Translations under genes and position numbers: made by a program
Notes under the pieces: model-generated
Told to the model about the DNA's origin: nothing
Seen by the model: only the letters and a program-made list of their open reading frames with translations
Database searches by the model: none
Assembly (NCBI GenBank): GCA_024639935.1
Contig: JAHEFZ010000003.1
Location: forward strand, 1 to 64,000
DNA: 64,000 nucleotides
Direction of reading: 5' to 3'
From: Microbacteriaceae bacterium
GTDB taxonomy: Bacteria > Actinomycetota > Actinomycetes > Actinomycetales > Microbacteriaceae
In this document: piece after piece, positions 1 through 64,000 of the stretch
How positions within the stretch are numbered: position 1 is the stretch's first letter
Layout of the letters: each line of letters opens with the position of its first letter

Positions 1-2
1 CA

Positions 3-947
3 GAACAATCCTTTGCCGACGATCCCCTTCGAATGATGCGGGCTGTACGCTTTGTCGCCCAATTGCAATTCGACCTCGCCCCCGAGGTCATCGTCGCGAT
101 GACGGCGCTCGCGGACTCAATTCTGATGATTAGCGCGGAGCGCGTTCGGGACGAATTCATCAAACTTATCGGCGCACCCGATCCGGTTCCCGGTATCCGA
201 ACGCTTGTTGATACGGGAATTCTCGACTGCGTGTTCCCCGAAATCCCCGTTCTTATTCGTGAACACGACGAACATGGCCGTCACAAGGACGTCTACGAAC
301 ATTCGCTCACGGTTCTGACGAAGTCGATCGCTCTGGAGTTGCAACGATTTCCGGGTTCTCCACCCGACACCATCGGTCGCCTTGCTGCGCTCCTGCACGA
401 CATCGGGAAGCCGGCGACGCGTTCGTTTGACAATGCCAAAGTTGTGACCTTTTATGGCCATGACGTGGCCGGCGCGCGTCTTGCTAAGAAGAGACTGCAA
501 GCGCTCCGATTTGATAATGACACCATCGCTCGCGTATGCAACTTGATCCGATTGCATCTGCGTTTCTTCGGATACAGCGAGGGGGAATGGACAGACTCGG
601 CAGTTCGCCGTTATGTCAGGGACGCCGGCGAGGAACTTGAACGCTTGCACATTCTTGTTCGCAGTGATGTCACGACCAGAAACGACAGAAAACTCGCCCT
701 CATGGATGTGGCCTACACCGACCTTGAAGAGCGGATCTCGGCGATCCGTGAACGTGAGGAAATTGACGCGATCCGCCCCGACTTGGACGGTGACCAGATC
801 ATGACGATTCTCGATGTACGGCCAGGTCGTGTGGTTGGTGAAGCGCGCGCGTTCCTCATGGAACTGCGTTTGGACGAAGGTCCGCTCGGCGCCGAGGAGG
901 CAGAAAAGCGTCTTCGAGCCTGGGTCGCCGGACGCGAATTGTCCTGA
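3..947 (+). CDS. cca: CCA tRNA nucleotidyltransferase, 5' end outside window
   Basis: The visible 314 residues are the C-terminal part of an enzyme that adds or repairs the 3' CCA of tRNA. The frame is open from position 3 and runs into FADDPLRMMRAVRF, the conserved segment that follows the catalytic nucleotidyltransferase core in this family, so the core itself lies upstream of the window. An HD domain follows (LLHDIGKPATR near visible residue 140), as in actinobacterial CCA enzymes with a phosphohydrolase domain. The internal ATG at 33 is not the true start. The gene is followed by 115 bp and then the rpsF operon on the same strand. Confidence 0.9.
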   Translation, partial: EQSFADDPLRMMRAVRFVAQLQFDLAPEVIVAMTALADSILMISAERVRDEFIKLIGAPDPVPGIRTLVDTGILDCVFPEIPVLIREHDEHGRHKDVYEHSLTVLTKSIALELQRFPGSPPDTIGRLAALLHDIGKPATRSFDNAKVVTFYGHDVAGARLAKKRLQALRFDNDTIARVCNLIRLHLRFFGYSEGEWTDSAVRRYVRDAGEELERLHILVRSDVTTRNDRKLALMDVAYTDLEERISAIREREEIDAIRPDLDGDQIMTILDVRPGRVVGEARAFLMELRLDEGPLGAEEAEKRLRAWVAGRELS

Positions 948-1062
948 GCACTTCTTTCGGCTATTCTTGGACGGTTGCCCACAGGGCGGCACGCACCAGA
1001 TGCACAACCCTCCTGCTGCAGAAATTCTGTAGCCGCTGAGTCCAGAGGAGGTGGGTTACGTC

Positions 1063-1422
1063 ATGCATCCCTACGAAATAATGGTGATTCTCGACCCCGA
1101 GGTCGATGAGCGCACCGTACAACCGACGCTCGATAAGTTCCTGAGTGTCATCACGAATGGCGGAGGCTCTGTCGACAACGTCGACTTGTGGGGTCGACGT
1201 CGTTTGTCCTATGAAATCCAGAAAAAGACCGAAGGTATTTACGCCGTCATCAATTTCACTGCTGACCCCGCAACCACGCAGGAACTTGAGCGCCAGCTTC
1301 GACTCAACGAGTCAATTATGCGCACCAAGGTTCTTCGTGCGGACGAGGCGGTAGCACGAATTGCGTCGAAGGCAATCGAAGCAGCGGAAGCAGCAACACT
1401 CGCTGAAGCGAGCGCGGAGTAA
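1063..1422 (+). CDS. rpsF: 30S ribosomal protein S6
   Basis: This 119-residue protein is S6, which pairs with S18 on the platform of the 30S subunit. It opens [16 protein letters not shown] and contains the [12 protein letters not shown] and EGIYAVINF segments typical of S6, with an Ala/Glu-rich C-terminal tail. The ATG at 1063 is preferred over the in-frame GTG at 1051 because a strong Shine-Dalgarno (AGAGGAGG, 1044-1051) lies at the right distance and the family begins at MHPYE. It is the first gene of rpsF-ssb-rpsR-rplI, with 5 bp to ssb. Confidence 0.97.
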
Positions 1423-1427
1423 CCACA

Positions 1428-1937
1428 ATGGCGAACGACACAGTCATAACGGTGGTTGGCAACCTTACGGCCGACCCTGAACTTCGTTATACCCAAAACG
1501 GTGTTGCCGTTGCGAATTTCACCATCGCATCGACTCCTCGAACATTCGATCGTGCGAGCAACGAGTGGAAGGACGGCGAAGCGCTGTTCCTCCGCGCGAG
1601 CGTGTGGCGTGAATTCGCCGAACACGTTGCCTCCTCGTTGTCTAAAGGCTCACGTGTCGTCGCGACCGGTCGACTTCGTCAGCGTTCCTTTGAAACAAAG
1701 GAAGGCGAAAAGCGAACCTCGATTGAACTCGAAGTTGACGAGATCGGACCTTCGCTTCGCTATGCGACGGCGGCTGTTACCCGAGCACCGGGTTCGGCTG
1801 CGGGCGGCGGCGGAAACGGCGATTGGTCCGCTCCGGCGGGCGGCAACGAATGGTCGGCTCCGGCCGCCCCCGTTTCTGGCGGCGACCCCTGGGGTGCCGG
1901 CTCGACCGAGCCCGCTAACGACGACGCTCCGTTCTAA
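1428..1937 (+). CDS. ssb: Single-stranded DNA-binding protein
   Basis: SSB binds single-stranded DNA during replication, repair and recombination. The N-terminal 110 residues form the OB fold (begins [20 protein letters not shown]). A Gly/Trp/Ala-rich linker follows, with repeated sequences resembling [14 protein letters not shown]. The acidic C-terminal tip ends DDAPF, a variant of the DDDIPF tip that recruits partner proteins. At 169 residues it has normal length for actinobacteria. It sits between rpsF and rpsR in the conserved order and is 26 bp from rpsR. Confidence 0.97.
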
Positions 1938-1963
1938 CTAACTCTTCACGAAAAGGAATAATC

Positions 1964-2224
1964 ATGGCAGGAAAGGCAACCGGCGACCGCCGTAAGCCGC
2001 GTGTCGGCAAAGGCGCTAAAGCGCTTCCCCCCGCGCGCGCAATCAAGATCGACGTCATTGACTACAAAGACGTCGCAACGCTTCGCAAATTCATTTCGGA
2101 ACGCGGAAAGATCCGCTCGCGCCGAATCACGGGCGTTTCCGTCCAAGAGCAGCGTCTCATTGCTCGTGCGGTTAAGAATGCACGGGAAATGGCGCTTCTC
2201 CCCTATGCCGGCGCTGGCCGTTAA
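1964..2224 (+). CDS. rpsR: 30S ribosomal protein S18, cysteine-free form
   Basis: This is S18 (86 residues), partner of S6 on the 30S platform. The core [20 protein letters not shown] is diagnostic. There is no cysteine at all, whereas zinc-binding S18 versions carry cysteines in the segment before the IDYKD motif, so this is the zinc-independent form. S14, L28 and L33 near 12.7-13.4 kb show the same feature. A spaced AAAAGGAA Shine-Dalgarno lies upstream of the ATG. It lies in the rpsF operon, 11 bp before rplI. Confidence 0.96.
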
Positions 2225-2235
2225 GGAGAACGACA

Positions 2236-2688
2236 ATGGCAAAACTCATTCTCACTCACGAGGTCACTGGCCTCGGCTCTGCCGGGGACGTCGTTGACGT
2301 CAAAAGCGGATACGCCCGGAACTTTCTCGTTCCCCAGGGTCTCGCCATTCACTGGACTCGCGGTGGCGAAAGGCAAGTGACGGATATTAAGCAGGCCCGC
2401 GCCTCCCGCGCACTGGCCTCGCTCGACGACGCACAGGCGCTCAAGGCGAAACTCGAAGGCGCAACGATCACGGTCAAGGCGTCGGCTGGGTCAGAGGGTC
2501 GCCTGTTCGGTTCGGTCAAGACGGCAGACATCGCGGCTGCAGTCGCAGAATCCGGACTAGGCGAGGTCGACAAGCGCACAATCGAATTGGCCACACCGAT
2601 CAAATCGACCGGCGCGTTTTCGGCAACTGTACGCCTCCACGACGGGGTGACCGCCACGCTCGCGCTCAAGGTGACGGCTCGCAAGTAG
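2236..2688 (+). CDS. rplI: 50S ribosomal protein L9
   Basis: L9 (150 residues) binds 23S rRNA and reaches towards the neighbouring ribosome. The N-terminal domain has [20 protein letters not shown], the conserved L9 signature. A long helix links it to a C-terminal domain containing EGRLFGSV, also diagnostic. It is the last gene of the rpsF operon, preceded by AAGGAGA, and a stem-loop terminator follows at 2709. Confidence 0.97.
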
Positions 2689-2708
2689 AGCTGTCAGGCC
2701 ATCGTTGG

Positions 2709-2736
2709 CGCCCGTCCTCGGAAACGAGGGCGGGCG
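2709..2736 (+). terminator. Stem-loop terminator of the rpsF-rplI operon
   Basis: A 12-bp GC-rich stem (CGCCCGTCCTCG pairing with CGAGGGCGGGCG, one G-U pair) closes a GAAA tetraloop. It lies 20 bp after the rplI stop. The following bases are only mildly T-rich, so it may be a weak or U-poor intrinsic terminator, as is common in actinobacteria. Confidence 0.75.
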
Positions 2737-2764
2737 TTACACTGTTAGGCGCAAACAGGCACGT

Positions 2765-2946
2765 TGTGGAAAAGTTAAAGGTTCAACCTAAACTCTAAAC
2801 AACTTTCCCCACAGCGACGAATATCGTGAAACATGGGGTCAGAGCCATTTTTTGACAACCAAGAGGGTTTGTTTTTCGAGGTTATCCCCAAGTCATCCAC
2901 AACGACGCTCGGCGTGGTAAACATTTTACCCACAATGTTATCCACA
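2765..2946. other. Cluster of DnaA-box-like 9-mers upstream of dnaB
   Basis: The 384-bp gap between rplI and dnaB contains, besides the terminator, six 9-mers close to TTATCCACA. These are TTTTCCACA (minus strand, 2765-2773), TTCCCCACA (2805-2813), TTATCCCCA (2882-2890), TCATCCACA (2893-2901), TTACCCACA (2926-2934) and the perfect TTATCCACA (2938-2946). Five are on the plus strand and four fall within 65 bp. An AT-richer stretch with T-runs lies at 2775-2880. This density suggests real DnaA binding, either to control dnaB or as a satellite DnaA-binding locus. An origin is less likely because genes on both sides run the same way and no dnaA or dnaN is present. Confidence 0.6.
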
Positions 2947-3072
2947 GCCCTAATTGCGTCGGGTCACCCGAAAACGTAGCGTTCACCGAGAGCATGTGAA
3001 GAAGTCTGATGTCGGCTCTCGCGCGCATACTTAAGATCCCACACGAAACGTTTATTGAGAAGGTGATTGTTG

Positions 3073-4431
3073 ATGGCAGGTCCGCAGCTCGAACTTGTGC
3101 CAGAAGGCACCGGGGACACTCGCGTTCCACCGAACGACCAGGCCGCTGAAATGAGCACGCTTGGTGGGATGCTTTTGTCGCCTGACGCCATTGTCGAAGT
3201 TCTAGAACTTGTCAGAGGCGAAGATTTCTATTACCCCAAACACGAAATCATATTCAACGCGATCAATACCGTCTTCTCGAGATCGGAACCCACCGATGTC
3301 ATCATGATCACCGAGCAATTGACTCGCGACGGTAATCTCGCAAAAATCGGTGGCGCAAGTTACCTGCACACACTGGAATCCTCGGTGCCGACCGCTGCGA
3401 ACGCTAGCTACTATGCCAGCATTGTGGCCGACAAGGCAATCCTGCGGAAGCTTGTGCAGTCAGGGACCCGCATCACCCAGCTCGGATACGCCGCCGAAGG
3501 CGACCCGAGTGAACTTGTCAATGACGCGCAGGTCGAAATTTTTACCATTGGTCGCGCGGCAGGTGCTCAAGACGCAATCGTGTTACGCGACGCGGTCAAT
3601 ATCGCCGTCAACGAGATGGAAGAACAGGCGAAATCGGCCAAGGAGGGACTTGATATACCCACGGGGTTTCGCGAGCTCGACGACGTCACGAACGGGCTTC
3701 ACCCCGGGCAGCTCGTTCTCATCGCTGCGCGCCCTGGTCTAGGAAAGTCCACACTCGCACTCGACTTTGCGCGCTCTGCGGCTCTTCGTTCAAACGTCCC
3801 GACCGTCTTCTTCTCGCTTGAAATGAGCGCGAGCGAAATCTCGCAACGGTTGTTGTCTGCTGAATCGAGCGTTCCCCTCAACGCCATTCGTAAGTCAAAA
3901 GAACTCAAGTCGGAAGGCTGGAAGCGAATAAATTCTATACAGTCACGGCTCGATGACACCCCCTTGTACATTGACGACAGTCCGAACCTGACACTGTCCG
4001 AAATCCGCGCAAAGTGCCGTCGCCTGAAGGCTCAATACGGCATCAAACTCGTTATCATCGATTATCTCCAGCTCATGACCAGCGGTAAAAAGGTTGAAAA
4101 TCGTCAACAAGAAGTGTCAGAGTTCTCTCGATCGCTCAAGCTCCTCGCAAAAGAACTCGGCGTCCCGATTGTTGCGCTGTCCCAACTGAACCGTGGCCCA
4201 GAAAACGCACCGGACAAAAAGCCACAGCTTTCGCACCTCCGAGAGTCAGGATCGCTCGAGCAGGACGCCGACATCGTGCTGCTCTTGCACCGAGAGCGGT
4301 TCGCGGAACAAGGTGAGAATCGAAACGACGCAGAAATTCATATCGCCAAGCACCGAAATGGTGAGATGCGGGTACTGACCGTTCTTTTCGAGGGGCATTA
4401 TTCACGTTTCAGTGATATGGCAAAGATGTAG
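3073..4431 (+). CDS. dnaB: Replicative DNA helicase DnaB
   Basis: DnaB is the hexameric 5'-3' helicase that unwinds the replication fork. The 452-residue protein has the N-terminal helical domain (residues 20-125, including PNDQAAEMSTLGGMLL) and a RecA-like motor with Walker A ARPGLGKST near residue 220 and Walker B LVIIDYLQLM near 325. No intein interrupts it, although inteins occur in some actinobacterial dnaB genes. The ATG at 3073 is chosen over TTG codons at 3067 and 3070 because AGAAGG at 3058-3063 is correctly spaced. It follows the DnaA-box cluster. Confidence 0.96.
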   Translation: MAGPQLELVPEGTGDTRVPPNDQAAEMSTLGGMLLSPDAIVEVLELVRGEDFYYPKHEIIFNAINTVFSRSEPTDVIMITEQLTRDGNLAKIGGASYLHTLESSVPTAANASYYASIVADKAILRKLVQSGTRITQLGYAAEGDPSELVNDAQVEIFTIGRAAGAQDAIVLRDAVNIAVNEMEEQAKSAKEGLDIPTGFRELDDVTNGLHPGQLVLIAARPGLGKSTLALDFARSAALRSNVPTVFFSLEMSASEISQRLLSAESSVPLNAIRKSKELKSEGWKRINSIQSRLDDTPLYIDDSPNLTLSEIRAKCRRLKAQYGIKLVIIDYLQLMTSGKKVENRQQEVSEFSRSLKLLAKELGVPIVALSQLNRGPENAPDKKPQLSHLRESGSLEQDADIVLLLHRERFAEQGENRNDAEIHIAKHRNGEMRVLTVLFEGHYSRFSDMAKM

Positions 4432-4470
4432 ACGGAAAATCGTCAATCCGGAACCCCATATTCTTGGAGC

Positions 4471-5055
4471 ATGGCAAATGCGCGAAACCTTAGGTCAATC
4501 GTGACGAGTGGCCTTGACGCAATTCGTCCGTATGCGCGGTACATCGCAGCGCTCATCGCGGGCATAGCAATCACACTCACCGAGGATCACTCCACCTACA
4601 CGGGACTCGAATGGCTCATCTTTGTCGTTTCGGTGTCGCTCTATACCCGAGGCGGACCGGCAACTTTGATGAACGCCGTGACGTGGTGGTCCACACTGGT
4701 TGTTGCCGGGTTATCGGTGCTGGGGCTCATCGCAAGCCGCATGTCACCCAACACTGCGCTGTCGCTAACAATCGCACTCGTGGCGTTCGAAACTTCTCGT
4801 GCCTTCGCCCGAAGTGACCGTATTTGGTTATGGTCAACCGGCGTGCTGGCGTTGGGACTTTCAATTCTGTACTTCACCATCAGTGCAAACGACAGGACCG
4901 CCGCCGGATTGACGGGTGGTTGGGCGATTATCGCCGGCATTTTTGGCCTGATCAGCGCGATCGATTCCCGCCGGAAAGCGCGCCGGTCCTTGCAAGAAAT
5001 GAAGCCATCCAATTCCACAACAGCAAAGGTAAAAACCCGTGGCGCGAAGCGATAA
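4471..5055 (+). CDS. Polytopic membrane protein of unknown function
   Basis: A 194-residue integral membrane protein with about five or six hydrophobic segments (approximately residues 20-38, 47-60, 70-90, 95-110, 118-135 and 145-163) and a basic cytoplasmic tail rich in Lys, Arg, Ser and Thr. The arrangement resembles small HdeD/DUF308-like proteins, but no motif proves this. It starts 39 bp after dnaB and its end overlaps the next gene by 17 bp, so the two are probably co-transcribed. Confidence 0.7.
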   Translation: MANARNLRSIVTSGLDAIRPYARYIAALIAGIAITLTEDHSTYTGLEWLIFVVSVSLYTRGGPATLMNAVTWWSTLVVAGLSVLGLIASRMSPNTALSLTIALVAFETSRAFARSDRIWLWSTGVLALGLSILYFTISANDRTAAGLTGGWAIIAGIFGLISAIDSRRKARRSLQEMKPSNSTTAKVKTRGAKR

Positions 5056-5257
5056 AACGCGACCGGCCGAACTCGTCGGTTTGGCCTTTGTGGCGGGGCT
5101 ATTTCTCGGCGGCATCGTCTTAATGGTCACCCGAGACTTCGCTCTATCCGCGATTGCCGGCGCCGGCGGTTTTGTCGTCACCATCATTAGTCTCGCAATG
5201 ATGGTCCTCGCGATGAGTCCGCAGTTACCGAAGTCGGAAAAGGATCCGCACGATTAG
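5039..5257 (+). CDS. Small two-helix membrane protein
   Basis: A 72-residue protein with two hydrophobic helices (about residues 12-30 and 34-58) and a charged C-terminus ending PKSEKDPHD. It starts at GTG 5039 inside the 3' end of the preceding membrane-protein gene, so it is probably translationally coupled to it. Its last bases overlap the end of purB on the other strand by 4 bp. Short proteins like this lie next to purB in related actinobacteria; their role is unknown to me. Confidence 0.65.
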   Translation: MARSDKTRPAELVGLAFVAGLFLGGIVLMVTRDFALSAIAGAGGFVVTIISLAMMVLAMSPQLPKSEKDPHD

Positions 5258-6630
5258 TTGAGGTAATCGACCAATTTCGAGGCGAGACCAACGTAGGTGG
5301 CCGGAGTGAGTTCGAGAAGCCGCGCCTTCCCTGCCGTCGACATGTCGAGACCTTCGATAAACGTGCGCAGGTCTTCGGCCGTGAGGCGTTTCCCCCGCGT
5401 GAGTTCTTTCAACAATTCGTAGGGGTTGTCAATTGTTGTCGTTCCGGCCACGCGTTCGGCGCGCAGCACGGTTTGAATCGCTTCTCCGAGAACTTCGAGG
5501 TTCAACCCAAGATCCTCGCCCAAGGCCGCCCTATCGATCGCAATTTCGTCCAGACCAGCCGAGATATTTGCCGCAGCCAGGACCGAGTGCCCGAGTACGA
5601 CACCGAGGTTGCGTTGGGTGGTCGAGTCGGTGAGGTCCCGCTGGAGTCGTGAGGTAACGAGCGTTGCGCCAAGAGAATCGCCCAGCGCTGACGAAATCTC
5701 GAGGTTCGCCTCAGCGTTCTCGAAACGAATGGGGTTCACCTTGTGGGGCATTGTTGACGAACCCGTCGCGCCGCTAACCGGCGTCTGGGTCACGAACCCC
5801 TGCGAAATGTACGTCCACATGTCGGTGCAGAGGTTATGCAAAACCCGGTTGACGTGACTGATTCGAGCGAGTAGCTCGGCTTGGCTATCGTGCGGTTCAA
5901 TTTGGGTGGTCAGGGGGTTCCACTCGAGCCCAAAGGATTCGACAAACTCCCGTGACACACGTTGCCAGTCGACCTCCGGAGCTGCGACAACGTGAGCAGA
6001 GAAGGTGCCTGTTGCTCCCGAGAACTTGCCGGAAAGACGAAGCGCGTCAATGTCAGCGAGGAGTTTGGCGAGACGGTGAACAAAAACCGCCATTTCCTTC
6101 CCGAACGTTGTCGGGGTCGCCGCTTGGCCGTGAGTGCGCGACAACATGGGAGTGTCGCGTTCAGATGTGGCCAACTCCGTCAATTTTTCGACAACGACGT
6201 TCACCGCGGGACGCCACACTTCGCGAACGGCGCTACCCAGGGTGATTCCATAGGACAGGTTGTTGATGTCTTCACTCGTACACGCGAAGTGTGTCAACTC
6301 TGCGATACGTGTCAGCCCGAGTCGCTCGAGATTTTCGCGAACGAAATACTCCACGGCCTTGACATCGTGTCGTGTTGTTGCTTCGAGCTCGGCGATCCGC
6401 GCGACATCCGCATCACCGAAGCTCGTCGTGACATCCCGCACGGCACGGCGCTCATCGGCGCTCAGCTCGGCACCAAAAAGACCCTCATCCGCGAGGCGAA
6501 TCAACCACTCAACTTCCACGTGAACCCGAGCACGGTTGAGTCCCGCTTCGGACAGATGTTGACCAATCTCGGCAACGGAACCGTGGTAACGACCGTCCAA
6601 GGGGCTGAGCGGTTGGGGAGAAAGGGTCAT
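5254..6630 (-). CDS. purB: Adenylosuccinate lyase
   Basis: PurB removes fumarate at two purine steps: SAICAR to AICAR, and adenylosuccinate to AMP. The 458-residue protein shows the fumarase/aspartase superfamily signature SSTMPHKVNPIRFENAEA (about residue 290) with its flexible catalytic loop, the ACTSEDINN segment near residue 115 and SRTHGQAATPTTFGKE near 165. It is transcribed away from the WxG-like gene at 6733. The other purine genes in the window lie 28-42 kb away, so purB is a separate unit. Confidence 0.96.
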   Translation of the reverse strand: MTLSPQPLSPLDGRYHGSVAEIGQHLSEAGLNRARVHVEVEWLIRLADEGLFGAELSADERRAVRDVTTSFGDADVARIAELEATTRHDVKAVEYFVRENLERLGLTRIAELTHFACTSEDINNLSYGITLGSAVREVWRPAVNVVVEKLTELATSERDTPMLSRTHGQAATPTTFGKEMAVFVHRLAKLLADIDALRLSGKFSGATGTFSAHVVAAPEVDWQRVSREFVESFGLEWNPLTTQIEPHDSQAELLARISHVNRVLHNLCTDMWTYISQGFVTQTPVSGATGSSTMPHKVNPIRFENAEANLEISSALGDSLGATLVTSRLQRDLTDSTTQRNLGVVLGHSVLAAANISAGLDEIAIDRAALGEDLGLNLEVLGEAIQTVLRAERVAGTTTIDNPYELLKELTRGKRLTAEDLRTFIEGLDMSTAGKARLLELTPATYVGLASKLVDYLN

Positions 6631-6732
6631 ATCTCTATTCTCGCAGTTTTATCCCCACGAACGGTGTGCGCATCACCCTTCCACCGTCACTCCACGGGGG
6701 TGCCGAGCGCTCGACGAGTCTGGAACGCTGTG

Positions 6733-6915
6733 ATGGTGATATGCGCGAATCTGGACAACACAACGGACCTTCTCAGCGGGGCGATTGCCGATCTCGAGCG
6801 TTCAATCGCGCGTACGGGCTGGGCCGGACCAGCCCGCATCGCCTACGATGATGTCGCAACGGCGTTCCGCTCCCGATTGATAGCCCTGCTCATTCATGCG
6901 CAGACACTCGGTTGA
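6733..6915 (+). CDS. Small helical protein with a WxG motif
   Basis: A 60-residue protein with a Trp-Ala-Gly turn (GWAGPARIAYDD) between two predicted helices, resembling the W-x-G hairpin of WXG100/ESX proteins although it is shorter than the usual 100 residues. Its stop overlaps the TTG start of the hydrolase gene at 6912 (TTGA), so the two are translationally coupled. The start at ATG 6733 lacks a clear Shine-Dalgarno. No other type VII secretion component is visible nearby, so any link to that pathway is inference. Confidence 0.55.
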   Translation: MVICANLDNTTDLLSGAIADLERSIARTGWAGPARIAYDDVATAFRSRLIALLIHAQTLG

Positions 6916-7946
6916 TTCCTCCGATACCTGTCGAGACCACCACCGCCCACTACACGCTCGATGCCCTTCTCGTTCGGTCTGAAGACCTGCGCCGAGTGGC
7001 AATGACGGTTGCTAGCGCAGCTCAGTATGTGGGGATATCCCTGCGCTTGAATTATTCGCCAGAACGACTTTTTCTGAAGTCAGAAATTGAATCCGCCGCG
7101 AAAGAGGTCGCCGGGATTCACGCTGACCTTGACGGCGTTATTGCGACGATTGACCCGTCCGAGTGGGCTCGCGCAGCACTTGCGACGGGTGGACCGTGGC
7201 CGGCAGCTCGACTCGCCAGCCAATGGGTCGAGAACTACACACCGTGGCAATCGGGGGCATCGCCATGGGCCCCGGTCACGATGACTCGAGCACTCGATCA
7301 CGCCAACGGGCCACACGATTTCCTGGAACGTTGTGCTCGAATTCCCACGGGTTCGGAACGTGTCCGCATTGACCGATTTGACACGCCAAACGGCCCCCGT
7401 TTCGAGGTGTATCTGGCAGGCACCGACTTTACCGCCGGCCCCAACAACCCATGGTGGGTCGGCGCGAATGCCGAAATGCTCGCGTCGGGTGCTTCGCGAT
7501 CGATCTCCGCCGCTGAATCTGCACTGGAGCACGCCGGAGTGACCGGCACGACACCCATCGTCTTAACAGGACACTCGCAGGGCGGGGCGATTGCCCTCGC
7601 ACTCGCGGGCTCAGGTCGTTACGAGGTGGAGGCTGTATTCACCATAGGAACACCCGCCGGTGTCGTCGATTCACCGGACAATGTGCCCATCATCAACGTT
7701 GTGCACACCGAGGACCCCGTCCCCGCACTGGGCGGAGACATCCGGGGAACAAAGGGCACCACCTGGATTGTGCACACCGAGCCCCGTCTCACGGGAACCG
7801 ATGCGCACCTTGCGGTGAACTATCAGGATTCGCTTCGACGGCTGGAGATTCTCAGGGACCCGCGTTTGATAGCGCTCGAAAACCGCCTACACATCGATAG
7901 CCCGGGAACTGCGATGTGGTTTCGGGCGACTTTAGCGGGTGACTGA
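6912..7946 (+). CDS. Alpha/beta hydrolase with WXG-like N-terminal region
   Basis: A 344-residue protein. The C-terminal half holds an alpha/beta-hydrolase nucleophile elbow, VLTGHSQGGAIALALA (Ser near residue 223), of the GHSxG lipase type, followed by a plausible Asp (VVHTEDPVPAL) and His (TGTDAHLAVNY) of the triad. The N-terminal 150 residues look like a helical region that could pack against the small protein encoded by the overlapping upstream gene. There is no signal peptide. It resembles actinobacterial pairs of WXG-like protein and lipase; the substrate is unknown. Its 3' end overlaps the convergent gene by 15 bp. Confidence 0.7.
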   Translation: MIPPIPVETTTAHYTLDALLVRSEDLRRVAMTVASAAQYVGISLRLNYSPERLFLKSEIESAAKEVAGIHADLDGVIATIDPSEWARAALATGGPWPAARLASQWVENYTPWQSGASPWAPVTMTRALDHANGPHDFLERCARIPTGSERVRIDRFDTPNGPRFEVYLAGTDFTAGPNNPWWVGANAEMLASGASRSISAAESALEHAGVTGTTPIVLTGHSQGGAIALALAGSGRYEVEAVFTIGTPAGVVDSPDNVPIINVVHTEDPVPALGGDIRGTKGTTWIVHTEPRLTGTDAHLAVNYQDSLRRLEILRDPRLIALENRLHIDSPGTAMWFRATLAGD

Positions 7947-8336
7947 CACGGGGCTCATGAACGGGCGAAGAGCGATACCAATCAACCAATTGCACAGCGA
8001 CATGACGAGGGCACCAATGACGCCCCACGAGAAGTCGTCGATCACAAGGCCAAAGCCCATATACGGCGTCGCTTGCGATACGAGCATCAAGAGGCTTGCA
8101 TTGACGAGAAGCGCGACAAGCCCCAACGTCAGTAGGTAAAGCGGGAACGCGACGATTCGGATGAAATTACCGATGACGGCATTGACGACTCCGAAGACGG
8201 CTGCCACGGCAGCGTAGGAAAGAACGAGATTTGCTTCACCAGAATCGAACGGAATAAGGTGAATGCCTTCAACGAAAGAATCCGCAATCCACAGAGCGGC
8301 GGTGTTAATGATCAGCCCCAAAAGCAGTCGAGTCAT
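7932..8336 (-). CDS. YvlD/phage-holin-IV family membrane protein
   Basis: A 134-residue protein with four hydrophobic helices. The pattern FGVVNAVIGNFIRIVAFPLYLLTLGL matches in style the family of small four-helix membrane proteins (PF04020) often labelled 'phage holin family'. These are ordinary chromosomal proteins of unknown function and do not indicate a prophage. It is convergent with the hydrolase gene and divergent from the dehydrogenase operon. Confidence 0.8.
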   Translation of the reverse strand: MTRLLLGLIINTAALWIADSFVEGIHLIPFDSGEANLVLSYAAVAAVFGVVNAVIGNFIRIVAFPLYLLTLGLVALLVNASLLMLVSQATPYMGFGLVIDDFSWGVIGALVMSLCNWLIGIALRPFMSPVSVTR

Positions 8337-8444
8337 ATAGACAGACTACGACGGAGCGTGTGAGTTTGAACAAAACCCACAATGAGCCGACACAATACGC
8401 TTCCGACAGGCGTCAACAAACGCGGTTACGGCTAGTCTGGTGGC

Positions 8445-9557
8445 ATGCCGTATACCGAGGCAACCCTTCAACTGCTGTCAATCGACGGGACTCTTGTCGA
8501 AAGCGATCGGACTGCGGAATACCGTGCGCTCGTCGACAAATTGAACGACGCGCAGCTTCAGAATTTTTACCGCGAAATGGTAGTGACGAGACGATTCGAT
8601 ATTGAGTCGGGGAACTTGCAACGGCAGGGTCAACTCGCACTGTGGGTCCCAAGCCTCGGTCAAGAAGCGGCGCAGGTTGGTTCGGGGTTCGCCACACGCA
8701 GCCAGGACACCATTTTCCCGTCCTACCGTGAGCACGCGGTGGCGCGAATTCGCGGAATCGATCCCGTCGCGATCCTCTCGTTGCTCCGCGGTGTCACGAA
8801 CGGTGGCTGGAACCCCAACGATTCGAAGTTCCGTCTTTACACGCTCGTTCTCGCGACCCAGACGCTACACGCGGTCGGCTATGCGATGGGGACGACGATG
8901 GACGGGAAGTCGGGAAACGGAAAGCCCGATTTAGACGAGGCCACGATCGTCTATTTTGGCGATGGCGCGTCGAGCGAAGGCGACTCCAATGAGGCTCTCG
9001 TTTTCGCTCAGTCTTATCACGCGCCCATCGTCTTTTTTCTTCAAAACAATCAGTACGCCATTTCTGTGCCTGTTTCACGGCAATCGCGCAGTCCCCTTTA
9101 TCTGCGCGGTGAAGGCTTCGGAATCCCGTCACTTCAAATCGATGGAAACGACGTCCTCATTTCCTATGCCGTCACCACGGTTGCTCTCGACGACGCTCGC
9201 GCCGGAAAAGGGCCCCGCTTTATCGAAGCCCAGACCTATCGTCTTGGCGCACACACGACCAGCGACGACCCGACGAAATATCGCGGACAGGCCGAAGAGG
9301 ACTTGTGGAAGGAACGAGACCCGATTTCACGTTTCGAAAAGTTCCTTCGCGCCAAGGGAGAATCCGACAAGTTTTTTGCTGCGGTGAAAACCGAAGGGGA
9401 AGATCTCGCCGCCGACGTTCGTGCCCGCGTTCTCGCCCTCACGCCGCCATCCACGGACACCATGTTTGACCATGTTTACACCGACGAGCACCCCCTCATT
9501 GCGGCCCAAAAGGCGTGGCTGGCAGATTACGAAGCGTCCTACGGGGATTCCCGATGA
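8445..9557 (+). CDS. 2-oxo-acid dehydrogenase E1 alpha subunit
   Basis: This is the thiamine-diphosphate-binding alpha subunit of a 2-oxo-acid dehydrogenase E1 (370 residues). It decarboxylates the oxo acid and, with E1 beta, reductively acylates the lipoyl group of E2. The ThDP motif is visible from GDGASSEGDSNEA near residue 175 to QNNQYAIS near 205, and PSLGQEAAQVGSGFA lies near 70. Its stop overlaps the start of E1 beta (ATGA). Branched-chain oxo acid is the most likely substrate for an E1alpha-E1beta-E2 operon in actinobacteria, with pyruvate the alternative; sequence alone does not settle this. Confidence 0.9.
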   Translation: MPYTEATLQLLSIDGTLVESDRTAEYRALVDKLNDAQLQNFYREMVVTRRFDIESGNLQRQGQLALWVPSLGQEAAQVGSGFATRSQDTIFPSYREHAVARIRGIDPVAILSLLRGVTNGGWNPNDSKFRLYTLVLATQTLHAVGYAMGTTMDGKSGNGKPDLDEATIVYFGDGASSEGDSNEALVFAQSYHAPIVFFLQNNQYAISVPVSRQSRSPLYLRGEGFGIPSLQIDGNDVLISYAVTTVALDDARAGKGPRFIEAQTYRLGAHTTSDDPTKYRGQAEEDLWKERDPISRFEKFLRAKGESDKFFAAVKTEGEDLAADVRARVLALTPPSTDTMFDHVYTDEHPLIAAQKAWLADYEASYGDSR

Positions 9558-10531
9558 GCGAGTCACTGTCCATGGCGAAAGCCATCAACCTCGGTCTCCA
9601 GCGTGCAATGCGCGAGAACGACAAAGTTCTTCTCATGGGCGAGGACATCGCTACTTTGGGCGGGGTCTTCCGTGTCACCGAGGGCCTCAAGACCGAATTT
9701 GGGGAGAACCGCGTGTTGGACACGCCGCTCGCCGAGTCGGGAATCGTCGGAACAGCAATCGGGCTTGCAATGCGCGGCTACCGACCTGTCTGCGAGATTC
9801 AATTTGACGGATTCGTGTTCCCGGCGTTCGACCAGATTATGTCTCAACTCGCCAAGCAGACGTCACGGCATCAGGGTGATCAGTCATTCCCCGTCGTGAT
9901 CCGCATCCCTTACGGCGGTCACATCGGCGCGGTCGAGCACCACCAAGAAAGCCCCGAGGCGTATTTCGCTCACACACCGGGACTTCGCGTGCTGTCCCCG
10001 GCGACACCCAATGATGGCTTTCACATGATTCAACAGGCGATTCAGTCAAACGACCCTGTCATTTTTCTCGAACCGAAGGCTCGCTATTGGCCGAAGGGTG
10101 ACGTTGACCTCGACGGAACACCCGCCCCAGCCCACCAGTCACGAGTGGTTCGAACCGGAACAGACGTGACGGTTGTCGGTCACGGTGCGATGGTCGCGAT
10201 GCTGCTCGATGCGGCCGAGGTCGCCAAAGGCGAGGGGATCAACCTCGAGGTCATTGATTTACGGTCGCTGTCGCCCGTCGATTACGAGCCCATCGTCGCA
10301 TCGGTTGAGAAAACGGGACGACTTGTGGTCGCGCAGGAAGCGTCGGGAAACGCGTCTCTCGGCTCGGAAATCGCAGCTACCGTGTCAGAACGGGCATTCT
10401 ATTTCTTGCAGGCACCCGTATTGCGCGTGAGTGGCTTTGACGTTCCGTTCCCGCCGGCGAACCTTGAGGGCATTTTTCTTCCCGACGTTGACCGCATTCT
10501 CGATGCAGTCGATCGAACGAGAGGGTACTGA
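9554..10531 (+). CDS. 2-oxo-acid dehydrogenase E1 beta subunit
   Basis: This 325-residue beta subunit completes the E1 heterotetramer. It begins [19 protein letters not shown] and contains [32 protein letters not shown] and [19 protein letters not shown], all typical of transketolase-type beta subunits. The C-terminal domain has the usual [17 protein letters not shown] segment. Start ATG 9554 overlaps the upstream stop, and a longer in-frame extension from 9515 is rejected because it lies inside E1 alpha. It is 2 bp from the E2 gene. Confidence 0.93.
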
Positions 10532-10533
10532 CC

Positions 10534-11874
10534 GTGGCCGTAGTTGATTTTCCGCTCCCCGATGTTGGCGAGGGCCTGACCGAGGCCGAAATCGTGCAGT
10601 GGCGAGTGAAGAAGGGCGATGTCGTCGCCGTAAACGACATCTTGGTTGAGATCGAGACGGCGAAGTCACTCGTGGAATTGCCCAGTCCTTTTGCAGGGAC
10701 CATTGTTGCCTTGCTTGCTGGTGAGGGCGATACCGTGCCGGTTGGCACGCCGATCATTCAAGTTGATTCCGAGAGTGGAGTCCCCGCGACCCTGCATCCC
10801 GCTCCCGAACCCGTCGCCGCAACCGCTACGCCGGAATCCAAGGGTGAGGGAAATGCTAAAACGGAACCCGTAGCAGAGGCCGTCCTAGTCGGCTACGGAA
10901 GCGCCGGCCATGTCACGTCACGACGCGGTTCGCGCACGGCAACCGTCACGCCGGCGGAAGTTCCCCATGACGCCGACCGCGGCGAAACCGTCGTTTACCC
11001 GCCAGCCGATAGCGCTCCCGTCATGGCGAAACCACCTGTGCGAAAGCTGGCGAAGGAACTCGGTGTCGATATCTCCAAGGTTTTGGCGACGGGCGCTCGC
11101 GGCGAGGTGACTCGTGACGACGTGGTTCGCCAATCCCAAGTCACGACGGTGTTCCGAAACGTGGAAACCCCCGAATGGCCGAGTGAACGCGAGGAATACA
11201 TTCCTGTCAAGGGGGTGCGCAAGGCAATCGCGACCGCGATGGTTAAGTCAAAGTTTGAAGCGCCGCACGTGTCGGTATTCGTGGACGTCGATGCGACCAG
11301 AACCATGGACTTCGTCAAGCGACTCAAGAGCTCGCCTGATTTCCAGGGGATACGAGTTTCGCCGTTGCTCGTCATGGCTCGGGCCGTTATTTGGGCGGTT
11401 CAGCGAAACCCGAACGTGAACTCGTCGTGGACCGACAAGGACATCATCGTTCACCACTACGTCAACCTTGGTATCGCCGCGGCAACTCCTCGCGGACTCA
11501 TCGTGCCGAATGTCAAAGAGGCGCACACGCTCAACATGAAACAATTGGCGCTCGGCCTCGAAAACCTTACGGTGACGGCTCGGGACGGCAAGACGACGAT
11601 TGACGACATGTCCAACGGAACCATCACAATCACCAACCTTGGCTCGTTCGGTGTTGATACTGGTACCCCCATCATCAACCCAGGCGAAGTCAGCATCGTC
11701 GTGCTCGGCGCGATCAAGCAAAAGCCGTGGATCGTCGATGGCCGGGTAGAGGCGCGGTTCGTCACGACCATCGGGGCATCATTCGACCATCGGGTCGTCG
11801 ACGGCGATGTTGCGAGCCGTTTCTTGGCGGATGTCGCGAGCATCATCGAAGAACCGGCCATGCTGCTTGACTAA
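10534..11874 (+). CDS. Dihydrolipoamide acyltransferase (E2)
   Basis: E2 is the core of the complex and transfers the acyl group from the lipoyl arm to CoA. The 446 residues comprise one lipoyl domain (1-80, with lysine in [14 protein letters not shown]), an Ala/Pro/Glu-rich linker, a peripheral subunit-binding domain ([20 protein letters not shown], about 170-205) and the catalytic domain with [14 protein letters not shown] near the C-terminus. Start is GTG 10534. No E3 gene follows, so dihydrolipoamide dehydrogenase must be encoded elsewhere. Confidence 0.94.
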
Positions 11875-11876
11875 TT

Positions 11877-11922
11877 ATTGACAATTGTTCTCAATAAAGA
11901 TATTTTATGAGAATGATAATCA
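11877..11922 (+). promoter_or_regulatory. Promoter with two Fur/Zur-type boxes
   Basis: A -35 hexamer TTGACA (11878-11883), a 17-bp spacer and a -10 TATTTT (11901-11906) form a good promoter. Two imperfect palindromes overlap it: ATTGACAATTGTTCTCAAT (11877-11895, over the -35) and TGAGAATGATAATCA (11908-11922, over the expected start of transcription). Both fit a Fur-family half-site pattern, and a Zur-like regulator is encoded downstream. The layout predicts zinc-dependent autorepression of the unit. Confidence 0.65.
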
Positions 11923-12191
11923 ATAAGCTCGCCGCAGACTTACACGACGCCGGAATGTCCTTTTGGGATGAACTGCTTGCCATTACTCTTGACCCGGCCC
12001 ATATCCTTTCGGAATTGATCTGGCAGATCGTATTCGACGGGCTTTTTGTCGCCTTTCTCTATGGGGTCGTCTACAAACGTTGGTTGCTGCCTCGACTCCG
12101 ACGCGAGATTCACAAGGATCTCGACGCCGAACACGGAATCGAACACCACGAGGACCATATTCACATCACCGGCGTCAAGGACCACAACTGA
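11907..12191 (+). CDS. Small membrane protein with His-rich C-terminus
   Basis: Up to 94 residues with one hydrophobic helix (about residues 38-57) and a cytoplasmic or exposed tail rich in His and acidic residues (EHHEDHIHI). It precedes zur by 10 bp in the same unit, so a zinc-related role is a reasonable inference. The start is uncertain. ATG 11907 lies upstream of the predicted transcription start, ATG 11913 would give a leaderless mRNA, and ATG 11955 (MSFWDELL) would give a 78-residue protein. The coordinates show the longest frame. I do not recognise a named family. Confidence 0.6.
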   Translation: MRMIINKLAADLHDAGMSFWDELLAITLDPAHILSELIWQIVFDGLFVAFLYGVVYKRWLLPRLRREIHKDLDAEHGIEHHEDHIHITGVKDHN

Positions 12192-12201
12192 GAACCCCAC
12201 G

Positions 12202-12573
12202 ATGAAACGAAACACGCGACAACGAACCAGGGTGACGGCGGCCCTGAACAGCTCACGCGAATTCATCTCGGCCCAGAATCTTCACATCATGCTCGGAGAC
12301 GAGGCACCTTCGCTGGCTACTGTTTATCGAACTTTGCAGGGGCTTTCCGAAGAGGGTGCGGTTGACTCAGTAAACCGGAATGGAGAATTCTTATATCGAC
12401 TGTGCGGCACGAGCCACCACCACCATCTCGTCTGCGTCGATTGTGCTGCGACCGTCGAGCTGGACGGGGGTGAAATCGAAGAATGGGCAGCGCGAAATGC
12501 GAGCGGCCACGGTTTCACGATGACCACCCATATCGCCGAGATTTACGGGCGGTGCGCGGTCTGTTCCGCCTGA
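12202..12573 (+). CDS. zur: Fur-family regulator, Zur-like
   Basis: A 123-residue Fur-family repressor. The winged-helix domain includes SLATVYRTLQGLSEEGAV, the recognition helix region of this family. HHHHLVCVDC then provides metal ligands, and a second CxxC (CAVC) lies at the C-terminus, giving the structural zinc site. Zur rather than Fur is proposed because of the His-rich neighbour and the adjoining rpmB-rpmG-rpsN cluster, which in many actinobacteria is linked to zinc regulation. The Shine-Dalgarno is weak, suggesting coupling to the upstream gene. Confidence 0.8.
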   Translation: MKRNTRQRTRVTAALNSSREFISAQNLHIMLGDEAPSLATVYRTLQGLSEEGAVDSVNRNGEFLYRLCGTSHHHHLVCVDCAATVELDGGEIEEWAARNASGHGFTMTTHIAEIYGRCAVCSA

Positions 12574-12713
12574 GTTTGTGTGTTGCCGATTAATCACGTA
12601 CCCTTGAGAGGTTGCGCGCTCACGCGTGCACACCGCGACTGTTTCACCGATTCCGTTGCAGACAAGTGATCTTGGGTGAGGTTTGTCCTCACGGTAACTA
12701 CAAGGAGAAAACC

Positions 12714-12949
12714 ATGGCAGCAGTGTGCCAGGTGACCGGAGCCGTTCCTGGTTTCGGACACAGCATTTCGCACTCGCACCGACGCACGAAGCGTCGGTTC
12801 GATCCGAACATTCAGAAAAAGACCTATTACGTTCCGACTCTCGGTCGTAAAGTCACCCTGACCCTCTCGGCCAAGGGAATCAAAACCATCGATGCGCGCG
12901 GAATTGACGCTGTCATGCGCGACCTCATCGCTCGCGGGGTGAAGTTCTA

Positions 12950-12950
<1 letters not shown>
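12714..12950 (+). CDS. rpmB: 50S ribosomal protein L28, zinc-free form
   Basis: L28 (78 residues) of the 50S subunit. It begins [20 protein letters not shown] and has [10 protein letters not shown] and the [13 protein letters not shown] core. It has a single cysteine in place of paired CxxC motifs, so it cannot form the zinc ribbon of the C+ form. The ATG at 12714 follows AAGGAGA. Its stop overlaps the start of rpmG. No Zur box is evident in the 140 bp before it. Confidence 0.96.
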
Positions 12951-13120
<170 letters not shown>

Positions 13121-13122
13121 AC

Positions 13123-13428
13123 ATGGCGAAAAAAAGCAAGATTGCTCGTAACGAGCAGCGAAAGGTCATTGTTGCGCGCTACGCAACCAAGCGTCTAGAA
13201 CTCAAGAAGGCGCTCGTTGACCCCAACGGAACAGCAGAGTCGCGCGAGGCCGCGCGCCTCGGACTCCAGAAGCTTCCTCGAAACGCTTCGCCGGTTCGTG
13301 TGCGTGGTCGCGACGCAATCGACGGCCGCCCCCGTGGTTTTCTCTCGAAATTTGGCATTTCGCGTGTCCGATTCCGTGAAATGGCACACCGTGGCGAATT
13401 GCCAGGCGTAAAGAAGTCTTCTTGGTAG
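13123..13428 (+). CDS. rpsN: 30S ribosomal protein S14, long zinc-free form
   Basis: A 101-residue S14 of the long form, with the central segment that short zinc-binding S14 proteins lack. [25 protein letters not shown] and [19 protein letters not shown] are diagnostic. There are no CxxC motifs. Completes rpmB-rpmG-rpsN, the cluster that many actinobacteria hold as a zinc-responsive duplicate set. Whether a second, zinc-binding rpsN exists elsewhere cannot be seen here. Confidence 0.96.
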
Positions 13429-13498
13429 TCTGAAATCGCTAAAACTTGGGGAAACTCAAGGATTAACATTTCATCCACAAAGTCTCAGGAGGACTCGA

Positions 13499-13771
13499 AT
13501 GAACCGATCCGAGCTCGTAGCGGCAATCGCCGCGCACACCGGACAGAGCCAGGTCACCGTGAACGGTGTTCTCGACGCTCTTTTCACCACTGTTGCCGGC
13601 GAAGTTGCCAAGGGTAACAAGGTCACCATCCCCGGTTGGGTCGCATTCGACCGCACCAACCGTGCCGCTCGTCAGGGACGCAACCCCCAGACCGGTGCCA
13701 CCATCCAAATCGCCGCCTCAAAGGGCGTCAAGGTTTCGGCTGGTTCGAAGCTCAAGGCTGCTGTCAAGTAG
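13499..13771 (+). CDS. hup: HU-family DNA-binding protein
   Basis: A 90-residue histone-like protein that bends and compacts DNA as a dimer. It begins MNRSELVAAIAAHTGQS and has the DNA-binding arm region GRNPQTGATIQIAASKGVKV with the intercalating Pro in NPQTG. It lacks the Lys/Ala-rich C-terminal tail of mycobacterial HU. CAGGAGGA gives a strong Shine-Dalgarno and a terminator follows. A single DnaA-like 9-mer (TCATCCACA) is at 13471-13479 in its leader. Confidence 0.95.
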   Translation: MNRSELVAAIAAHTGQSQVTVNGVLDALFTTVAGEVAKGNKVTIPGWVAFDRTNRAARQGRNPQTGATIQIAASKGVKVSAGSKLKAAVK

Positions 13772-13783
13772 CTTTTGCTTTTG

Positions 13784-13818
13784 GGAAGGGGCGGAGGAAA
13801 CTCCGCCCCTTCCTCTTT
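13784..13818 (+). terminator. Strong intrinsic terminator after hup
   Basis: A perfect 13-bp GC-rich stem (GGAAGGGGCGGAG pairing with CTCCGCCCCTTCC) closes a GAAA tetraloop and is followed by TCTTT. It begins 12 bp after the hup stop and ends the ribosomal/HU region. Confidence 0.9.
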
Positions 13819-13846
13819 GCCCAGATTCGCTCGGTAGGCTCAAACG

Positions 13847-15796
13847 GTGAATCGCCCACGTCTGATTGTTTCTCTCGCTCTCGTGGTTGCCGCTATCGCG
13901 GGATTGTGGTTCGCCATGGAACTGGGTGGTGCGAGCCACGCGGGTGAACTCGGTGACGCCGGTGAACTTGTCCGTTGGGGAACCCCAATAACGAAACTAA
14001 TCGTGTCACTCGCGGGGGCGATGGTCATCGGTGGGCTCGCGGTCTGCCTCTACGTGTTGCCACCGGGCAGTCCCGCCAACCGCACCCTCAACGTGGTTGT
14101 GGGAGCAGGAATAATCTGGTCCCTGTCTCTCGTCGGCCACATTCTCTTTACCTATTTCACCGTCGTGGGAGAGGTTCCAACATTCGACGATGGATTCGAC
14201 GCAAATTTCGGGTTCTTCCTGACCGAAACCAGCCTCGGGCAATTGATGCTCATCGCGACGGGCTTGTCCGTCGTTTCGACAACGGTGGTCGCGATTTCTC
14301 GACGACCGTTCTGGCTCGCCGTCGCCTTTCTCATTGCCGTCGCGTCAGCGTGGCCGTTCGCCGAAATGAGCCACTCGGGTGGAACATCGAGCCACGGTTT
14401 GGCAATAAATGCACTCGTACTGCACATCGTGTTTGTTTCTCTGTGGACCGGCGGTCTCGCCACGTCAGTGGTCGCTATGGCTTGTGGTGCAAACCGTGTT
14501 GACGTCCTTAGGCGTTACTCCTCAATCGCGCTATTGTCCATTACCATCGTGTCCATCACGGGCGTCGCCAGTGCAATAATTCGAATCGGCACCGTCGACA
14601 ACCTCGTGTCGGAGTACGGCATCATCGTTTTGCTTAAAGCGGCCGGTACGGTGATTCTTGCGTTGCTCGGCACACGCTGGCGCCGTGTCATCATTCCCCG
14701 CCTCGGCCCAGTGAAGTCCATCGTGGGGTTCGCGGTGCTAGAAACAGCCATTCTCGGGTTTGTTGTGGGTCTCGCGACGGGGCTTGCCCGCACTGCACCT
14801 CCGATTGAGCAGACCCTGACAGGACCGATGACACCAGCCGAGATTCTCATGGGACGAGTTTTGCCGGGTGAGTGGACCTGGACAACGGCCTTCACCTCAT
14901 GGAAGATCGACCTGATCTGGACCCTGTTCGCCGTTTTCACCAGCATTTTCTATATGTGGGGAGTGGAGCGACTTCGGCGACGCGGCGACGCGTGGCCGAT
15001 TCACCGACCAATCATGTGGCTCGGGGCAATGGCAATACTCGTGTACACGACGAGCGGCGGAGTCGCAGTTTACGGCGAATTCTTGTTCAGCGCGCACATG
15101 ATCGAACACATGTTGTTGACGATGCTGATACCCGTCGGGATTGTTCTGGCCGCACCAGTAACACTGGTTGCGAGATCGATCGACGCTCGCCGCGACGGAT
15201 CGCGCGGGATGCGCGAGTGGTTTCTCGGAATCATTCACTCGAAGTGGATTGGATTTGTCGGACACCCACTCGTCTCGACCGTCGTCTTCGCGCTCTCACT
15301 CATGGTCTTCTATTACTCTCCGCTGTTGTCCTGGGCGTCGACCACCCACCTTGGCCACGAATGGATGATCCTACATTTCTTGCTGGCGGGGTACCTGTTC
15401 GTTCAAGCGCTCATTGGCGTTGATCCCTCACCGCATCGAACTTCATACCCCGTTCGAATGATTCTCTTGATGGGCACGATGGGTTTTCACGCGTTCTTTG
15501 GACTCGCGCTCATGACCGGAACCTCATTGTTGTTGCCCGAATGGTTCGGTGCGATGGGACGAACGTGGGGCGACTCCCCTCTCGTCGATCAACAGGTGGG
15601 TGGAGCCATCGCCTGGGGAATCGGCGAGTTACCAACGCTCCTCCTCTCGGCGCTTGTCGTGCGGTCGTGGATTCGATCTGACGAACGCGAATCAAAGCGG
15701 TCAGACCGACAAGCGGCACGCGATCACGACGCCGAGCTCGAGGAATACAACGCGATGTTGGAGAAGCTCGAGAATCGCCGGCCAACCAAACGGTAA
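13847..15796 (+). CDS. Fused CopD / cytochrome c oxidase assembly (CtaG) membrane protein
   Basis: A 649-residue polytopic membrane protein. The N-terminal half (to about residue 330) has CopD-like helices with conserved histidines, and the C-terminal half (about 370-630) resembles CtaG of the caa3 oxidase assembly family, with HMIEHMLLTMLIPVGI and HEWMILHFLLAGYLF. This fusion is widespread in actinobacteria and probably delivers copper to the membrane oxidase. It starts at GTG 13847, just downstream of the hup terminator, and ends in a basic cytoplasmic tail. It stands alone. Confidence 0.88.
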   Translation: MNRPRLIVSLALVVAAIAGLWFAMELGGASHAGELGDAGELVRWGTPITKLIVSLAGAMVIGGLAVCLYVLPPGSPANRTLNVVVGAGIIWSLSLVGHILFTYFTVVGEVPTFDDGFDANFGFFLTETSLGQLMLIATGLSVVSTTVVAISRRPFWLAVAFLIAVASAWPFAEMSHSGGTSSHGLAINALVLHIVFVSLWTGGLATSVVAMACGANRVDVLRRYSSIALLSITIVSITGVASAIIRIGTVDNLVSEYGIIVLLKAAGTVILALLGTRWRRVIIPRLGPVKSIVGFAVLETAILGFVVGLATGLARTAPPIEQTLTGPMTPAEILMGRVLPGEWTWTTAFTSWKIDLIWTLFAVFTSIFYMWGVERLRRRGDAWPIHRPIMWLGAMAILVYTTSGGVAVYGEFLFSAHMIEHMLLTMLIPVGIVLAAPVTLVARSIDARRDGSRGMREWFLGIIHSKWIGFVGHPLVSTVVFALSLMVFYYSPLLSWASTTHLGHEWMILHFLLAGYLFVQALIGVDPSPHRTSYPVRMILLMGTMGFHAFFGLALMTGTSLLLPEWFGAMGRTWGDSPLVDQQVGGAIAWGIGELPTLLLSALVVRSWIRSDERESKRSDRQAARDHDAELEEYNAMLEKLENRRPTKR

Positions 15797-15886
15797 ATTG
15801 TCGCGGAATTGTCACCAACTCCGCCCCGCCTCCGCGTTGCGATACTGCGGGCGAGTACTCTGGAGAATCTGACGAAAGGCGCCATT

Positions 15887-17185
15887 GTGTTCGAACTCAC
15901 GCCAGAACAATCGCGCGTGATGGACATCATCGAAGGCACCCGCGAACATGTTTTCGTGACGGGACGAGCGGGAACCGGAAAGTCAACATTGCTGCAGGAG
16001 TTCGTCGAGCAAACATCGAAATCGCTCGTAATTGGCGCACCAACGGGTGTCGCTGCGCTCACTGTTGGCGGTCAAACAATTCACTCGCTTTTTCGATTAC
16101 CCATCGGTTTGGTCACTGACCACACCAAGTTTTATCCGTTGTCGGACGACGCCAGGGTTTTGCTACGTCGAATCGATACCGTCGTCATCGACGAGATATC
16201 AATGGTTCGTTGCGACTTGCTTGACGGACTGGACCGACGATTGCGAGCAACTCGAGGTCGAAAGAATGAGCCCTTTGGCGGCGTGCAGGTCGTGATGTTC
16301 GGTGACCCGTATCAACTTCCACCCGTGCTCAAGGAAGGTCCAGAAAAGCAGTACCTCATGGATAACTATGAATCACCCTGGTTCTTCGATTCAAAGGCGT
16401 GGAGAGAAGCGCAACCGCGTGTCGTCGAACTGACCGACGTCAAGCGACAGGACGAGGCCGAATTTCGCGACATTCTCGATCGAATGCGCAATGGGCAAAT
16501 GACGACAAGCGATGGCGCGGTCTTGAATGATATCGGCGCACGGAGGCCCATTCCGGAGGGGACAGTGACCTTGGCGACCACCAACGTCAGCGCGAACAGC
16601 ATCAACGCGAAGGCACTGAAGGAATTACCGGGAAAGCCAAAGATCGCGAGAGCCATCATTGACGGGGACTTCGGCGGTCAACTTCCGGCCGAAGAAGAAC
16701 TCGAACTAAAGCCGGGCGCTCGGGTCATGTTCCTGCGAAACGATTCAATCGCCGACGGAAATCGCTGGGTTAACGGGTCTGTCGGCACTGTGGTGAAGGT
16801 AGACGGTGCAGTCCATGTTGCTCTCGACACCGATCCCGCCAATGCGGTTGAAGTTCAGCCGGTTCAGTGGGAAAAAATCCAGTACACCTACGACCCCGAA
16901 GAAAACAGTGTCGAGGCCGACGTCATGGCAACGTTCGCGCAATTTCCACTGCGGCTGGCGTGGGCCGTCACAATCCACAAATCCCAGGGGCAGACACTGG
17001 ATTCCGCTGTCCTCGACTTCGGCCGCGGCGCTTTCGCCAATGGGCAGGCCTACGTCGCATTCTCACGAATCCGAACTCTGGACGGAGTGTTCCTGTCGCG
17101 GACCCTGCAGCCGAGCGATATCCAGGTCGATCGACGCGTTGTTGACTTTATGCGCACAGCCAAAGACAACGAATTTCTCGAATAG
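15887..17185 (+). CDS. PIF1-like superfamily 1 DNA helicase
   Basis: A 432-residue helicase-like ATPase with Walker A GRAGTGKSTLL near residue 28, Walker B VVIDEISMVR near 101, the Gln motif in FGDPYQLPPV near 145 and C-terminal motifs VTIHKSQGQTLDSAV and AYVAFSRI. These are the PIF1/RecD2 family motifs. Such enzymes unwind 5'-tailed DNA, and some PIF1 proteins unwind G-quadruplexes. The GTG start at 15887 is preferred to an upstream extension from 15809 because the family begins with LTPEQ and AAAGGC lies just upstream. It converges with the next gene with a 3-bp gap. Confidence 0.88.
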   Translation: MFELTPEQSRVMDIIEGTREHVFVTGRAGTGKSTLLQEFVEQTSKSLVIGAPTGVAALTVGGQTIHSLFRLPIGLVTDHTKFYPLSDDARVLLRRIDTVVIDEISMVRCDLLDGLDRRLRATRGRKNEPFGGVQVVMFGDPYQLPPVLKEGPEKQYLMDNYESPWFFDSKAWREAQPRVVELTDVKRQDEAEFRDILDRMRNGQMTTSDGAVLNDIGARRPIPEGTVTLATTNVSANSINAKALKELPGKPKIARAIIDGDFGGQLPAEEELELKPGARVMFLRNDSIADGNRWVNGSVGTVVKVDGAVHVALDTDPANAVEVQPVQWEKIQYTYDPEENSVEADVMATFAQFPLRLAWAVTIHKSQGQTLDSAVLDFGRGAFANGQAYVAFSRIRTLDGVFLSRTLQPSDIQVDRRVVDFMRTAKDNEFLE

Positions 17186-17188
17186 CGA

Positions 17189-17440
17189 CTAGAAGGGCGG
17201 CGGTTTCGGCTTCGATCGTCCAAGCGATTCGAACATCTGATCGTGGGTCACGGAATTGACGCCTGAATGCAACAGACCCAGCTGGGTGTGCTGGGGAAGT
17301 CCCTCGTTGTGAATCAAGACAAATCCGTTCGGAGCGCCCGAGAGAGCACCCTCGGCCGTAGAGACAACCAGCAACCAGCCAGTGGTCATAAGGGAATCGC
17401 CGAATTGCGATTTGATGAATTGCGAGACCGCATCGTCCAT
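17189..17440 (-). CDS. Conserved-looking small hypothetical protein
   Basis: An 83-residue protein read from the minus strand in the gap between the helicase and dcd. Composition is protein-like (SQFIKSQFGDSLMTTGWLLVV, GFVLIHNEGLPQHTQLGLLH), with a basic proline-rich tail, KPKPPPF. ATG at 17440 has AGGAG about 11 bases upstream on the minus strand; a GTG at 17452 is an alternative. A longer reading frame extends into dcd antisense and is rejected. I do not recognise a family. It is transcribed divergently from dcd. Confidence 0.6.
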   Translation of the reverse strand: MDDAVSQFIKSQFGDSLMTTGWLLVVSTAEGALSGAPNGFVLIHNEGLPQHTQLGLLHSGVNSVTHDQMFESLGRSKPKPPPF

Positions 17441-17548
17441 CGAAATTTCCACTCCTACTCCATCCGCTTCCAAGGTTGACGGAAGGTTGCAGAGGATACA
17501 GTCGACCACGGACGCGAAACCAAAGACCTCGAACGGTAGGCTCGTCCC

Positions 17549-18124
17549 ATGCTTCTCAGTGATCGCGATATTCGTGCCGAAATTGAATCCAATCGTGTTC
17601 AACTTGACCCGCTCGATATGGGGATGATTCAACCATCCAGCATCGACGTCCGGCTGGACAAATTCTTTCGATTGTTCGACAACCACAAGTACCCGTTCAT
17701 CGACCCCGCCGAGGAGCAACCCGAATTGACGCGGGGAGTCGAGGTTGATTCCGGTGAGCCTTTTATCTTGCATCCGGGGGAATTCGTGCTCGGATCGACC
17801 TTCGAACTCGTTACTCTTCCCGACGACATTGCTGCCCGACTCGAAGGCAAATCATCGCTCGGCCGACTTGGTTTGCTGACTCACTCGACTGCGGGGTTCG
17901 TGGACCCTGGTTTCAGCGGCCACGTCACTCTCGAATTGAGTAACGTCGCGACCCTTCCCATAAAGTTGTGGCCCGGAATGAAGATTGGCCAATTGTGTTT
18001 CTTCCGACTCTCATCGCCGAGCGAGAACCCCTACGGAAGCGAAAAGTACGGTAGTCGGTACCAGGGACAACGCGGTCCGACGGCATCGCGCTCGTGGAAG
18101 AACTTCCACAAGACCGCGCTTTAG
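17549..18124 (+). CDS. dcd: dCTP deaminase
   Basis: Dcd deaminates dCTP to dUTP in thymidylate synthesis; some actinobacterial members also hydrolyse dUTP to dUMP. The 191-residue protein has [29 protein letters not shown], the active-site [23 protein letters not shown] and the C-terminal [17 protein letters not shown], all conserved in this trimeric family. It overlaps the convergent idi gene by 4 bp. Confidence 0.96.
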
Positions 18125-18654
18125 GCGAGGCGCGATTCGACCAATTGTTCGTGTTGCCAGACAAGCCAAGGGCTGAACGCGAAGGGTGCGCCTTCGATGG
18201 CGGCACGCAAATTGTCGGGATTGACCCAACGCCACTCGGCGACCTCGGCGGGTGACGGATTCGGTTCGCCGACTACGGTGGCTGCGAACACCGGGCAGAT
18301 TTCGTTTTCAACAATCCCCGAAGCATCGATGGCGCGATAGCGGAAGTCCGGAAGAGCTGGTCGGATTTCACTAACCGAGATGCCCAATTCTTGCTCTGCA
18401 CGACGGCGAATTGCATCATCCATCGACTCGTCGGGCCCGGGGTGACCGCAGAATGAATTGGTCCACACGCCTGGCCACGTCAATTTTGACAGTGCGCGGC
18501 GGGTGATCAGTATCTCGCCAACCGCGTTCGTCACATGGCACGAAAAAGCCAGATGTAGGGGCGTGTCCTTGGTATGGACCGTCGCCTTTGGTGCGGTCCC
18601 AATTCGGGTACCGTCCTCGGCAAGGAGGACGACTAATTCTTCAACTGCGCTCAT
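18121..18654 (-). CDS. idi: Isopentenyl-diphosphate delta-isomerase, type I
   Basis: Idi interconverts isopentenyl and dimethylallyl diphosphate, supplying both C5 units for isoprenoids. The 177-residue Nudix-fold protein has [18 protein letters not shown] (active-site Cys), [10 protein letters not shown] (Nudix-like) and [11 protein letters not shown] (catalytic Glu region). It is divergent from crtB with 62 bp between starts, so a shared promoter region may serve isomerase and carotenoid genes. Confidence 0.95.
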
Positions 18655-18716
18655 TACTACTCAGGCTATCCTGAGAGAGTGTTGTTGGAAAAGACCCTGG
18701 TGTTCGTGGCGAATCG

Positions 18717-19577
18717 ATGACTCGTCTCGGGCTCTATAACCGCGTCGCAGAGCGCTCGGCGTCTCTCGTCATCCGTGAGTACTCGACATCGTTTGGGTTG
18801 GCCTCGCGCATCTTGTCAGCAGAATCCCGTCAACACATCGACAACGTTTACGCGCTCGTTCGCCTTGCCGATGAAATTGTCGACGGTGTGGCGGTCGAGG
18901 CGGGCCTCACAACGACACAGGCTGGCCTGCAATTAGATGCCCTCGAAGCCGATACGTATCGGGCGATGGAAACGGGATATTCGACGAACCTGATTGTTCA
19001 TGCTTTTGCAATCACGGCACGCGATGTCAACATCCAAAAGGACATTGTGGAACCATTTTTCGCCTCGATGCGAATGGATCTCACGGCCCGCGTCTACACC
19101 CAGGAATCGTTCGACACGTATGTCTATGGCTCTGCCGAGGTCGTCGGGCTCATGTGCCTCGCCGTGTTCATCCGCGACGACAAGCCCGACCCCGAAACAG
19201 CTCGGACCCTGTATACCGGCGCGCGGTCGTTGGGGGCGGCCTTTCAAAAGGTCAATTTCTTGCGCGACCTCGCCGCCGACGTTGATGACCTCGGTCGATC
19301 GTATTTTCCGGGCGTTTCGCTGACAACCTTCACCGAAGAGGACAAACACCGCCTCTGTGACGACATCGCCGACGACCTCGATGCGGCGCGGCGAACGATT
19401 CCTTTGCTCCCGCGCGATGCCGCTCGTGCCGTTGGGCTAGCACACGGCCTGTTTGATCGATTGAATTCCCGAATTCGTGACACACCGGCCGGCACACTGA
19501 AGGCGACGCGCATTCGGGTGAATGATTTCGAAAAACTTTCAATAGCGGCCCGTGTCATCTCACGCGGGGGAAGGTAA
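18717..19577 (+). CDS. crtB: Phytoene synthase
   Basis: CrtB condenses two geranylgeranyl diphosphates head to head into phytoene, the first committed C40 carotenoid. The 286-residue protein has both aspartate-rich motifs: ADEIVD near residue 58, and FLRDLAADVDDLGRSYFP near 180. It starts at ATG 18717 and is 4 bp from crtI. No geranylgeranyl diphosphate synthase or cyclase gene is adjacent. Confidence 0.94.
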   Translation: MTRLGLYNRVAERSASLVIREYSTSFGLASRILSAESRQHIDNVYALVRLADEIVDGVAVEAGLTTTQAGLQLDALEADTYRAMETGYSTNLIVHAFAITARDVNIQKDIVEPFFASMRMDLTARVYTQESFDTYVYGSAEVVGLMCLAVFIRDDKPDPETARTLYTGARSLGAAFQKVNFLRDLAADVDDLGRSYFPGVSLTTFTEEDKHRLCDDIADDLDAARRTIPLLPRDAARAVGLAHGLFDRLNSRIRDTPAGTLKATRIRVNDFEKLSIAARVISRGGR

Positions 19578-19581
19578 GGAA

Positions 19582-21165
19582 ATGTCCCAGAAGCACGTCG
19601 TCATCATTGGAGCCGGAATCGGCGGCCTGGGCGCAGCCGGTTTGATTGCGAAGGATGGGTATCGGGTGACGGTGCTCGAGTCGTTGCCCAACGTGGGTGG
19701 TCGCGCGGGCACCTGGTCGAAGGATGGGTTCCGCTTTGACACGGGGCCGTCGTGGTACCTCATGCCCGAGGTGTTCGATCACTATTTCCGTTTGATGGGG
19801 TCGTCGAGCGCGAAGGAGCTGAGCCTCAGTCTTCTCGACCCCGGGTACCGCGTCTTTTTTGAACCGAAGGGTAAACAGCGAGCCGAGCACGTCGACATCG
19901 AGGTCGGTCGCGAGAAAAACATCGCGTTGTTTGAAAAAATCGAGCCAGGCTCGCGCGAGGCAATCGGACGATACCTTGATTCGGCGACAGAGACCTATGA
20001 GGTCGCTAAGAAGTATTTCCTTTATTCCTCGTTTCAGAGCCTTCTGCCGTTGTTCAATCGCGAAGTTCTCGGCCGACTGGGCACCCTCGTTCGCTTGCTG
20101 ACCGGGACGATCTGGTCGTTCGTAGGGCGTCACGTGAAGTCTGCCCGGGCGCGACAGATTCTCGGCTATCCGGCAGTCTTTCTCGGGGCCAGCCCGTTCA
20201 ACGCGCCGGCGATGTTCCACCTCATGAGCCACCTCGATCTCGTCGACGGTGTTCTCTATGCGCAGGGCGGTTTCACGCGGGTGATCCATGCGATTCGCGA
20301 CCTCGCCATCAAGGCCGGGGCCGAGATTCACACCAACTCGCCGGTAACCGCCATCACGGTCGATCGCACCAATGGCGCTAAGGCGACGGGTGTCACGTAT
20401 CAAGATGCGAAAGGTGTCGACCACACTATTGCGGCGGATATCGTCGTCTCGGGCGCAGACCTGCATTTCACGGAGACGCAGTTATTGCCCGATGATGTGC
20501 AGACGTTCCCCGAAACATGGTGGGACAACAAAGTGCCGAGCCCGGGAGCAGTGCTGATGTACCTTGGGGTCAAGGGAAAACTCCCCGAATTACTTCACCA
20601 CAGCCTCTTTTTCACCGAGGACTGGGACGACAACTTCTCGAAAGTGTTTGCCCAAAACCCCACGATGCCGAATCCTGCCTCGTTCTATGTTTGTAAGCCG
20701 TCCGAGACGGATTCGAATGTTGCGCCGAAGGGCCACGAGAACATCTTCGTGCTGGTCCCCTGCCCCGCCGACGTCACGCTCGGCAAGGGAGGCCTGGACG
20801 GAAAAGGGGACAGGTTAATCGAAGAAATTGCCGATCGAACTATTGACGCGATCGCCCGTTGGGCGGGGATCCCCGACTTCCGCGAGCGAATTGTCCTCCG
20901 CCGCACGGTGGGCCCCGCCGACTTTAAGAATGACCTCAATGCATGGAAAGGCAATGCCCTCGGACCTGCACACACGCTCATGCAGAGTGCGGTGTTCCGC
21001 GCGGGCAATGTCTCGAAGAAAGTCGACGACCTGTACTACGTCGGTTCGGGAACGATTCCGGGCATCGGACTGCCGATGTGCCTCATCTCTGCCGAGGTGT
21101 TGCTTAAGCGTCTACGCGGAGATGTCTCGGCAACTCCGCTTCCCGATGTCGAAATTAGCGCCTAG
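19582..21165 (+). CDS. crtI: Phytoene desaturase
   Basis: CrtI is an FAD-dependent desaturase that converts phytoene to lycopene. The 527 residues open with the Rossmann dinucleotide motif VIIGAGIGGLGAAGLIAKDG and include NVGGRAGTWSKDGFRFDTGPS. The C-terminal carotenoid-binding motif is YYVGSGTIPGIGLPMCL. The ATG at 19582 follows GGTAAGGAA. It forms an operon with crtB and ends 3 bp from the convergent MFS gene. Confidence 0.95.
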   Translation: MSQKHVVIIGAGIGGLGAAGLIAKDGYRVTVLESLPNVGGRAGTWSKDGFRFDTGPSWYLMPEVFDHYFRLMGSSSAKELSLSLLDPGYRVFFEPKGKQRAEHVDIEVGREKNIALFEKIEPGSREAIGRYLDSATETYEVAKKYFLYSSFQSLLPLFNREVLGRLGTLVRLLTGTIWSFVGRHVKSARARQILGYPAVFLGASPFNAPAMFHLMSHLDLVDGVLYAQGGFTRVIHAIRDLAIKAGAEIHTNSPVTAITVDRTNGAKATGVTYQDAKGVDHTIAADIVVSGADLHFTETQLLPDDVQTFPETWWDNKVPSPGAVLMYLGVKGKLPELLHHSLFFTEDWDDNFSKVFAQNPTMPNPASFYVCKPSETDSNVAPKGHENIFVLVPCPADVTLGKGGLDGKGDRLIEEIADRTIDAIARWAGIPDFRERIVLRRTVGPADFKNDLNAWKGNALGPAHTLMQSAVFRAGNVSKKVDDLYYVGSGTIPGIGLPMCLISAEVLLKRLRGDVSATPLPDVEISA

Positions 21166-21168
21166 CTC

Positions 21169-22548
21169 TTAGCGAACGAACTTCGGCCGAAGTGGCAACA
21201 TTAAAACGAGTCCGACAGCCAGGACCGTGACGATTCCCAGGATGCCCCAGTAATCAGCGCCACCGAGGGTAACGAAGAACGCAAACAATGCGGGCGTGAT
21301 GAACGAAATCGCACGTCCCGTCGTTGCATACAGGCCGAAAAGTTCTCCTTCGGCACCCTCCGGGGCGAGACGGGCGAGGAGTGATCGGCCAGCCGCTTGA
21401 GCAGGCCCAACGAACATTGTCAGAAGCAACCCAAACAACCAGAAGACTGTTGGACCGCCGTCATGGAGAACAAACAGCATCGTTCCGGAAATCACGAGGC
21501 CGAGAAGTGAGCCGACAATCACACCTTTTGACGAGAACCGGTCGTCGAGCACGCCGCCAGCAAAGACTCCCAGACCCGCGATGAGGTTTCCCCCGATCGC
21601 GAAAAAGATCACTTCGGTGTCCGAGAGTCCGAACACCTTGCCCGCGAGTATCCCGCCGAAGGTAAACACTCCAACAAGTCCGTCACGGAACACAGCACTC
21701 GCGAGGAGGAAGTAAAACGTCTGGGGGGCGCTCTTCGCAAGGTTTCCGATTTTGCGAAATACTTTGATGTACGAACCCACAATGCCAAGTTTGGCGTCAG
21801 GGTCGACTGCGGTGTTCTCGGGGACAAACAACAAAACCGGAATGGCGAAGATTGCCGACCAAACCGCCGCCAACAGGGCAATGTAACGAATGTTCAGCCC
21901 CGCGTCTTCCGTCACACCGAACCAATGAACGTCGCCGAGAATGAATCCGAGCAGTGCGATGACGAGAACGACGATGCCGCCGAGGTAGCCGAGTCCCCAG
22001 CCGAAACCGCTGATGCGACCGACGTTACTGGGGGTTGAGATTTGCAGGAGCATCGCGTTGTAGTTGACGTTCGCCATTTCGTAGAACACCGTTGCGACCG
22101 TGATGAGCACCAGGCCGGCCATAAAGAAATTTGGTGCTCCCTCGACGAAGAACATCGCGAGAGTCGCCACAATCACGACGAGCGTGTTGATTCCGAGCCA
22201 GCGACGACGACGACCACCCTGGTCGGTTCGCTGCCCGACGAGGGGGGCCAATATTGCCACCACAACGCCACCAATGGCGAGAGCCCAGCCGAGGTTCGCG
22301 GTCAACGCCGAGCTTGCGGCGTGATAAACGCGCTCTTCGAATCCCCCTTCGACGGTGACATCGGGCCGCGGTTTATAGGCTGCGACAATGTCGGGATCGA
22401 TGAAGTAGTCGGACACGATATAACGGGCAAATACGAACGTGGTGATGAGAACCGAGAATGCGGAGGTTCCCCAGTCCCACAGCGCCCAGGAGATTGTCTG
22501 GATGAGGGGAGTTTTCCCGCGGGCTAGATTAACGGCATCGTTCGTCAT
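21169..22548 (-). CDS. MFS transporter, UMF1/Atg22-like
   Basis: A 459-residue twelve-helix transporter. The N-terminus (ISWALWDWGTSAFSVLITTFVFARYIV) and the segment FYEMANVNYNAMLLQI are typical of the UMF1 family, related to yeast vacuolar effluxer Atg22. A soluble loop of about 45 residues follows the first helix. The substrate is unknown. It is convergent with crtI, and its promoter region abuts that of dnaK. Confidence 0.85.
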   Translation of the reverse strand: MTNDAVNLARGKTPLIQTISWALWDWGTSAFSVLITTFVFARYIVSDYFIDPDIVAAYKPRPDVTVEGGFEERVYHAASSALTANLGWALAIGGVVVAILAPLVGQRTDQGGRRRRWLGINTLVVIVATLAMFFVEGAPNFFMAGLVLITVATVFYEMANVNYNAMLLQISTPSNVGRISGFGWGLGYLGGIVVLVIALLGFILGDVHWFGVTEDAGLNIRYIALLAAVWSAIFAIPVLLFVPENTAVDPDAKLGIVGSYIKVFRKIGNLAKSAPQTFYFLLASAVFRDGLVGVFTFGGILAGKVFGLSDTEVIFFAIGGNLIAGLGVFAGGVLDDRFSSKGVIVGSLLGLVISGTMLFVLHDGGPTVFWLFGLLLTMFVGPAQAAGRSLLARLAPEGAEGELFGLYATTGRAISFITPALFAFFVTLGGADYWGILGIVTVLAVGLVLMLPLRPKFVR

Positions 22549-22641
22549 GACTTAACGCTAGTGCGTGGGGGCGAATCTGGATAGCGTCCAATTCGAATTA
22601 CTGAATGTGAGCGACACGCGCTCAGATTTTGGGGCGTCGAC

Positions 22642-22689
22642 TTGACAAAGTTATGCACAGATGTCAAACTTGACGCACCGCGGCTCAAG
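22642..22689 (+). promoter_or_regulatory. dnaK promoter region with HAIR (HspR) operator
   Basis: CTTGACG, seven bases, GCTCAAG at 22669-22689 matches the HspR inverted repeat HAIR (CTTGAGT-N7-ACTCAAG) at 12 of 14 positions. It lies about 80 bp before dnaK and just downstream of a TTGACA (22642-22647) that can serve as -35, so the operator would cover the transcription start. The repressor HspR is encoded in the same operon (26220). Confidence 0.8.
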
Positions 22690-22770
22690 TTTTCAGTTTG
22701 ACTGGTGGCTACCGCGAGATTTTCACATCACACCCCAAAATCGCCGGTAACGGCGGGAAGGAAAGACACA

Positions 22771-24639
22771 ATGGCACGAGCTGTTGGAATTGACCTCGGA
22801 ACGACGAACTCGGTCGTCGCGGTCCTCGAAGGTGGAGAACCCACCGTCATCGCCAACGCGGAGGGATTTCGCACAACTCCGTCAATCGTGGCGTTCACGA
22901 AGGACGGCGAGGTGCTCGTCGGTGAAACCGCAAAGCGCCAAGCCGTCACGAACGTCGACCGCACCATCGCGTCCGTAAAACGACACATGGGAACTACCTG
23001 GACCCAGGACGTCGACGACAAGAAATACACCGCTCAGGAAATTTCAGCTCGAATTCTCGGAAAACTGAAGCGTGACGCCGAGACGTACCTTGGCGAAAAA
23101 GTGACCGATGCGGTCATCACCGTTCCCGCGTACTTCAACGACGCTGAGCGCCAGTCGACAAAGGAAGCGGGCGAGATCGCCGGCCTTAACGTGCTGCGCA
23201 TCATCAACGAGCCGACCGCCGCTGCACTCGCGTACGGTCTCGACAAGGGAAAGGAAGACGAGCTCATCCTCGTCTTCGACCTCGGTGGCGGAACGTTCGA
23301 CGTCTCTCTCCTCGAAGTGGGCAAGGATGACGACTTCAGCACCATCCAGGTTCGCGCGACTGCCGGCGATAATCGTCTTGGTGGGGATGACTGGGACGCT
23401 CGCATTGTTGATTACCTCGCGAAGCAGTTCAAAGAGACGACCGGTGTTGACGTGTCGGGCGACAAAATCGCCAAGCAGCGACTCAAGGAAGCGGCCGAAC
23501 AGGCCAAGAAGGAACTTTCGTCGTCGATGAGCGCTTCCGTCCAACTGCCGTACCTCTCCCTTACCGAGAACGGCCCGGCGAACCTCGATGAAACAATCAC
23601 GCGCGCGAAGTTCGAAGAACTGACCGCTGACCTGTTGCAGCGCACGGCCAAGCCGTTCCAGGACGTCATCAAGGAAGCGAAGATCAAAGTTGCCGACATC
23701 GACCACGTCGTTCTCGTAGGTGGATCGACGCGCATGCCTGCTGTCGCCGAACTCGTCAAAAAATTGGCGGGAAAGGAAGCGAACAAGGGCGTCAACCCTG
23801 ACGAGGTTGTGGCTGTCGGAGCGTCGCTCCAGGCCGGAGTCCTCATGGGCGAGCGCAAGGACGTTCTTCTTATTGACGTCACCCCACTGAGCCTTGGAAT
23901 TGAGACCAAGGGTGGAATTATGACCAAGCTCATCGAGCGAAACACGGCCATCCCCACCAAGCGATCCGAGACCTTCACGACCGCCGACGACAACCAACCG
24001 TCGGTGTCGATCCAGGTATTCCAGGGCGAGCGCGACTTCACGCGCGACAACAAGTCGCTCGGAAACTTCGAACTCACCGGAATCGCTCCTGCACCGCGTG
24101 GCGTTCCACAGGTTGAGGTTACGTTCGACATCGACGCCAATGGGATCGTTCACGTGTCCGCCAAGGACAAGGGGACAAACAAGGAACAGTCGATGACGAT
24201 CACCGGTGGCTCTTCGCTCTCGAAAGACGACATCGAGCGCATGGTTCGCGAAGCGGAAGAACACGCCGCCGAGGACCACGCTCGTCGTGAAGCTGCCGAG
24301 AAGCGCAACGTCGCCGAACAGATGGCCTACTCGGTGGAAAAACTGCTGGAAGAAAATGACGAGAAACTTCCGGACGACGTCAAGTCCGAAGTTCGTGCCG
24401 ACGTCGACGCACTGAAGACGGCGCTAGCCGGAACGGATGATGCCGCGGTGGATTCGGCTGTCGAAAGGCTCCAAGCCAGCCAGGGCAAACTTGGTGAAGC
24501 GATTTATGCGAATCAGGGCGACACCGCGACGGACGAGACCCCGGAGTCAACCAAGGACGACGAGGACATCATCGACGCGGAGGTCGTGAACGACGACGAT
24601 TCCGCAACGGATTCCACTGATAAGGATTCTGCGAAGTAG
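22771..24639 (+). CDS. dnaK: Chaperone DnaK (Hsp70)
   Basis: DnaK is the ATP-driven Hsp70 chaperone for unfolded proteins. The 622 residues contain the ATPase signatures [30 protein letters not shown] and [13 protein letters not shown], the linker, the substrate-binding domain and a long acidic C-terminal tail. ATG 22771 follows GAAGGAAAG; an upstream in-frame extension from 22705 reads through the leader and is rejected. It is first in dnaK-grpE-dnaJ-hspR-clpB and 2 bp from grpE. Confidence 0.98.
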
Positions 24640-24641
24640 CC

Positions 24642-25238
24642 ATGCCAGAAAACAAACCGAATAATGACGAGCAGGTTCCCCCCACGGAACCGGTCGAGGA
24701 CTCTGTAGAGGACGCGACCGAGGACGCGACCGAGGACGCGGGGGAGCCCAGCCTTGTGGACGAAGCGGCTGAACAGAACGCCGAGGAACTTCTCGAATCG
24801 ATGCTGGGTGAGGTCGAACGGAACTTGGTCGAGGAATATCGAGACCGTGCCGCTCGTGCCGAGGCCGAGCTCGCGAATTTCCGCAATCGCGTCGAACGGG
24901 ATCGAGCGGCAAACCGTGATTCTGTCATCGCCGAAGTGATTCGCGCTGTACTCCCCGCGATGGACGACCTTAATCGTGCCGAGTCTCACGGGGATCTGGC
25001 GGGAAGCCCGCTCGAGATCGTGGCCCAAAAAATCCGAACCGGTTTTGGTCGATTCGGACTCGCTTCGGTTGGCGAGGTCGGCGACTCGTTCGACCCGAAC
25101 CGACACGAAGCAATCGTGAAAATTCCTACGGACGGCGCGACGAGCGAGACCGTTGCTGACGTCGTCGAGGTGGGTTACACACTCGGCGATCGACTCATTC
25201 GACCCGCCAAGGTCGCCGTCGCAGCACCAGCAGAGTAA
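24642..25238 (+). CDS. grpE: Nucleotide exchange factor GrpE
   Basis: GrpE releases ADP from DnaK. The 198-residue protein has an acidic N-terminal tail containing short repeats of EDATEDATEDA, a long coiled-coil (AELANFRNRVERDR) and the C-terminal beta domain with the conserved signature EVGDSFDPNRHEAI and GYTLGDRLIRPAKVAVA. It lies between dnaK and dnaJ. Confidence 0.96.
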   Translation: MPENKPNNDEQVPPTEPVEDSVEDATEDATEDAGEPSLVDEAAEQNAEELLESMLGEVERNLVEEYRDRAARAEAELANFRNRVERDRAANRDSVIAEVIRAVLPAMDDLNRAESHGDLAGSPLEIVAQKIRTGFGRFGLASVGEVGDSFDPNRHEAIVKIPTDGATSETVADVVEVGYTLGDRLIRPAKVAVAAPAE

Positions 25239-25254
25239 TCGAAGGGGGGACGCT

Positions 25255-26211
25255 ATGGCAAGCCAAGACTGGTTCGACAAAGACTTTTATGCCGTTCTGG
25301 GCGTCTCGAAGGATGTTTCGGACTCGGAACTGAAAAAGGTGTACCGAAAGTTGGCACGCCAGTTCCACCCCGATTCGAACCCTGGTGACGCGAAAGCCGA
25401 GGCACGATTCAAGGAAATCAGCGAGGCGTACACGGTCTTATCGGATTCGGCATCGCGTCAGGAATACGATCAGATTCGGGCGATGGGCGGTGGCGCTCGT
25501 TTCTCGTCGGGCGGCAACGGTCCTGGTGGGTTCGACGATGTCTTTGGAAACATTTTCGGTGGCGGGGGTCGAACCCGATTCCAACAGAGCCCCGAAGACA
25601 TTTTCGGCGGAATGTTCGGCGGGGGCGGGGGTTTCACCGGTCAACAACGTCCGAGTGCCCGAAAGGGCGCCGACCTGACAGCGAACATCACGATCGATTT
25701 CCGCACCGCGATTCAGGGCGGCGAAGTCAGCCTCGATATTCGGGGATCCAGACCGCTCCAAATCGCTATCCCCGCCGGAGTGAACGACAAACAAAAAATT
25801 CGTGTGCGGGACAAGGGCGAGCAATCGATGACCGGAGGAGCATCGGGCGATCTCGTCATAACTGTCACGGTTCGCGACCACCCGGTCTTTGACCGCGACG
25901 GTGACAATTTGCGCGTCGATATCCCAATCACGATTCCCGAAGCGATTTTGGGCGCGACGATCGAGGTTCCAACTCTCGAAGGCGACAGGGTCAAGGTCAA
26001 GGTCCCGGCTAACACACCAAGTGGCCGGGTTTTGCGAGTGCGTGATCGAGGCGTGAAGGCCAAAGGGAAACGCGGGGATTTGCTGGCCACGATTCTCATC
26101 GTCACGCCCGACCTTATTTCGGACAAGACAAAGAAGCTCGTTGAGGAATTCAAAACACTCAACGATGTACACAGTCCGCGCGAATCGCTCTACGGCAAGG
26201 CGAGCCTTTAG
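25255..26211 (+). CDS. dnaJ: DnaJ-type co-chaperone without zinc finger
   Basis: A J-domain co-chaperone that stimulates the ATPase of DnaK. The J domain (residues 10-75) includes HPDSNPGDAKAEARF with the HPD motif. A Gly/Phe-rich region (80-145) and the two beta-sandwich C-terminal domains follow. The CxxCxGxG zinc repeats are absent, so at 318 residues it is a class II or CbpA-like protein, seen also in other Micrococcales dnaK operons. The ATG at 25255 follows AAGGGGGG. Confidence 0.93.
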   Translation: MASQDWFDKDFYAVLGVSKDVSDSELKKVYRKLARQFHPDSNPGDAKAEARFKEISEAYTVLSDSASRQEYDQIRAMGGGARFSSGGNGPGGFDDVFGNIFGGGGRTRFQQSPEDIFGGMFGGGGGFTGQQRPSARKGADLTANITIDFRTAIQGGEVSLDIRGSRPLQIAIPAGVNDKQKIRVRDKGEQSMTGGASGDLVITVTVRDHPVFDRDGDNLRVDIPITIPEAILGATIEVPTLEGDRVKVKVPANTPSGRVLRVRDRGVKAKGKRGDLLATILIVTPDLISDKTKKLVEEFKTLNDVHSPRESLYGKASL

Positions 26212-26219
26212 GCGGGACT

Positions 26220-26645
26220 GTGTTCACCGAAGACGATCCAATCTTTTCTATCGCCCACGCGGCGGAACTCGCGGCTATGCATCCGCAGACGCTTCGACAA
26301 TACGATCGACTCGGGCTCGTATCGCCCGGCAGGACCGCTGGTCGCACTCGTCGGTATTCGATGCGCGACATTGTGCAACTTCGTGAGATTCAGCGCCTCT
26401 CCAACGAAGGACTGAACCTCGAAGGGATTCGTCGAATCCTTGAACTTGAAAACACCGTCACCGATCTGAATCACCGTGTTCGCGAGCTCGAGTCGATGCT
26501 TGCCGACGCACTAATCGCTCGTCCCGGAAGCCGCGTCTTTGCTGCCGGGAAGGGCGGCGAGGTCGTCTCGCTTCGAGCCGGCACTCGCTCACAAAAATCC
26601 AACCAGGTCGTTGTCTGGCGACCGTTTCCGTGGCGCGAGCGCTAG
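26220..26645 (+). CDS. hspR: Heat-shock repressor HspR (MerR family)
   Basis: HspR binds HAIR operators and represses the dnaK operon, using DnaK as co-repressor in the established model. The 141-residue protein has the MerR helix-turn-helix [34 protein letters not shown] and a coiled-coil ([13 protein letters not shown]). The C-terminal tail is basic. Its start is GTG 26220, 8 bp after dnaJ. A HAIR site lies upstream of dnaK at 22669, closing the feedback loop. Confidence 0.93.
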
Positions 26646-26662
26646 GAACCGAGGAGAAAATT

Positions 26663-28816
26663 ATGGCGAACATGCAAGGCGCCCCGTCGTCACAGGAAGA
26701 ACAGAAGTCTGCTCTGGAACAGTTCGGAGTCAATCTCACTGCGATTGCCCAAACAGGAAAGCTCGACCCCGTTATCGGGCGTGACACCGAGATTCGACGC
26801 ATCACTCAGGTGCTGACCCGTCGAACGAAAAACAACCCTGTCCTCATCGGTGAACCCGGTGTTGGCAAAACGGCGGTGGTCGAGGGGCTCGCGCAGCGCA
26901 TCATCGCGGGTGATGTGCCCGACAGCCTAAAGGGCAAACAAATCGTGTCGCTCGACCTTGCGGCATTGGTCGCCGGGGCGAAGTTCCGGGGCGAATTCGA
27001 AGAACGACTCAAGGCGGTGCTGAAAGAGATTGATGAGTCCGACGGTCGCATCATCACCTTCATCGACGAACTCCACACCCTGATGGGCGCGGGCGGCGGC
27101 GAAGGCTCCGTGGCCGCCGCCAATATGCTCAAGCCGATGCTCGCGCGCGGCGAACTCCGTTTGATTGGTGCCACAACTCTTGATGAGTACCGCGAATACA
27201 TCGAAAAAGATGCGGCGCTTGAGCGGCGCTTCCAACAGGTTTATGTCGGCGAACCGAGCGTTGAAGACACGATTGCCATTCTGCGCGGCCTAAAGGAACG
27301 GTACGAGGCACACCACCGCGTCGTCATCGCCGACAGCGCGCTCATCGCTGCAGCGACCATGTCGAATCGATACATCACATCACGTCAACTTCCAGATAAG
27401 GCGATTGACTTGATTGATGAAGCGGCGAGCCGTCTCAAAATGGAGATTGAGTCATCCCCCGTCGAAATCGACGAATTGCGTCGACTGGTCGACAGGCTCA
27501 CCATCGAAGAACTTGCGCTCAAGAAAGAAAAGGACGACGCGTCCAAGGACCGCCTGTCGAAACTGCGCGGTGAACTTGACGAAAAGCGTGCGACTCTTGC
27601 CGAACTTCAGAAACGCTGGGATACCGAAAAAGCGTCACTCCAGGGCGTTGGGGATCTCATGACAAAACTCAACGATGCTCGAATTGAACTCGATTTGGCT
27701 ATGCGTGAAGGCAATTACGAAAATGCATCCAAAATCAACTACGAGGTCATTCCCGGATTCGAGACGGCGATTGCGGCTGCGGAATCGGGAGAACAGGTCG
27801 GTGACCGCATGGTCAACGACCGTGTGACCGAGGACGACATCGCTGCCGTTGTTGCGGCATGGACGGGAATCCCCGTCGACAAGCTCACCAAGGGAGAAAC
27901 CGAAAAACTTCTCAGTCTCGAGAAGGAACTCGGTCGTCGCCTGGTGGGGCAAGAAGATGCTGTGCGCGCGGTGTCCGATGCGGTTCGCCGCAGTCGCGCA
28001 GGAGTCTCAGACCCGAACCGACCGACCGGTTCATTCCTCTTTCTTGGACCGACCGGAGTCGGAAAGACCGAACTCGCCAAGGCGCTCGCCGATTACTTGT
28101 TCGATGATGAGAAGGCCCTGATTCGTATTGATATGAGCGAGTACGGCGAGAAGTTCTCGGTGTCCCGGTTAATTGGCGCGCCTCCTGGTTATGTCGGGTA
28201 TGAACAGGGTGGTCAGTTGACCGAAGCCGTACGTCGCCGCCCGTATTCGGTCGTGCTGCTCGACGAGGTCGAAAAGGCTCATCCGGAGGTGTTTGATTTG
28301 CTTCTGCAGGTGTTCGATGACGGGCGTCTGACGGACGGCCAGGGACGAACGGTTGATTTCCGCAACACAATTTTCATCCTCACCTCCAACCTCGGATCAA
28401 ACTTCCTCGTTGACCCCGACCTCTCGTGGGAGGACAAGAAGATTGCCGTCAACGAAACCGTACGGCAGGCGTTTAAGCCCGAGTTCGTCAATCGTCTCGA
28501 CGACATCGTTGTTTTTGCACCGCTGACGAGCGACGACCTCCAGCGCATCGTCGATATCACCGTCGATCGCCTCGCCCGTCGTCTCGTTGATCGCCGACTG
28601 ACTCTCGGAGTCACTCCCGACGCGCGGGTGTGGTTGTCGGAACGCGGATATGACCCAATCTACGGCGCGCGCCCTTTGCGGCGACTGATGCAGCACGAGA
28701 TTGATGACCGCCTCGCAACCGCCCTGATCGCTGGGAACATTTCTGACGGAGATGCGGTTGTGGTTGATGTGGCGTCCGATGGCGATTCCCTCACCGTTTC
28801 TCGCAACCTCCCCTGA
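26663..28816 (+). CDS. clpB: ClpB-type disaggregase lacking the N-terminal domain
   Basis: ClpB is a hexameric AAA+ disaggregase that works with DnaK. The 717 residues contain both AAA modules: Walker [18 protein letters not shown] near residue 65 and [16 protein letters not shown] near 465. A middle coiled-coil (residues 255-375) separates them, so this is ClpB and not ClpC. The usual 140-residue Clp-N domain is missing: the protein begins 35 residues before [11 protein letters not shown]. The start follows a clear GAGGAGA. It ends the HspR operon. Confidence 0.94.
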
Positions 28817-28842
28817 CCTATCCCCCAACCACAAAGGACGCC

Positions 28843-29406
28843 ATGAACAAGCGCGCAATAACCGAGTACCCCATCAACGACGCCATGGCCAACCGCTGGA
28901 GTCCCCGTTCCTTTGACCCGACAACGGTCCTTACCGCCGACGATTTGGGTTCGGCCTTCGAGGCCGCACGGTGGGCGCCCTCGGCAAACAACCTTCAGCC
29001 GTGGATGTTCATTGTTGGCTATCGCGGTGACGACACCTTCGGGAAAATCGCCAACGACCTCTCGGGCTTTAACGCCGGGTGGGCGCCCGACGCAAGCGCA
29101 CTTGTCGTAGCCGTCGCGAACACACGAACGGCTTCCGGTCGAGAAAACGCCTATGCGCGCTATGACCTCGGACAGTCGGTCGCCCATTTCACGATCCAAG
29201 CGACTTCAGACGGCCACATGACGCATCAGATGGGCGGGTTCGATATCGATGCGCTCACAATTGCGCTCGGCATTTCTGAACCGTGGGAAATCGTCTCGCT
29301 CATCGCCGTCGGTGCGTTGGGCGACCCGAATTCACTTCCCGAGGACCGGCGGGATGCGGAGACGGGCCCGCGCGAACGCAAACCCCTGACCGAGGTCGTG
29401 CGCTAA
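28843..29406 (+). CDS. Nitroreductase-family flavoprotein
   Basis: A 187-residue FMN-dependent oxidoreductase of the nitroreductase fold. RWSPRSFDP near the start and AARWAPSANNLQPWMFIV near residue 45 are the FMN-binding segments, and the C-terminal MGGFDIDALTIALGI and VGALGD segments are also typical. Physiological substrate is unknown. It lies 26 bp after clpB and could be read from the same transcript. Confidence 0.85.
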   Translation: MNKRAITEYPINDAMANRWSPRSFDPTTVLTADDLGSAFEAARWAPSANNLQPWMFIVGYRGDDTFGKIANDLSGFNAGWAPDASALVVAVANTRTASGRENAYARYDLGQSVAHFTIQATSDGHMTHQMGGFDIDALTIALGISEPWEIVSLIAVGALGDPNSLPEDRRDAETGPRERKPLTEVVR

Positions 29407-29432
29407 CCCCCAGACCACCGTCGGGGACATGC

Positions 29433-29708
29433 TCAGCCGAGTAAGGCTTTATCGAGGAGTGCGAAGAGTGCAGACTTCATGTCGCCTCGGTTTGTCACGG
29501 GAAACGTCCACGGGATGGAGACTTCGCGGGTCTCGCCGTTCTTCTCGACCGTAAAAACACCAGTTGTTTCGGTGATGTCAATCAGCAAGACGGTGGATTC
29601 TAATTCGGCTCCGGCCAGTTTTTCCGCTAGAAAACGCATGTGGTCGATCATCGACGGGTCGTTCATGTACTCGCAAACACCGCGGACATCATTGGGGTCG
29701 AGAGTCAT
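29433..29708 (-). CDS. DUF2470-like small protein
   Basis: A 91-residue protein starting MTLDPNDVRGVCEYMNDPSMIDH. The HMxxD-like stretch and following small alpha-beta arrangement resemble DUF2470, a domain also found at the C-terminus of haem-utilisation-like proteins. The start at 29708 is preferred over a longer upstream frame because that extension overlaps the threonine aldolase gene. It lies 17 bp after that gene on the same strand. The assignment is tentative. Confidence 0.5.
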   Translation of the reverse strand: MTLDPNDVRGVCEYMNDPSMIDHMRFLAEKLAGAELESTVLLIDITETTGVFTVEKNGETREVSIPWTFPVTNRGDMKSALFALLDKALLG

Positions 29709-29725
29709 GATTGGGGAACCGTCGT

Positions 29726-30793
29726 TTAGACCGCGCGAAGAGCGTTGCCGATTGCGTAGGCGAACGCCTGCACGTCGGATTTCTTCGTATCGAACGCCGT
29801 CATCCACCGCACCTCGTTGGTTGATTCGTCCCAGTCGTAGAAGTGAAACTTTTCACGCAGTGCATCGATTGCCGGTCTTGGCAAACTCGCAAACACTGCG
29901 TTGGCGTCGGCGGGGTGGGTAAACGTGAGACCCGGAGCCGACCCGTCGGCGATCATCGAATCGAGGGTCGAGCGCAACTCGGCGGCCATTGCGTTGGCGT
30001 GACGAGCAGCATTCATTCCGAGATCGTTGGTCAACAGCGCGAGAAATTGTGCCGACACGAACCGAAGTTTGCTGCCGAGTTGCCCAATTGATTTCCGGAG
30101 GAACAACATTCCGGGCGCAACCTCGGGATTGATGACAACAACCGCCTCGGCCCCCATTGCGCCGATTTTGGTCGCACCGAAGCTGACAATGTCGACACCA
30201 CAGTCGACCGTCATTTCACGGAAGCCGACACCGAGCGCCGCCGCGGCGTTCCAGAGCCGAGCGCCGTCCATGTGCACGACCATGCCCATCGAGTGAGCAA
30301 AGTCGGCGAGAGCGCGAATTTCGGCAAGCGAATAAACCCCGCCAAGTTCGGTGGTCTGGGTGATTGACAAAACAAGCGGTTGCGCACGGTGTTCGAACCC
30401 GTACCCCCAGGCCTCTGTCGCGACGAGCTCGGGGGTGAGCTTCGCGTGCGGGGCTTTGACCGGGTACAACTTGAGACCGGTCATCCGTTCGGGCGCTCCG
30501 CCCTCATCGGTGTGGATGTGGGCGTCGGCCGAGCATATGACGGCGCCCCATCGGGGCATGACCGCGGTGAGCGCGAGGACATTGGCTCCCGTGCCGTTGA
30601 AGACGGGGAAAATCTCCGCCGCCGGTCCGAAGTGTTCGGTGATGACCGCACCCAGTTGCGCGGTGTACGGGTCATCGCCGTATGCGCTGACGTGCCCGTC
30701 GTTGGCTACTGAGAGGGCGTCGAGGATTTGCGGGTGCACACCTGCGTAGTTGTCGCTGGCGAAGGTGATGCGATTCGGGTCGTGGAGGGTCAC
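29726..30793 (-). CDS. Low-specificity threonine aldolase / beta-eliminating lyase
   Basis: A 355-residue PLP enzyme of the threonine aldolase fold, which cleaves threonine to glycine and acetaldehyde. ITFASDNYAGVHPQIL, VHMDGARLWNAAAALG (cofactor-binding Asp) and VSFGATKIGAMGAEAVVV (Schiff-base Lys) are visible. The GTG start at 30793 is chosen because it begins VTLHDPNRITFASDN and the longer frame overlaps the promoter side. It runs in the same direction as xthA upstream, 23 bp apart. Confidence 0.88.
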   Translation of the reverse strand: MTLHDPNRITFASDNYAGVHPQILDALSVANDGHVSAYGDDPYTAQLGAVITEHFGPAAEIFPVFNGTGANVLALTAVMPRWGAVICSADAHIHTDEGGAPERMTGLKLYPVKAPHAKLTPELVATEAWGYGFEHRAQPLVLSITQTTELGGVYSLAEIRALADFAHSMGMVVHMDGARLWNAAAALGVGFREMTVDCGVDIVSFGATKIGAMGAEAVVVINPEVAPGMLFLRKSIGQLGSKLRFVSAQFLALLTNDLGMNAARHANAMAAELRSTLDSMIADGSAPGLTFTHPADANAVFASLPRPAIDALREKFHFYDWDESTNEVRWMTAFDTKKSDVQAFAYAIGNALRAV

Positions 30794-30816
30794 CGCTCTA
30801 TTCTGCCGTTCCCGCG

Positions 30817-31647
30817 TTACCAAAACATCGGTCGGTCGTCGTCTTGCCCCGAACCACCGATTTCAACAACGACGGGGACGTGGTCGCTCGGCTGGTCGCC
30901 CTTGCGTTGATCGCGATCGATGAAGGCGTCAGTGACACTCGCCGCGAAGGAGGGCGACCCGAGAATGAAGTCGATTCGCAGACCTTCATTGCGCGGGAAG
31001 GATAAGTTTTTGTAATCCCAATAGGTGTAACCCTCGGGAACGCGGGGTCGCACACAGTCGGTGAGGTGCATGTCCTCGAACTTCGCAAACGATTCGCGCT
31101 CGATGGGTGAAATGTGTGTTGACAACCCCTCAACCATTCGAGGGTCACCGCAGTCCTCGTCGAACGGAGCAATGTTGAAGTCGCCCATAATCGCGAGCTG
31201 TTCAAATGACGCCATTTCGGTCGCCGTCGATGCACGCAGAGCCTCGAGCCAACGCAACTTGTAGTCGAAGTGCGGATCGTTGAGCGAGCGACCGTTCGGA
31301 ACGTACAGACTCCAGAGGCGCAGACCGTCGACCGTGATACCGATGGCGCGAGCTTCGAGGGGTGGGTCATCTCCGTCGTGATCCTTGGCGAACCCGGGCA
31401 TCCCGTTGAATCCCAGCGTGACCTCTGTCATGGGAAGCCGTGAAACGAAAGCGACACCGTTCCACTGCGACAAACCGTGACACACGATGTCGTAGCCCGC
31501 GGACTCGAGTTCGGCCCGGGGGAACTGGTCGTCACGGCACTTGGTCTCTTGAAGCGCGAGTACATCAATATCGCTCGCAGCCAGCCAGTCGACGACGCGG
31601 TCGACTCGAGTCCGAATCGAGTTGATGTTCCAGGTTGCAATGCGCAC
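30817..31647 (-). CDS. xthA: Exodeoxyribonuclease III
   Basis: An AP endonuclease and 3'-5' exonuclease of base-excision repair, 276 residues. The metal and catalytic motifs of the exonuclease-endonuclease-phosphatase fold are in order: WNINSIRTRVDRVVDWL, LQETKC, LYVPNGR, MGDFNIAP, RIDFIL and SDHVPVVVEI. It starts at ATG 31647 and is divergent from pyrE with a 34-bp gap. Confidence 0.95.
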   Translation of the reverse strand: MRIATWNINSIRTRVDRVVDWLAASDIDVLALQETKCRDDQFPRAELESAGYDIVCHGLSQWNGVAFVSRLPMTEVTLGFNGMPGFAKDHDGDDPPLEARAIGITVDGLRLWSLYVPNGRSLNDPHFDYKLRWLEALRASTATEMASFEQLAIMGDFNIAPFDEDCGDPRMVEGLSTHISPIERESFAKFEDMHLTDCVRPRVPEGYTYWDYKNLSFPRNEGLRIDFILGSPSFAASVTDAFIDRDQRKGDQPSDHVPVVVEIGGSGQDDDRPMFW

Positions 31648-31681
31648 GAGAGTGAGTTTAGGCGTTAGGTAGGCTGAGAGA

Positions 31682-32233
31682 ATGACCGACGACCGCTCTC
31701 AACTCGTTTCACTCATCAAAGACAACGCGGTTTTTTTCGGCGATTTCACCCTCACGAGCGGTGTTCAAGCGACGTATTACATCGACCTTCGTCGTGTCAG
31801 CCTTGATCACCGAGTTGCTCCGCTGATTGGCGACGTGATGGTCGACCTCATCGCCGACATCCCCGACATTGCGGCGGTGGGCGGACTCACGATGGGTGCT
31901 GATCCGATTGCATCGGCGGTACTCCACCGGGGGGTCCTGAAAGGCAAAAACTACGACGCGTTCGTCGTTCGCAAAGAACCCAAAGACCACGGCCGCGGAA
32001 AGCAAGTTGAAGGCCCCGAACTGGATGGCAAGCGCGTCGTTGTCCTCGAAGACACGTCCACGACCGGAGGATCACCCCTCGCCGCCGCCGCCGCTCTGGA
32101 ACGAGTGGGCGCGACTGTCGTTGCTATTGCGGTGGTTGTGGATCGGAATACGGGTGCTAAGGAAGCCATCGAAGCCGCCGGGTACGAATATCGTGCTGCG
32201 ATTTCGCTGAGTGATTTGGGTTTGCCGTCATGA
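31682..32233 (+). CDS. pyrE: Orotate phosphoribosyltransferase
   Basis: PyrE converts orotate and PRPP to OMP in pyrimidine synthesis. The 183-residue protein has FTLTSGVQATYYIDLRRV, GLTMGADPIASAV and the PRPP loop VVVLEDTSTTGGSPLAAA. Its last bases overlap the start of the next gene (ATGA), so that membrane protein is translationally coupled to it. Confidence 0.95.
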   Translation: MTDDRSQLVSLIKDNAVFFGDFTLTSGVQATYYIDLRRVSLDHRVAPLIGDVMVDLIADIPDIAAVGGLTMGADPIASAVLHRGVLKGKNYDAFVVRKEPKDHGRGKQVEGPELDGKRVVVLEDTSTTGGSPLAAAAALERVGATVVAIAVVVDRNTGAKEAIEAAGYEYRAAISLSDLGLPS

Positions 32234-33369
32234 CGGAAATGGAAAACGACGACCCCCGCGATGACGTCGATTGGCTCAAGGATGCGTTTGACCGTGCCGT
32301 CCAGGGCGACAACGGGACAGTTCCGGAATCCGCCCGACCAGCGGTCAACCCTTTCAGCGGCGGGGCCCCTGCTGGTGGCACAGTTCCCCCAGAGCCTGTC
32401 TTACCTGTTGAGAACACCGCTTCAAACACTCCGATCGTCCCGCACGATTCGATGGAGATGCCAGCAATCCGACACGACCACGACCTCGATTTCGAGACCG
32501 ATGACATGCCTCCGATTACCGCGTTCGAGTCAGTGTTACCGGTAGACCACTCAATTCCGTCGGTGGTGACCGATTACCCCCCAACCGAGACGCTTGATGC
32601 CGTTGATTTGCCGGCGACTGTTGCGCCGGAACCTATGGCAGCCAACGCGCAGTCGGATTCCCCGAGGGGAATCGAACAGATCGACGCACTCTTTTCGTCG
32701 ACCGCGACGCGTCCGATCACAAACTTGCCGGTCAGCCCACAGCCCAGGCCGCCGAAACCAATTCGCGAATCTAAACCGGCCGATGACGCGAGTTTTCGCA
32801 GGCGCTTGCTGTTGATTGTCGCCGGTATTGCCGTGGTCACGATTTCGATCGCAATGTTCTTTGCGGGCAGGTTCGTCGCCTCGAGCGCAATTGCACCAAC
32901 TCCTGAGATGACCGATTCACCGGCAGACCTGACGATGACACAACCGCCGGGCGAATATCCCTTCGCCCAACTTTTCGGTGGCGAATGTGTCGATCCGTTC
33001 GACACCGCGTGGGCCGTGACATTTACCGTGGTCGAGTGTGTGACTCCGCATCCCGCACAACTTGTTTATGTTGGTGATCTCGCTCTCGACGGGTCTTATC
33101 TTTCGTACCCAGGCGATGATCGAATTGGTAACGCTGCGATGGCGGAATGTTCTCGCAAAGGTGTCCTCAATCTGACGAGTGCAAAGAAATATTCTGACCT
33201 CACCCTGTCGGCCGCCTATCCCATTTCGTCTGAGGCGTGGGATTCGGGAGACAAGCGGTATTACTGTTTCGTGACTCTTTCGAGCGGTGCCGCGATTGAG
33301 GGGGACCTCGCCGGCAAATTGATTACGCAGGGGGTCGAGGGAACGCCGGAACCGATCGCGACCCCGTGA
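32230..33369 (+). CDS. Membrane-anchored protein with extracellular Cys4 septum-formation-like domain
   Basis: A 379-residue protein: a disordered acidic, Pro-rich N-terminal half, one transmembrane helix (about residues 194-215) and an extracellular domain (about 245-355). The domain has four spaced cysteines (GGECVDPF, VVECVTPHPAQLVYVGDL, AMAECS, YYCF) and resembles the Septum_form/DUF4190-associated family of actinobacteria. The same cysteine pattern occurs inside the RND transporter at 49330. Coupled to pyrE by 4 bp. Its 3' end overlaps the convergent methyltransferase gene by 47 bp. Function unknown; a cell-envelope role is inference. Confidence 0.75.
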   Translation: MTEMENDDPRDDVDWLKDAFDRAVQGDNGTVPESARPAVNPFSGGAPAGGTVPPEPVLPVENTASNTPIVPHDSMEMPAIRHDHDLDFETDDMPPITAFESVLPVDHSIPSVVTDYPPTETLDAVDLPATVAPEPMAANAQSDSPRGIEQIDALFSSTATRPITNLPVSPQPRPPKPIRESKPADDASFRRRLLLIVAGIAVVTISIAMFFAGRFVASSAIAPTPEMTDSPADLTMTQPPGEYPFAQLFGGECVDPFDTAWAVTFTVVECVTPHPAQLVYVGDLALDGSYLSYPGDDRIGNAAMAECSRKGVLNLTSAKKYSDLTLSAAYPISSEAWDSGDKRYYCFVTLSSGAAIEGDLAGKLITQGVEGTPEPIATP

Positions 33370-34177
33370 CGCCGAGACGCAATTCCATGATCGCGATGGC
33401 ATCGTCGGATTGATCCATCAAGAGGACGTGGCGGCCCAGTTCGCGAGCTGCCGCACCCGTGGTGCCACTGCCGGCGAAAGCGTCGAGGACCCAATCCCCC
33501 GGCCGACTTGAGGCGGCAATTATGCGCCGCAATATTCCGACGGGCTTCTGGGTCGCATACCCCGTCTTTTCCTTGCCTGTCGGCGACACGATCGTGTGCC
33601 ACCACACATCGGTTGGCAGCTTTCCGCGCGCGACCTTTTCCGGCGTCACCAGACCAGGCGCCATGTATGGTTCTCGATCGACCTCGGTCGAATCAAAAAA
33701 GTAACCCGCCGGGTTCTTGACATAGACCAAAATCGTGTCATGCTTTGTCGGCCACCGTGTGGTCGATTTCGCGCCATAGTCGTAGGCCCAGATTATTTCG
33801 TTGAGAAAACTCACCCGCCCAAACAGTGCATCCAGAGCAACTTTGGCGTAGTGCGCCTCGCGATAATCGAGGTGCAGGTAGAGCGTGCCCGAATCGGTGA
33901 GAACACGATGCGCCTCGACCAACCGGGGTTGGAGAAACTCCCAATAGTCTTCGAACACGTCGTCGTAGCCGTACAGAATTCCCTTGACCGTTTCGTAGGA
34001 CGCGCCCCCGAATCCGGTTCGGGCACCACCTTCGGTTCGAACAGTTTTTATCGACCGCCGTTCTTGACGTCGACCGGTGTTGAACGGTGGGTCGAGATAC
34101 ACAACCTGAAATGTGTTATCCGGGATGGCCGACAGCAGCGCGAGGTTGTCGCCGTGCACGATGTGGGTCTCGGTCAT
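33323..34177 (-). CDS. Orphan DNA adenine methyltransferase, beta class
   Basis: A 284-residue SAM-dependent DNA methyltransferase. The catalytic DPPFNTGRR (motif IV) is near residue 30 and the SAM-binding VLDAFAGSGTTGAAA (motif I) near 235, the order of beta-class enzymes; DPPF favours N6-adenine. GYATQKPVGILRRII lies just before motif I. No restriction enzyme is adjacent, so it is an orphan. Its 3' end overlaps the membrane protein gene by 47 bp. It is divergent from the SPOUT methyltransferase gene. The recognition site cannot be read from sequence. Confidence 0.88.
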   Translation of the reverse strand: MTETHIVHGDNLALLSAIPDNTFQVVYLDPPFNTGRRQERRSIKTVRTEGGARTGFGGASYETVKGILYGYDDVFEDYWEFLQPRLVEAHRVLTDSGTLYLHLDYREAHYAKVALDALFGRVSFLNEIIWAYDYGAKSTTRWPTKHDTILVYVKNPAGYFFDSTEVDREPYMAPGLVTPEKVARGKLPTDVWWHTIVSPTGKEKTGYATQKPVGILRRIIAASSRPGDWVLDAFAGSGTTGAAARELGRHVLLMDQSDDAIAIMELRLGVTGSRSVPAFPRPPA

Positions 34178-34194
34178 TCCCCTAAGTTAACAGA

Positions 34195-34839
34195 GTGACG
34201 GAAGAACAAGACGATTCGGCGACACCCGAATTTTCGACGCACGGCGTCGGCCCATGGAGCGGAGAGTGGCCAACCGACCCGAACCTCGACCCAGTGCTTC
34301 TCGAACACGGTGACACTCGCAACGTCATAGACAAGTACCGCTATTGGACCATGGAGGCGATTGTCGCGGATCTCGATTCTCAGCGTCATCCGTTTCATGT
34401 GGCGATCGAGAATTGGCAACACGACCTCAACATTGGCTCGATTGTTCGCACCGCCAATGCCTTCCTTGCGAACACGGTGCACATTGTTGGCCGTCGTCGC
34501 TGGAACAAACGAGGGGCGATGGTCACAGACCGTTACCAACACGTGATTCACCACCCCACGATTGATGAGTTTCTCGAATGGGCACGAACACACAATCTCG
34601 CGGTGGTTGGTGTCGACAACGTGCCCGGCTCGGTGTCCATAGATGAAACTTCGCTGCCCGAGAGCTGTGTGCTTCTCTTCGGCCAGGAGGGCCCGGGGTT
34701 GTCACCCGAGGCGATCGCCGCGAGCGACCTCGTCGTAGAAATCGAACAATTTGGATCTACCCGATCACTGAACGCATCGGCGGCTGCTGCCATCATCATG
34801 CATTCCTGGATCCGAGAGCACGTAGTCGCCAAACGGTAG
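34195..34839 (+). CDS. TrmH/SpoU-family RNA methyltransferase
   Basis: A 214-residue SPOUT RNA 2'-O-methyltransferase. NIGSIVRTANAFLANTVHIVG (near residue 80) and LLFGQEGPGLSPEAI plus SLNASAAAAIIMHSW form the knotted SAM-binding site. The N-terminal 45 residues are not conserved in the family, so the GTG start at 34195 is somewhat uncertain. The target could be tRNA or rRNA. 32 bp before purA, divergent from the DNA methyltransferase. Confidence 0.9.
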   Translation: MTEEQDDSATPEFSTHGVGPWSGEWPTDPNLDPVLLEHGDTRNVIDKYRYWTMEAIVADLDSQRHPFHVAIENWQHDLNIGSIVRTANAFLANTVHIVGRRRWNKRGAMVTDRYQHVIHHPTIDEFLEWARTHNLAVVGVDNVPGSVSIDETSLPESCVLLFGQEGPGLSPEAIAASDLVVEIEQFGSTRSLNASAAAAIIMHSWIREHVVAKR

Positions 34840-34871
34840 ACTGAAAAAGTTCGCCGATCGAAGGAATCGAC

Positions 34872-36158
34872 ATGCCCGCAGTAGTCATCGTTGGAGCCCA
34901 GTGGGGTGACGAAGGCAAGGGCAAGGCAACCGACCTCATCGCGGGTCGTATTGACCACGTCGTCAAATTCAACGGCGGAAACAACGCCGGTCACACCGTC
35001 GTAATCGGTGATGAAAAATATGCGTTGCACCTTCTGCCCTCCGGAATCCTCACCGAGGGAGTCGTGCCCGTCATCGCAAACGGCGTCGTCATCGACCTCG
35101 AGGTTTTGTTTGAGGAGATTGACGCGCTGAGTAGTCGCGGGATCGACGTCTCGAAGCTTCGAGTGTCGGCCAATGCGCACGTCATCACGTCGTATCACCG
35201 AACCCTCGACAGGGTCACGGAACGATTCCTCGGAAAGCGCCAGATTGGGACAACAGGTCGCGGGATTGGACCAACCTATGCTGACAAGATTAACCGCGTC
35301 GGCATCCGCATCCAGGACATCTTCGACGAAGGAATTCTGCGCCAAAAGGTTGAAGGTGCGTTGGACATGAAGAACCATCTTCTCGTCAAGATTTACAATC
35401 GCCGCGCGATTACGGTAGACGAAATTGTCGAGGAGTTGGTCTCGCACGCGGATCGACTTCGCCCAATGGTGTGTGACACGTCACTGTTGCTCCACGACGC
35501 TCTCTCGAACGGAAAAACGGTGTTGTTTGAAGGTGGTCAGGCAACAATGCTTGACGTTGACCACGGCACCTACCCGTTCGTTACCTCGTCGAGCTCGACC
35601 GCAGGCGGAGCATCAACCGGTTCCGGAATCGGACCGAACCAGATTTCTCGAGTTATCGGAATCGTCAAGGCCTACACGACGCGCGTTGGGTCTGGACCCT
35701 TCCCCACGGAGCTCGATAACGAGGAAGGTGAACGCCTTCGTCAGGCCGGCGCTGAATTTGGCACAACGACCGGCCGCCCGCGTCGCTGCGGATGGTATGA
35801 CGCTCCGATTGCCCGATATTCCGCGCGCATCAACGGAATCACCGACTTCGTCCTCACCAAACTCGATGTGCTCACCGGGATTGCTGAAATCCCCGTGTGT
35901 GTTGCCTACGATGTTGACGGCGTTCGATTCGACGAAATGCCCGTCAACCAGTCCGATTTCCACCATGCGACGCCAATATACGAATTGCACCCTGGCTGGA
36001 CCGAGGACATCTCGTCGGCCCGAACGTTTGCCGAACTTCCCGCTAACGCCCAGAATTATGTCCACGCCATTGAGAAAATCTCGGGTGCACGGTTCTCGGC
36101 GATTGGCGTTGGCCCTGCTCGTGACGAAATTATTGCGGTACACGATTTACTGGATTAG
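34872..36158 (+). CDS. purA: Adenylosuccinate synthetase
   Basis: PurA joins IMP and aspartate using GTP, the first of two steps to AMP (purB at 5254 does the second). The 428 residues include the GTP loop [14 protein letters not shown] at the start, [43 protein letters not shown] and [15 protein letters not shown]. Normal length. Confidence 0.97.
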
Positions 36159-36229
36159 AAAATCCAAGTTTTGTCCAAGATTTGGCTAAAGGCCGGATGG
36201 ACAACAAATTGCCGATTTACACTGGGGAC

Positions 36230-36571
36230 ATGCAACTCGAACGAACGCGAATCGTGCGTCGAACGATAGTCACCGTGGCGGCGACCGCCGCGTTGATAGT
36301 GACGTCGCTGGCGGGGTGCAGCTCGAGTGTACCCAGCGAATCAATGAGCGTTCTCGACGGGAACGAAATCCTCACAGCCGACCTCGGCACTGATGTGACG
36401 GCGCGTGGAGTGGTTCTCGCCGCAGTGCTCCTTGTTGCGGGCGATATCGAAAAGGCGCTCACGAAGGGACTCGTCACGGCTGCTGAAGTTCAGGCCGCCC
36501 GCAAGGCGATTGATGAAGGAACACTCGATATGTGGCGTCAGCGAGCCGACGCAGACGAGGTAACGCCGTGA
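36230..36571 (+). CDS. Putative lipoprotein
   Basis: A 113-residue protein with a lipoprotein signal: Arg-rich n-region, hydrophobic core and lipobox LAGC with Cys30. The mature part is alpha-helical looking, with VLLVAGDIEKALTKGLVTAAEVQAARKAIDEGT. ATG 36230 is favoured over 36197 because it places the signal peptide correctly. Its stop overlaps the GTG start of the next secreted protein (GTGA), so the two are made together. No family recognised. Confidence 0.65.
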   Translation: MQLERTRIVRRTIVTVAATAALIVTSLAGCSSSVPSESMSVLDGNEILTADLGTDVTARGVVLAAVLLVAGDIEKALTKGLVTAAEVQAARKAIDEGTLDMWRQRADADEVTP

Positions 36572-37050
36572 ACCGCCATTCAGTTTTCGTTGCTGCCGTG
36601 GCCGTTGGCGCGGTCGTGTTCACCTCGACCACTCCGGCTCAGGCCGCGGATCAAAACTCAATCAAACGAGCGATTGTGGTCACGGTGCTAAAAAACCTCG
36701 GCGTCCAACCGACCGACCAGCTTGTCAACGAGATAGTCGGCAACATCCCGATTGAGATTCTTGACTCGACGCTAGTTCGCGAAGTGGGAACGGCTCTCGA
36801 TAATGCCGTCGACCCGACTCTCACTGTTATTCAGTTGACAGATAGCGACGGCGATGGGATGCCCAATGCCGACGCTACCGTTGACACGAATGACGATGTC
36901 GAGGGCGACGTCGAGGGCGACGTCGAGGGCGAATCTGAGGATGAGACTGAGGACGAATCGACACCATCGGTGAAACCGAACACGGATGATGATAGTGACG
37001 ACGACGGTGACGACGATGGTGGTCATGACGGTGATCATGACGACAATTAG
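36568..37050 (+). CDS. Secreted acidic protein with calcium-binding-like repeats
   Basis: A 160-residue protein with an N-terminal signal peptide ending TPAQA-A (about residue 24), a helical middle part (VVTVLKNLGVQPTDQLV) and a long acidic tail. TDSDGDGMPNADATVD resembles the thrombospondin type 3/EF-hand loop DxDxDGxxD, suggesting calcium binding. The tail includes VEGD repeats encoded by a 12-bp tandem repeat and ends in a run of Asp, Gly and His. It is translationally coupled to the lipoprotein before it. Function unknown. Confidence 0.65.
   Translation: MNRHSVFVAAVAVGAVVFTSTTPAQAADQNSIKRAIVVTVLKNLGVQPTDQLVNEIVGNIPIEILDSTLVREVGTALDNAVDPTLTVIQLTDSDGDGMPNADATVDTNDDVEGDVEGDVEGESEDETEDESTPSVKPNTDDDSDDDGDDDGGHDGDHDDN
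36898..36933 (+). repeat. 12-bp tandem repeat, three copies
   Basis: Three copies of GTCGAGGGCGAC (the last ends GAA) encode VEGD-VEGD-VEGE in the acidic tail of the secreted protein. Such in-frame repeats can expand or contract without frameshift. Confidence 0.85.
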
Positions 37051-37126
37051 CTCTCTTCTACCTTGAGTTGACACGCATCCAACGACACTCGATGCGGTTG
37101 GGCACGATGCTTTGTAGGCTGAAGCC

Positions 37127-37438
37127 ATGGAAGAGGAAACTGCTGCCGAGCTTCGCGACTTGCGGCAGAGTATCGACAATGTCGACGCGGCGCTGATTCA
37201 TATGCTCGCTGAACGGTTTCGTTTCACCCAGCAGGTCGGTCGCCTCAAGGCTCGCGCCGGATTGCCGCTTTCAGACAAGACACGCGAGGCAACCCAAATC
37301 GCCCGACTCACCGCGCTCGCTCACGACGCGAACTTGGACCCGGTTTTCGCTGAAAAGTTCCTCAACTTTATCGTCGCTGAGGTCATCCGTCATCACGAGA
37401 AAATCGTCAACGACTCACAGACCGGACACGAAGTTTAG
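37127..37438 (+). CDS. Chorismate mutase, AroQ type
   Basis: A 103-residue all-helical chorismate mutase that converts chorismate to prephenate for Phe and Tyr synthesis. LRQSIDNVDAALIHMLAERFRFTQQVGRLKA has the conserved Arg and Lys residues of the AroQ fold, and the second helix pair follows (REATQIARL, FAEKFLNFIVAEVIR). No signal peptide, so cytoplasmic. It is convergent with the YqaJ-like gene, ends overlapping by 4 bp. Confidence 0.9.
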   Translation: MEEETAAELRDLRQSIDNVDAALIHMLAERFRFTQQVGRLKARAGLPLSDKTREATQIARLTALAHDANLDPVFAEKFLNFIVAEVIRHHEKIVNDSQTGHEV

Positions 37439-38028
37439 CCGGTAGTCAGACCAGGTAGGTTCTCATAAAGTTTGTGAGCGGTTTCGAGGCATTGATCAAT
37501 CATGCGCTGTTGTCGCTTGACCGTCACGTATTTGGGTCCCGCCCACGCCGGAACGAAAGAGCCATCCGGTGCTTTTTCGCGCATCATCCAGGCAAAGACG
37601 CATTCTTCTGCGCCGGTAACGAACAACTGCCACTGAACCTGGCGCTTGTAGTAGATCGGAACCCAATCGTACGAGCCCCAATCTCGACCGGTTGTTTTCA
37701 CTTCAACGATGACTCTGTGGTCTGCGGAGAGTCCGTCTGGGGTGGCCATCATCCAGCTCGCCTCGGACGAAGCGATGAGCCAGTCGTTTCCCGCAATGTC
37801 GAACCGCTCGGTGAGTTTGTCGATGATGTTCGATTCTTGATCACGGCCGAACGCCATGAACGCATTGTCGGGTATCGGGGTCGGATCGAGCATCTGACCG
37901 ACAACTTCGGCAAAGCCCTTGTCGTCGTGCGCCTTTCCCACCATCGTTGCGGTCACGCCAGTAGCGCGCACGCGCAACCATTCGTCTCGGTTCGCACTTT
38001 GGACAAGGAATCGTGATTGGTCAATCAT
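37435..38028 (-). CDS. YqaJ-type recombinase nuclease
   Basis: A 197-residue nuclease of the YqaJ/lambda-exonuclease-like fold. The motifs are GVTATMVGK (N-terminal), ATPDGLSADHRVIVEVKTT (the D...ExK metal centre) and YYKRQVQWQLFVTGAEECVF. Such exonucleases are usually partners of phage single-strand annealing proteins, but this copy sits beside purL with no phage genes, so it is a resident chromosomal copy. It runs in the same direction as purL, 65 bp downstream. Confidence 0.8.
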   Translation of the reverse strand: MIDQSRFLVQSANRDEWLRVRATGVTATMVGKAHDDKGFAEVVGQMLDPTPIPDNAFMAFGRDQESNIIDKLTERFDIAGNDWLIASSEASWMMATPDGLSADHRVIVEVKTTGRDWGSYDWVPIYYKRQVQWQLFVTGAEECVFAWMMREKAPDGSFVPAWAGPKYVTVKRQQRMIDQCLETAHKLYENLPGLTTG

Positions 38029-38093
38029 TGTGGTCCTCCATTATGGTCAAGGCTAACGCGGGGCACCGTCACGCGTAGACGCTGCACTCGGGT

Positions 38094-40394
38094 TTAGCCC
38101 CCGACGACGGGCCCGAATTGGGCGGGAAGAGTGCCGCGGTGTACGGAGCGCAACTGTTCCAGCTCGATCGAGAAAAGTCCCTGAACTTCGAGTTCGCCCG
38201 ACCGCCTGTCGGTGACGCCGACACGCAAGACGGGAACATTACGACCGTCACAGAGCCCGCGGAATTTGACGTCATCCTCCCGTGCCACGGACACGAGAGC
38301 GCGAGCCTGTGTTTCGGAAAACAACGCTGCCGTCGTATCGACTCCATCGCGGGAGACAATCTCGTCAATCCAGACCCGGGCGCCGACACCGAATCTCAAA
38401 ACACCGTCGGCAACCGCGCGAATGAATCCGCCGGTTCCGAGGTCGACCGCGCAGGTGACAATACCTTCGTGCGCGGCGGCCCCGAGAAGCCCGGCAAGTT
38501 CCTTTTCTGCAGTGAAATCAACGTGAGGCGGAACGCCACCGAGGTGGTCATGCACGGCACCGGCCCAGGCCGAACCACCCAACTCGTCTCCCGTGACTCC
38601 CAAAAGGTAGAGGTTTTCGCCTTCGTCTTGCCAACCGGAGGGGAGCCGGCGGGCAACATTGTCGATCGACCCCAAAACGGCAACGACAGGTGTCGGGTGA
38701 ATCGGCACGTCACCGGTCTGGTTGTAGAAGGAAACGTTTCCGCCCGTGACGGGAATGCCCAACTCCATGCAACCGTCCGCGAGTCCTTCGACGGCGCGGG
38801 CGAACTGCCACATCACCTCGGGGTTTTCGGGGGAACCGAAATTCAGGCAGTCGCTCACAGCGAGGGGCGTCGCACCGCTCGAGGCGACGTTGCGATACGA
38901 CTCGACCAGGGCCAGTTGCGCCCCCACATACGGGTCGAGTTGGCAATATCGCCCATTCGCGTCGGTCGCCAGGGCAACCCCGAGGCCGCTCTCTTCGTCG
39001 ATGCGAATCATGCCGGCGCCGTCGGGGGTGTGCAGGGCGGTGTTTCCCATGACGTAGTAGTCGTACTGGTTCGTTATCCAATCAGTGTCGGCCTCATTCG
39101 GCGACCCGAGAACAGTGAGGAATTGAGACTTTAATTCGGCCCCGTCGGTCGCACGGGCGAACTTCGCCGGCGAATCCGCCTGAAGAGCGTCCAGCCACGC
39201 GGGGTATGCCATCGGGCGGTTGTAGACGGGACCGTCGATCGCGACGGTGCGCGGGTCGACGTCGACAATCGTTTTTCCCTTCCACTCGATCACAAGTCGC
39301 CCGCTGTCGGTGACCTCACCCAGAACGCTCGCTTCGACATCCCACTTGGTCGTGACCGCGAGGAATGCGTCCAATTTGTCGGGTCGAATGACGGCCATCA
39401 TACGTTCCTGGCTTTCGGACATGAGAATTTCCTCGGCCGTTAGTGTCGGGTCGCGCAACAACACGTTGTCGAGAGTGATATGCATACCGCCGTCACCGTT
39501 GGAGGCGAGTTCGCTTGTGGCGCAGGAAATTCCAGCGGCACCGAGGTCTTGGATTCCTTCGACGCAGCCGCCCGCAAACAACTCGAGGCAGCACTCGATG
39601 AGCACCTTTTCGGCGAACGGGTCGCCCACCTGAACTGCGGGTCGTTTGGTCGGACCGCCCTCGGCGAAAGTGTCGGACGCGAGAATGGAAGCACCACCGA
39701 TTCCGTCACCGCCGGTGCGGGCACCGAAGAGCACGACGAGGTTTCCGACGCCCTTCGCGTTCGCGAGGTGCAAGTCTTCGTGGCGCAGCGCACCGACCGC
39801 CAACGCGTTGACGAGCGGGTTTGCCTGATAGACCGAATCGAACCAGGTTTCACCGCCGATGTTGGGGAGCCCAAGGCAATTGCCGTAGAACGAGATTCCG
39901 CTGACGACGCCGTTGACAACTCGGCTAGTGTCGGGGTGGTCGATCGCGCCGAAACGCAGGGCGTCCATGACGGCGACGGGACGTGCGCCCATCGAGATGA
40001 TGTCGCGCACGATTCCGCCCACGCCGGTCGCGGCGCCCTGGAACGGCTCGATGTAGGAGGGGTGGTTGTGGCTCTCGATTTTGAACGTCACGGCCCAACC
40101 CTCGCCGATGTCGACGACTCCCGCGTTTTCGCCCATGCCCACCATCAGGTGTTTCGTCATTTCTGGTGATACTTTCTGGCCGAACTGTCGCAGGTGAACC
40201 TTGGACGACTTGTAGGAACAGTGTTCCGACCACATGACCGAATACATCGCCAATTCACCGCTCGTGGGACGGCGGCCGAGGATGTCACCTATCTGTTGGT
40301 ATTCATCGGGCTTCAACCCGAGCAGGTGGTAAGGCTGGTCCTTGTCGGGCGTCGCCGCGGCGTTCTCGACGGTGTCGGGAATGTGATCGGTCAC
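38094..40394 (-). CDS. purL: FGAM synthetase subunit PurL
   Basis: The 766-residue synthetase subunit amidates FGAR to FGAM using ammonia from PurQ, with PurS as a bridge. This is the short PurL that needs PurS and Pur[38 protein letters not shown] and [11 protein letters not shown] are visible in the N-terminal half; the C-terminal half is the second AIRS-like module. Starts 12 bp after purQ. Confidence 0.97.
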
Positions 40395-40406
40395 GGTGGC
40401 TCCTGG

Positions 40407-41102
40407 TTACGAAAGGACGGTGGCGCGCAGCACCGACTGGAACATGGCGAGCCCGTCCGTTCCGGACGACATCGCGGCGGGGGTGTCGGGGCCGAACCCG
40501 GGTTCGACGGCGTGTTCGGGGTGAGGCATGAGACCCACAACGTTCCCGCGCGCATTGCGCAGCCCCGCGATGTCGTTCAGCGACCCGTTCGGGTTGACGT
40601 TGAGGTAGCGGAATGCGACGAGCCCGTCGCCCTCCAACTGACGGAGGGTCTCGTCGTCGGCGATGAATCCGCCTTCACCGTTTTTCAACGGGATGGTGAT
40701 CTCTTGTCCCTGTGTGTAGCCGCTCGTCCACGGGGTGTCGACGTTTTCGACGCGCAGTTTTTGGTCGCGGCGAACGAACGTGCCGTGGTCGTTGCGGATG
40801 AGTCCCCCCGCCAACAGGTGGGCTTCGACGAGGACTTGGAATCCGTTGCAAATCCCGAGGACGGGCATTCCCTTGTTCGCGGCGTCGACGACGTCGCTCA
40901 TGATGGGCGAGTGGGCGGCGATGGCTCCGCAACGCAGGTAGTCGCCGTACGAGAACCCGCCGGGCAGGACAATCGCGTCGACGCCATGGAGGTCGTGGTC
41001 GCCATGCCACAGCGATACGGCGTCACCGCCCGCGAGACGGATGGCCCGCAGCGCGTCGCGATCGTCGAGTGACCCAGGGAAGGTGATGACGCCGACGCGC
41101 AC
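40407..41102 (-). CDS. purQ: FGAM synthetase glutaminase subunit PurQ
   Basis: PurQ (231 residues) hydrolyses glutamine to supply ammonia to PurL. The class I amidotransferase core has [37 protein letters not shown] and [17 protein letters not shown] with the nucleophile Cys, and PHPEHAV near the C-terminus. The GTG start at 41102, one base after the purS stop, is chosen over a longer frame that overlaps purS. Confidence 0.96.
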
Positions 41103-41103
41103 G

Positions 41104-41358
41104 CTAGTCCGCCACGCGAATCGAGATGACGTCTTCGATGACGTCGTTCGACAAGACGCCTTTGGCGACCTCGGCAATGTGCTCGAGGGTTTTCGGTGTG
41201 ATCTCACCGTCGATGGTGATTTCGAATCTCTTGCCGATGCGCACGTCGGTGATTTCTCCGTCACCGAAGCGCTGCAGCGCGCGCGCCGTTGCCTTACCCG
41301 CCGGGTCGAGCAGAACTTCCTTCGGCATGACTTCGACAATGACCTTGGGCACGTTCAC
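41104..41358 (-). CDS. purS: FGAM synthetase subunit PurS
   Basis: PurS (84 residues) holds PurQ and PurL together and forms the ammonia channel. The small alpha-beta protein includes [29 protein letters not shown] and the C-terminal [13 protein letters not shown], all family features. It is the first gene of purS-purQ-purL, starting at GTG 41358. Confidence 0.95.
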
Positions 41359-41409
41359 TCCTCGATTGTCGGACGGAATTCTGCCTTCAGTCTATTGGCG
41401 CGTTCGCGA

Positions 41410-42270
41410 CTACGGCGCGAGGGCGATGCGCACGACGTTCCCCCACGGGTCATCGACTTCGACGGCGGAACCCGTTTCGCGCAGGGCGTGACCGTTGTCA
41501 CGAAGGCGCTCGAGTGTCGTCCCCAGGTCGTCCGCGGTGGGCAGGTCGATCTCGAGGAGTCCAAGACCCAGCGTGGGCTGGCGTACGCCGGCTCCGTTAC
41601 TTCGCCAAATGTTCATCGCCAGGTGGTGGTGGTACCCGCCTGCCGACACGAACACGGCGGCCTTGTTCCATTCGAAGGTTTGGTCGAATCCGAGGTGGTG
41701 GACATAGAACTCCTGCGCGGCGGGGATGTTGCCGACGGACAAATGAACGTGACCGACCTCGACGTTTCCGGTGCCGTGCCCCGCCATCGACGACTCGGTC
41801 GCGTGGTTCTGGATGAACTGGTTCGGGTCGAGGTACAGCGTGTCCATCTGGATTTCGCCGTCGCTGATCCGCCACGCGTCGCGGGGGCGGTCCCAGTACA
41901 GCTCGACGCCGTTGCCCTCGGGATCGTTGAAATAGAAGGCTTCACTGACGAGGTGGTCGGAACTTCCCGTGAAAGCTCCGGGAAACAACTGGGCAACGTT
42001 GACGACGCTTGCGGCCAGGAACGCTCGGTCATCGAACAGGATCGCAGTGTGGAACAACCCCGCTTCGGAGGTACCGGCGTGTTTGAGTGCCGGTGAGTGA
42101 CGCAGGTTCATGAGGACAGTACCGTCGCGACCAAGCGAACGCAGCCCACCCGGCTGTTCGGCGACGACACTGAGCCCAACCCCGTCGGTGTAGAAACGGG
42201 TGACGAGGTCGAGGTCGGCCACGTCGAGCGTGACGGCACCCATGCGGGTCTGTGCGGAAATCGAGGTCAT
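41410..42270 (-). CDS. VOC-fold dioxygenase-like protein (CatE-type)
   Basis: A 286-residue protein of two vicinal-oxygen-chelate modules. GAVTLDVADLDLVTRFYTDGVGL opens the first and VEVGHVHLSVGNIPAAQEFYVHHLGF the second; FYFNDPEGNGVELYWDRP and VDDPWGNVVRIAL end them with metal-ligand Glu/His candidates. It resembles Bacillus CatE-like ring-cleavage dioxygenases, but no aromatic-degradation genes are adjacent and the substrate is unknown. It lies between purS and purC on the same strand. Confidence 0.82.
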   Translation of the reverse strand: MTSISAQTRMGAVTLDVADLDLVTRFYTDGVGLSVVAEQPGGLRSLGRDGTVLMNLRHSPALKHAGTSEAGLFHTAILFDDRAFLAASVVNVAQLFPGAFTGSSDHLVSEAFYFNDPEGNGVELYWDRPRDAWRISDGEIQMDTLYLDPNQFIQNHATESSMAGHGTGNVEVGHVHLSVGNIPAAQEFYVHHLGFDQTFEWNKAAVFVSAGGYHHHLAMNIWRSNGAGVRQPTLGLGLLEIDLPTADDLGTTLERLRDNGHALRETGSAVEVDDPWGNVVRIALAP

Positions 42271-42297
42271 GCGAGTTTCAGTTCGACAGAGTCGAAA

Positions 42298-43158
42298 TTA
42301 TTCCGTCAAACGCGAAATCAGTTCTCGGTACCGATCCGCTGTCTGTTCGACGATCGCCGCCGGAAGTTCGGGGGGTGTACCCGTTTTGTCCCAGTTCGCC
42401 ACGAGCCAGTCGCGCACAATTTGCTTGTCGAACGAATGGAGACGGCTGGACCCACCCGCGGCATACGTCGCGGCGTCCCAGTAGCGGCTCGAATCCGAAG
42501 TCAAAACCTCGTCGCACAAAGTCAGGAAACCTGTGTCACGGTCGCGTCCGAATTCGAACTTCGTGTCCGCGAGAATTAACCCTTTCGACTCGGCGATGGC
42601 GCTCGCTCGGCGGAACATCGCGAGGCTCGTGTCGCGCAGTTCCTTTGCGGTGTCTTCGCCCACCAATTCGACGGTCTGGTCGAACGAAATGTTCTCGTCG
42701 TGTTCACCCAGCGGCGCCTTGTAGGCGGGGGTGAAAATTGGTTCCGGCAATCGGTCGCCGTTCGACAAACCGGCGGGCAACGCTATGCCACACACCGTCC
42801 CCGAATCCTGGTATTCGACCCAACCGCTGCCGACAAGATACCCGCGAACGACACATTCGACCGGGATCATGTCCAACGTCTGCACGACCATTGCGCGACC
42901 GGCGACTTCGGCGGGAGTCTCGGCCGCCAGCAGGTGGTTGGGAAATTCCGCTAACTGGTTGAACCACCACAGTGACAACCGGGTCAACAGTTCGCCCTTG
43001 CCGGGAATGCCGGGTGACAGGACGTGGTCGAACGCCGAGACCCGGTCGCTCGCGACGAGAAGCATGGTGGGGGACGACTCTAGTTTCGACTCGGACTCTG
43101 GAATGTACAAGTCGCGCACTTTCCCCGAATAGACGTGTCGCCAGCCGGGGATTGTCAC
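42298..43158 (-). CDS. purC: SAICAR synthetase
   Basis: PurC joins CAIR with aspartate. The 286-residue protein has GKVRDLYIP near the start, VASDRVSAFDHVL, PVECVVRGYLVGSGW, and the family signature LILADTKFEFG near residue 195. Its start overlaps the end of purD by 4 bp, so purD-purC are translated together. Confidence 0.96.
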   Translation of the reverse strand: MTIPGWRHVYSGKVRDLYIPESESKLESSPTMLLVASDRVSAFDHVLSPGIPGKGELLTRLSLWWFNQLAEFPNHLLAAETPAEVAGRAMVVQTLDMIPVECVVRGYLVGSGWVEYQDSGTVCGIALPAGLSNGDRLPEPIFTPAYKAPLGEHDENISFDQTVELVGEDTAKELRDTSLAMFRRASAIAESKGLILADTKFEFGRDRDTGFLTLCDEVLTSDSSRYWDAATYAAGGSSRLHSFDKQIVRDWLVANWDKTGTPPELPAAIVEQTADRYRELISRLTE

Positions 43159-44405
43159 TCGGCAACCTTCGCGGCGATGTCGGTGCGGAAATGCGAACCC
43201 TCGAGCGTGATGCGATCGAGCGCCATGTACGCGCGACGACGCGCGTCGCCGAAGCCACCGCCGCGGGCGATGACGGAGAGCACGCGTCCGCCGGTCGAGA
43301 CAAACCCGTCACCGTCACGCGCGGTCGCCGCGTGCGCAATGGACACACCGGGGACCTCGAGTGCATCGGCTAATCCTAGAATCGGCTTTCCCGTGATGGG
43401 CGATTCGGGATAACCTTCGCTCGCGAGAACCACGGCGAGCGCGACGTCTTCCGAGAAGATTGGATCGGGGGCGGACGCGAGTCGACCCGTGGCCGTTGCA
43501 CGAAGAAGTTCCGCGAGCGACGATTCGAGAAGTTCAAGCACGACCTGGGTTTCGGGGTCTCCGAATCGCGCATTGAATTCGATGACGCGAACGCCCGTGT
43601 TCGTGACAATCAGGCCGCAATACAGCAGCCCCACAAACGGTGTTCCGCGACGCGACATCTCGCGAATCGTCGGCTGAGCGACAGTCTCTACGATTTCGTC
43701 GACGAATCCTTCCGGCAACCACGGAAGGGGTGAATACGCGCCCATGCCGCCCGTGTTCGGGCCCTCATCGTTGTCGAAGACGCGCTTGTAATCCTGCGCG
43801 GGCGACAACGGAACGACCGCGTCCCCGTCGGACAAAACGAAAAGTGATACTTCCTGTCCGTCGAGGAATTCCTCGATGAGGACCGGCCCTTGATGAATGA
43901 AAAACTCGGCGTGATCTTTGGCCGCAGCGCGGTCGTTAGTTACGATGACACCTTTGCCCGCTGCGAGCCCATCGGCCTTGACGACATACGGAGCACCGAA
44001 TTCGTCGAGTGCTGAGTCGACCTCCGCTATCGACGTTGCGGACATTGACCGACCAGTTGGGACTCGGGCGGCGTTCATAACCTCTTTCGCAAAATCCTTT
44101 GACCCTTCGAGCCGCGCGGCGGCTTTGTCTGGACCAAAAACGGGCACACCCACCGATCGCAGCGCATCGGCAACTCCTGCTACCAATGGTGCTTCCGGGC
44201 CGATGATCACGAGTTCGACACCCTGTTCCGACGCATACTCGGCGATGAGCGGGCCATCTGCCGTGTTGAGCGACACGGTCTCGACCACATCGGCGATGCC
44301 CGCGTTTCCGGGGGCGACCACAATCTCGTGTTCGGTCGTGTCACGCAACAGGGCGTTGACGATGGCGTGCTCTCTGGCACCAGAGCCAATCACGAGTATC
44401 TTCAC
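43155..44405 (-). CDS. purD: GAR synthetase
   Basis: PurD ligates phosphoribosylamine and glycine. The 416-residue ATP-grasp enzyme has MKILVIGSGAREHAI at the start, APGNAGIADV, PYVVKADGLAAGKGVIV (ATP binding), NTGGMGAYSP and VIEFNARFGDPETQVVL. Divergent from the SCP-like gene with a 38-bp gap. Confidence 0.97.
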   Translation of the reverse strand: MKILVIGSGAREHAIVNALLRDTTEHEIVVAPGNAGIADVVETVSLNTADGPLIAEYASEQGVELVIIGPEAPLVAGVADALRSVGVPVFGPDKAAARLEGSKDFAKEVMNAARVPTGRSMSATSIAEVDSALDEFGAPYVVKADGLAAGKGVIVTNDRAAAKDHAEFFIHQGPVLIEEFLDGQEVSLFVLSDGDAVVPLSPAQDYKRVFDNDEGPNTGGMGAYSPLPWLPEGFVDEIVETVAQPTIREMSRRGTPFVGLLYCGLIVTNTGVRVIEFNARFGDPETQVVLELLESSLAELLRATATGRLASAPDPIFSEDVALAVVLASEGYPESPITGKPILGLADALEVPGVSIAHAATARDGDGFVSTGGRVLSVIARGGGFGDARRRAYMALDRITLEGSHFRTDIAAKVAE

Positions 44406-44443
44406 GAGAAAACCCTACCTTTGTCGCTGATAGCGTGTTGGGC

Positions 44444-44809
44444 GTGGCCCTTCCGCGAATCAATTCCGAGCGCGGCCTGGCTGCCGTCTCTCTGGTGCGA
44501 GGCGGAACCGCGGATCGAGCCACGACGGCTGTGGCCGTGAGATTCATCCTCCAGGAATTCGCGCGAATCGCGCCGGGCAAATCCGTCGAGGTGCGAGTAC
44601 CCCCGCACGGGGCGGTGCAGATTGTCGAAGGGCTGGGGCACACGCGCGGTACCCCGCCGAACGTCATCGAACTCGACGCGGCGACGCTCGTGGCACTTGC
44701 CGTTGGCGACGAGTCGTGGGATGCGGTTCTTGGCCGAGGCGCAGTTCGCGCATCGGGAACCCGCGCAACACTCGTCGATCTCCTTCCCTTGACTGCCCTG
44801 AGAGAATAG
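44444..44809 (+). CDS. Sterol-carrier-family-like protein
   Basis: A 121-residue protein resembling the actinobacterial 'sterol carrier family protein' that sits beside purD and purF. RAATTAVAVRFILQEFARIAPGKSVEVRVPP-type helix-turn-strand pattern followed by NVIELDAATLVALAVGDESWDAVLG supports the assignment. No sterol role is established. Start GTG 44444 (MALPRINSERG) is chosen; a GTG at 44435 is an alternative. It is 4 bp from the next small gene. Confidence 0.65.
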   Translation: MALPRINSERGLAAVSLVRGGTADRATTAVAVRFILQEFARIAPGKSVEVRVPPHGAVQIVEGLGHTRGTPPNVIELDAATLVALAVGDESWDAVLGRGAVRASGTRATLVDLLPLTALRE

Positions 44810-44813
44810 TTTT

Positions 44814-45095
44814 ATGTCGAAAACCGAGGTCACCATCCGTCGCGCCCCGCGAATTTGGTCGTTCATGATTACGGGGTCGATCGTAGGAATTATCGTCGCT
44901 GCCGTCATCACGGTCGCAACGCCCGTTGACCCCGCCGTGGGCGTCTTGCCGACATTTGGTTTCTTTGCGCTATTCGGGTTTGCCATCGGGCTCATTCTCG
45001 GGGGCGTGGTCGCAGTGTTCCTCGATCGTGTCACGAAAACGTCACGGGGCGTCGCCGAAATCATCGAAACGAAGGACCGGCCACCGCGAAACTAG
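44814..45095 (+). CDS. Small actinobacterial membrane protein
   Basis: A 93-residue protein with two transmembrane helices (about residues 17-36 and 45-70) and a basic, Lys/Arg-rich cytoplasmic tail ending RPPRN. It lies between the SCP-like gene and purF, the place where related genomes also have a short membrane protein. It overlaps purF by 4 bp, convergent. Function unknown. Confidence 0.65.
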   Translation: MSKTEVTIRRAPRIWSFMITGSIVGIIVAAVITVATPVDPAVGVLPTFGFFALFGFAIGLILGGVVAVFLDRVTKTSRGVAEIIETKDRPPRN

Positions 45096-46549
45096 GACGA
45101 CTGGTTTTCCTCGACCCACCGCAGGTATTCGGGGGTGACGGTTCCCGTCACGTAATCGCCAGAGAAACACGACATCTCGAGTGCTGACACAGCGCTTCCC
45201 TCAAGGATGGCACTCTGCATATCGGCGACTTCTTGATAAATAAGGCGGTCGGCACCAATCTCAGTCGCAATTTCAGGAATTTTGCGCCCTGCAGCGACGA
45301 GCTCTGCTCTGCTCGGCATATTGATCCCGTAAACATGGGGGAAACGAACAGGTGGAGCCGCCGACGTGAACGTCACCGAGTTTGCGCCCGCGTTGCGCGC
45401 CATATCGACGATCTCGCGCGAGGTCGTACCGCGCACAATCGAATCGTCGACGATGAGCACGTTCTTTCCTTTAAATTCCGAAGGCATTGCGTTGAGTTTT
45501 TGTTTGACGCCCTTTCGACGCTCTTCCTGTCCGGGCATGATGAAGGTCCGACCGACATAACGATTTTTGTAGAAACCCTCGCGGTATTCGATTCCGAGCT
45601 TTCGAGCAACCTGTAGTGCGGCGGGACGCGCGGAGTCAGGGATCGGCATGACAACATCGATGTCGCCAGCGGTCACCCACTTCGCGATGGTATCCGCGAG
45701 ACGGTCGCCAAGGCGCAAGCGCGCCTCATAAACCGAAATTCCGTTCATGACCGAGTCGGGTCGCGCAAGGTAGACATATTCGAACGAGCAGGGTGTGAGC
45801 GCGGGGTTTTTGGCGCACTGGCGCGACACCATTTCGCCGTCCTGCGAGATGAATAACGCTTCGCCGGGCTCGACATCACGAACAATTTCGTAGCCGCCGG
45901 CCTCGAGCACGAGTGACTCGCTCGCGACCGCCCACTCGGCTCCGACAAGCCCGGCGTTACGGCGCCCAAGAATCAAAGGACGGATGCCGAACGGGTCGCG
46001 AAATGCGAGAAGTCCGTGACCGGCGATGAGGGCGATCGCGGCATACGAGCCCTCAACTCGCTCGTGCAGCCTCGCAACGGCGTCAAAGACGTTTTCGGGC
46101 GAGAATTTCTCGATGGTCGTGGCGGCCTGTAATTCGTGCGCGAGAACATTGACGAGAAGTTCGGTATCGGAATTCGTGTTGAGGTGACGACGGTCATCCT
46201 CGTTGAGTTGTGTGGTGAGTTCCCTCGTATTCGTGAGGTTTCCATTGTGGACGAGGATGATTCCATACGGGGCATTGACGAAGAACGGCTGTGCTTCCGA
46301 TTCTCGGTTCGCGTTGCCGCGGGTCGCATAGCGAACGTGGCCGAGTCCGACATTCCCCAAAAGTCCCCGCATGTCACGGGTTCGGAAGGCTTCTCGAACC
46401 TGCCCCTTCGCCTTGGCCATGTGAAGCGTTGTGTTCTCGCAGGTCGCGATTCCGGTGGAGTCTTGCCCTCGGTGTTGAAGGAGAGCGAGCGCGTCATACA
46501 CCTGTTGATTCACGGCCGTGGACGAGACGATTCCGACGATGCCGCACAT
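45092..46549 (-). CDS. purF: Amidophosphoribosyltransferase
   Basis: PurF makes phosphoribosylamine from PRPP and glutamine, the committed purine step. The 485-residue protein opens MCGIVGIVSS, so the Ntn nucleophile Cys is residue 2 with no propeptide. HNGNLTNTREL and the PRTase loop VLIVDDSIVRGTTSREIV complete the signature. It is divergent from purM with 95 bp between starts. Confidence 0.96.
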   Translation of the reverse strand: MCGIVGIVSSTAVNQQVYDALALLQHRGQDSTGIATCENTTLHMAKAKGQVREAFRTRDMRGLLGNVGLGHVRYATRGNANRESEAQPFFVNAPYGIILVHNGNLTNTRELTTQLNEDDRRHLNTNSDTELLVNVLAHELQAATTIEKFSPENVFDAVARLHERVEGSYAAIALIAGHGLLAFRDPFGIRPLILGRRNAGLVGAEWAVASESLVLEAGGYEIVRDVEPGEALFISQDGEMVSRQCAKNPALTPCSFEYVYLARPDSVMNGISVYEARLRLGDRLADTIAKWVTAGDIDVVMPIPDSARPAALQVARKLGIEYREGFYKNRYVGRTFIMPGQEERRKGVKQKLNAMPSEFKGKNVLIVDDSIVRGTTSREIVDMARNAGANSVTFTSAAPPVRFPHVYGINMPSRAELVAAGRKIPEIATEIGADRLIYQEVADMQSAILEGSAVSALEMSCFSGDYVTGTVTPEYLRWVEENQSS

Positions 46550-46644
46550 GTTGAAGAGATCTCCTTTGGCTGGGTGTCGATGCCCGTCGGCGTCGGTTAA
46601 ATACTCTCACATCGCGCAGTCGACGAGGTCGATAGAATTGCGCA

Positions 46645-47745
46645 ATGACGGAGCCCAATCCATATTCCGCAGCCGGTGTCGACACCGACGCGGGCGATAA
46701 GGCCGTCGAACTGATGAAAGCCGCCATCTCGGCGACGCACGGACCGGACATCCTCGGCGGAGTTGGTGGTTTCGCGGGACTCATGGATGTGTCATTCCTC
46801 AAGGAATTCCGCCGACCGATCCTTGCGACATCGACCGACGGTGTCGGTACCAAGGTTGCCATTGCGCAAGCTCTTGGTGTTCACCACACGATAGGTCACG
46901 ACCTCGTCGGCATGGTTGTCGATGACATTGTCGTTGTGGGGGCGAAGCCGCTGTTCATGACGGATTACATTGCGTGCGGCAAGGTCGTTCCCGAGCGAAT
47001 CGCTGCGATTGTGGGCGGGATTGCCGATGCATGTGCACTGACCGGTACGGCGCTGGTTGGCGGCGAAACGGCCGAACACCCCGGACTCTTGGGCGAGCAC
47101 GATTACGACCTCGCGGGCGCGGCCGTCGGCGTGGTCGAGTCGGACGAAATGCTCGGTGGTGATCGTGTTCAACCTGGCGATGTCGTGATTGCGATGGCAT
47201 CGAGCGGACTGCATTCGAACGGGTATTCCCTCGTGCGCCACATCATTGCGAACCGCCGGGTGACGTTCGATTCGACAGTTCCCGAATTTGACCGTGTTCT
47301 CGGGCTGGAGCTACTCGAGCCGACCCGCCTATACACCGCACCTCTGTTGGACTCTCTTGCCGAGCACCCTGGCGCGATTCACGCTCTGAGCCACGTTACG
47401 GGCGGCGGAATCGCCGCAAACCTCTCCCGAGTCTTACCGACGGGGGTGTGGGTCGATCTCGACCGGTCGACCTGGAGCCCGTCACGCATCTTCCGCGTTC
47501 TTGCTGACTGGGCGGGCGATTCACTCGAATCGACCGAAGGCACCTGGAACCTCGGTATCGGAATGCTCGCGGTCGTATCGCACGAATCGGCCAGTACTCT
47601 GACCCGAGACTGGGCGAGCGCCGGCATCGAATCGTGGGTTGTCGGTCACATTTCTGATCGCGCACACTCTTTGGATGGGTACGTCACGAGCGCCAAGGGA
47701 GTTGACGGCGGAGCAGTAAGGCTAGTCGGTACTTACGCCGACTGA
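46645..47745 (+). CDS. purM: AIR synthetase
   Basis: PurM closes the imidazole ring of FGAM to AIR. The 366 residues include YSAAGVDTDAGDKAV, FRRPILATSTDGVGTKVAIA, HHTIGHDLVGMVVDDIVV, GGETAEHPGLL and GGGIAANLSRVL. Its 3' end overlaps the DUF3073 gene on the other strand by 13 bp. Confidence 0.96.
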   Translation: MTEPNPYSAAGVDTDAGDKAVELMKAAISATHGPDILGGVGGFAGLMDVSFLKEFRRPILATSTDGVGTKVAIAQALGVHHTIGHDLVGMVVDDIVVVGAKPLFMTDYIACGKVVPERIAAIVGGIADACALTGTALVGGETAEHPGLLGEHDYDLAGAAVGVVESDEMLGGDRVQPGDVVIAMASSGLHSNGYSLVRHIIANRRVTFDSTVPEFDRVLGLELLEPTRLYTAPLLDSLAEHPGAIHALSHVTGGGIAANLSRVLPTGVWVDLDRSTWSPSRIFRVLADWAGDSLESTEGTWNLGIGMLAVVSHESASTLTRDWASAGIESWVVGHISDRAHSLDGYVTSAKGVDGGAVRLVGTYAD

Positions 47746-47957
47746 ACCTCGTCCGCATCGCCGAGGTCGTCGACGGTTTCGGAATCAACATTCGTCGACG
47801 TTGGTGACGCGTATTCCGGCCACTTAGCCAGGTCCTCGTCGAGACGGGGGTTTACACCGAGTTCCGATTCGAGCTTGGTTAGGTCAGTGTCGGGACTGAA
47901 ATATTTCAATTCGCGCGCAACCTTGGTGTGCTTCGCTTTTTGACGGCCGCGGCCCAT
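47733..47957 (-). CDS. DUF3073 family protein
   Basis: A 74-residue protein beginning MGRGRQKAKHTKVARELKYFSPDTD, the DUF3073 signature, restricted largely to actinobacteria and usually beside purM. The N-terminus is basic and could bind nucleic acid; the C-terminus is acidic. ATG 47957 follows AAAGGGG and is preferred to an in-frame start at 47981. Function unknown. Confidence 0.88.
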   Translation of the reverse strand: MGRGRQKAKHTKVARELKYFSPDTDLTKLESELGVNPRLDEDLAKWPEYASPTSTNVDSETVDDLGDADEVQSA

Positions 47958-48030
47958 AGTGGACCCCTTTCCCTCACACAATTCGCCTCACCGGCGATCG
48001 TCGTGTCGGGGGCGTCAGACGTTCAGAATA

Positions 48031-48408
48031 TCACGGACCGAGCAGCACGATTGCGGAGATATACCCAAGTCCAGCCAGAACTATCCCGACCACGACGTGA
48101 GAAGTCACGAGGATTGTGCCGATCCGAATTTCACGACGCTCGATGTGCTGGGCCGCCGTGACGGTCAGAGTCGAGAACGAGGTCAGTCCCGCAGCGAAGG
48201 CGAAAACGAGGGAGGCGATTGTTCCGTCAAGCGTGTCCGTCGCGACCGCGCCGGCTGCGATGCCGACGGCGAGGCTCCCCACCCCGTTGACCGCAAACAA
48301 GCCCCACGACCACACACCGGCACGGATGATCGACATGACGCCGAAGCGACCCAGCGCACCGATTGCACCGGCCACGATTTGCGCGAAAACCCACCAGAAG
48401 TCGATCAC
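48031..48408 (-). CDS. crcB: Fluoride channel CrcB/Fluc, subunit 2
   Basis: A 125-residue fluoride channel subunit with four helices. GAIGALGRFGVMS, VNGVGSLAVG and GLTSFSTLTVTAA are the conserved pore-forming segments (the Gly-x-Thr-x-Phe-Ser-Thr region). Its start overlaps the end of the other crcB by 4 bp; adjacent unequal copies usually form an antiparallel heterodimer. No fluoride riboswitch was recognised upstream. Confidence 0.88.
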   Translation of the reverse strand: MIDFWWVFAQIVAGAIGALGRFGVMSIIRAGVWSWGLFAVNGVGSLAVGIAAGAVATDTLDGTIASLVFAFAAGLTSFSTLTVTAAQHIERREIRIGTILVTSHVVVGIVLAGLGYISAIVLLGP

Positions 48409-48806
48409 GAGGACCCTGAGCTACGTGCACCGAGCCGAAGCCCAGCCAACGCGCAGACGAGACCCAAAATGATGGACGCGACGGCGTAGGACCCCATCGC
48501 CACGAGCGATGCGATGCCGTCGCGAACAACCGGCACTGAAACCTCCAGTGAGATTGCGGACAGGGTAGTGAATGCTCCGAGAAATCCGGTCGTGGCGCCG
48601 AGACGCATCCAGCTGGGTGCGGACGACATCCGACGAGCAACGAGGTATCCCAGCACGAACGAACCGATCACGTTGACCAACAGTGTCGGGTACGGCCACC
48701 AGAAATTGTCCATCTGCCCCTCAACAAGAGAGATACCGATGCGCGCCGCGCTGCCCGCAAGTCCGCCGACAAAAACGGCAACTACTGGCTTGACAGACGT
48801 GTGCAC
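48405..48806 (-). CDS. crcB: Fluoride channel CrcB/Fluc, subunit 1
   Basis: A 133-residue four-helix fluoride exporter subunit. GGLAGSAARIGIS, LVNVIGSFVLGYLVARR and TTGFLGAFTTLSAISLE are the conserved segments. It is the first gene of the pair, expected to insert in opposite orientation to its neighbour. It is divergent from the TipAS-like gene with 74 bp between starts. Confidence 0.88.
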   Translation of the reverse strand: MHTSVKPVVAVFVGGLAGSAARIGISLVEGQMDNFWWPYPTLLVNVIGSFVLGYLVARRMSSAPSWMRLGATTGFLGAFTTLSAISLEVSVPVVRDGIASLVAMGSYAVASIILGLVCALAGLRLGARSSGSS

Positions 48807-48880
48807 AATCGCCAGCGTACTCGTGTCGATTGCCCAAAAATTGGCGGTTAGGCTGTTATCACGTCACCAAAGGAGTGCCC

Positions 48881-49333
48881 GTGCCCGTAGTTCCGCTCTT
48901 CAGTCACGATGACCATCGGGGCGAGGTTGTTGAACGCTGGGGAGCGAAGGCGTGGACTCGTTCGTCGTCATGGTGGAATCACCTCGACGCAATCGGGCGC
49001 GATACGTTTCTTGCCGAAGGGGTCGCCCTCAAGGTTGAATATTTAGAGGCAAAAGAAGCGGAATTAGACGTAACGGACGCTGTTGTTGTTGCCCTCGTCC
49101 TGCGGCACAGGGCGTGGATCACGCAGGGTTGGGGCGGAGTCGAACCGACCGGAGAGCAATTCATCGGCCTCGGAAACATGTATGTCGAAGACGATCGCTT
49201 CGCTCGTCATTACGGCGGAATCGAAGGCGCTCGCTATGTTCGCGACGCAATCGTCGCATGGGTCGCCGCAGCCTCAACGCCTTCGGCGTCACCAAGCAGA
49301 ATTCGCCTCGCAAATAAAGGAACAACATCGTGA
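48881..49333 (+). CDS. Stand-alone TipAS-like ligand-binding protein
   Basis: A 150-residue helical protein resembling TipAS, the drug-binding half of the MerR regulator TipAL. HRAWITQGW and LGNMYVEDDRFARHYGG, followed by YVRDAIVAWV, match the conserved helices. No MerR helix-turn-helix is present, and there is no cysteine, so a TipAL-like covalent thiopeptide adduct is not possible. GTG 48881 is chosen because AAAGGAG ends at 48875. Its stop overlaps the start of the RND transporter (GTGA). A role as drug binder or modulator of the pump is inference. Confidence 0.72.
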   Translation: MPVVPLFSHDDHRGEVVERWGAKAWTRSSSWWNHLDAIGRDTFLAEGVALKVEYLEAKEAELDVTDAVVVALVLRHRAWITQGWGGVEPTGEQFIGLGNMYVEDDRFARHYGGIEGARYVRDAIVAWVAAASTPSASPSRIRLANKGTTS

Positions 49334-52300
49334 ACCGACTCGCCATTTTTAGTCTCAGGAACCGAGCACTTATCGCCTTGGTCACGGTTGTTGTTGCGAT
49401 ATTCGGTGGCATCGCAATGTCGCTTCTCAAACTCGAATTGATACCCTCGATTACTTTTCCTCAACTCGTCGTCGTGACGAACTACCCCGGCGCATCACCT
49501 GTCATCGTCGAAAAAGAGGTGTCGACTCCAATCGAGACGGCGATTCAGGGTGTTAACGGACTCGAATCGACGACCGCAACATCGCAAAACGGACTGTCTC
49601 AGGTCACGGCGGCATTTGCATACGGCACGAGTCTTGAATCGGCGGAACAAAAAGTTCAACTTGCAATCAACCGCATTTCGAATCTGCTACCCGCCGGAAT
49701 CGAGCCGCGGGTTATCGCCGGGTCATTTTCGGATATACCGGTTCTGCAATTGGCGGTGACGAGCGATCTCGCCCCCGATCAACTGAACCAAGCGCTGAAA
49801 GACATCGCGGTAAAAGAACTGACCAAGTTGGAGGGGGTCCGAGACGCTGCGGTGTTTGGCGCTAACGGCGAACACGTCGCCATCGTTCCCGATGATAAAG
49901 AGTTGGAACGTCTAGGGCTGACGACGACCGACATTCAAACCGCCCTTCAGACTGCCGGAATTCGAATTGGAGCGGGCAGCGTGATGTCCGCGAAGGGCGA
50001 ACTGTCGATTGTGTCGGGAACCCCACTCGCGAGCCTCCCCGATATTCGGTCTGTTCCCGTGACGATTCCGTACAAGCCGCCGACAGTTACCGTTCCGAAA
50101 CCGCCAACGGTACCGACCTTTCCGACCATCGAGGTAACTCCCCGATCGAACGGAGAATGGAGTTGGGATGAGCTCAACGGTGGTGAGTGTCTCGAGCCGT
50201 ATACGGACGCGAACGAGAACACATACACCGTCGTCGATTGTGACGAGGCGCACTCGGCGCAACTCGTCCGCATCGGAGACCTGCGTGTTGATGCGGGAAT
50301 CCCGATTTACCCGGGTGACGCTGCGGTTGGTCCTATTGCCATGGGAGAGTGTTACGCATCGGGTGTCATTTCCGCGTCGGGGATTGCCGCCTACCCAACC
50401 TTGACTACAGATTTTCGATACCCGACGAGCCAGGCACAGTGGAATAAGGGTGACACGTTTTATTACTGCTTCGCGCACGCCAATCCGATAGCAGATCTCA
50501 CGGAAAGTGTTGCGGGCGGGAAGGTGAACACCATTGTTCCCGCCGCCCCCGCTTTCCCGGGAGCATCAACGACCAGTTCGTCGTCATTCCCGTCGGCCGG
50601 CACGACCACAATTCCCACAACGCGCTCGGTCACCACGATCGGCGACATTGCGCGAGTGTCGATCCAACCTGACGTCATCACGTCCATTTCACGAGTCAAC
50701 GGGCAGCCCTCGCTGACTCTTGCGATTACGAAACGTGCCGATGCGAACACAGTGGACGTGTCCCGTGTGGTCGTCGCGGCCCTGCCCGCGATCACGGACC
50801 TGCTCGGTAATGGCACCGCGTTCACCGTCGTCTTTAATCAAGCGCCGTTCATCGAAAAAAGCATCGATTCACTCGCGGTGGAAGGGCTCCTCGGGCTGAT
50901 TTTCGCCATCATCGTGATTCTCGTCTTCCTGTTGTCGATTCGTTCGACGCTCGTAACCGCGGTGTCGATCCCGACCTCCCTTCTTCTCACTTTCATCGGG
51001 ATGTGGGCGAGTAATTTCTCACTCAACATCCTCACCATTGGTGCCGTGACTATCTCGATCGGTCGAGTCGTCGACGACTCGATTGTGGTCGTCGAGAACA
51101 TCAAGCGCCATCTCTCGCTCGGCGAAGAGCGAATGGACGCTATCCGCACGGCGGTGAAAGAGGTCGCCACCGCGGTCACCGCGTCGACCATCACCACTGT
51201 CGCCGTGTTCCTTCCGTTGGCGTTTGTTGGCGGTTTGTCTGGCGAACTGTTCAAGCCCTTTGCTGTAACCGTGACAATCGCACTCCTCGCGTCGTTGTTC
51301 GTTTCGCTCACGATTGTTCCCGTTCTCGCCTATTGGTTCCTCGGCGACAACAAGAAAAAGAAGAAATCAACAAAGCCGGTACGCGAGGAAAACGACGTCC
51401 TGCAACGTGGATATCGCCCCATTGTCGGTTGGACCATTACGCACCCGCTTGCGACGATGCTTATCGCAATCCTCACACTGGGTGGTACGTTCGCACTCGT
51501 TCCGCTGATGAAGACCAACTTCGTCGGGGGCAGCGGTCAGTCAACGATTACGCTGACCCACTCGACGCCCGGCGGACTGACCCTCATGGACCGCTCGGCC
51601 GTGGCCGAAGACGTCGAAGCGAAACTCCTGGAGTACCCCGGAATTGAGACCGTTCAGATATCGATTGGTGGCGGAAACGGTTTCGCGGCGTTCAACGGCC
51701 AGGCGGGCAACATTATTTACCAAATCACCATCGCGGATGATGTGGACGCCGATCTCGTGCGCGCCGAAGTAACGCGAGACTTGGAAACAATTACTGACAC
51801 GGGGAAGATCGCGTCCGCTCAGGGCGGCGCCTTCGGTTCGCAGACCATCGATATCACCGTCAAAGCGCCGTCGGAAGAGACGCTCGCTGCGGTAACTGCC
51901 GACATCGCCGCGGCGGTAACCGAAACCAAGGCTGCGGACAGTGTTACCACGTCGCTCGATGACACGCAGTCTTACATTTCGATTTCCATCAAGCGAAGAG
52001 AAGCGGCGAAATACGCTCTGTCCGAGGTTCTGATTGGCCGGACACTGTCGGGGCTTATTGCCCCCAGCGCGATTGGTCAGGTTGTGATCGACGATGTCAC
52101 GATGGACCTTGTCGTCGAAACGCAGAATTCGCCAGAAACGCTTGGCGAATTGCGGAAAATGAAAATCACGACACCACTGGGCGCCAAGGTTCTTCTGTCC
52201 AAGGTGGCAACAGTCGGGATCACGGAAACCGCTGCGTCGCGAACGACCGAGCGTGGCGTGCTGTCCGCGTCCATTGCGGTCACTCCAACGTCGGACAACC

Positions 52301-52932
52301 TCTCGGAATCGACCGCGGCCGTCAACACTGCGCTCGCGAGCGTCGAGTTGCCGTCGGGGACCACGGCCACGGTAGGTGGTGTCGCCCAAGACCAGGTCGA
52401 GTCCTTCCAGCAACTGGGTCTTGCCCTGCTCGCGGCCATCTTGATTGTGTACGTCGTCATGGTGGCCACCTTCCGATCGTTGCGTCAACCACTGCTGCTG
52501 CTCGTCTCGATTCCGTTCGCGGCGACCGGCGCAATAGCGCTCCAGATCATTTCGGGAATACCTCTGGGGATCTCGTCGCTGATCGGATTGCTGATGCTCG
52601 TTGGAATCGTGGTCACGAACGCCATCGTTCTCATTGATCTCGTGAATCAGTATCGCGAGCGGGGCGCATCAGTCATCGACTCGTTGCTGGACGGAACGAG
52701 TCGACGCGTTCGGCCCGTGCTGATGACGGCGCTCGCGACGGTGTTCGCACTCACGCCTCTCGCGACCGGTGTGACAGGCAGCGGTGGGTTCATCTCACAG
52801 CCTCTTGCGATCGTCGTGATCGGCGGCTTGCTTTCGTCGACAATTCTGACTCTGCTCGTACTGCCCGCGCTCTATTCACTCGTTGAAGGGCGCAAGGAAC
52901 GCAGGGCGGTCCGTCGAGCGCGCAAGGCCTAG
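49330..52932 (+). CDS. RND (HAE1-like) exporter with inserted Cys4 extracytoplasmic domain
   Basis: A 1200-residue proton-driven RND transporter. The first helix is at about residues 12-32, and the HAE1 signature GRVVDDSIVVVENIKRH near residue 578 carries the proton-relay Asp pair. The C-terminal half has the second helical bundle. An insertion of about 190 residues (244-435) interrupts the first porter region. It has Pro/Thr-rich linkers around a domain with four cysteines (GGECLEPY, VVDCDEAHSAQL, MGECYA, YYCFAH), the same pattern as in the protein at 32230. Coupled to the TipAS-like gene. The substrate is unknown. Confidence 0.88.
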   Translation: MNRLAIFSLRNRALIALVTVVVAIFGGIAMSLLKLELIPSITFPQLVVVTNYPGASPVIVEKEVSTPIETAIQGVNGLESTTATSQNGLSQVTAAFAYGTSLESAEQKVQLAINRISNLLPAGIEPRVIAGSFSDIPVLQLAVTSDLAPDQLNQALKDIAVKELTKLEGVRDAAVFGANGEHVAIVPDDKELERLGLTTTDIQTALQTAGIRIGAGSVMSAKGELSIVSGTPLASLPDIRSVPVTIPYKPPTVTVPKPPTVPTFPTIEVTPRSNGEWSWDELNGGECLEPYTDANENTYTVVDCDEAHSAQLVRIGDLRVDAGIPIYPGDAAVGPIAMGECYASGVISASGIAAYPTLTTDFRYPTSQAQWNKGDTFYYCFAHANPIADLTESVAGGKVNTIVPAAPAFPGASTTSSSSFPSAGTTTIPTTRSVTTIGDIARVSIQPDVITSISRVNGQPSLTLAITKRADANTVDVSRVVVAALPAITDLLGNGTAFTVVFNQAPFIEKSIDSLAVEGLLGLIFAIIVILVFLLSIRSTLVTAVSIPTSLLLTFIGMWASNFSLNILTIGAVTISIGRVVDDSIVVVENIKRHLSLGEERMDAIRTAVKEVATAVTASTITTVAVFLPLAFVGGLSGELFKPFAVTVTIALLASLFVSLTIVPVLAYWFLGDNKKKKKSTKPVREENDVLQRGYRPIVGWTITHPLATMLIAILTLGGTFALVPLMKTNFVGGSGQSTITLTHSTPGGLTLMDRSAVAEDVEAKLLEYPGIETVQISIGGGNGFAAFNGQAGNIIYQITIADDVDADLVRAEVTRDLETITDTGKIASAQGGAFGSQTIDITVKAPSEETLAAVTADIAAAVTETKAADSVTTSLDDTQSYISISIKRREAAKYALSEVLIGRTLSGLIAPSAIGQVVIDDVTMDLVVETQNSPETLGELRKMKITTPLGAKVLLSKVATVGITETAASRTTERGVLSASIAVTPTSDNLSESTAAVNTALASVELPSGTTATVGGVAQDQVESFQQLGLALLAAILIVYVVMVATFRSLRQPLLLLVSIPFAATGAIALQIISGIPLGISSLIGLLMLVGIVVTNAIVLIDLVNQYRERGASVIDSLLDGTSRRVRPVLMTALATVFALTPLATGVTGSGGFISQPLAIVVIGGLLSSTILTLLVLPALYSLVEGRKERRAVRRARKA

Positions 52933-53513
52933 GGCGCCGGAGACAACACCCACAACACTTCGGCGGGTTCGCTCGTCGAGGGATTACGCCACGTGTGTGG
53001 CTCGCGACCGCGGAAGGTCATTGCGTCTCCGATTCCGAGGTTGTGCGTGGTGGGGCCGAGAATTATCTCGAATTTGCCCTTGAGCACATAGACGAATTCG
53101 ATTTCGGTGTCGAGTGCGTATAACTCGTGCCCACCGGACCCCTGAGGGCTGACGATTGAGTGCAGAACCTCGATGTGAGATTGCGAGCCGGGGGAGAGAA
53201 GGTATTCCCGCGCGTTGACACCGCCAAAGTTGATGAGCGCGCCTTCGCCCGCCCGCACAATCGCGCTGGACGGTGGTTCGAAAAGTTCGCCGACACGAAG
53301 CCCCAACGCTTCGCACACCGCGACGAGCGACGCGACCGACGGCGAGACTTGGTCGCGTTCGAGTTTGCTGACGAACCCTTCGGTGAGTCCTGCCGCGGCC
53401 GCGACCTGACCGAGCGTCAATCCGCGAGCGAGTCGCGTCGCGCGAAGACGCCCGCCGATGGGAATGGGCTTTTCGCTCACCTGTTTTGCTGTTCGTCGGA
53501 TACCGCCTGCCAT
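52929..53513 (-). CDS. XRE-family regulator with cupin domain
   Basis: A 194-residue regulator: an N-terminal lambda-repressor-like helix-turn-helix (GGRLRATRLARGLTLGQVAAAAGLTEGFVSKLERDQVSPS) and a C-terminal cupin (HELYALDTEIEFVYVLKGKFEII, GDAMTFRGREPHTWRN), which usually senses a small metabolite. It lies 2 bp after the cyclase gene on the same strand, facing the divergent permease operon, so it is the likely regulator of that locus. It overlaps the RND gene by 4 bp, convergent. Confidence 0.85.
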   Translation of the reverse strand: MAGGIRRTAKQVSEKPIPIGGRLRATRLARGLTLGQVAAAAGLTEGFVSKLERDQVSPSVASLVAVCEALGLRVGELFEPPSSAIVRAGEGALINFGGVNAREYLLSPGSQSHIEVLHSIVSPQGSGGHELYALDTEIEFVYVLKGKFEIILGPTTHNLGIGDAMTFRGREPHTWRNPSTSEPAEVLWVLSPAP

Positions 53514-53515
53514 GG

Positions 53516-54181
53516 TCAGCGGGTCTCTAGTGCGACGGCGCGAACGGGTGCACCGTCGATACCGACGAACTTCATTGGAAGCAACGACACGAATGGGTCG
53601 GCAAAGTCAATCGACTCGAGATTGCAGAGGTTTTCACAGATCACGCCGGCAACATTTGCGATGAGGTGATGTGCGGGGAACCCTTCACCCGGGTGCGCGT
53701 CGTCGGGGGTTTCGTCGATGTTGAGCGCGTCCAGACCGATGGTGCGAACCCCGCGATCCAGCAGGTACGACACGAGCTCGGCGTCGAGGAATGGATTGTC
53801 GAAATAGCTCGACTCACCGTAGTGACGCGCCCAACCGGTGTGCACCAGCACAATGTCTCCAGGACCGGCCTTGTTGGCATCGGAACGCACCGCGTCGAGA
53901 GTGATGCGCTCGCGGGCGCCGACGCCGTCACAGCGGAGAACGACCCCTCGGCCGACGAATCGATCGAGGGGAATCTCGTCAATCTTTTCGGTGCCCTCGT
54001 CGAAATGGAACGGGGCGTCGACGTGGGTTCCACTTTGGCTTCCCATCTGAACCGATACGAGGTTGAACCCGTCCACGGCGATCGTCGCGTGTTGAGCGAT
54101 GTGAGGAACCGGGTCGCCGGGATACACCACTGTTTCTGCAGTAATTTCGCGGGAAAGGTCTACGACACGAACTATCTCCAT
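53516..54181 (-). CDS. Cyclase-family metal hydrolase
   Basis: A 221-residue hydrolase of the cyclase/kynurenine formamidase fold. GTHVDAPFHF matches the metal-binding HxGTHxDxPxH motif, and VHTGWARHYG and TIGLDALNIDE are conserved nearby. Such enzymes open amide or lactam bonds, including N-formylkynurenine. Substrate unknown. It is divergent from the NCS1 permease with an 80-bp gap holding the shared promoters. Confidence 0.82.
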   Translation of the reverse strand: MEIVRVVDLSREITAETVVYPGDPVPHIAQHATIAVDGFNLVSVQMGSQSGTHVDAPFHFDEGTEKIDEIPLDRFVGRGVVLRCDGVGARERITLDAVRSDANKAGPGDIVLVHTGWARHYGESSYFDNPFLDAELVSYLLDRGVRTIGLDALNIDETPDDAHPGEGFPAHHLIANVAGVICENLCNLESIDFADPFVSLLPMKFVGIDGAPVRAVALETR

Positions 54182-54261
54182 GAGAAAAAACTATTGCCTG
54201 TGGGTCAAGAAGGGAATAGCATGGCGACACATTGTTTTGCCAACGTTCAGAGAGGACAACA

Positions 54262-55743
54262 ATGAGCAACGTCGCTCACAACCCCAAACCGAAAATCACC
54301 GAGGTCGAAGGCTTCGGAATTGATACTATTCCCGACGCGGATCGCACCTCCACACCGCGTGATTTGTTCCGGATTCAATTCGGAGGCGCGAACACGTTCG
54401 CCACCGTCCTGCTCGGAACCTTCCCCATTTTCTTCGGACTCTCCTTTTGGGAAGGAGTCGGCGCTGCCGTTCTCGGTGTTCTCGTCGGAACGCTCTTCCT
54501 CATGCCGATGGGTCTCTTTGGACCGCGCACGGGAACTAACAACGCGGTGGCATCGGGCGCACACCTCGGCGTCACCGGGCGTATCGCTGGTTCGTTCTTG
54601 TCACTCTTGACGGCAATCGCGTTCTACTCGATTTCGGTGTGGGTCGGCGGCGACGCCCTCGTTGGCGCATTCGTCCGCTTGTTCGGCGCCGAGGACAGTC
54701 AAATGCTCCGGATCGGGCTCTACTCGCTTATCGGACTCATCGTCATCATCGTGGTTGTGTACGGATATCAGTTCATGTTGCTTATCAACCGCATCGCGGT
54801 GTGGGCCAACACTGTCCTGATGTTGCTCGCCATTGTCGCGTTTGCCAGCGTGTTCGACCCTTCCTACGCCGGCTCGGGCGAATATTTGCTCGGTGGATTC
54901 TGGCCGACCTTCATTTTGTCGGCACTCATCGTCATGTCGAACCCGATCTCGTTTGGTGCATTCCTCGGTGACTGGTCGCGCTACATTCCCAATGGCACCT
55001 CGAACAGTAAGCTCGCGCTTGCGACGTTCGGAGCCCAGGCAATGACCTTGATTCCGTTTATCTTCGGTGTGGCTACGGCGACTCTCGTAACCGGCGGAGA
55101 CTACGTTGTCGGATTGATTGGTGCCGCACCCGATTGGTACGCCTACCTCATCATCATCGTCGCCTTCGTCGGTGGCTTGTCGACAGGTAGCACCTCGCTT
55201 TACGGAACGGGACTCGATTTCTCGTCCGTGTTCCCCAAGCTCTCGCGCGTTCAGGCAACCATCGCCATCGGAACAGTTGCCTTTGCCTTTATCGTCGTGG
55301 GTCGTCTGTACTTCGACCTGCTCGGAGCCGTCAACGGATTCGTCGGCGCAATTGTGGTGACCACCACTCCGTGGATGATCATCATGGCAATCGGATTTTG
55401 GAACCGACGCGGCTGGTACAGCAATGAAGACCTTCAGGTTTTCAATCGCGGTAAAAAGGGTGGCCGTTACTGGTACAGCAACGGAATCAACTGGCGTGCA
55501 ATGGTTGCCTGGGTCGTCTCAGCCGTCCTCGGACTTCAGTTCGCTTATTACCCGCCAATCATCGAAGGACAGTGGAACGCGGTTGCCGGTGGTGTAGACC
55601 TCAGCCTCATCGTCGCCATCGTCTCGGCCGCGGTCTTGTATGTCGGTGCGTTGATCCTGTTCCCCGAACCCGATTATGTGTTCGGACCGAAGGGGCCACG
55701 TATCGGTCGATCGGTCAAATCCACAATTCCGCCCGTCCGTTAG
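54262..55743 (+). CDS. NCS1-family nucleobase/cation symporter
   Basis: A 493-residue permease of the NCS1 family with about twelve helices. The N-terminal tail EGFGIDTIPDADRTSTPRDLFRIQFGGANTFATVLLG is typical, and SNPISFGAFLGDWSRYIP is a conserved substrate-binding segment. Purines, cytosine or related ureido and guanidino compounds are possible substrates. ATG 54262 follows AGAGAGGA. It is followed at 9 bp by the ureohydrolase gene, so it probably imports that enzyme's substrate. Confidence 0.86.
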   Translation: MSNVAHNPKPKITEVEGFGIDTIPDADRTSTPRDLFRIQFGGANTFATVLLGTFPIFFGLSFWEGVGAAVLGVLVGTLFLMPMGLFGPRTGTNNAVASGAHLGVTGRIAGSFLSLLTAIAFYSISVWVGGDALVGAFVRLFGAEDSQMLRIGLYSLIGLIVIIVVVYGYQFMLLINRIAVWANTVLMLLAIVAFASVFDPSYAGSGEYLLGGFWPTFILSALIVMSNPISFGAFLGDWSRYIPNGTSNSKLALATFGAQAMTLIPFIFGVATATLVTGGDYVVGLIGAAPDWYAYLIIIVAFVGGLSTGSTSLYGTGLDFSSVFPKLSRVQATIAIGTVAFAFIVVGRLYFDLLGAVNGFVGAIVVTTTPWMIIMAIGFWNRRGWYSNEDLQVFNRGKKGGRYWYSNGINWRAMVAWVVSAVLGLQFAYYPPIIEGQWNAVAGGVDLSLIVAIVSAAVLYVGALILFPEPDYVFGPKGPRIGRSVKSTIPPVR

Positions 55744-55752
55744 AAAGTCGCA

Positions 55753-56724
55753 ATGATTGGTCCTGTCCCCCGCGACAACGCGGGAAACAAGGTTGGGCAG
55801 GTTGATGCAACGGTGGTGCCCCGGTTCGCCGGGGCACCAACCTTCGCTCGACTTCCCCGCCGTGAAGAAATAGCCCGAGCCGATATCGCGGTGGTGGGCA
55901 TCCCGTTTGACGCGGGTGTCAGCTACCGTCCCGGCGCTCGGTTTGGACCTGGCCACATTCGTGAATCGTCTCGACTTTTGCGTCCCTATAATCCGGCACA
56001 AGACGCGATGCCTTTTGCGCTTGCGCAGGTGGTCGACGCGGGCGACCTCGGTGTTAATCCCTTTGATATTGCCCAAGCGATTAGTCAGATCGAAGCGGGC
56101 ATGGATGAACTCACCGTTGACGGCACCAAGGTCGTCACTCTCGGTGGCGACCACACCATCGCGTACCCGATTCTTAAATCCCTGCACAAAAAACACGGTC
56201 CGATAGCCGTCATTCATTTCGACGCGCATCTCGACACGTGGGATACGTATTTCGGCGCGCCGCTGACTCACGGGACCCCGTTTCGACGGGCGAGCGAGGA
56301 TGGCTTCCTCGACTTAACGGGCTGTCTACACGTCGGAATCCGCGGCCCCCTATATTCCGACACTGATTTGTCTGACGACACCGCGTTAGGTTTCCAGGTG
56401 TTGCGATCACTCGACGCAGACGAACTGGGAGTCGATGAAATGATTGCGCGGATGCTAAAGCGGGTGGGCGATCGACCTGTATACGTCTCGATTGACGTGG
56501 ACGTCATGGACCCTGCGTTTACTCCTGGAACGGGGACCCCGGAGGCGGGAGGGTTATCGAGCCGAGAAATGTTGAAGCTGGTTCGCGGTCTTGCCGACGT
56601 CAATCTTGTAGGCGCCGACATCGTCGAGGTAGCACCCGCATATGACCATGCGGAGATCACCGGAATCGCGGCTGCTCACCTCGCCTATGAACTGATAACT
56701 GTTCTCGCAAGGAAGATTTCATGA
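55753..56724 (+). CDS. Ureohydrolase (agmatinase-like)
   Basis: A 323-residue manganese enzyme of the arginase superfamily, which hydrolyses a guanidino group to urea. All metal motifs are present: [16 protein letters not shown] and [11 protein letters not shown], with [17 protein letters not shown] after. The fold is right for agmatinase, but guanidinobutyrase, guanidinopropionase or guanidine hydrolase would look similar. It overlaps the next gene by 4 bp and lies 9 bp after the NCS1 permease. Confidence 0.88.
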
Positions 56725-57116
56725 GTGCTGTCGACGAGGTGCGTGCTGTCGCTGCCCAAATTGTTGACGACTTTGGGAACCACCGCACGGCTGACTACTT
56801 CTCGAGATTCGCAGCGGATGCGACATTTGTGTTCTACACCCACACGGCACGACTCAACTCGCGCTCCGAGTACGAGACGCTGTGGGCATCGTGGGAAAAT
56901 CAGGACGGATTTCGTGTTCACGGTTGCCGATCGCGTGACCAGCGGGTCCAGGTTCTCGGCGACTCCTCTGCTGTTTTTACCCACTACGTCGAAAGCGACG
57001 TGGAATTCGGCGGGGACGTGGCAACAATCAAGGAGCGGGAAACTATCGTCTTTGAGCACCGCGCCGGTTCCTGGATTGCGGTTCACGAGCACCTTTCGCC
57101 CGACAGCGCGGAGTAA
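56721..57116 (+). CDS. NTF2/SnoaL-like protein
   Basis: A 131-residue protein with the NTF2-like cone fold pattern of DUF4440/SnoaL proteins: [29 protein letters not shown], then the beta strands [15 protein letters not shown] and [18 protein letters not shown]. It is the last gene of the permease-ureohydrolase operon and overlaps it by 4 bp. Its job is unknown; small NTF2 proteins often act as enzymes or binding partners in catabolic operons. Confidence 0.78.
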
Positions 57117-57123
57117 TACTTTT

Positions 57124-57142
57124 GTTACGCCGCTGACGTAAC
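57124..57142 (+). promoter_or_regulatory. Inverted repeat upstream of cysK
   Basis: GTTACG, seven bases, CGTAAC is a perfect 6-7-6 palindrome in the 91-bp gap between the NTF2-like gene and cysK. A second weaker pairing follows (CAGAG and CTCTG near 57150-57165). It may be a repressor site for cysK-cysE or part of a weak terminator; the sequence does not decide this. Confidence 0.4.
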
Positions 57143-57207
57143 ACAACTACAGAGAGTGACGCTCTGTTTGTAGTCTCGAGACACGACTTCACCCTCAGGA
57201 GACTCTC

Positions 57208-58143
57208 ATGGCGCGCATTTTTTCGGATATCACCGCAGCATTCGGAAAGACCCCACTCGTCAGGCTGAACCGTGTCACCGACGGCTCGGAAGCGATCGTG
57301 CTCGCCAAGCTCGAATTTTACAACCCGACCTCGAGCGTCAAGGATCGACTGGGAATCGCCATCGTTGACGCCGCAGAAGCGTCGGGTGAACTCAAGCCCG
57401 GTGGAACGATCGTCGAGGCGACCAGTGGAAACACGGGAATTGCGCTCGCGATGGTCGGTGCCGCACGCGGCTACAACGTCGTGCTGACGATGCCGGAATC
57501 CATGTCGATTGAACGACGTGCGCTGTTGAAGGGGTTTGGGGCTGAACTTGTCTTGACGCCAGCACCGGAGGGAATGAAAGGCGCGGTGTCGCGTGCCGAG
57601 GAAATCGCCGCGGCGCGGCCCGGCGCTGTTCTTGCGCGACAATTTGAAAACGACGCGAATCCCGCTATTCACCGCAAGACCACAGCAGTCGAGATTTGGG
57701 ATGACACCGACGGCGCAGTAGACATTTTTGTTGCCGGCGTCGGTACCGGGGGAACCATCACCGGAACCGGGCAAGTACTCAAGGGAAAAAAGCCCAGTGT
57801 TCGAGTTGTCGCGGTTGAGCCCATCGATTCACCAATCCTCAACGGCGGCGCACCCGGCCCTCACAAGATTCAGGGAATCGGCGCGAACTTTGTTCCCGAG
57901 GTTCTCGACCGCGAGGTCTATGACGAGGTGATCGACGTGTCAATTTCAGATTCGGTTGATACCGCCCGTCGACTTGCTCGCGAGGAAGGCATCATGGCGG
58001 GAATCTCGTCGGGGGCGACCGCTTGGGCGGCCCTAGAACTGGCGAAGCGCCCCGAGAACAAGGGCAAGACCATCGTCGTCGTCCTCGCCTCCTACGGTGA
58101 GCGATATCTGTCTACTGTGTTGTTTGAGGGTATTCTCGACTAG
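57208..58143 (+). CDS. cysK: Cysteine synthase
   Basis: CysK makes cysteine from O-acetylserine and sulfide. The 311-residue PLP enzyme has [18 protein letters not shown] with the Schiff-base Lys, [19 protein letters not shown] and [18 protein letters not shown]. It starts after a clear CAGGAGA and ends at the base immediately before the cysE GTG. The pair would form the cysteine synthase complex. Confidence 0.96.
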
Positions 58144-58686
58144 GTGACCCCACTCCAACGCATTCGCGAGGACCTCGCGATGGCGATGGACCGCGACCCA
58201 GCGACGCGCACGAAGTCCGAAGCCTTCTGGGTGCTTTCGGGTCTTCACGCGGTCTGGTGGTACCGACTGACGCACGTGCTGTGGGGTTGGGGGTGGAGGT
58301 TTGTTGCTCGTTTCATCGCGCAGCTTGTTCGGTGGTGGACGCTCATCGAAATTCATCCCGGTGCCACAATCGGCAATCGTTTGTTTATCGACCACGGTGC
58401 GGGGGTCGTCATCGGTGAAACCGCGGTGATCGGCGACGATTGTATTTTCTATCACGGAGTGACACTCGGCGGGCAGGGTGACGAAAGGCATGGTCGCCGG
58501 CATCCGACAGTGGGCAACGGTGTTGCCATCGGTGCGGGAGCAATCGTTCTCGGGCCGGTCACGATAGGCGATAACTCCGCGATCGGGGCCGGAGCTGTCG
58601 TCCTCATCGATGTACCGGCGGATCGAACAGCTGTGGGTATGCCCGCCCGAGTGCTTCCCCGATCGTCGCGGCGGTCACGTTCGTGA
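58144..58686 (+). CDS. cysE: Serine O-acetyltransferase
   Basis: CysE acetylates serine using acetyl-CoA. The 180-residue protein has the N-terminal helical part (LRVLHRL-like YRLTHVLWGWGWRF region) and a left-handed hexapeptide-repeat helix (GATIGNRLFIDHGAGVVIGETAVIGDD, GVTLGG) with the catalytic His-Asp residues. It is shorter than the enterobacterial enzyme, a common bacterial form. It starts at GTG 58144, directly after the cysK stop, and overlaps plsC by 4 bp. Confidence 0.94.
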   Translation: MTPLQRIREDLAMAMDRDPATRTKSEAFWVLSGLHAVWWYRLTHVLWGWGWRFVARFIAQLVRWWTLIEIHPGATIGNRLFIDHGAGVVIGETAVIGDDCIFYHGVTLGGQGDERHGRRHPTVGNGVAIGAGAIVLGPVTIGDNSAIGAGAVVLIDVPADRTAVGMPARVLPRSSRRSRS

Positions 58687-59396
58687 TTAAATTCATCACT
58701 CGGGTTCTTTTCCCGCCGCTCATTCGCGTGCTTTTCGCCGCGACAATTATCGGACGCAAAAACATGCCTCTCAAGGGTGGTGTGATTCTCGCAAGCAACC
58801 ATCTGTCCTTTTTTGATTCCGTCATCATCACACTCTTGTCTCGCCGACCGGTTTCGTTTCTTGCGAAGGAAGAATATTTCACCGGTAAAGGCTTCTCCGG
58901 TTGGTTATCCAAAAAATTTTTTGAGGCGATCGATGCGATTCCTGTTAACCGCCGCTCCGCCTCGGCCGCCCAGGACGCCTTGGATTCTGGTCTCGCCCGA
59001 CTTGTGGACGGTGAATCCTTTGCAATGTACCCGGAAGGGACCCGCTCGCTCGACGGGCGACTGTATCGAGGCAAGACGGGTGTTGCGTGGCTTGCCCTGA
59101 CCGCCGGCGTTCCCGTTGTGCCGGTTGCGTTGACGGGCACCGACAAGATTCAGCCCGTCGGCACCAAGGGAATTCGCTTGGCAAAGTTGCGAATCGAATA
59201 CGGGAAACCGATGGACCTCTCTCGTTTTGGCGAGGCATCAAGCGGTAAAGCGCGACGGGATGCGACGGACGCAATAATGCTCGAAATTCAAACTATGTCC
59301 GGGCAGGAATTCGCCGGAATCTACAACGAGAAACCCGCGACGACCATCAAGGCAAAGGTCAGGCGACTGTTTCGGGGTCGGGCTCCACTGACATAG
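58683..59396 (+). CDS. plsC: 1-acyl-sn-glycerol-3-phosphate acyltransferase
   Basis: PlsC makes phosphatidic acid from lysophosphatidic acid. The 237-residue protein has SNHLSFFDSVI (the HxxxxD catalytic motif), FEAIDAIPVNR, YPEGTRSLDG and VPVVPVALTGTD, the four acyltransferase blocks, and an N-terminal membrane-binding helix. GTG 58683 overlaps the cysE stop. Its 3' end overlaps the convergent thioredoxin gene by 38 bp. Confidence 0.9.
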   Translation: MIKFITRVLFPPLIRVLFAATIIGRKNMPLKGGVILASNHLSFFDSVIITLLSRRPVSFLAKEEYFTGKGFSGWLSKKFFEAIDAIPVNRRSASAAQDALDSGLARLVDGESFAMYPEGTRSLDGRLYRGKTGVAWLALTAGVPVVPVALTGTDKIQPVGTKGIRLAKLRIEYGKPMDLSRFGEASSGKARRDATDAIMLEIQTMSGQEFAGIYNEKPATTIKAKVRRLFRGRAPLT

Positions 59397-59754
59397 TCGG
59401 CTTTGCAAGTTCTGTTCGAATGGCATCCATGTCAAGTTTTCGCGCTTGCGCGATGATGTCTTCGAGCGCCGATTCGGGCGCAGCACCAGCCTGATTGAAC
59501 AACAAGATTCCGTCACGGAACATCATGAGTGTCGGGATTGACCTAATCCCGGCCATCGCCGATAACTCTTGTTCCTTCTCGGTATCCACCTTCGCAAACG
59601 TGATGTCGGGGTGCTTGTCACTGACGCGTTCGTAAATAGGACCGAATTGCCTGCACGGCCCGCACCATTCCGCCCAAAAGTCCACCAAAACGAACGAGTC
59701 GTCGGCGACAATGGCCGCTTCGAAATCAACTTTATTGAATTCAACGGTAGCCAT
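59359..59754 (-). CDS. Thioredoxin
   Basis: A 131-residue thioredoxin with the redox motif WCGPCRQF near residue 31, VDTEKEQELSAMAGIRSIPTLMMFRDG including the cis-Pro, and a C-terminal helix. It has a roughly 20-residue acidic tail not seen in E. coli thioredoxin. No signal peptide, so cytoplasmic. It converges on plsC, overlapping by 38 bp. Confidence 0.93.
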   Translation of the reverse strand: MATVEFNKVDFEAAIVADDSFVLVDFWAEWCGPCRQFGPIYERVSDKHPDITFAKVDTEKEQELSAMAGIRSIPTLMMFRDGILLFNQAGAAPESALEDIIAQARKLDMDAIRTELAKPTMSVEPDPETVA

Positions 59755-59789
59755 GAATCTCTTTCGGTCGTGGCATCAGCCTAAATTGT

Positions 59790-60605
59790 TCACGGGTTCG
59801 ACTTGCTCTTACGCGCGACGGCGATCAACGAGGTGACGACCTGATCTGCCGTCTGGGAAGACTCGGCGGCCTGCGATTTCACCCAGGACGCCGCGGCTCC
59901 CGTGAGCGTAACGGTCACTGCTGGCGACGATGCCGCGTCAACTGCCGAGACGGCTGGGCCCTGCTTGTTCTGGCCACGAACGATTAGCGTTGCGACGGGC
60001 AGGGCGATCGTGCACAACGCATCGAGGATCAGAATCACGGCAAAGAATCGCCAATATACATCCTGAAAAGACTGCGGTGGGAAGTTTCCTTCGGCGAGGA
60101 TGACGGGGATGACGAGGGTCGGAACTATCGCGATGAGGATCAGAGCAACCGAGAGAGAGGAACGAATCCAGCGAAGTGGCGCCGTTTGCAGAAGCAACAT
60201 CAGATTTGCGTGTGCAAGCGACAGTGCAACGAGTCCCGAGATCGCGAACGTCTTGGTAATGTTCATGTAAATACCGCTGGGTTGGTAGGTATAGTCCCCG
60301 AAATTCCACCAGATCAGTATTGCGGCGGTGAGGAGCGCAAGAGCGCTCATGCCGATCCCAATCCAGCCAACAGCTTTGACGTCACGTTCAACGATGGCAA
60401 GGTGACAGAGTGCCAGCACCGAGAAGGCGGCAACGGCGAGCGTCGTGAGCATGACCTTGCCCTGCGTTTCGCCCAGTTCGCCTGACACGATTGTGTAAAT
60501 ACCGATTAGCGCCGTGATGACGAGCGCGATAACGACGGTCCATACTGCGATCCGACGGATGCCTTTGATGTTTCTTATTTCGCCAGTGTTGTGTTGGGAG
60601 GTCAT
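59790..60605 (-). CDS. Membrane protein of unknown function
   Basis: A 271-residue protein with about six transmembrane helices in the first 200 residues and a soluble Ala/Ser/Val-rich C-terminal tail ending KSKSNP. ATG 60605 (MTSQHNTGEIRNI) follows a weak Shine-Dalgarno. I do not recognise a family. It lies 35 bp upstream of thioredoxin on the same strand. Confidence 0.6.
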   Translation of the reverse strand: MTSQHNTGEIRNIKGIRRIAVWTVVIALVITALIGIYTIVSGELGETQGKVMLTTLAVAAFSVLALCHLAIVERDVKAVGWIGIGMSALALLTAAILIWWNFGDYTYQPSGIYMNITKTFAISGLVALSLAHANLMLLLQTAPLRWIRSSLSVALILIAIVPTLVIPVILAEGNFPPQSFQDVYWRFFAVILILDALCTIALPVATLIVRGQNKQGPAVSAVDAASSPAVTVTLTGAAASWVKSQAAESSQTADQVVTSLIAVARKSKSNP

Positions 60606-60657
60606 GGCCCCAGAATACAAGCGCTTGTCATACAAATCGAGGTTCGAGTGTTTCCTG

Positions 60658-61023
60658 CTAAGGGATGATGGGCAAGCCGGTGACGACTGCGGCGTTTTCG
60701 ACGCCCCCGGCGTTCGTGAGGTTTTCGTACCCCATGTCTCTCAGCGCGTCGATGGCTTGGCCAGCCCGATTGCCCGAACGGCAATAGACGATGTACGTAC
60801 CAGCCGGGTCGAACTTCAGGATTTCGTCGAAAAATGTTGCTCCCTGCCAATCGATGTTCACCGCACCGTCGAGATGGCCGGTGGCGAACTCTTCGGGTGT
60901 GCGGACATCGATGACAGCGGTGACGGAACTCATGTCTACATTCTCGGGGGCGCAGGCGCTGACGCCAAGTGTTAATCCGATGGCGACCGCAATCGCGGTC
61001 ATGGCCGTTGTAATTCGCTTCAT
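60658..61023 (-). CDS. Rhodanese-domain lipoprotein
   Basis: A 121-residue lipoprotein: signal MKRITTAMTAIAVAIGLTLG, lipobox VSAC with Cys24, then a single rhodanese domain with VIDVRTPEEFATGHLDGAVNID and the active-site loop YCRSGNRAGQA. Rhodaneses move sulfane sulfur, here outside the membrane. It is divergent from the CstR-like gene across an operator palindrome, fitting a persulfide pathway. Confidence 0.85.
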   Translation of the reverse strand: MKRITTAMTAIAVAIGLTLGVSACAPENVDMSSVTAVIDVRTPEEFATGHLDGAVNIDWQGATFFDEILKFDPAGTYIVYCRSGNRAGQAIDALRDMGYENLTNAGGVENAAVVTGLPIIP

Positions 61024-61033
61024 GGGACAGTCC

Positions 61034-61062
61034 TTTCGATACCCCCTAGGGTATGTTATGCT
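61034..61062 (+). promoter_or_regulatory. Divergent promoter with CstR/CsoR-type palindrome
   Basis: ATACCCCCTAGGGTAT at 61039-61054 is a near-perfect palindrome of the kind bound by CsoR/CstR regulators. It sits in the 17-bp spacer between a weak -35 (TTTCGA, 61034-61039) and a -10 (TATGCT, 61057-61062) reading towards the regulator gene. The same site can serve the divergent rhodanese gene. Confidence 0.7.
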
Positions 61063-61090
61063 CACGAGAAACGCAACTCAGAGGGGTGCC

Positions 61091-61348
61091 ATGATTATCG
61101 AACCAAACGAACTGAAAACTACTCGCGATCGACTCGCTCGCGTTCAAGGTCAAGTCGGCGGAATCGTTCGAATGATTGACGAGGGTCGTGATTGCACAGA
61201 AATTCTGCACCAGCTTTCTGCGGCGAGTACAGCTCTGAGCCGTGCCGGATACACCATCATCGCGACGGGCATGGCGAACTGCGCAATGGAACCGTCCGAC
61301 AGCGAAAGCCGTGCGGCGCTCGAAAAAGCATTCCTGTCACTTGCGTAA
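61091..61348 (+). CDS. CsoR-family repressor, CstR-like
   Basis: An 85-residue all-helical repressor of the CsoR/RcnR family. The two cysteines C35 and C64 are at the family positions, but the His of the copper site is Gly60. This favours a CstR-like sensor of persulfides over a copper sensor. The gene is followed 12 bp later by the CoA-disulfide-reductase-like gene and is divergent from the rhodanese lipoprotein. Confidence 0.78.
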   Translation: MIIEPNELKTTRDRLARVQGQVGGIVRMIDEGRDCTEILHQLSAASTALSRAGYTIIATGMANCAMEPSDSESRAALEKAFLSLA

Positions 61349-61360
61349 AGTGAACGCATC

Positions 61361-63022
61361 ATGAAAATCGCTATCGTAGGCGGCGTTGCCGGGGGAATGT
61401 CCGCCGCCACGCGGCTGCGCCGACTTGACGAAAAGGCTGAAATCACAATCTATGAAGCTGGCCCGGATGTGTCCTTTGCCAATTGCGGACTGCCATATTT
61501 CATCGGCGGAGTAATTGGCACACGATCGAAGCTGTTGCTGCAAACCCCCGCTAGCCTCGCGGCACGGTTCAACCTTGACGTGCGCGTGAACACACGCGTG
61601 ATGTCGATTGATCGCGCGGCGCGAACCGTGACGGTACACAATTCCGACAGCAATGAGACTTATACCGACTCCTACGACTCCCTCATTTTGTCACCAGGTG
61701 CCGCACCACGAATACTAGAGATTCCCGGATGGAATCGAGCGCTCACGTTGCGAAGCCTCGCTGACGCCGACCAAATCGCCTCGGCAATCGGCGGCGCCCC
61801 CAAACACGTCGTCATACTTGGAGCAGGATTTATCGGTGTCGAGGTTGCCGAAAATCTACGTCACCGCGGACATTCGGTCACAATTGTTCAATCGAGTTCC
61901 AGCATTCTTTCGCCGTTTGACCCCGAGATGATAGAGCCGTTCCATGCAAACCTTGAACAACATGGCGTGCGGATTGTGGTCAACGTGACGGCGACCGAAA
62001 TCACGGAATACGCCGTTGAACTGTCCGACGGAACCCGTCTCACGGCGGACATCGTCATCTCGTCCGTTGGGGTAACCCCCGACCACGCGCTGGCGATCGA
62101 GGCGGGGCTTCGCATTGGTAAAGCCGGCGGGATCTGGGTGGACAATCAGCAACGGACGAGTGACCCCAACATCTACGCCGTCGGTGATGCCGCGGAAAAG
62201 GTTTCACTGTTCACCGGTGACGAGCAGATGGTGTGGCTTGCCAACCTTGCGAACCGCCAAGGTCGCCTTGTCGCCGATGTTGTTGCGGGGCTCGACGTCA
62301 CAGCTCGGCCATCTGTCACCACGGGCATTGTCGGGGCATTCGGAATGGCGGCCGCAATGACTGGTTTGAGCGAGAAGGCTGCCCGCCGAGCCGGAATCGC
62401 TCACCACGTAATGCACGTGCATCCAAGTTCGCACGCCGGCTACTACCCTGGCGCTGAAACGATGTCACTCAAGATGGTCTTTGCTCGTGAGACTGGCGCA
62501 CTACTCGGCGCGCAGGCAGTCGGAAACGATGGCGTTGATAAGCGCATCGACGTCATTGCCACCGCGATTTATGGCCGTCTCACCGTATCGGACCTCATGA
62601 ACCTCGAACTTGCCTATGCGCCTCAATTCGGGTCGGCTAAGGACGCCATCAACCAAGCCGGTTATGTCGGTGACAACATCATGGATGGGCGCACGCCGAC
62701 TATTCAGTGGCACGAACTCGAGGAGCGCCGTGCCGCGGGCGCCGTGCTCATCGATGTTAGAACGGACGAGGAAAATCAGGCCGGCTCCATACCGGACTCA
62801 TTGCTGATTCCCGTCGACGACCTGAGAAACCGCCTCGACGAGATTTCCGCGAAAGACGTCATCGTCCACTGTAAAGTCGGGCAGCGCGGGCATACCGCTA
62901 CCCAAATACTCCGCTCCCACGGATTCACGGCTTCCAACCTCGACGGTGGGTATCTGACGTGGCGCGCGGGCACGGATTCGATCGCACGTTCGAATCCCGC
63001 TTCATCACCAATCAACAACTAA
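61361..63022 (+). CDS. CoA-disulfide-reductase-like flavoprotein fused to rhodanese
   Basis: A 553-residue protein. The first 450 residues form a pyridine-nucleotide-disulfide oxidoreductase: FAD motif VGGVAGGMSAATRLRRL, the single redox Cys in SFANCGLPYFIGG, and a second dinucleotide motif VVILGAGFIGVEVAENLR. The C-terminal 90 residues are a rhodanese domain with CKVGQRG. This matches CoADR-RHD proteins, which reduce CoA persulfides and polysulfides. It is in one unit with the CstR-like regulator. Confidence 0.9.
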   Translation: MKIAIVGGVAGGMSAATRLRRLDEKAEITIYEAGPDVSFANCGLPYFIGGVIGTRSKLLLQTPASLAARFNLDVRVNTRVMSIDRAARTVTVHNSDSNETYTDSYDSLILSPGAAPRILEIPGWNRALTLRSLADADQIASAIGGAPKHVVILGAGFIGVEVAENLRHRGHSVTIVQSSSSILSPFDPEMIEPFHANLEQHGVRIVVNVTATEITEYAVELSDGTRLTADIVISSVGVTPDHALAIEAGLRIGKAGGIWVDNQQRTSDPNIYAVGDAAEKVSLFTGDEQMVWLANLANRQGRLVADVVAGLDVTARPSVTTGIVGAFGMAAAMTGLSEKAARRAGIAHHVMHVHPSSHAGYYPGAETMSLKMVFARETGALLGAQAVGNDGVDKRIDVIATAIYGRLTVSDLMNLELAYAPQFGSAKDAINQAGYVGDNIMDGRTPTIQWHELEERRAAGAVLIDVRTDEENQAGSIPDSLLIPVDDLRNRLDEISAKDVIVHCKVGQRGHTATQILRSHGFTASNLDGGYLTWRAGTDSIARSNPASSPINN

Positions 63023-63031
63023 GGAGAATCT

Positions 63032-63148
63032 ATGTGCCAGAAAGTGACATGCAACGATTGCGGTAAGCCGACGTGGGACGGATGCGGGCAGCACATCGAG
63101 CAGGCACTCGCTGATGTCAAACCCGGCGATCGCTGCACGTGTAGATAA
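63032..63148 (+). CDS. 38-residue Cys-rich small protein
   Basis: A short gene reading MCQKVTCNDCGKPTWDGCG then QHIEQALADVKPGDRCTCR. It contains six cysteines, two in a CxxC, suited to binding zinc or reacting with persulfides. AAGGAG lies at the right distance before ATG 63032, 9 bp after the CoADR-rhodanese gene, so it belongs to the same operon. Similar 'MCxxVTCxxCGKxTWxGCG' proteins occur in actinobacteria and elsewhere; function unknown. Confidence 0.75.
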   Translation: MCQKVTCNDCGKPTWDGCGQHIEQALADVKPGDRCTCR

Positions 63149-63195
63149 CTCGAAACGAGCGTCTCACCGAGATGCGGTGTGGCCCGAATCGTTGA

Positions 63196-64000
63196 CTATT
63201 GCGACGCCTTCTTCCGCGAGGTCGACCGCTTTTCTGCCGAGGCCCCAAGCGAGAAGCTCGCGGCAAACGCAACGGCCAAGAAGCCCGCAGCGAGGTAGGC
63301 GGCGCTCGCGGTTCCGCTAGACATGGCGAGCTTGGCGTCAGACGCAAAGTCCGCTGTTGCGGGGTTTGCGTCGAGTCCGCTGATTGCGCCACCTGCCGAA
63401 TCGATAACGGCGGTGACGATTGGCGCACCGACGGCTTCGGGCACGTTTCGATCCGCGAGTGACGATTCGAGGCTTAACTGCGCCGTCGTGAACAACACCG
63501 TTCCGATGACGGCAATTCCCAACGCGGATCCGATCTGGCGCGACGTACTGGATGTGCCCGAGCCCTGACCGCTCGCCGCGACAGGGACGTCCTTCAAGAC
63601 AACGCCGGTCAATTGCGCGGTCGCGAAACCCACGCCCATTCCATAGACAAAAAGGAATGGCACAATCGACCAACCGGTTGCCTCTGGCGAGACCATGAGG
63701 CCAATTCCCGCCACACCGATCATTTCGAGAATGAGCCCAATTCGAATCACCCACGTAGCTTCGAGACGCGAACCCAACCCAGCAGCAATCCCGCTGGCGG
63801 CGAATGATCCGACGGCAAGGGCGAGAATGACCAATCCAGATTCAAACGCCGAGTAACCGAGAACGAACTGAAGCCAGAGGGGCAGCGCGAGGATAATCCC
63901 GAATTCGCCCATACTCACAATCAGGGCGACGAGGTTGCCGTTTCGGAAACTCGGAATAGAAAATAGCCCGAACGCGATGAGAGTCGATTTTCCGGCCTTC
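63196..64000 (-). CDS. MFS transporter, DHA2-like, 5' end outside window
   Basis: The C-terminal 267 codons of a major-facilitator drug-exporter-like protein, still open at the window edge. Visible helices include EFGIILALPLWLQFVLGYSAF, VPFLFVYGMGVGFATAQLTGVVL and the last segment AAYLAAGFLAVAFAASFSLGASA. The segment SGTSSTSRQIGSALGIAVIGT is typical of the 14-helix DHA2 drug:H+ family. It ends with a basic Lys/Arg tail. It converges on the Cys-rich protein gene with a 47-bp gap. Confidence 0.82.
   Translation of the reverse strand, partial: KAGKSTLIAFGLFSIPSFRNGNLVALIVSMGEFGIILALPLWLQFVLGYSAFESGLVILALAVGSFAASGIAAGLGSRLEATWVIRIGLILEMIGVAGIGLMVSPEATGWSIVPFLFVYGMGVGFATAQLTGVVLKDVPVAASGQGSGTSSTSRQIGSALGIAVIGTVLFTTAQLSLESSLADRNVPEAVGAPIVTAVIDSAGGAISGLDANPATADFASDAKLAMSSGTASAAYLAAGFLAVAFAASFSLGASAEKRSTSRKKASQ

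Follow-up and report, generated by a model that had tools for sequence, protein, structure and literature searches.

An RND exporter of Microbacteriaceae with a Cys4 domain inserted at its docking hairpin

In a Microbacteriaceae bacterium, an RND exporter of the AcrB/ACR_tran type is interrupted by some 190 extra residues, which form a Cys4 domain between two linkers and which, by alignment, interrupt a vertical beta-hairpin, that of the docking (funnel) subdomain DN. The same domain occurs in a stand-alone single-pass membrane protein encoded nearby, and the insertion was probably gained only once, within a single genus. While the architecture and the evolutionary history of the insert-bearing pump are well supported, the role of the domain can be proposed only tentatively. 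The window analysed, i.e., positions 1 to 64,000 of contig JAHEFZ010000003.1, provides all coordinates given here, and the features concerned are the following.

32230-33369, forward strand: stand-alone paralogue of 379 amino acids, with a TM at about 193-211 and a C-terminal Cys4 domain (Cys 253, 270, 307, 346)
32902-33348, forward strand: part of the stand-alone protein that corresponds to the insert (36% identity, E 1.9e-26)
48830-49333, forward strand: TipAS (antibiotic-recognition) domain protein, no HTH detected, with a stop codon that overlaps the start of the RND gene (GTGA)
49330-52932, forward strand: RND exporter gene with the inserted domain, 1200 amino acids, GTG start
49330-50058, forward strand: N-terminal RND part (TM1, porter, start of the docking subdomain), residues 1-243, from alignment to solved RND pumps
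50059-50151, forward strand: 5' Pro/Thr-rich insert linker, residues 244-274, rough pairwise dN/dS about 0.24
50152-50535, forward strand: inserted Cys4 domain, Septum_form-like, residues 275-402 (Cys 287, 304, 341, 380), from the isolated model, rough dN/dS about 0.16
50536-50634, forward strand: 3' Ser/Thr/Pro/Ala-rich insert linker, residues 403-435, low pLDDT in the isolated model
50635-52929, forward strand: remaining RND part (DN hairpin return strand, TM2-12, C-terminal porter and docking subdomains), from ACR_tran and the alignment to solved pumps

The exporter is read from a single frame with no internal stop, and the family profile ACR_tran (PF00873) matches it on both sides of the insert in two stretches, the best one covering residues 434-1185, with 660 bits against a cut-off of 28. 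When compared to solved RND pumps, residues 10-241 are aligned (the alignment ending at about 233-241), and the match resumes at about 429-437, leaving the residues in between unmatched. As such, the extra stretch (244-435) first spotted in the sequence-only reading is borne out, together with its Pro/Thr/Ser-rich linkers on both flanks (244-274 and 403-435) and its four cysteines, which prove to be the only ones of the whole protein; the RND core is free of cysteines throughout the 29 aligned RNDs. The Asp-Asp pair D582-D583, which we take to be the counterpart of the proton-relay pair in TM4 of AcrB, is of TM4 type and invariant across these 29 sequences. The NCBIfam cut-offs for RND permease subfamilies are missed, with 548.8 bits against the 1250 of RND_permease_2 and lower scores for the other subfamilies.

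The insertion is present in one open frame in seven further congeneric genomes and absent from four others, in which 19 residues stand instead at the same locus; two genomes (G011 and G014) offered broken contigs only, among which the contig of L017 stops inside the 5' linker. Scanning the contigs of named genomes retrieved the same insertion in seven MAGs, most labelled Microbacteriaceae, Micrococcales or Actinomycetota, and match values indicate these are the same seven congeneric genomes under their public names, originating from different studies. An assembly or frameshift artefact fusing two genes, for which a paralogous sequence just 16 kb off on the same contig could speak, is thus refuted, or at best extremely improbable, since the junctions are identical in these independent assemblies, the insert shares just 36% identity with its neighbouring paralogue and the frame is open throughout. 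The suspicion of a random assembly artefact, which had been raised along with the original observation, is thereby answered, all the more since the insert is under purifying selection (see below). From record titles mentioning a reservoir and a lake bloom, the host organisms are presumably freshwater bacteria. Of note, the MAG records titled Gulosibacter massiliensis (L080, L083) have the same locus as members of this genus with genomes of about 1.2 Mb, and their species label is probably wrong.

Considering the domain itself, its nearest relatives are stand-alone single-pass proteins, and the insert is matched in 211 of 300 genomes of the family. Within the window, the insert and the stand-alone protein share an identical cysteine spacing (17/37/39), but the latter has its own TM, a cytoplasmic N-terminal region and a separate gene, and is retained beside the insert. 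Residues common to the inserts and to at least 90% of the stand-alone domains are G275, L282, GGEC284-287, C304, H308, P328, G329, C341, W371, G374 and C380, which is what retention of both fold and binding would predict. Over the 43 aligned sequences, 12 columns are invariant, among them those of the four Cys, His308 and Trp371, and the pump copy thus keeps the hallmark residues of the family; the four Cys are presumably engaged in disulfides. On a shared contig, the stand-alone gene lies about 16-18 kb from the RND gene in the genus and 42-135 kb in other genera. In all 17 genomes listing both genes on one contig, they occupy one chromosomal stretch, 16-135 kb apart.

In terms of protein family, the profile Septum_form (PF13845) matches residues 284-380 only, with 19.7 bits for the whole protein and 24.2 bits for the insert, i.e., below the gathering cut-off of 25. 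Nonetheless, 40 of the 43 aligned relatives match the C-terminal half of this profile (131-227) at E 0.01 or better, with a best value of 1.6e-9, and in this respect homology to recognised members is found. The suggested likeness to Septum_form therefore stands as a real relationship, whereas formal membership of the insert does not; Septum_form is the nearest named family, and both the insert and the stand-alone paralogue are its sub-threshold relatives. The link of Septum_form with division has its source in an unvalidated proposal that Rv3835 is ZipA-like (PMC3989709), and Septum_form proteins, e.g., of the Rv3835 family, are single-pass, whereas the insert is embedded in a transporter.

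An isolated AlphaFold2 model of the insert (43 aligned sequences) was confident and reached block pLDDT values of mostly 92-97 in the core, with low values in the 3' linker. Comparing this model to the PDB and to viral models with Foldseek gave no match at E 0.001 or better, which by itself does not prove a new fold, and VIA-align gave no convincing match (best Z 2.5); likewise, the insert sequence found no match in the PDB, and its profile only a chance one (E 0.26). In the full-length AlphaFold2 model (29 sequences), mean pLDDT was 61.8 with insert blocks at about 24-48, which is too weak to place the domain relative to the funnel. Taken together with the paralogue in the window and the phylogeny, the isolated model upholds the original view of a whole folded Cys4 domain added to an RND exporter on its extracytoplasmic face.

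To which part of the pump the domain is attached was established with an insert-free congener (L014), which aligns across the hairpin to solved pumps and places the insertion at about AcrB 250-260 (equivalent to about 253-260). The insertion site is thus the vertical beta-hairpin of DN, and not the porter domain as initially proposed. In the weak full-length model, strands 243-245 and 434-436 flank the insert, and their mirror in the C-terminal half (945-947 and 953-955) has a short turn. For AcrB, a cross-link between S258 in this hairpin and S273 of AcrA has been described, together with the importance of the hairpin for assembling the pump (PMC5404916), and a docking model puts D256, also in this hairpin, close to TolC (PMC2292822). 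Among 21 RNDs of the genus and family that lack the insert, the hairpin loop ranges from 7 to 55 residues and is often Gly/Ala/Ser/Pro-rich, and it is similarly variable in other actinomycetes, up to about 53 residues longer than in L014. The DN hairpin of actinomycete RNDs thus appears as a hypervariable Gly/Ala/Ser/Pro/Gln-rich loop, exceeding 50 residues in some lineages (L062, L065, L069, L076, L109-L112). Profile searches of the genome, about 96% complete, were made for PF02321 and PF16576 alone and found neither an OEP channel (PF02321) nor an HlyD_D23 adaptor (PF16576), with positive controls; the pair of genes that marks a tripartite HAE-1 system, i.e., OEP channel and adaptor in the same genome, was thus not found for these two profiles. 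With no such channel or adaptor found and a hypervariable loop in related pumps, the site appears free to accept an insertion once docking is unneeded.

Regarding the origin of the insert, a pump tree built on the core, with insert columns removed, gathers the insert-bearing RNDs in a single clade (100/100) that lies within the insert-free members of the genus, and the other members of the family fall outside. From this nested position, one gain within the genus is the simplest history, and it would explain why earlier-branching congeners are devoid of the insert; no insert was found in RNDs outside the genus among the best loci listed from 100 genomes of the family and about 148 of the class. 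The condition named at the outset as refuting, that close homologues lack the insert, thus applies in part (four congeners lack it and seven carry it), but the pattern is that of a single nested gain and not of an artefact. In the domain tree, the inserts join the stand-alone proteins of the genus at 92/81, with an alternative grouping not rejected (p-AU 0.28), and the genus's own stand-alone gene is therefore a likely, though not proven, donor. A stronger statement, taking this gene as the proven donor, was dropped on these grounds, the tree favouring it without excluding the alternative.

Purifying selection acts on the inserted domain. In pairwise comparisons of the seven most closely related genes with the insert, dN/dS was about 0.16 in the domain, 0.21-0.24 in the linkers and 0.04-0.06 in the pump core, these values being rough with dS near 1. 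At non-synonymous sites, the insert evolves about four times faster (dN about 0.19 in the domain vs about 0.05 in the core), and identity between insert copies goes down to about 49%, yet no copy has lost any of the four Cys, the residues typical of the family or the open frame.

As for the function, the favoured reading, though at somewhat less than an even chance, is that the insert acts as a second copy of the ectodomain at the pump mouth, serving as an outward recognition or tether module of an otherwise usual RND transporter. In such a scenario, an AcrB-type pump of a single-membrane actinobacterium would have gained once a copy of the Cys4 ectodomain of a neighbouring single-pass membrane protein, landing in the very loop of DN which contacts AcrA and TolC in Gram-negative pumps. 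Assuming an RND trimer, three domains would surround the exit funnel on flexible linkers, where they may bind the target of the stand-alone protein, putatively the cell wall or a partner in division or in the envelope, and in this way determine where the pump mouth lies, transport itself following an ordinary RND cycle. This proposal is weakened by the unvalidated division link of Septum_form, by the faster evolution of the domain relative to the core, by the poor full-length model in the insert and by a donor within the genus that is favoured only.

Alternatively, the domain could be an exit-funnel cap or a ligand sensor, capturing or sensing a substrate or a cell-wall precursor and altering efflux in the manner of a built-in adaptor, which we consider doubtful. 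The role of the DN hairpin as AcrA-AcrB contact point in Gram-negative pumps (PMC5404916) and the invariance of His308 and Trp371 would fit such a device, but these two positions are just as conserved in the stand-alone protein and thus not pump-specific, and the long and variable linkers argue against tight mechanical coupling. The gene directly upstream encodes a TipAS protein, possibly a drug-binding partner of the pump, and its overlap with the RND start suggests the pump is drug-related and plausibly handles antibiotics, which would also suit a cap or sensor. However, a TipAS match lies directly upstream of the RND gene in insert-bearing and insert-free congeners alike wherever flanking sequence is present, and the neighbourhood, i.e., TipAS upstream and often a crcB-like gene, is common to both; the insert is therefore not explained by TipAS.

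It is also rather unlikely that the domain is a tolerated passenger, accepted without function in the pump because single-membrane bacteria place no constraint on the docking loop. Such a passenger would be in line with the highly variable length and sequence of this loop in the family and with the fourfold faster non-synonymous change of the insert relative to the core. On the contrary, it speaks against a passenger that every copy retains its frame, the four Cys and the residues typical of the family, and so does the dN/dS of about 0.16 (a rough value), which indicates the fold is maintained, even if this could in part reflect nothing more than selection against misfolding.

Returning to the recognition or tether module, a broader and less probable view is that, in single-membrane bacteria, the vacant adaptor/TolC-docking hairpin has been turned into a socket for an envelope-binding domain, giving a self-contained pump with exit-mouth tethers that replace the tripartite assembly. 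Compared to AcrB-type exporters (HAE-1, ACR_tran PF00873), the pump of the window is alike in its match on both sides, predicted TM pattern, Asp-Asp pair, and porter and docking subdomains, but differs by a globular domain of about 190 amino acids including linkers in the DN hairpin, by having no TolC-type channel or HlyD_D23 adaptor found in its genome and by missing the NCBIfam subfamily cut-offs. ApeX, a Gram-positive RND exporter, likewise works without an outer-membrane channel, but is described as having no docking domain (PMC5596346), whereas the pump of the window has a docking hairpin, in expanded form. In the open-access literature, to which the search was limited, no account of an RND pump carrying an inserted domain in the DN hairpin was found, in agreement with what had been surmised at the outset. 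The mechanism of RND pumps operating without adaptor and outer-membrane channel is poorly known, and the genus offers a natural experiment in this regard, with orthologous pumps at the same locus, with or without one docking-site domain. It could also open a first route to the function of the Septum_form-like domain, a common one in this actinobacterial family, for which no established role was found.
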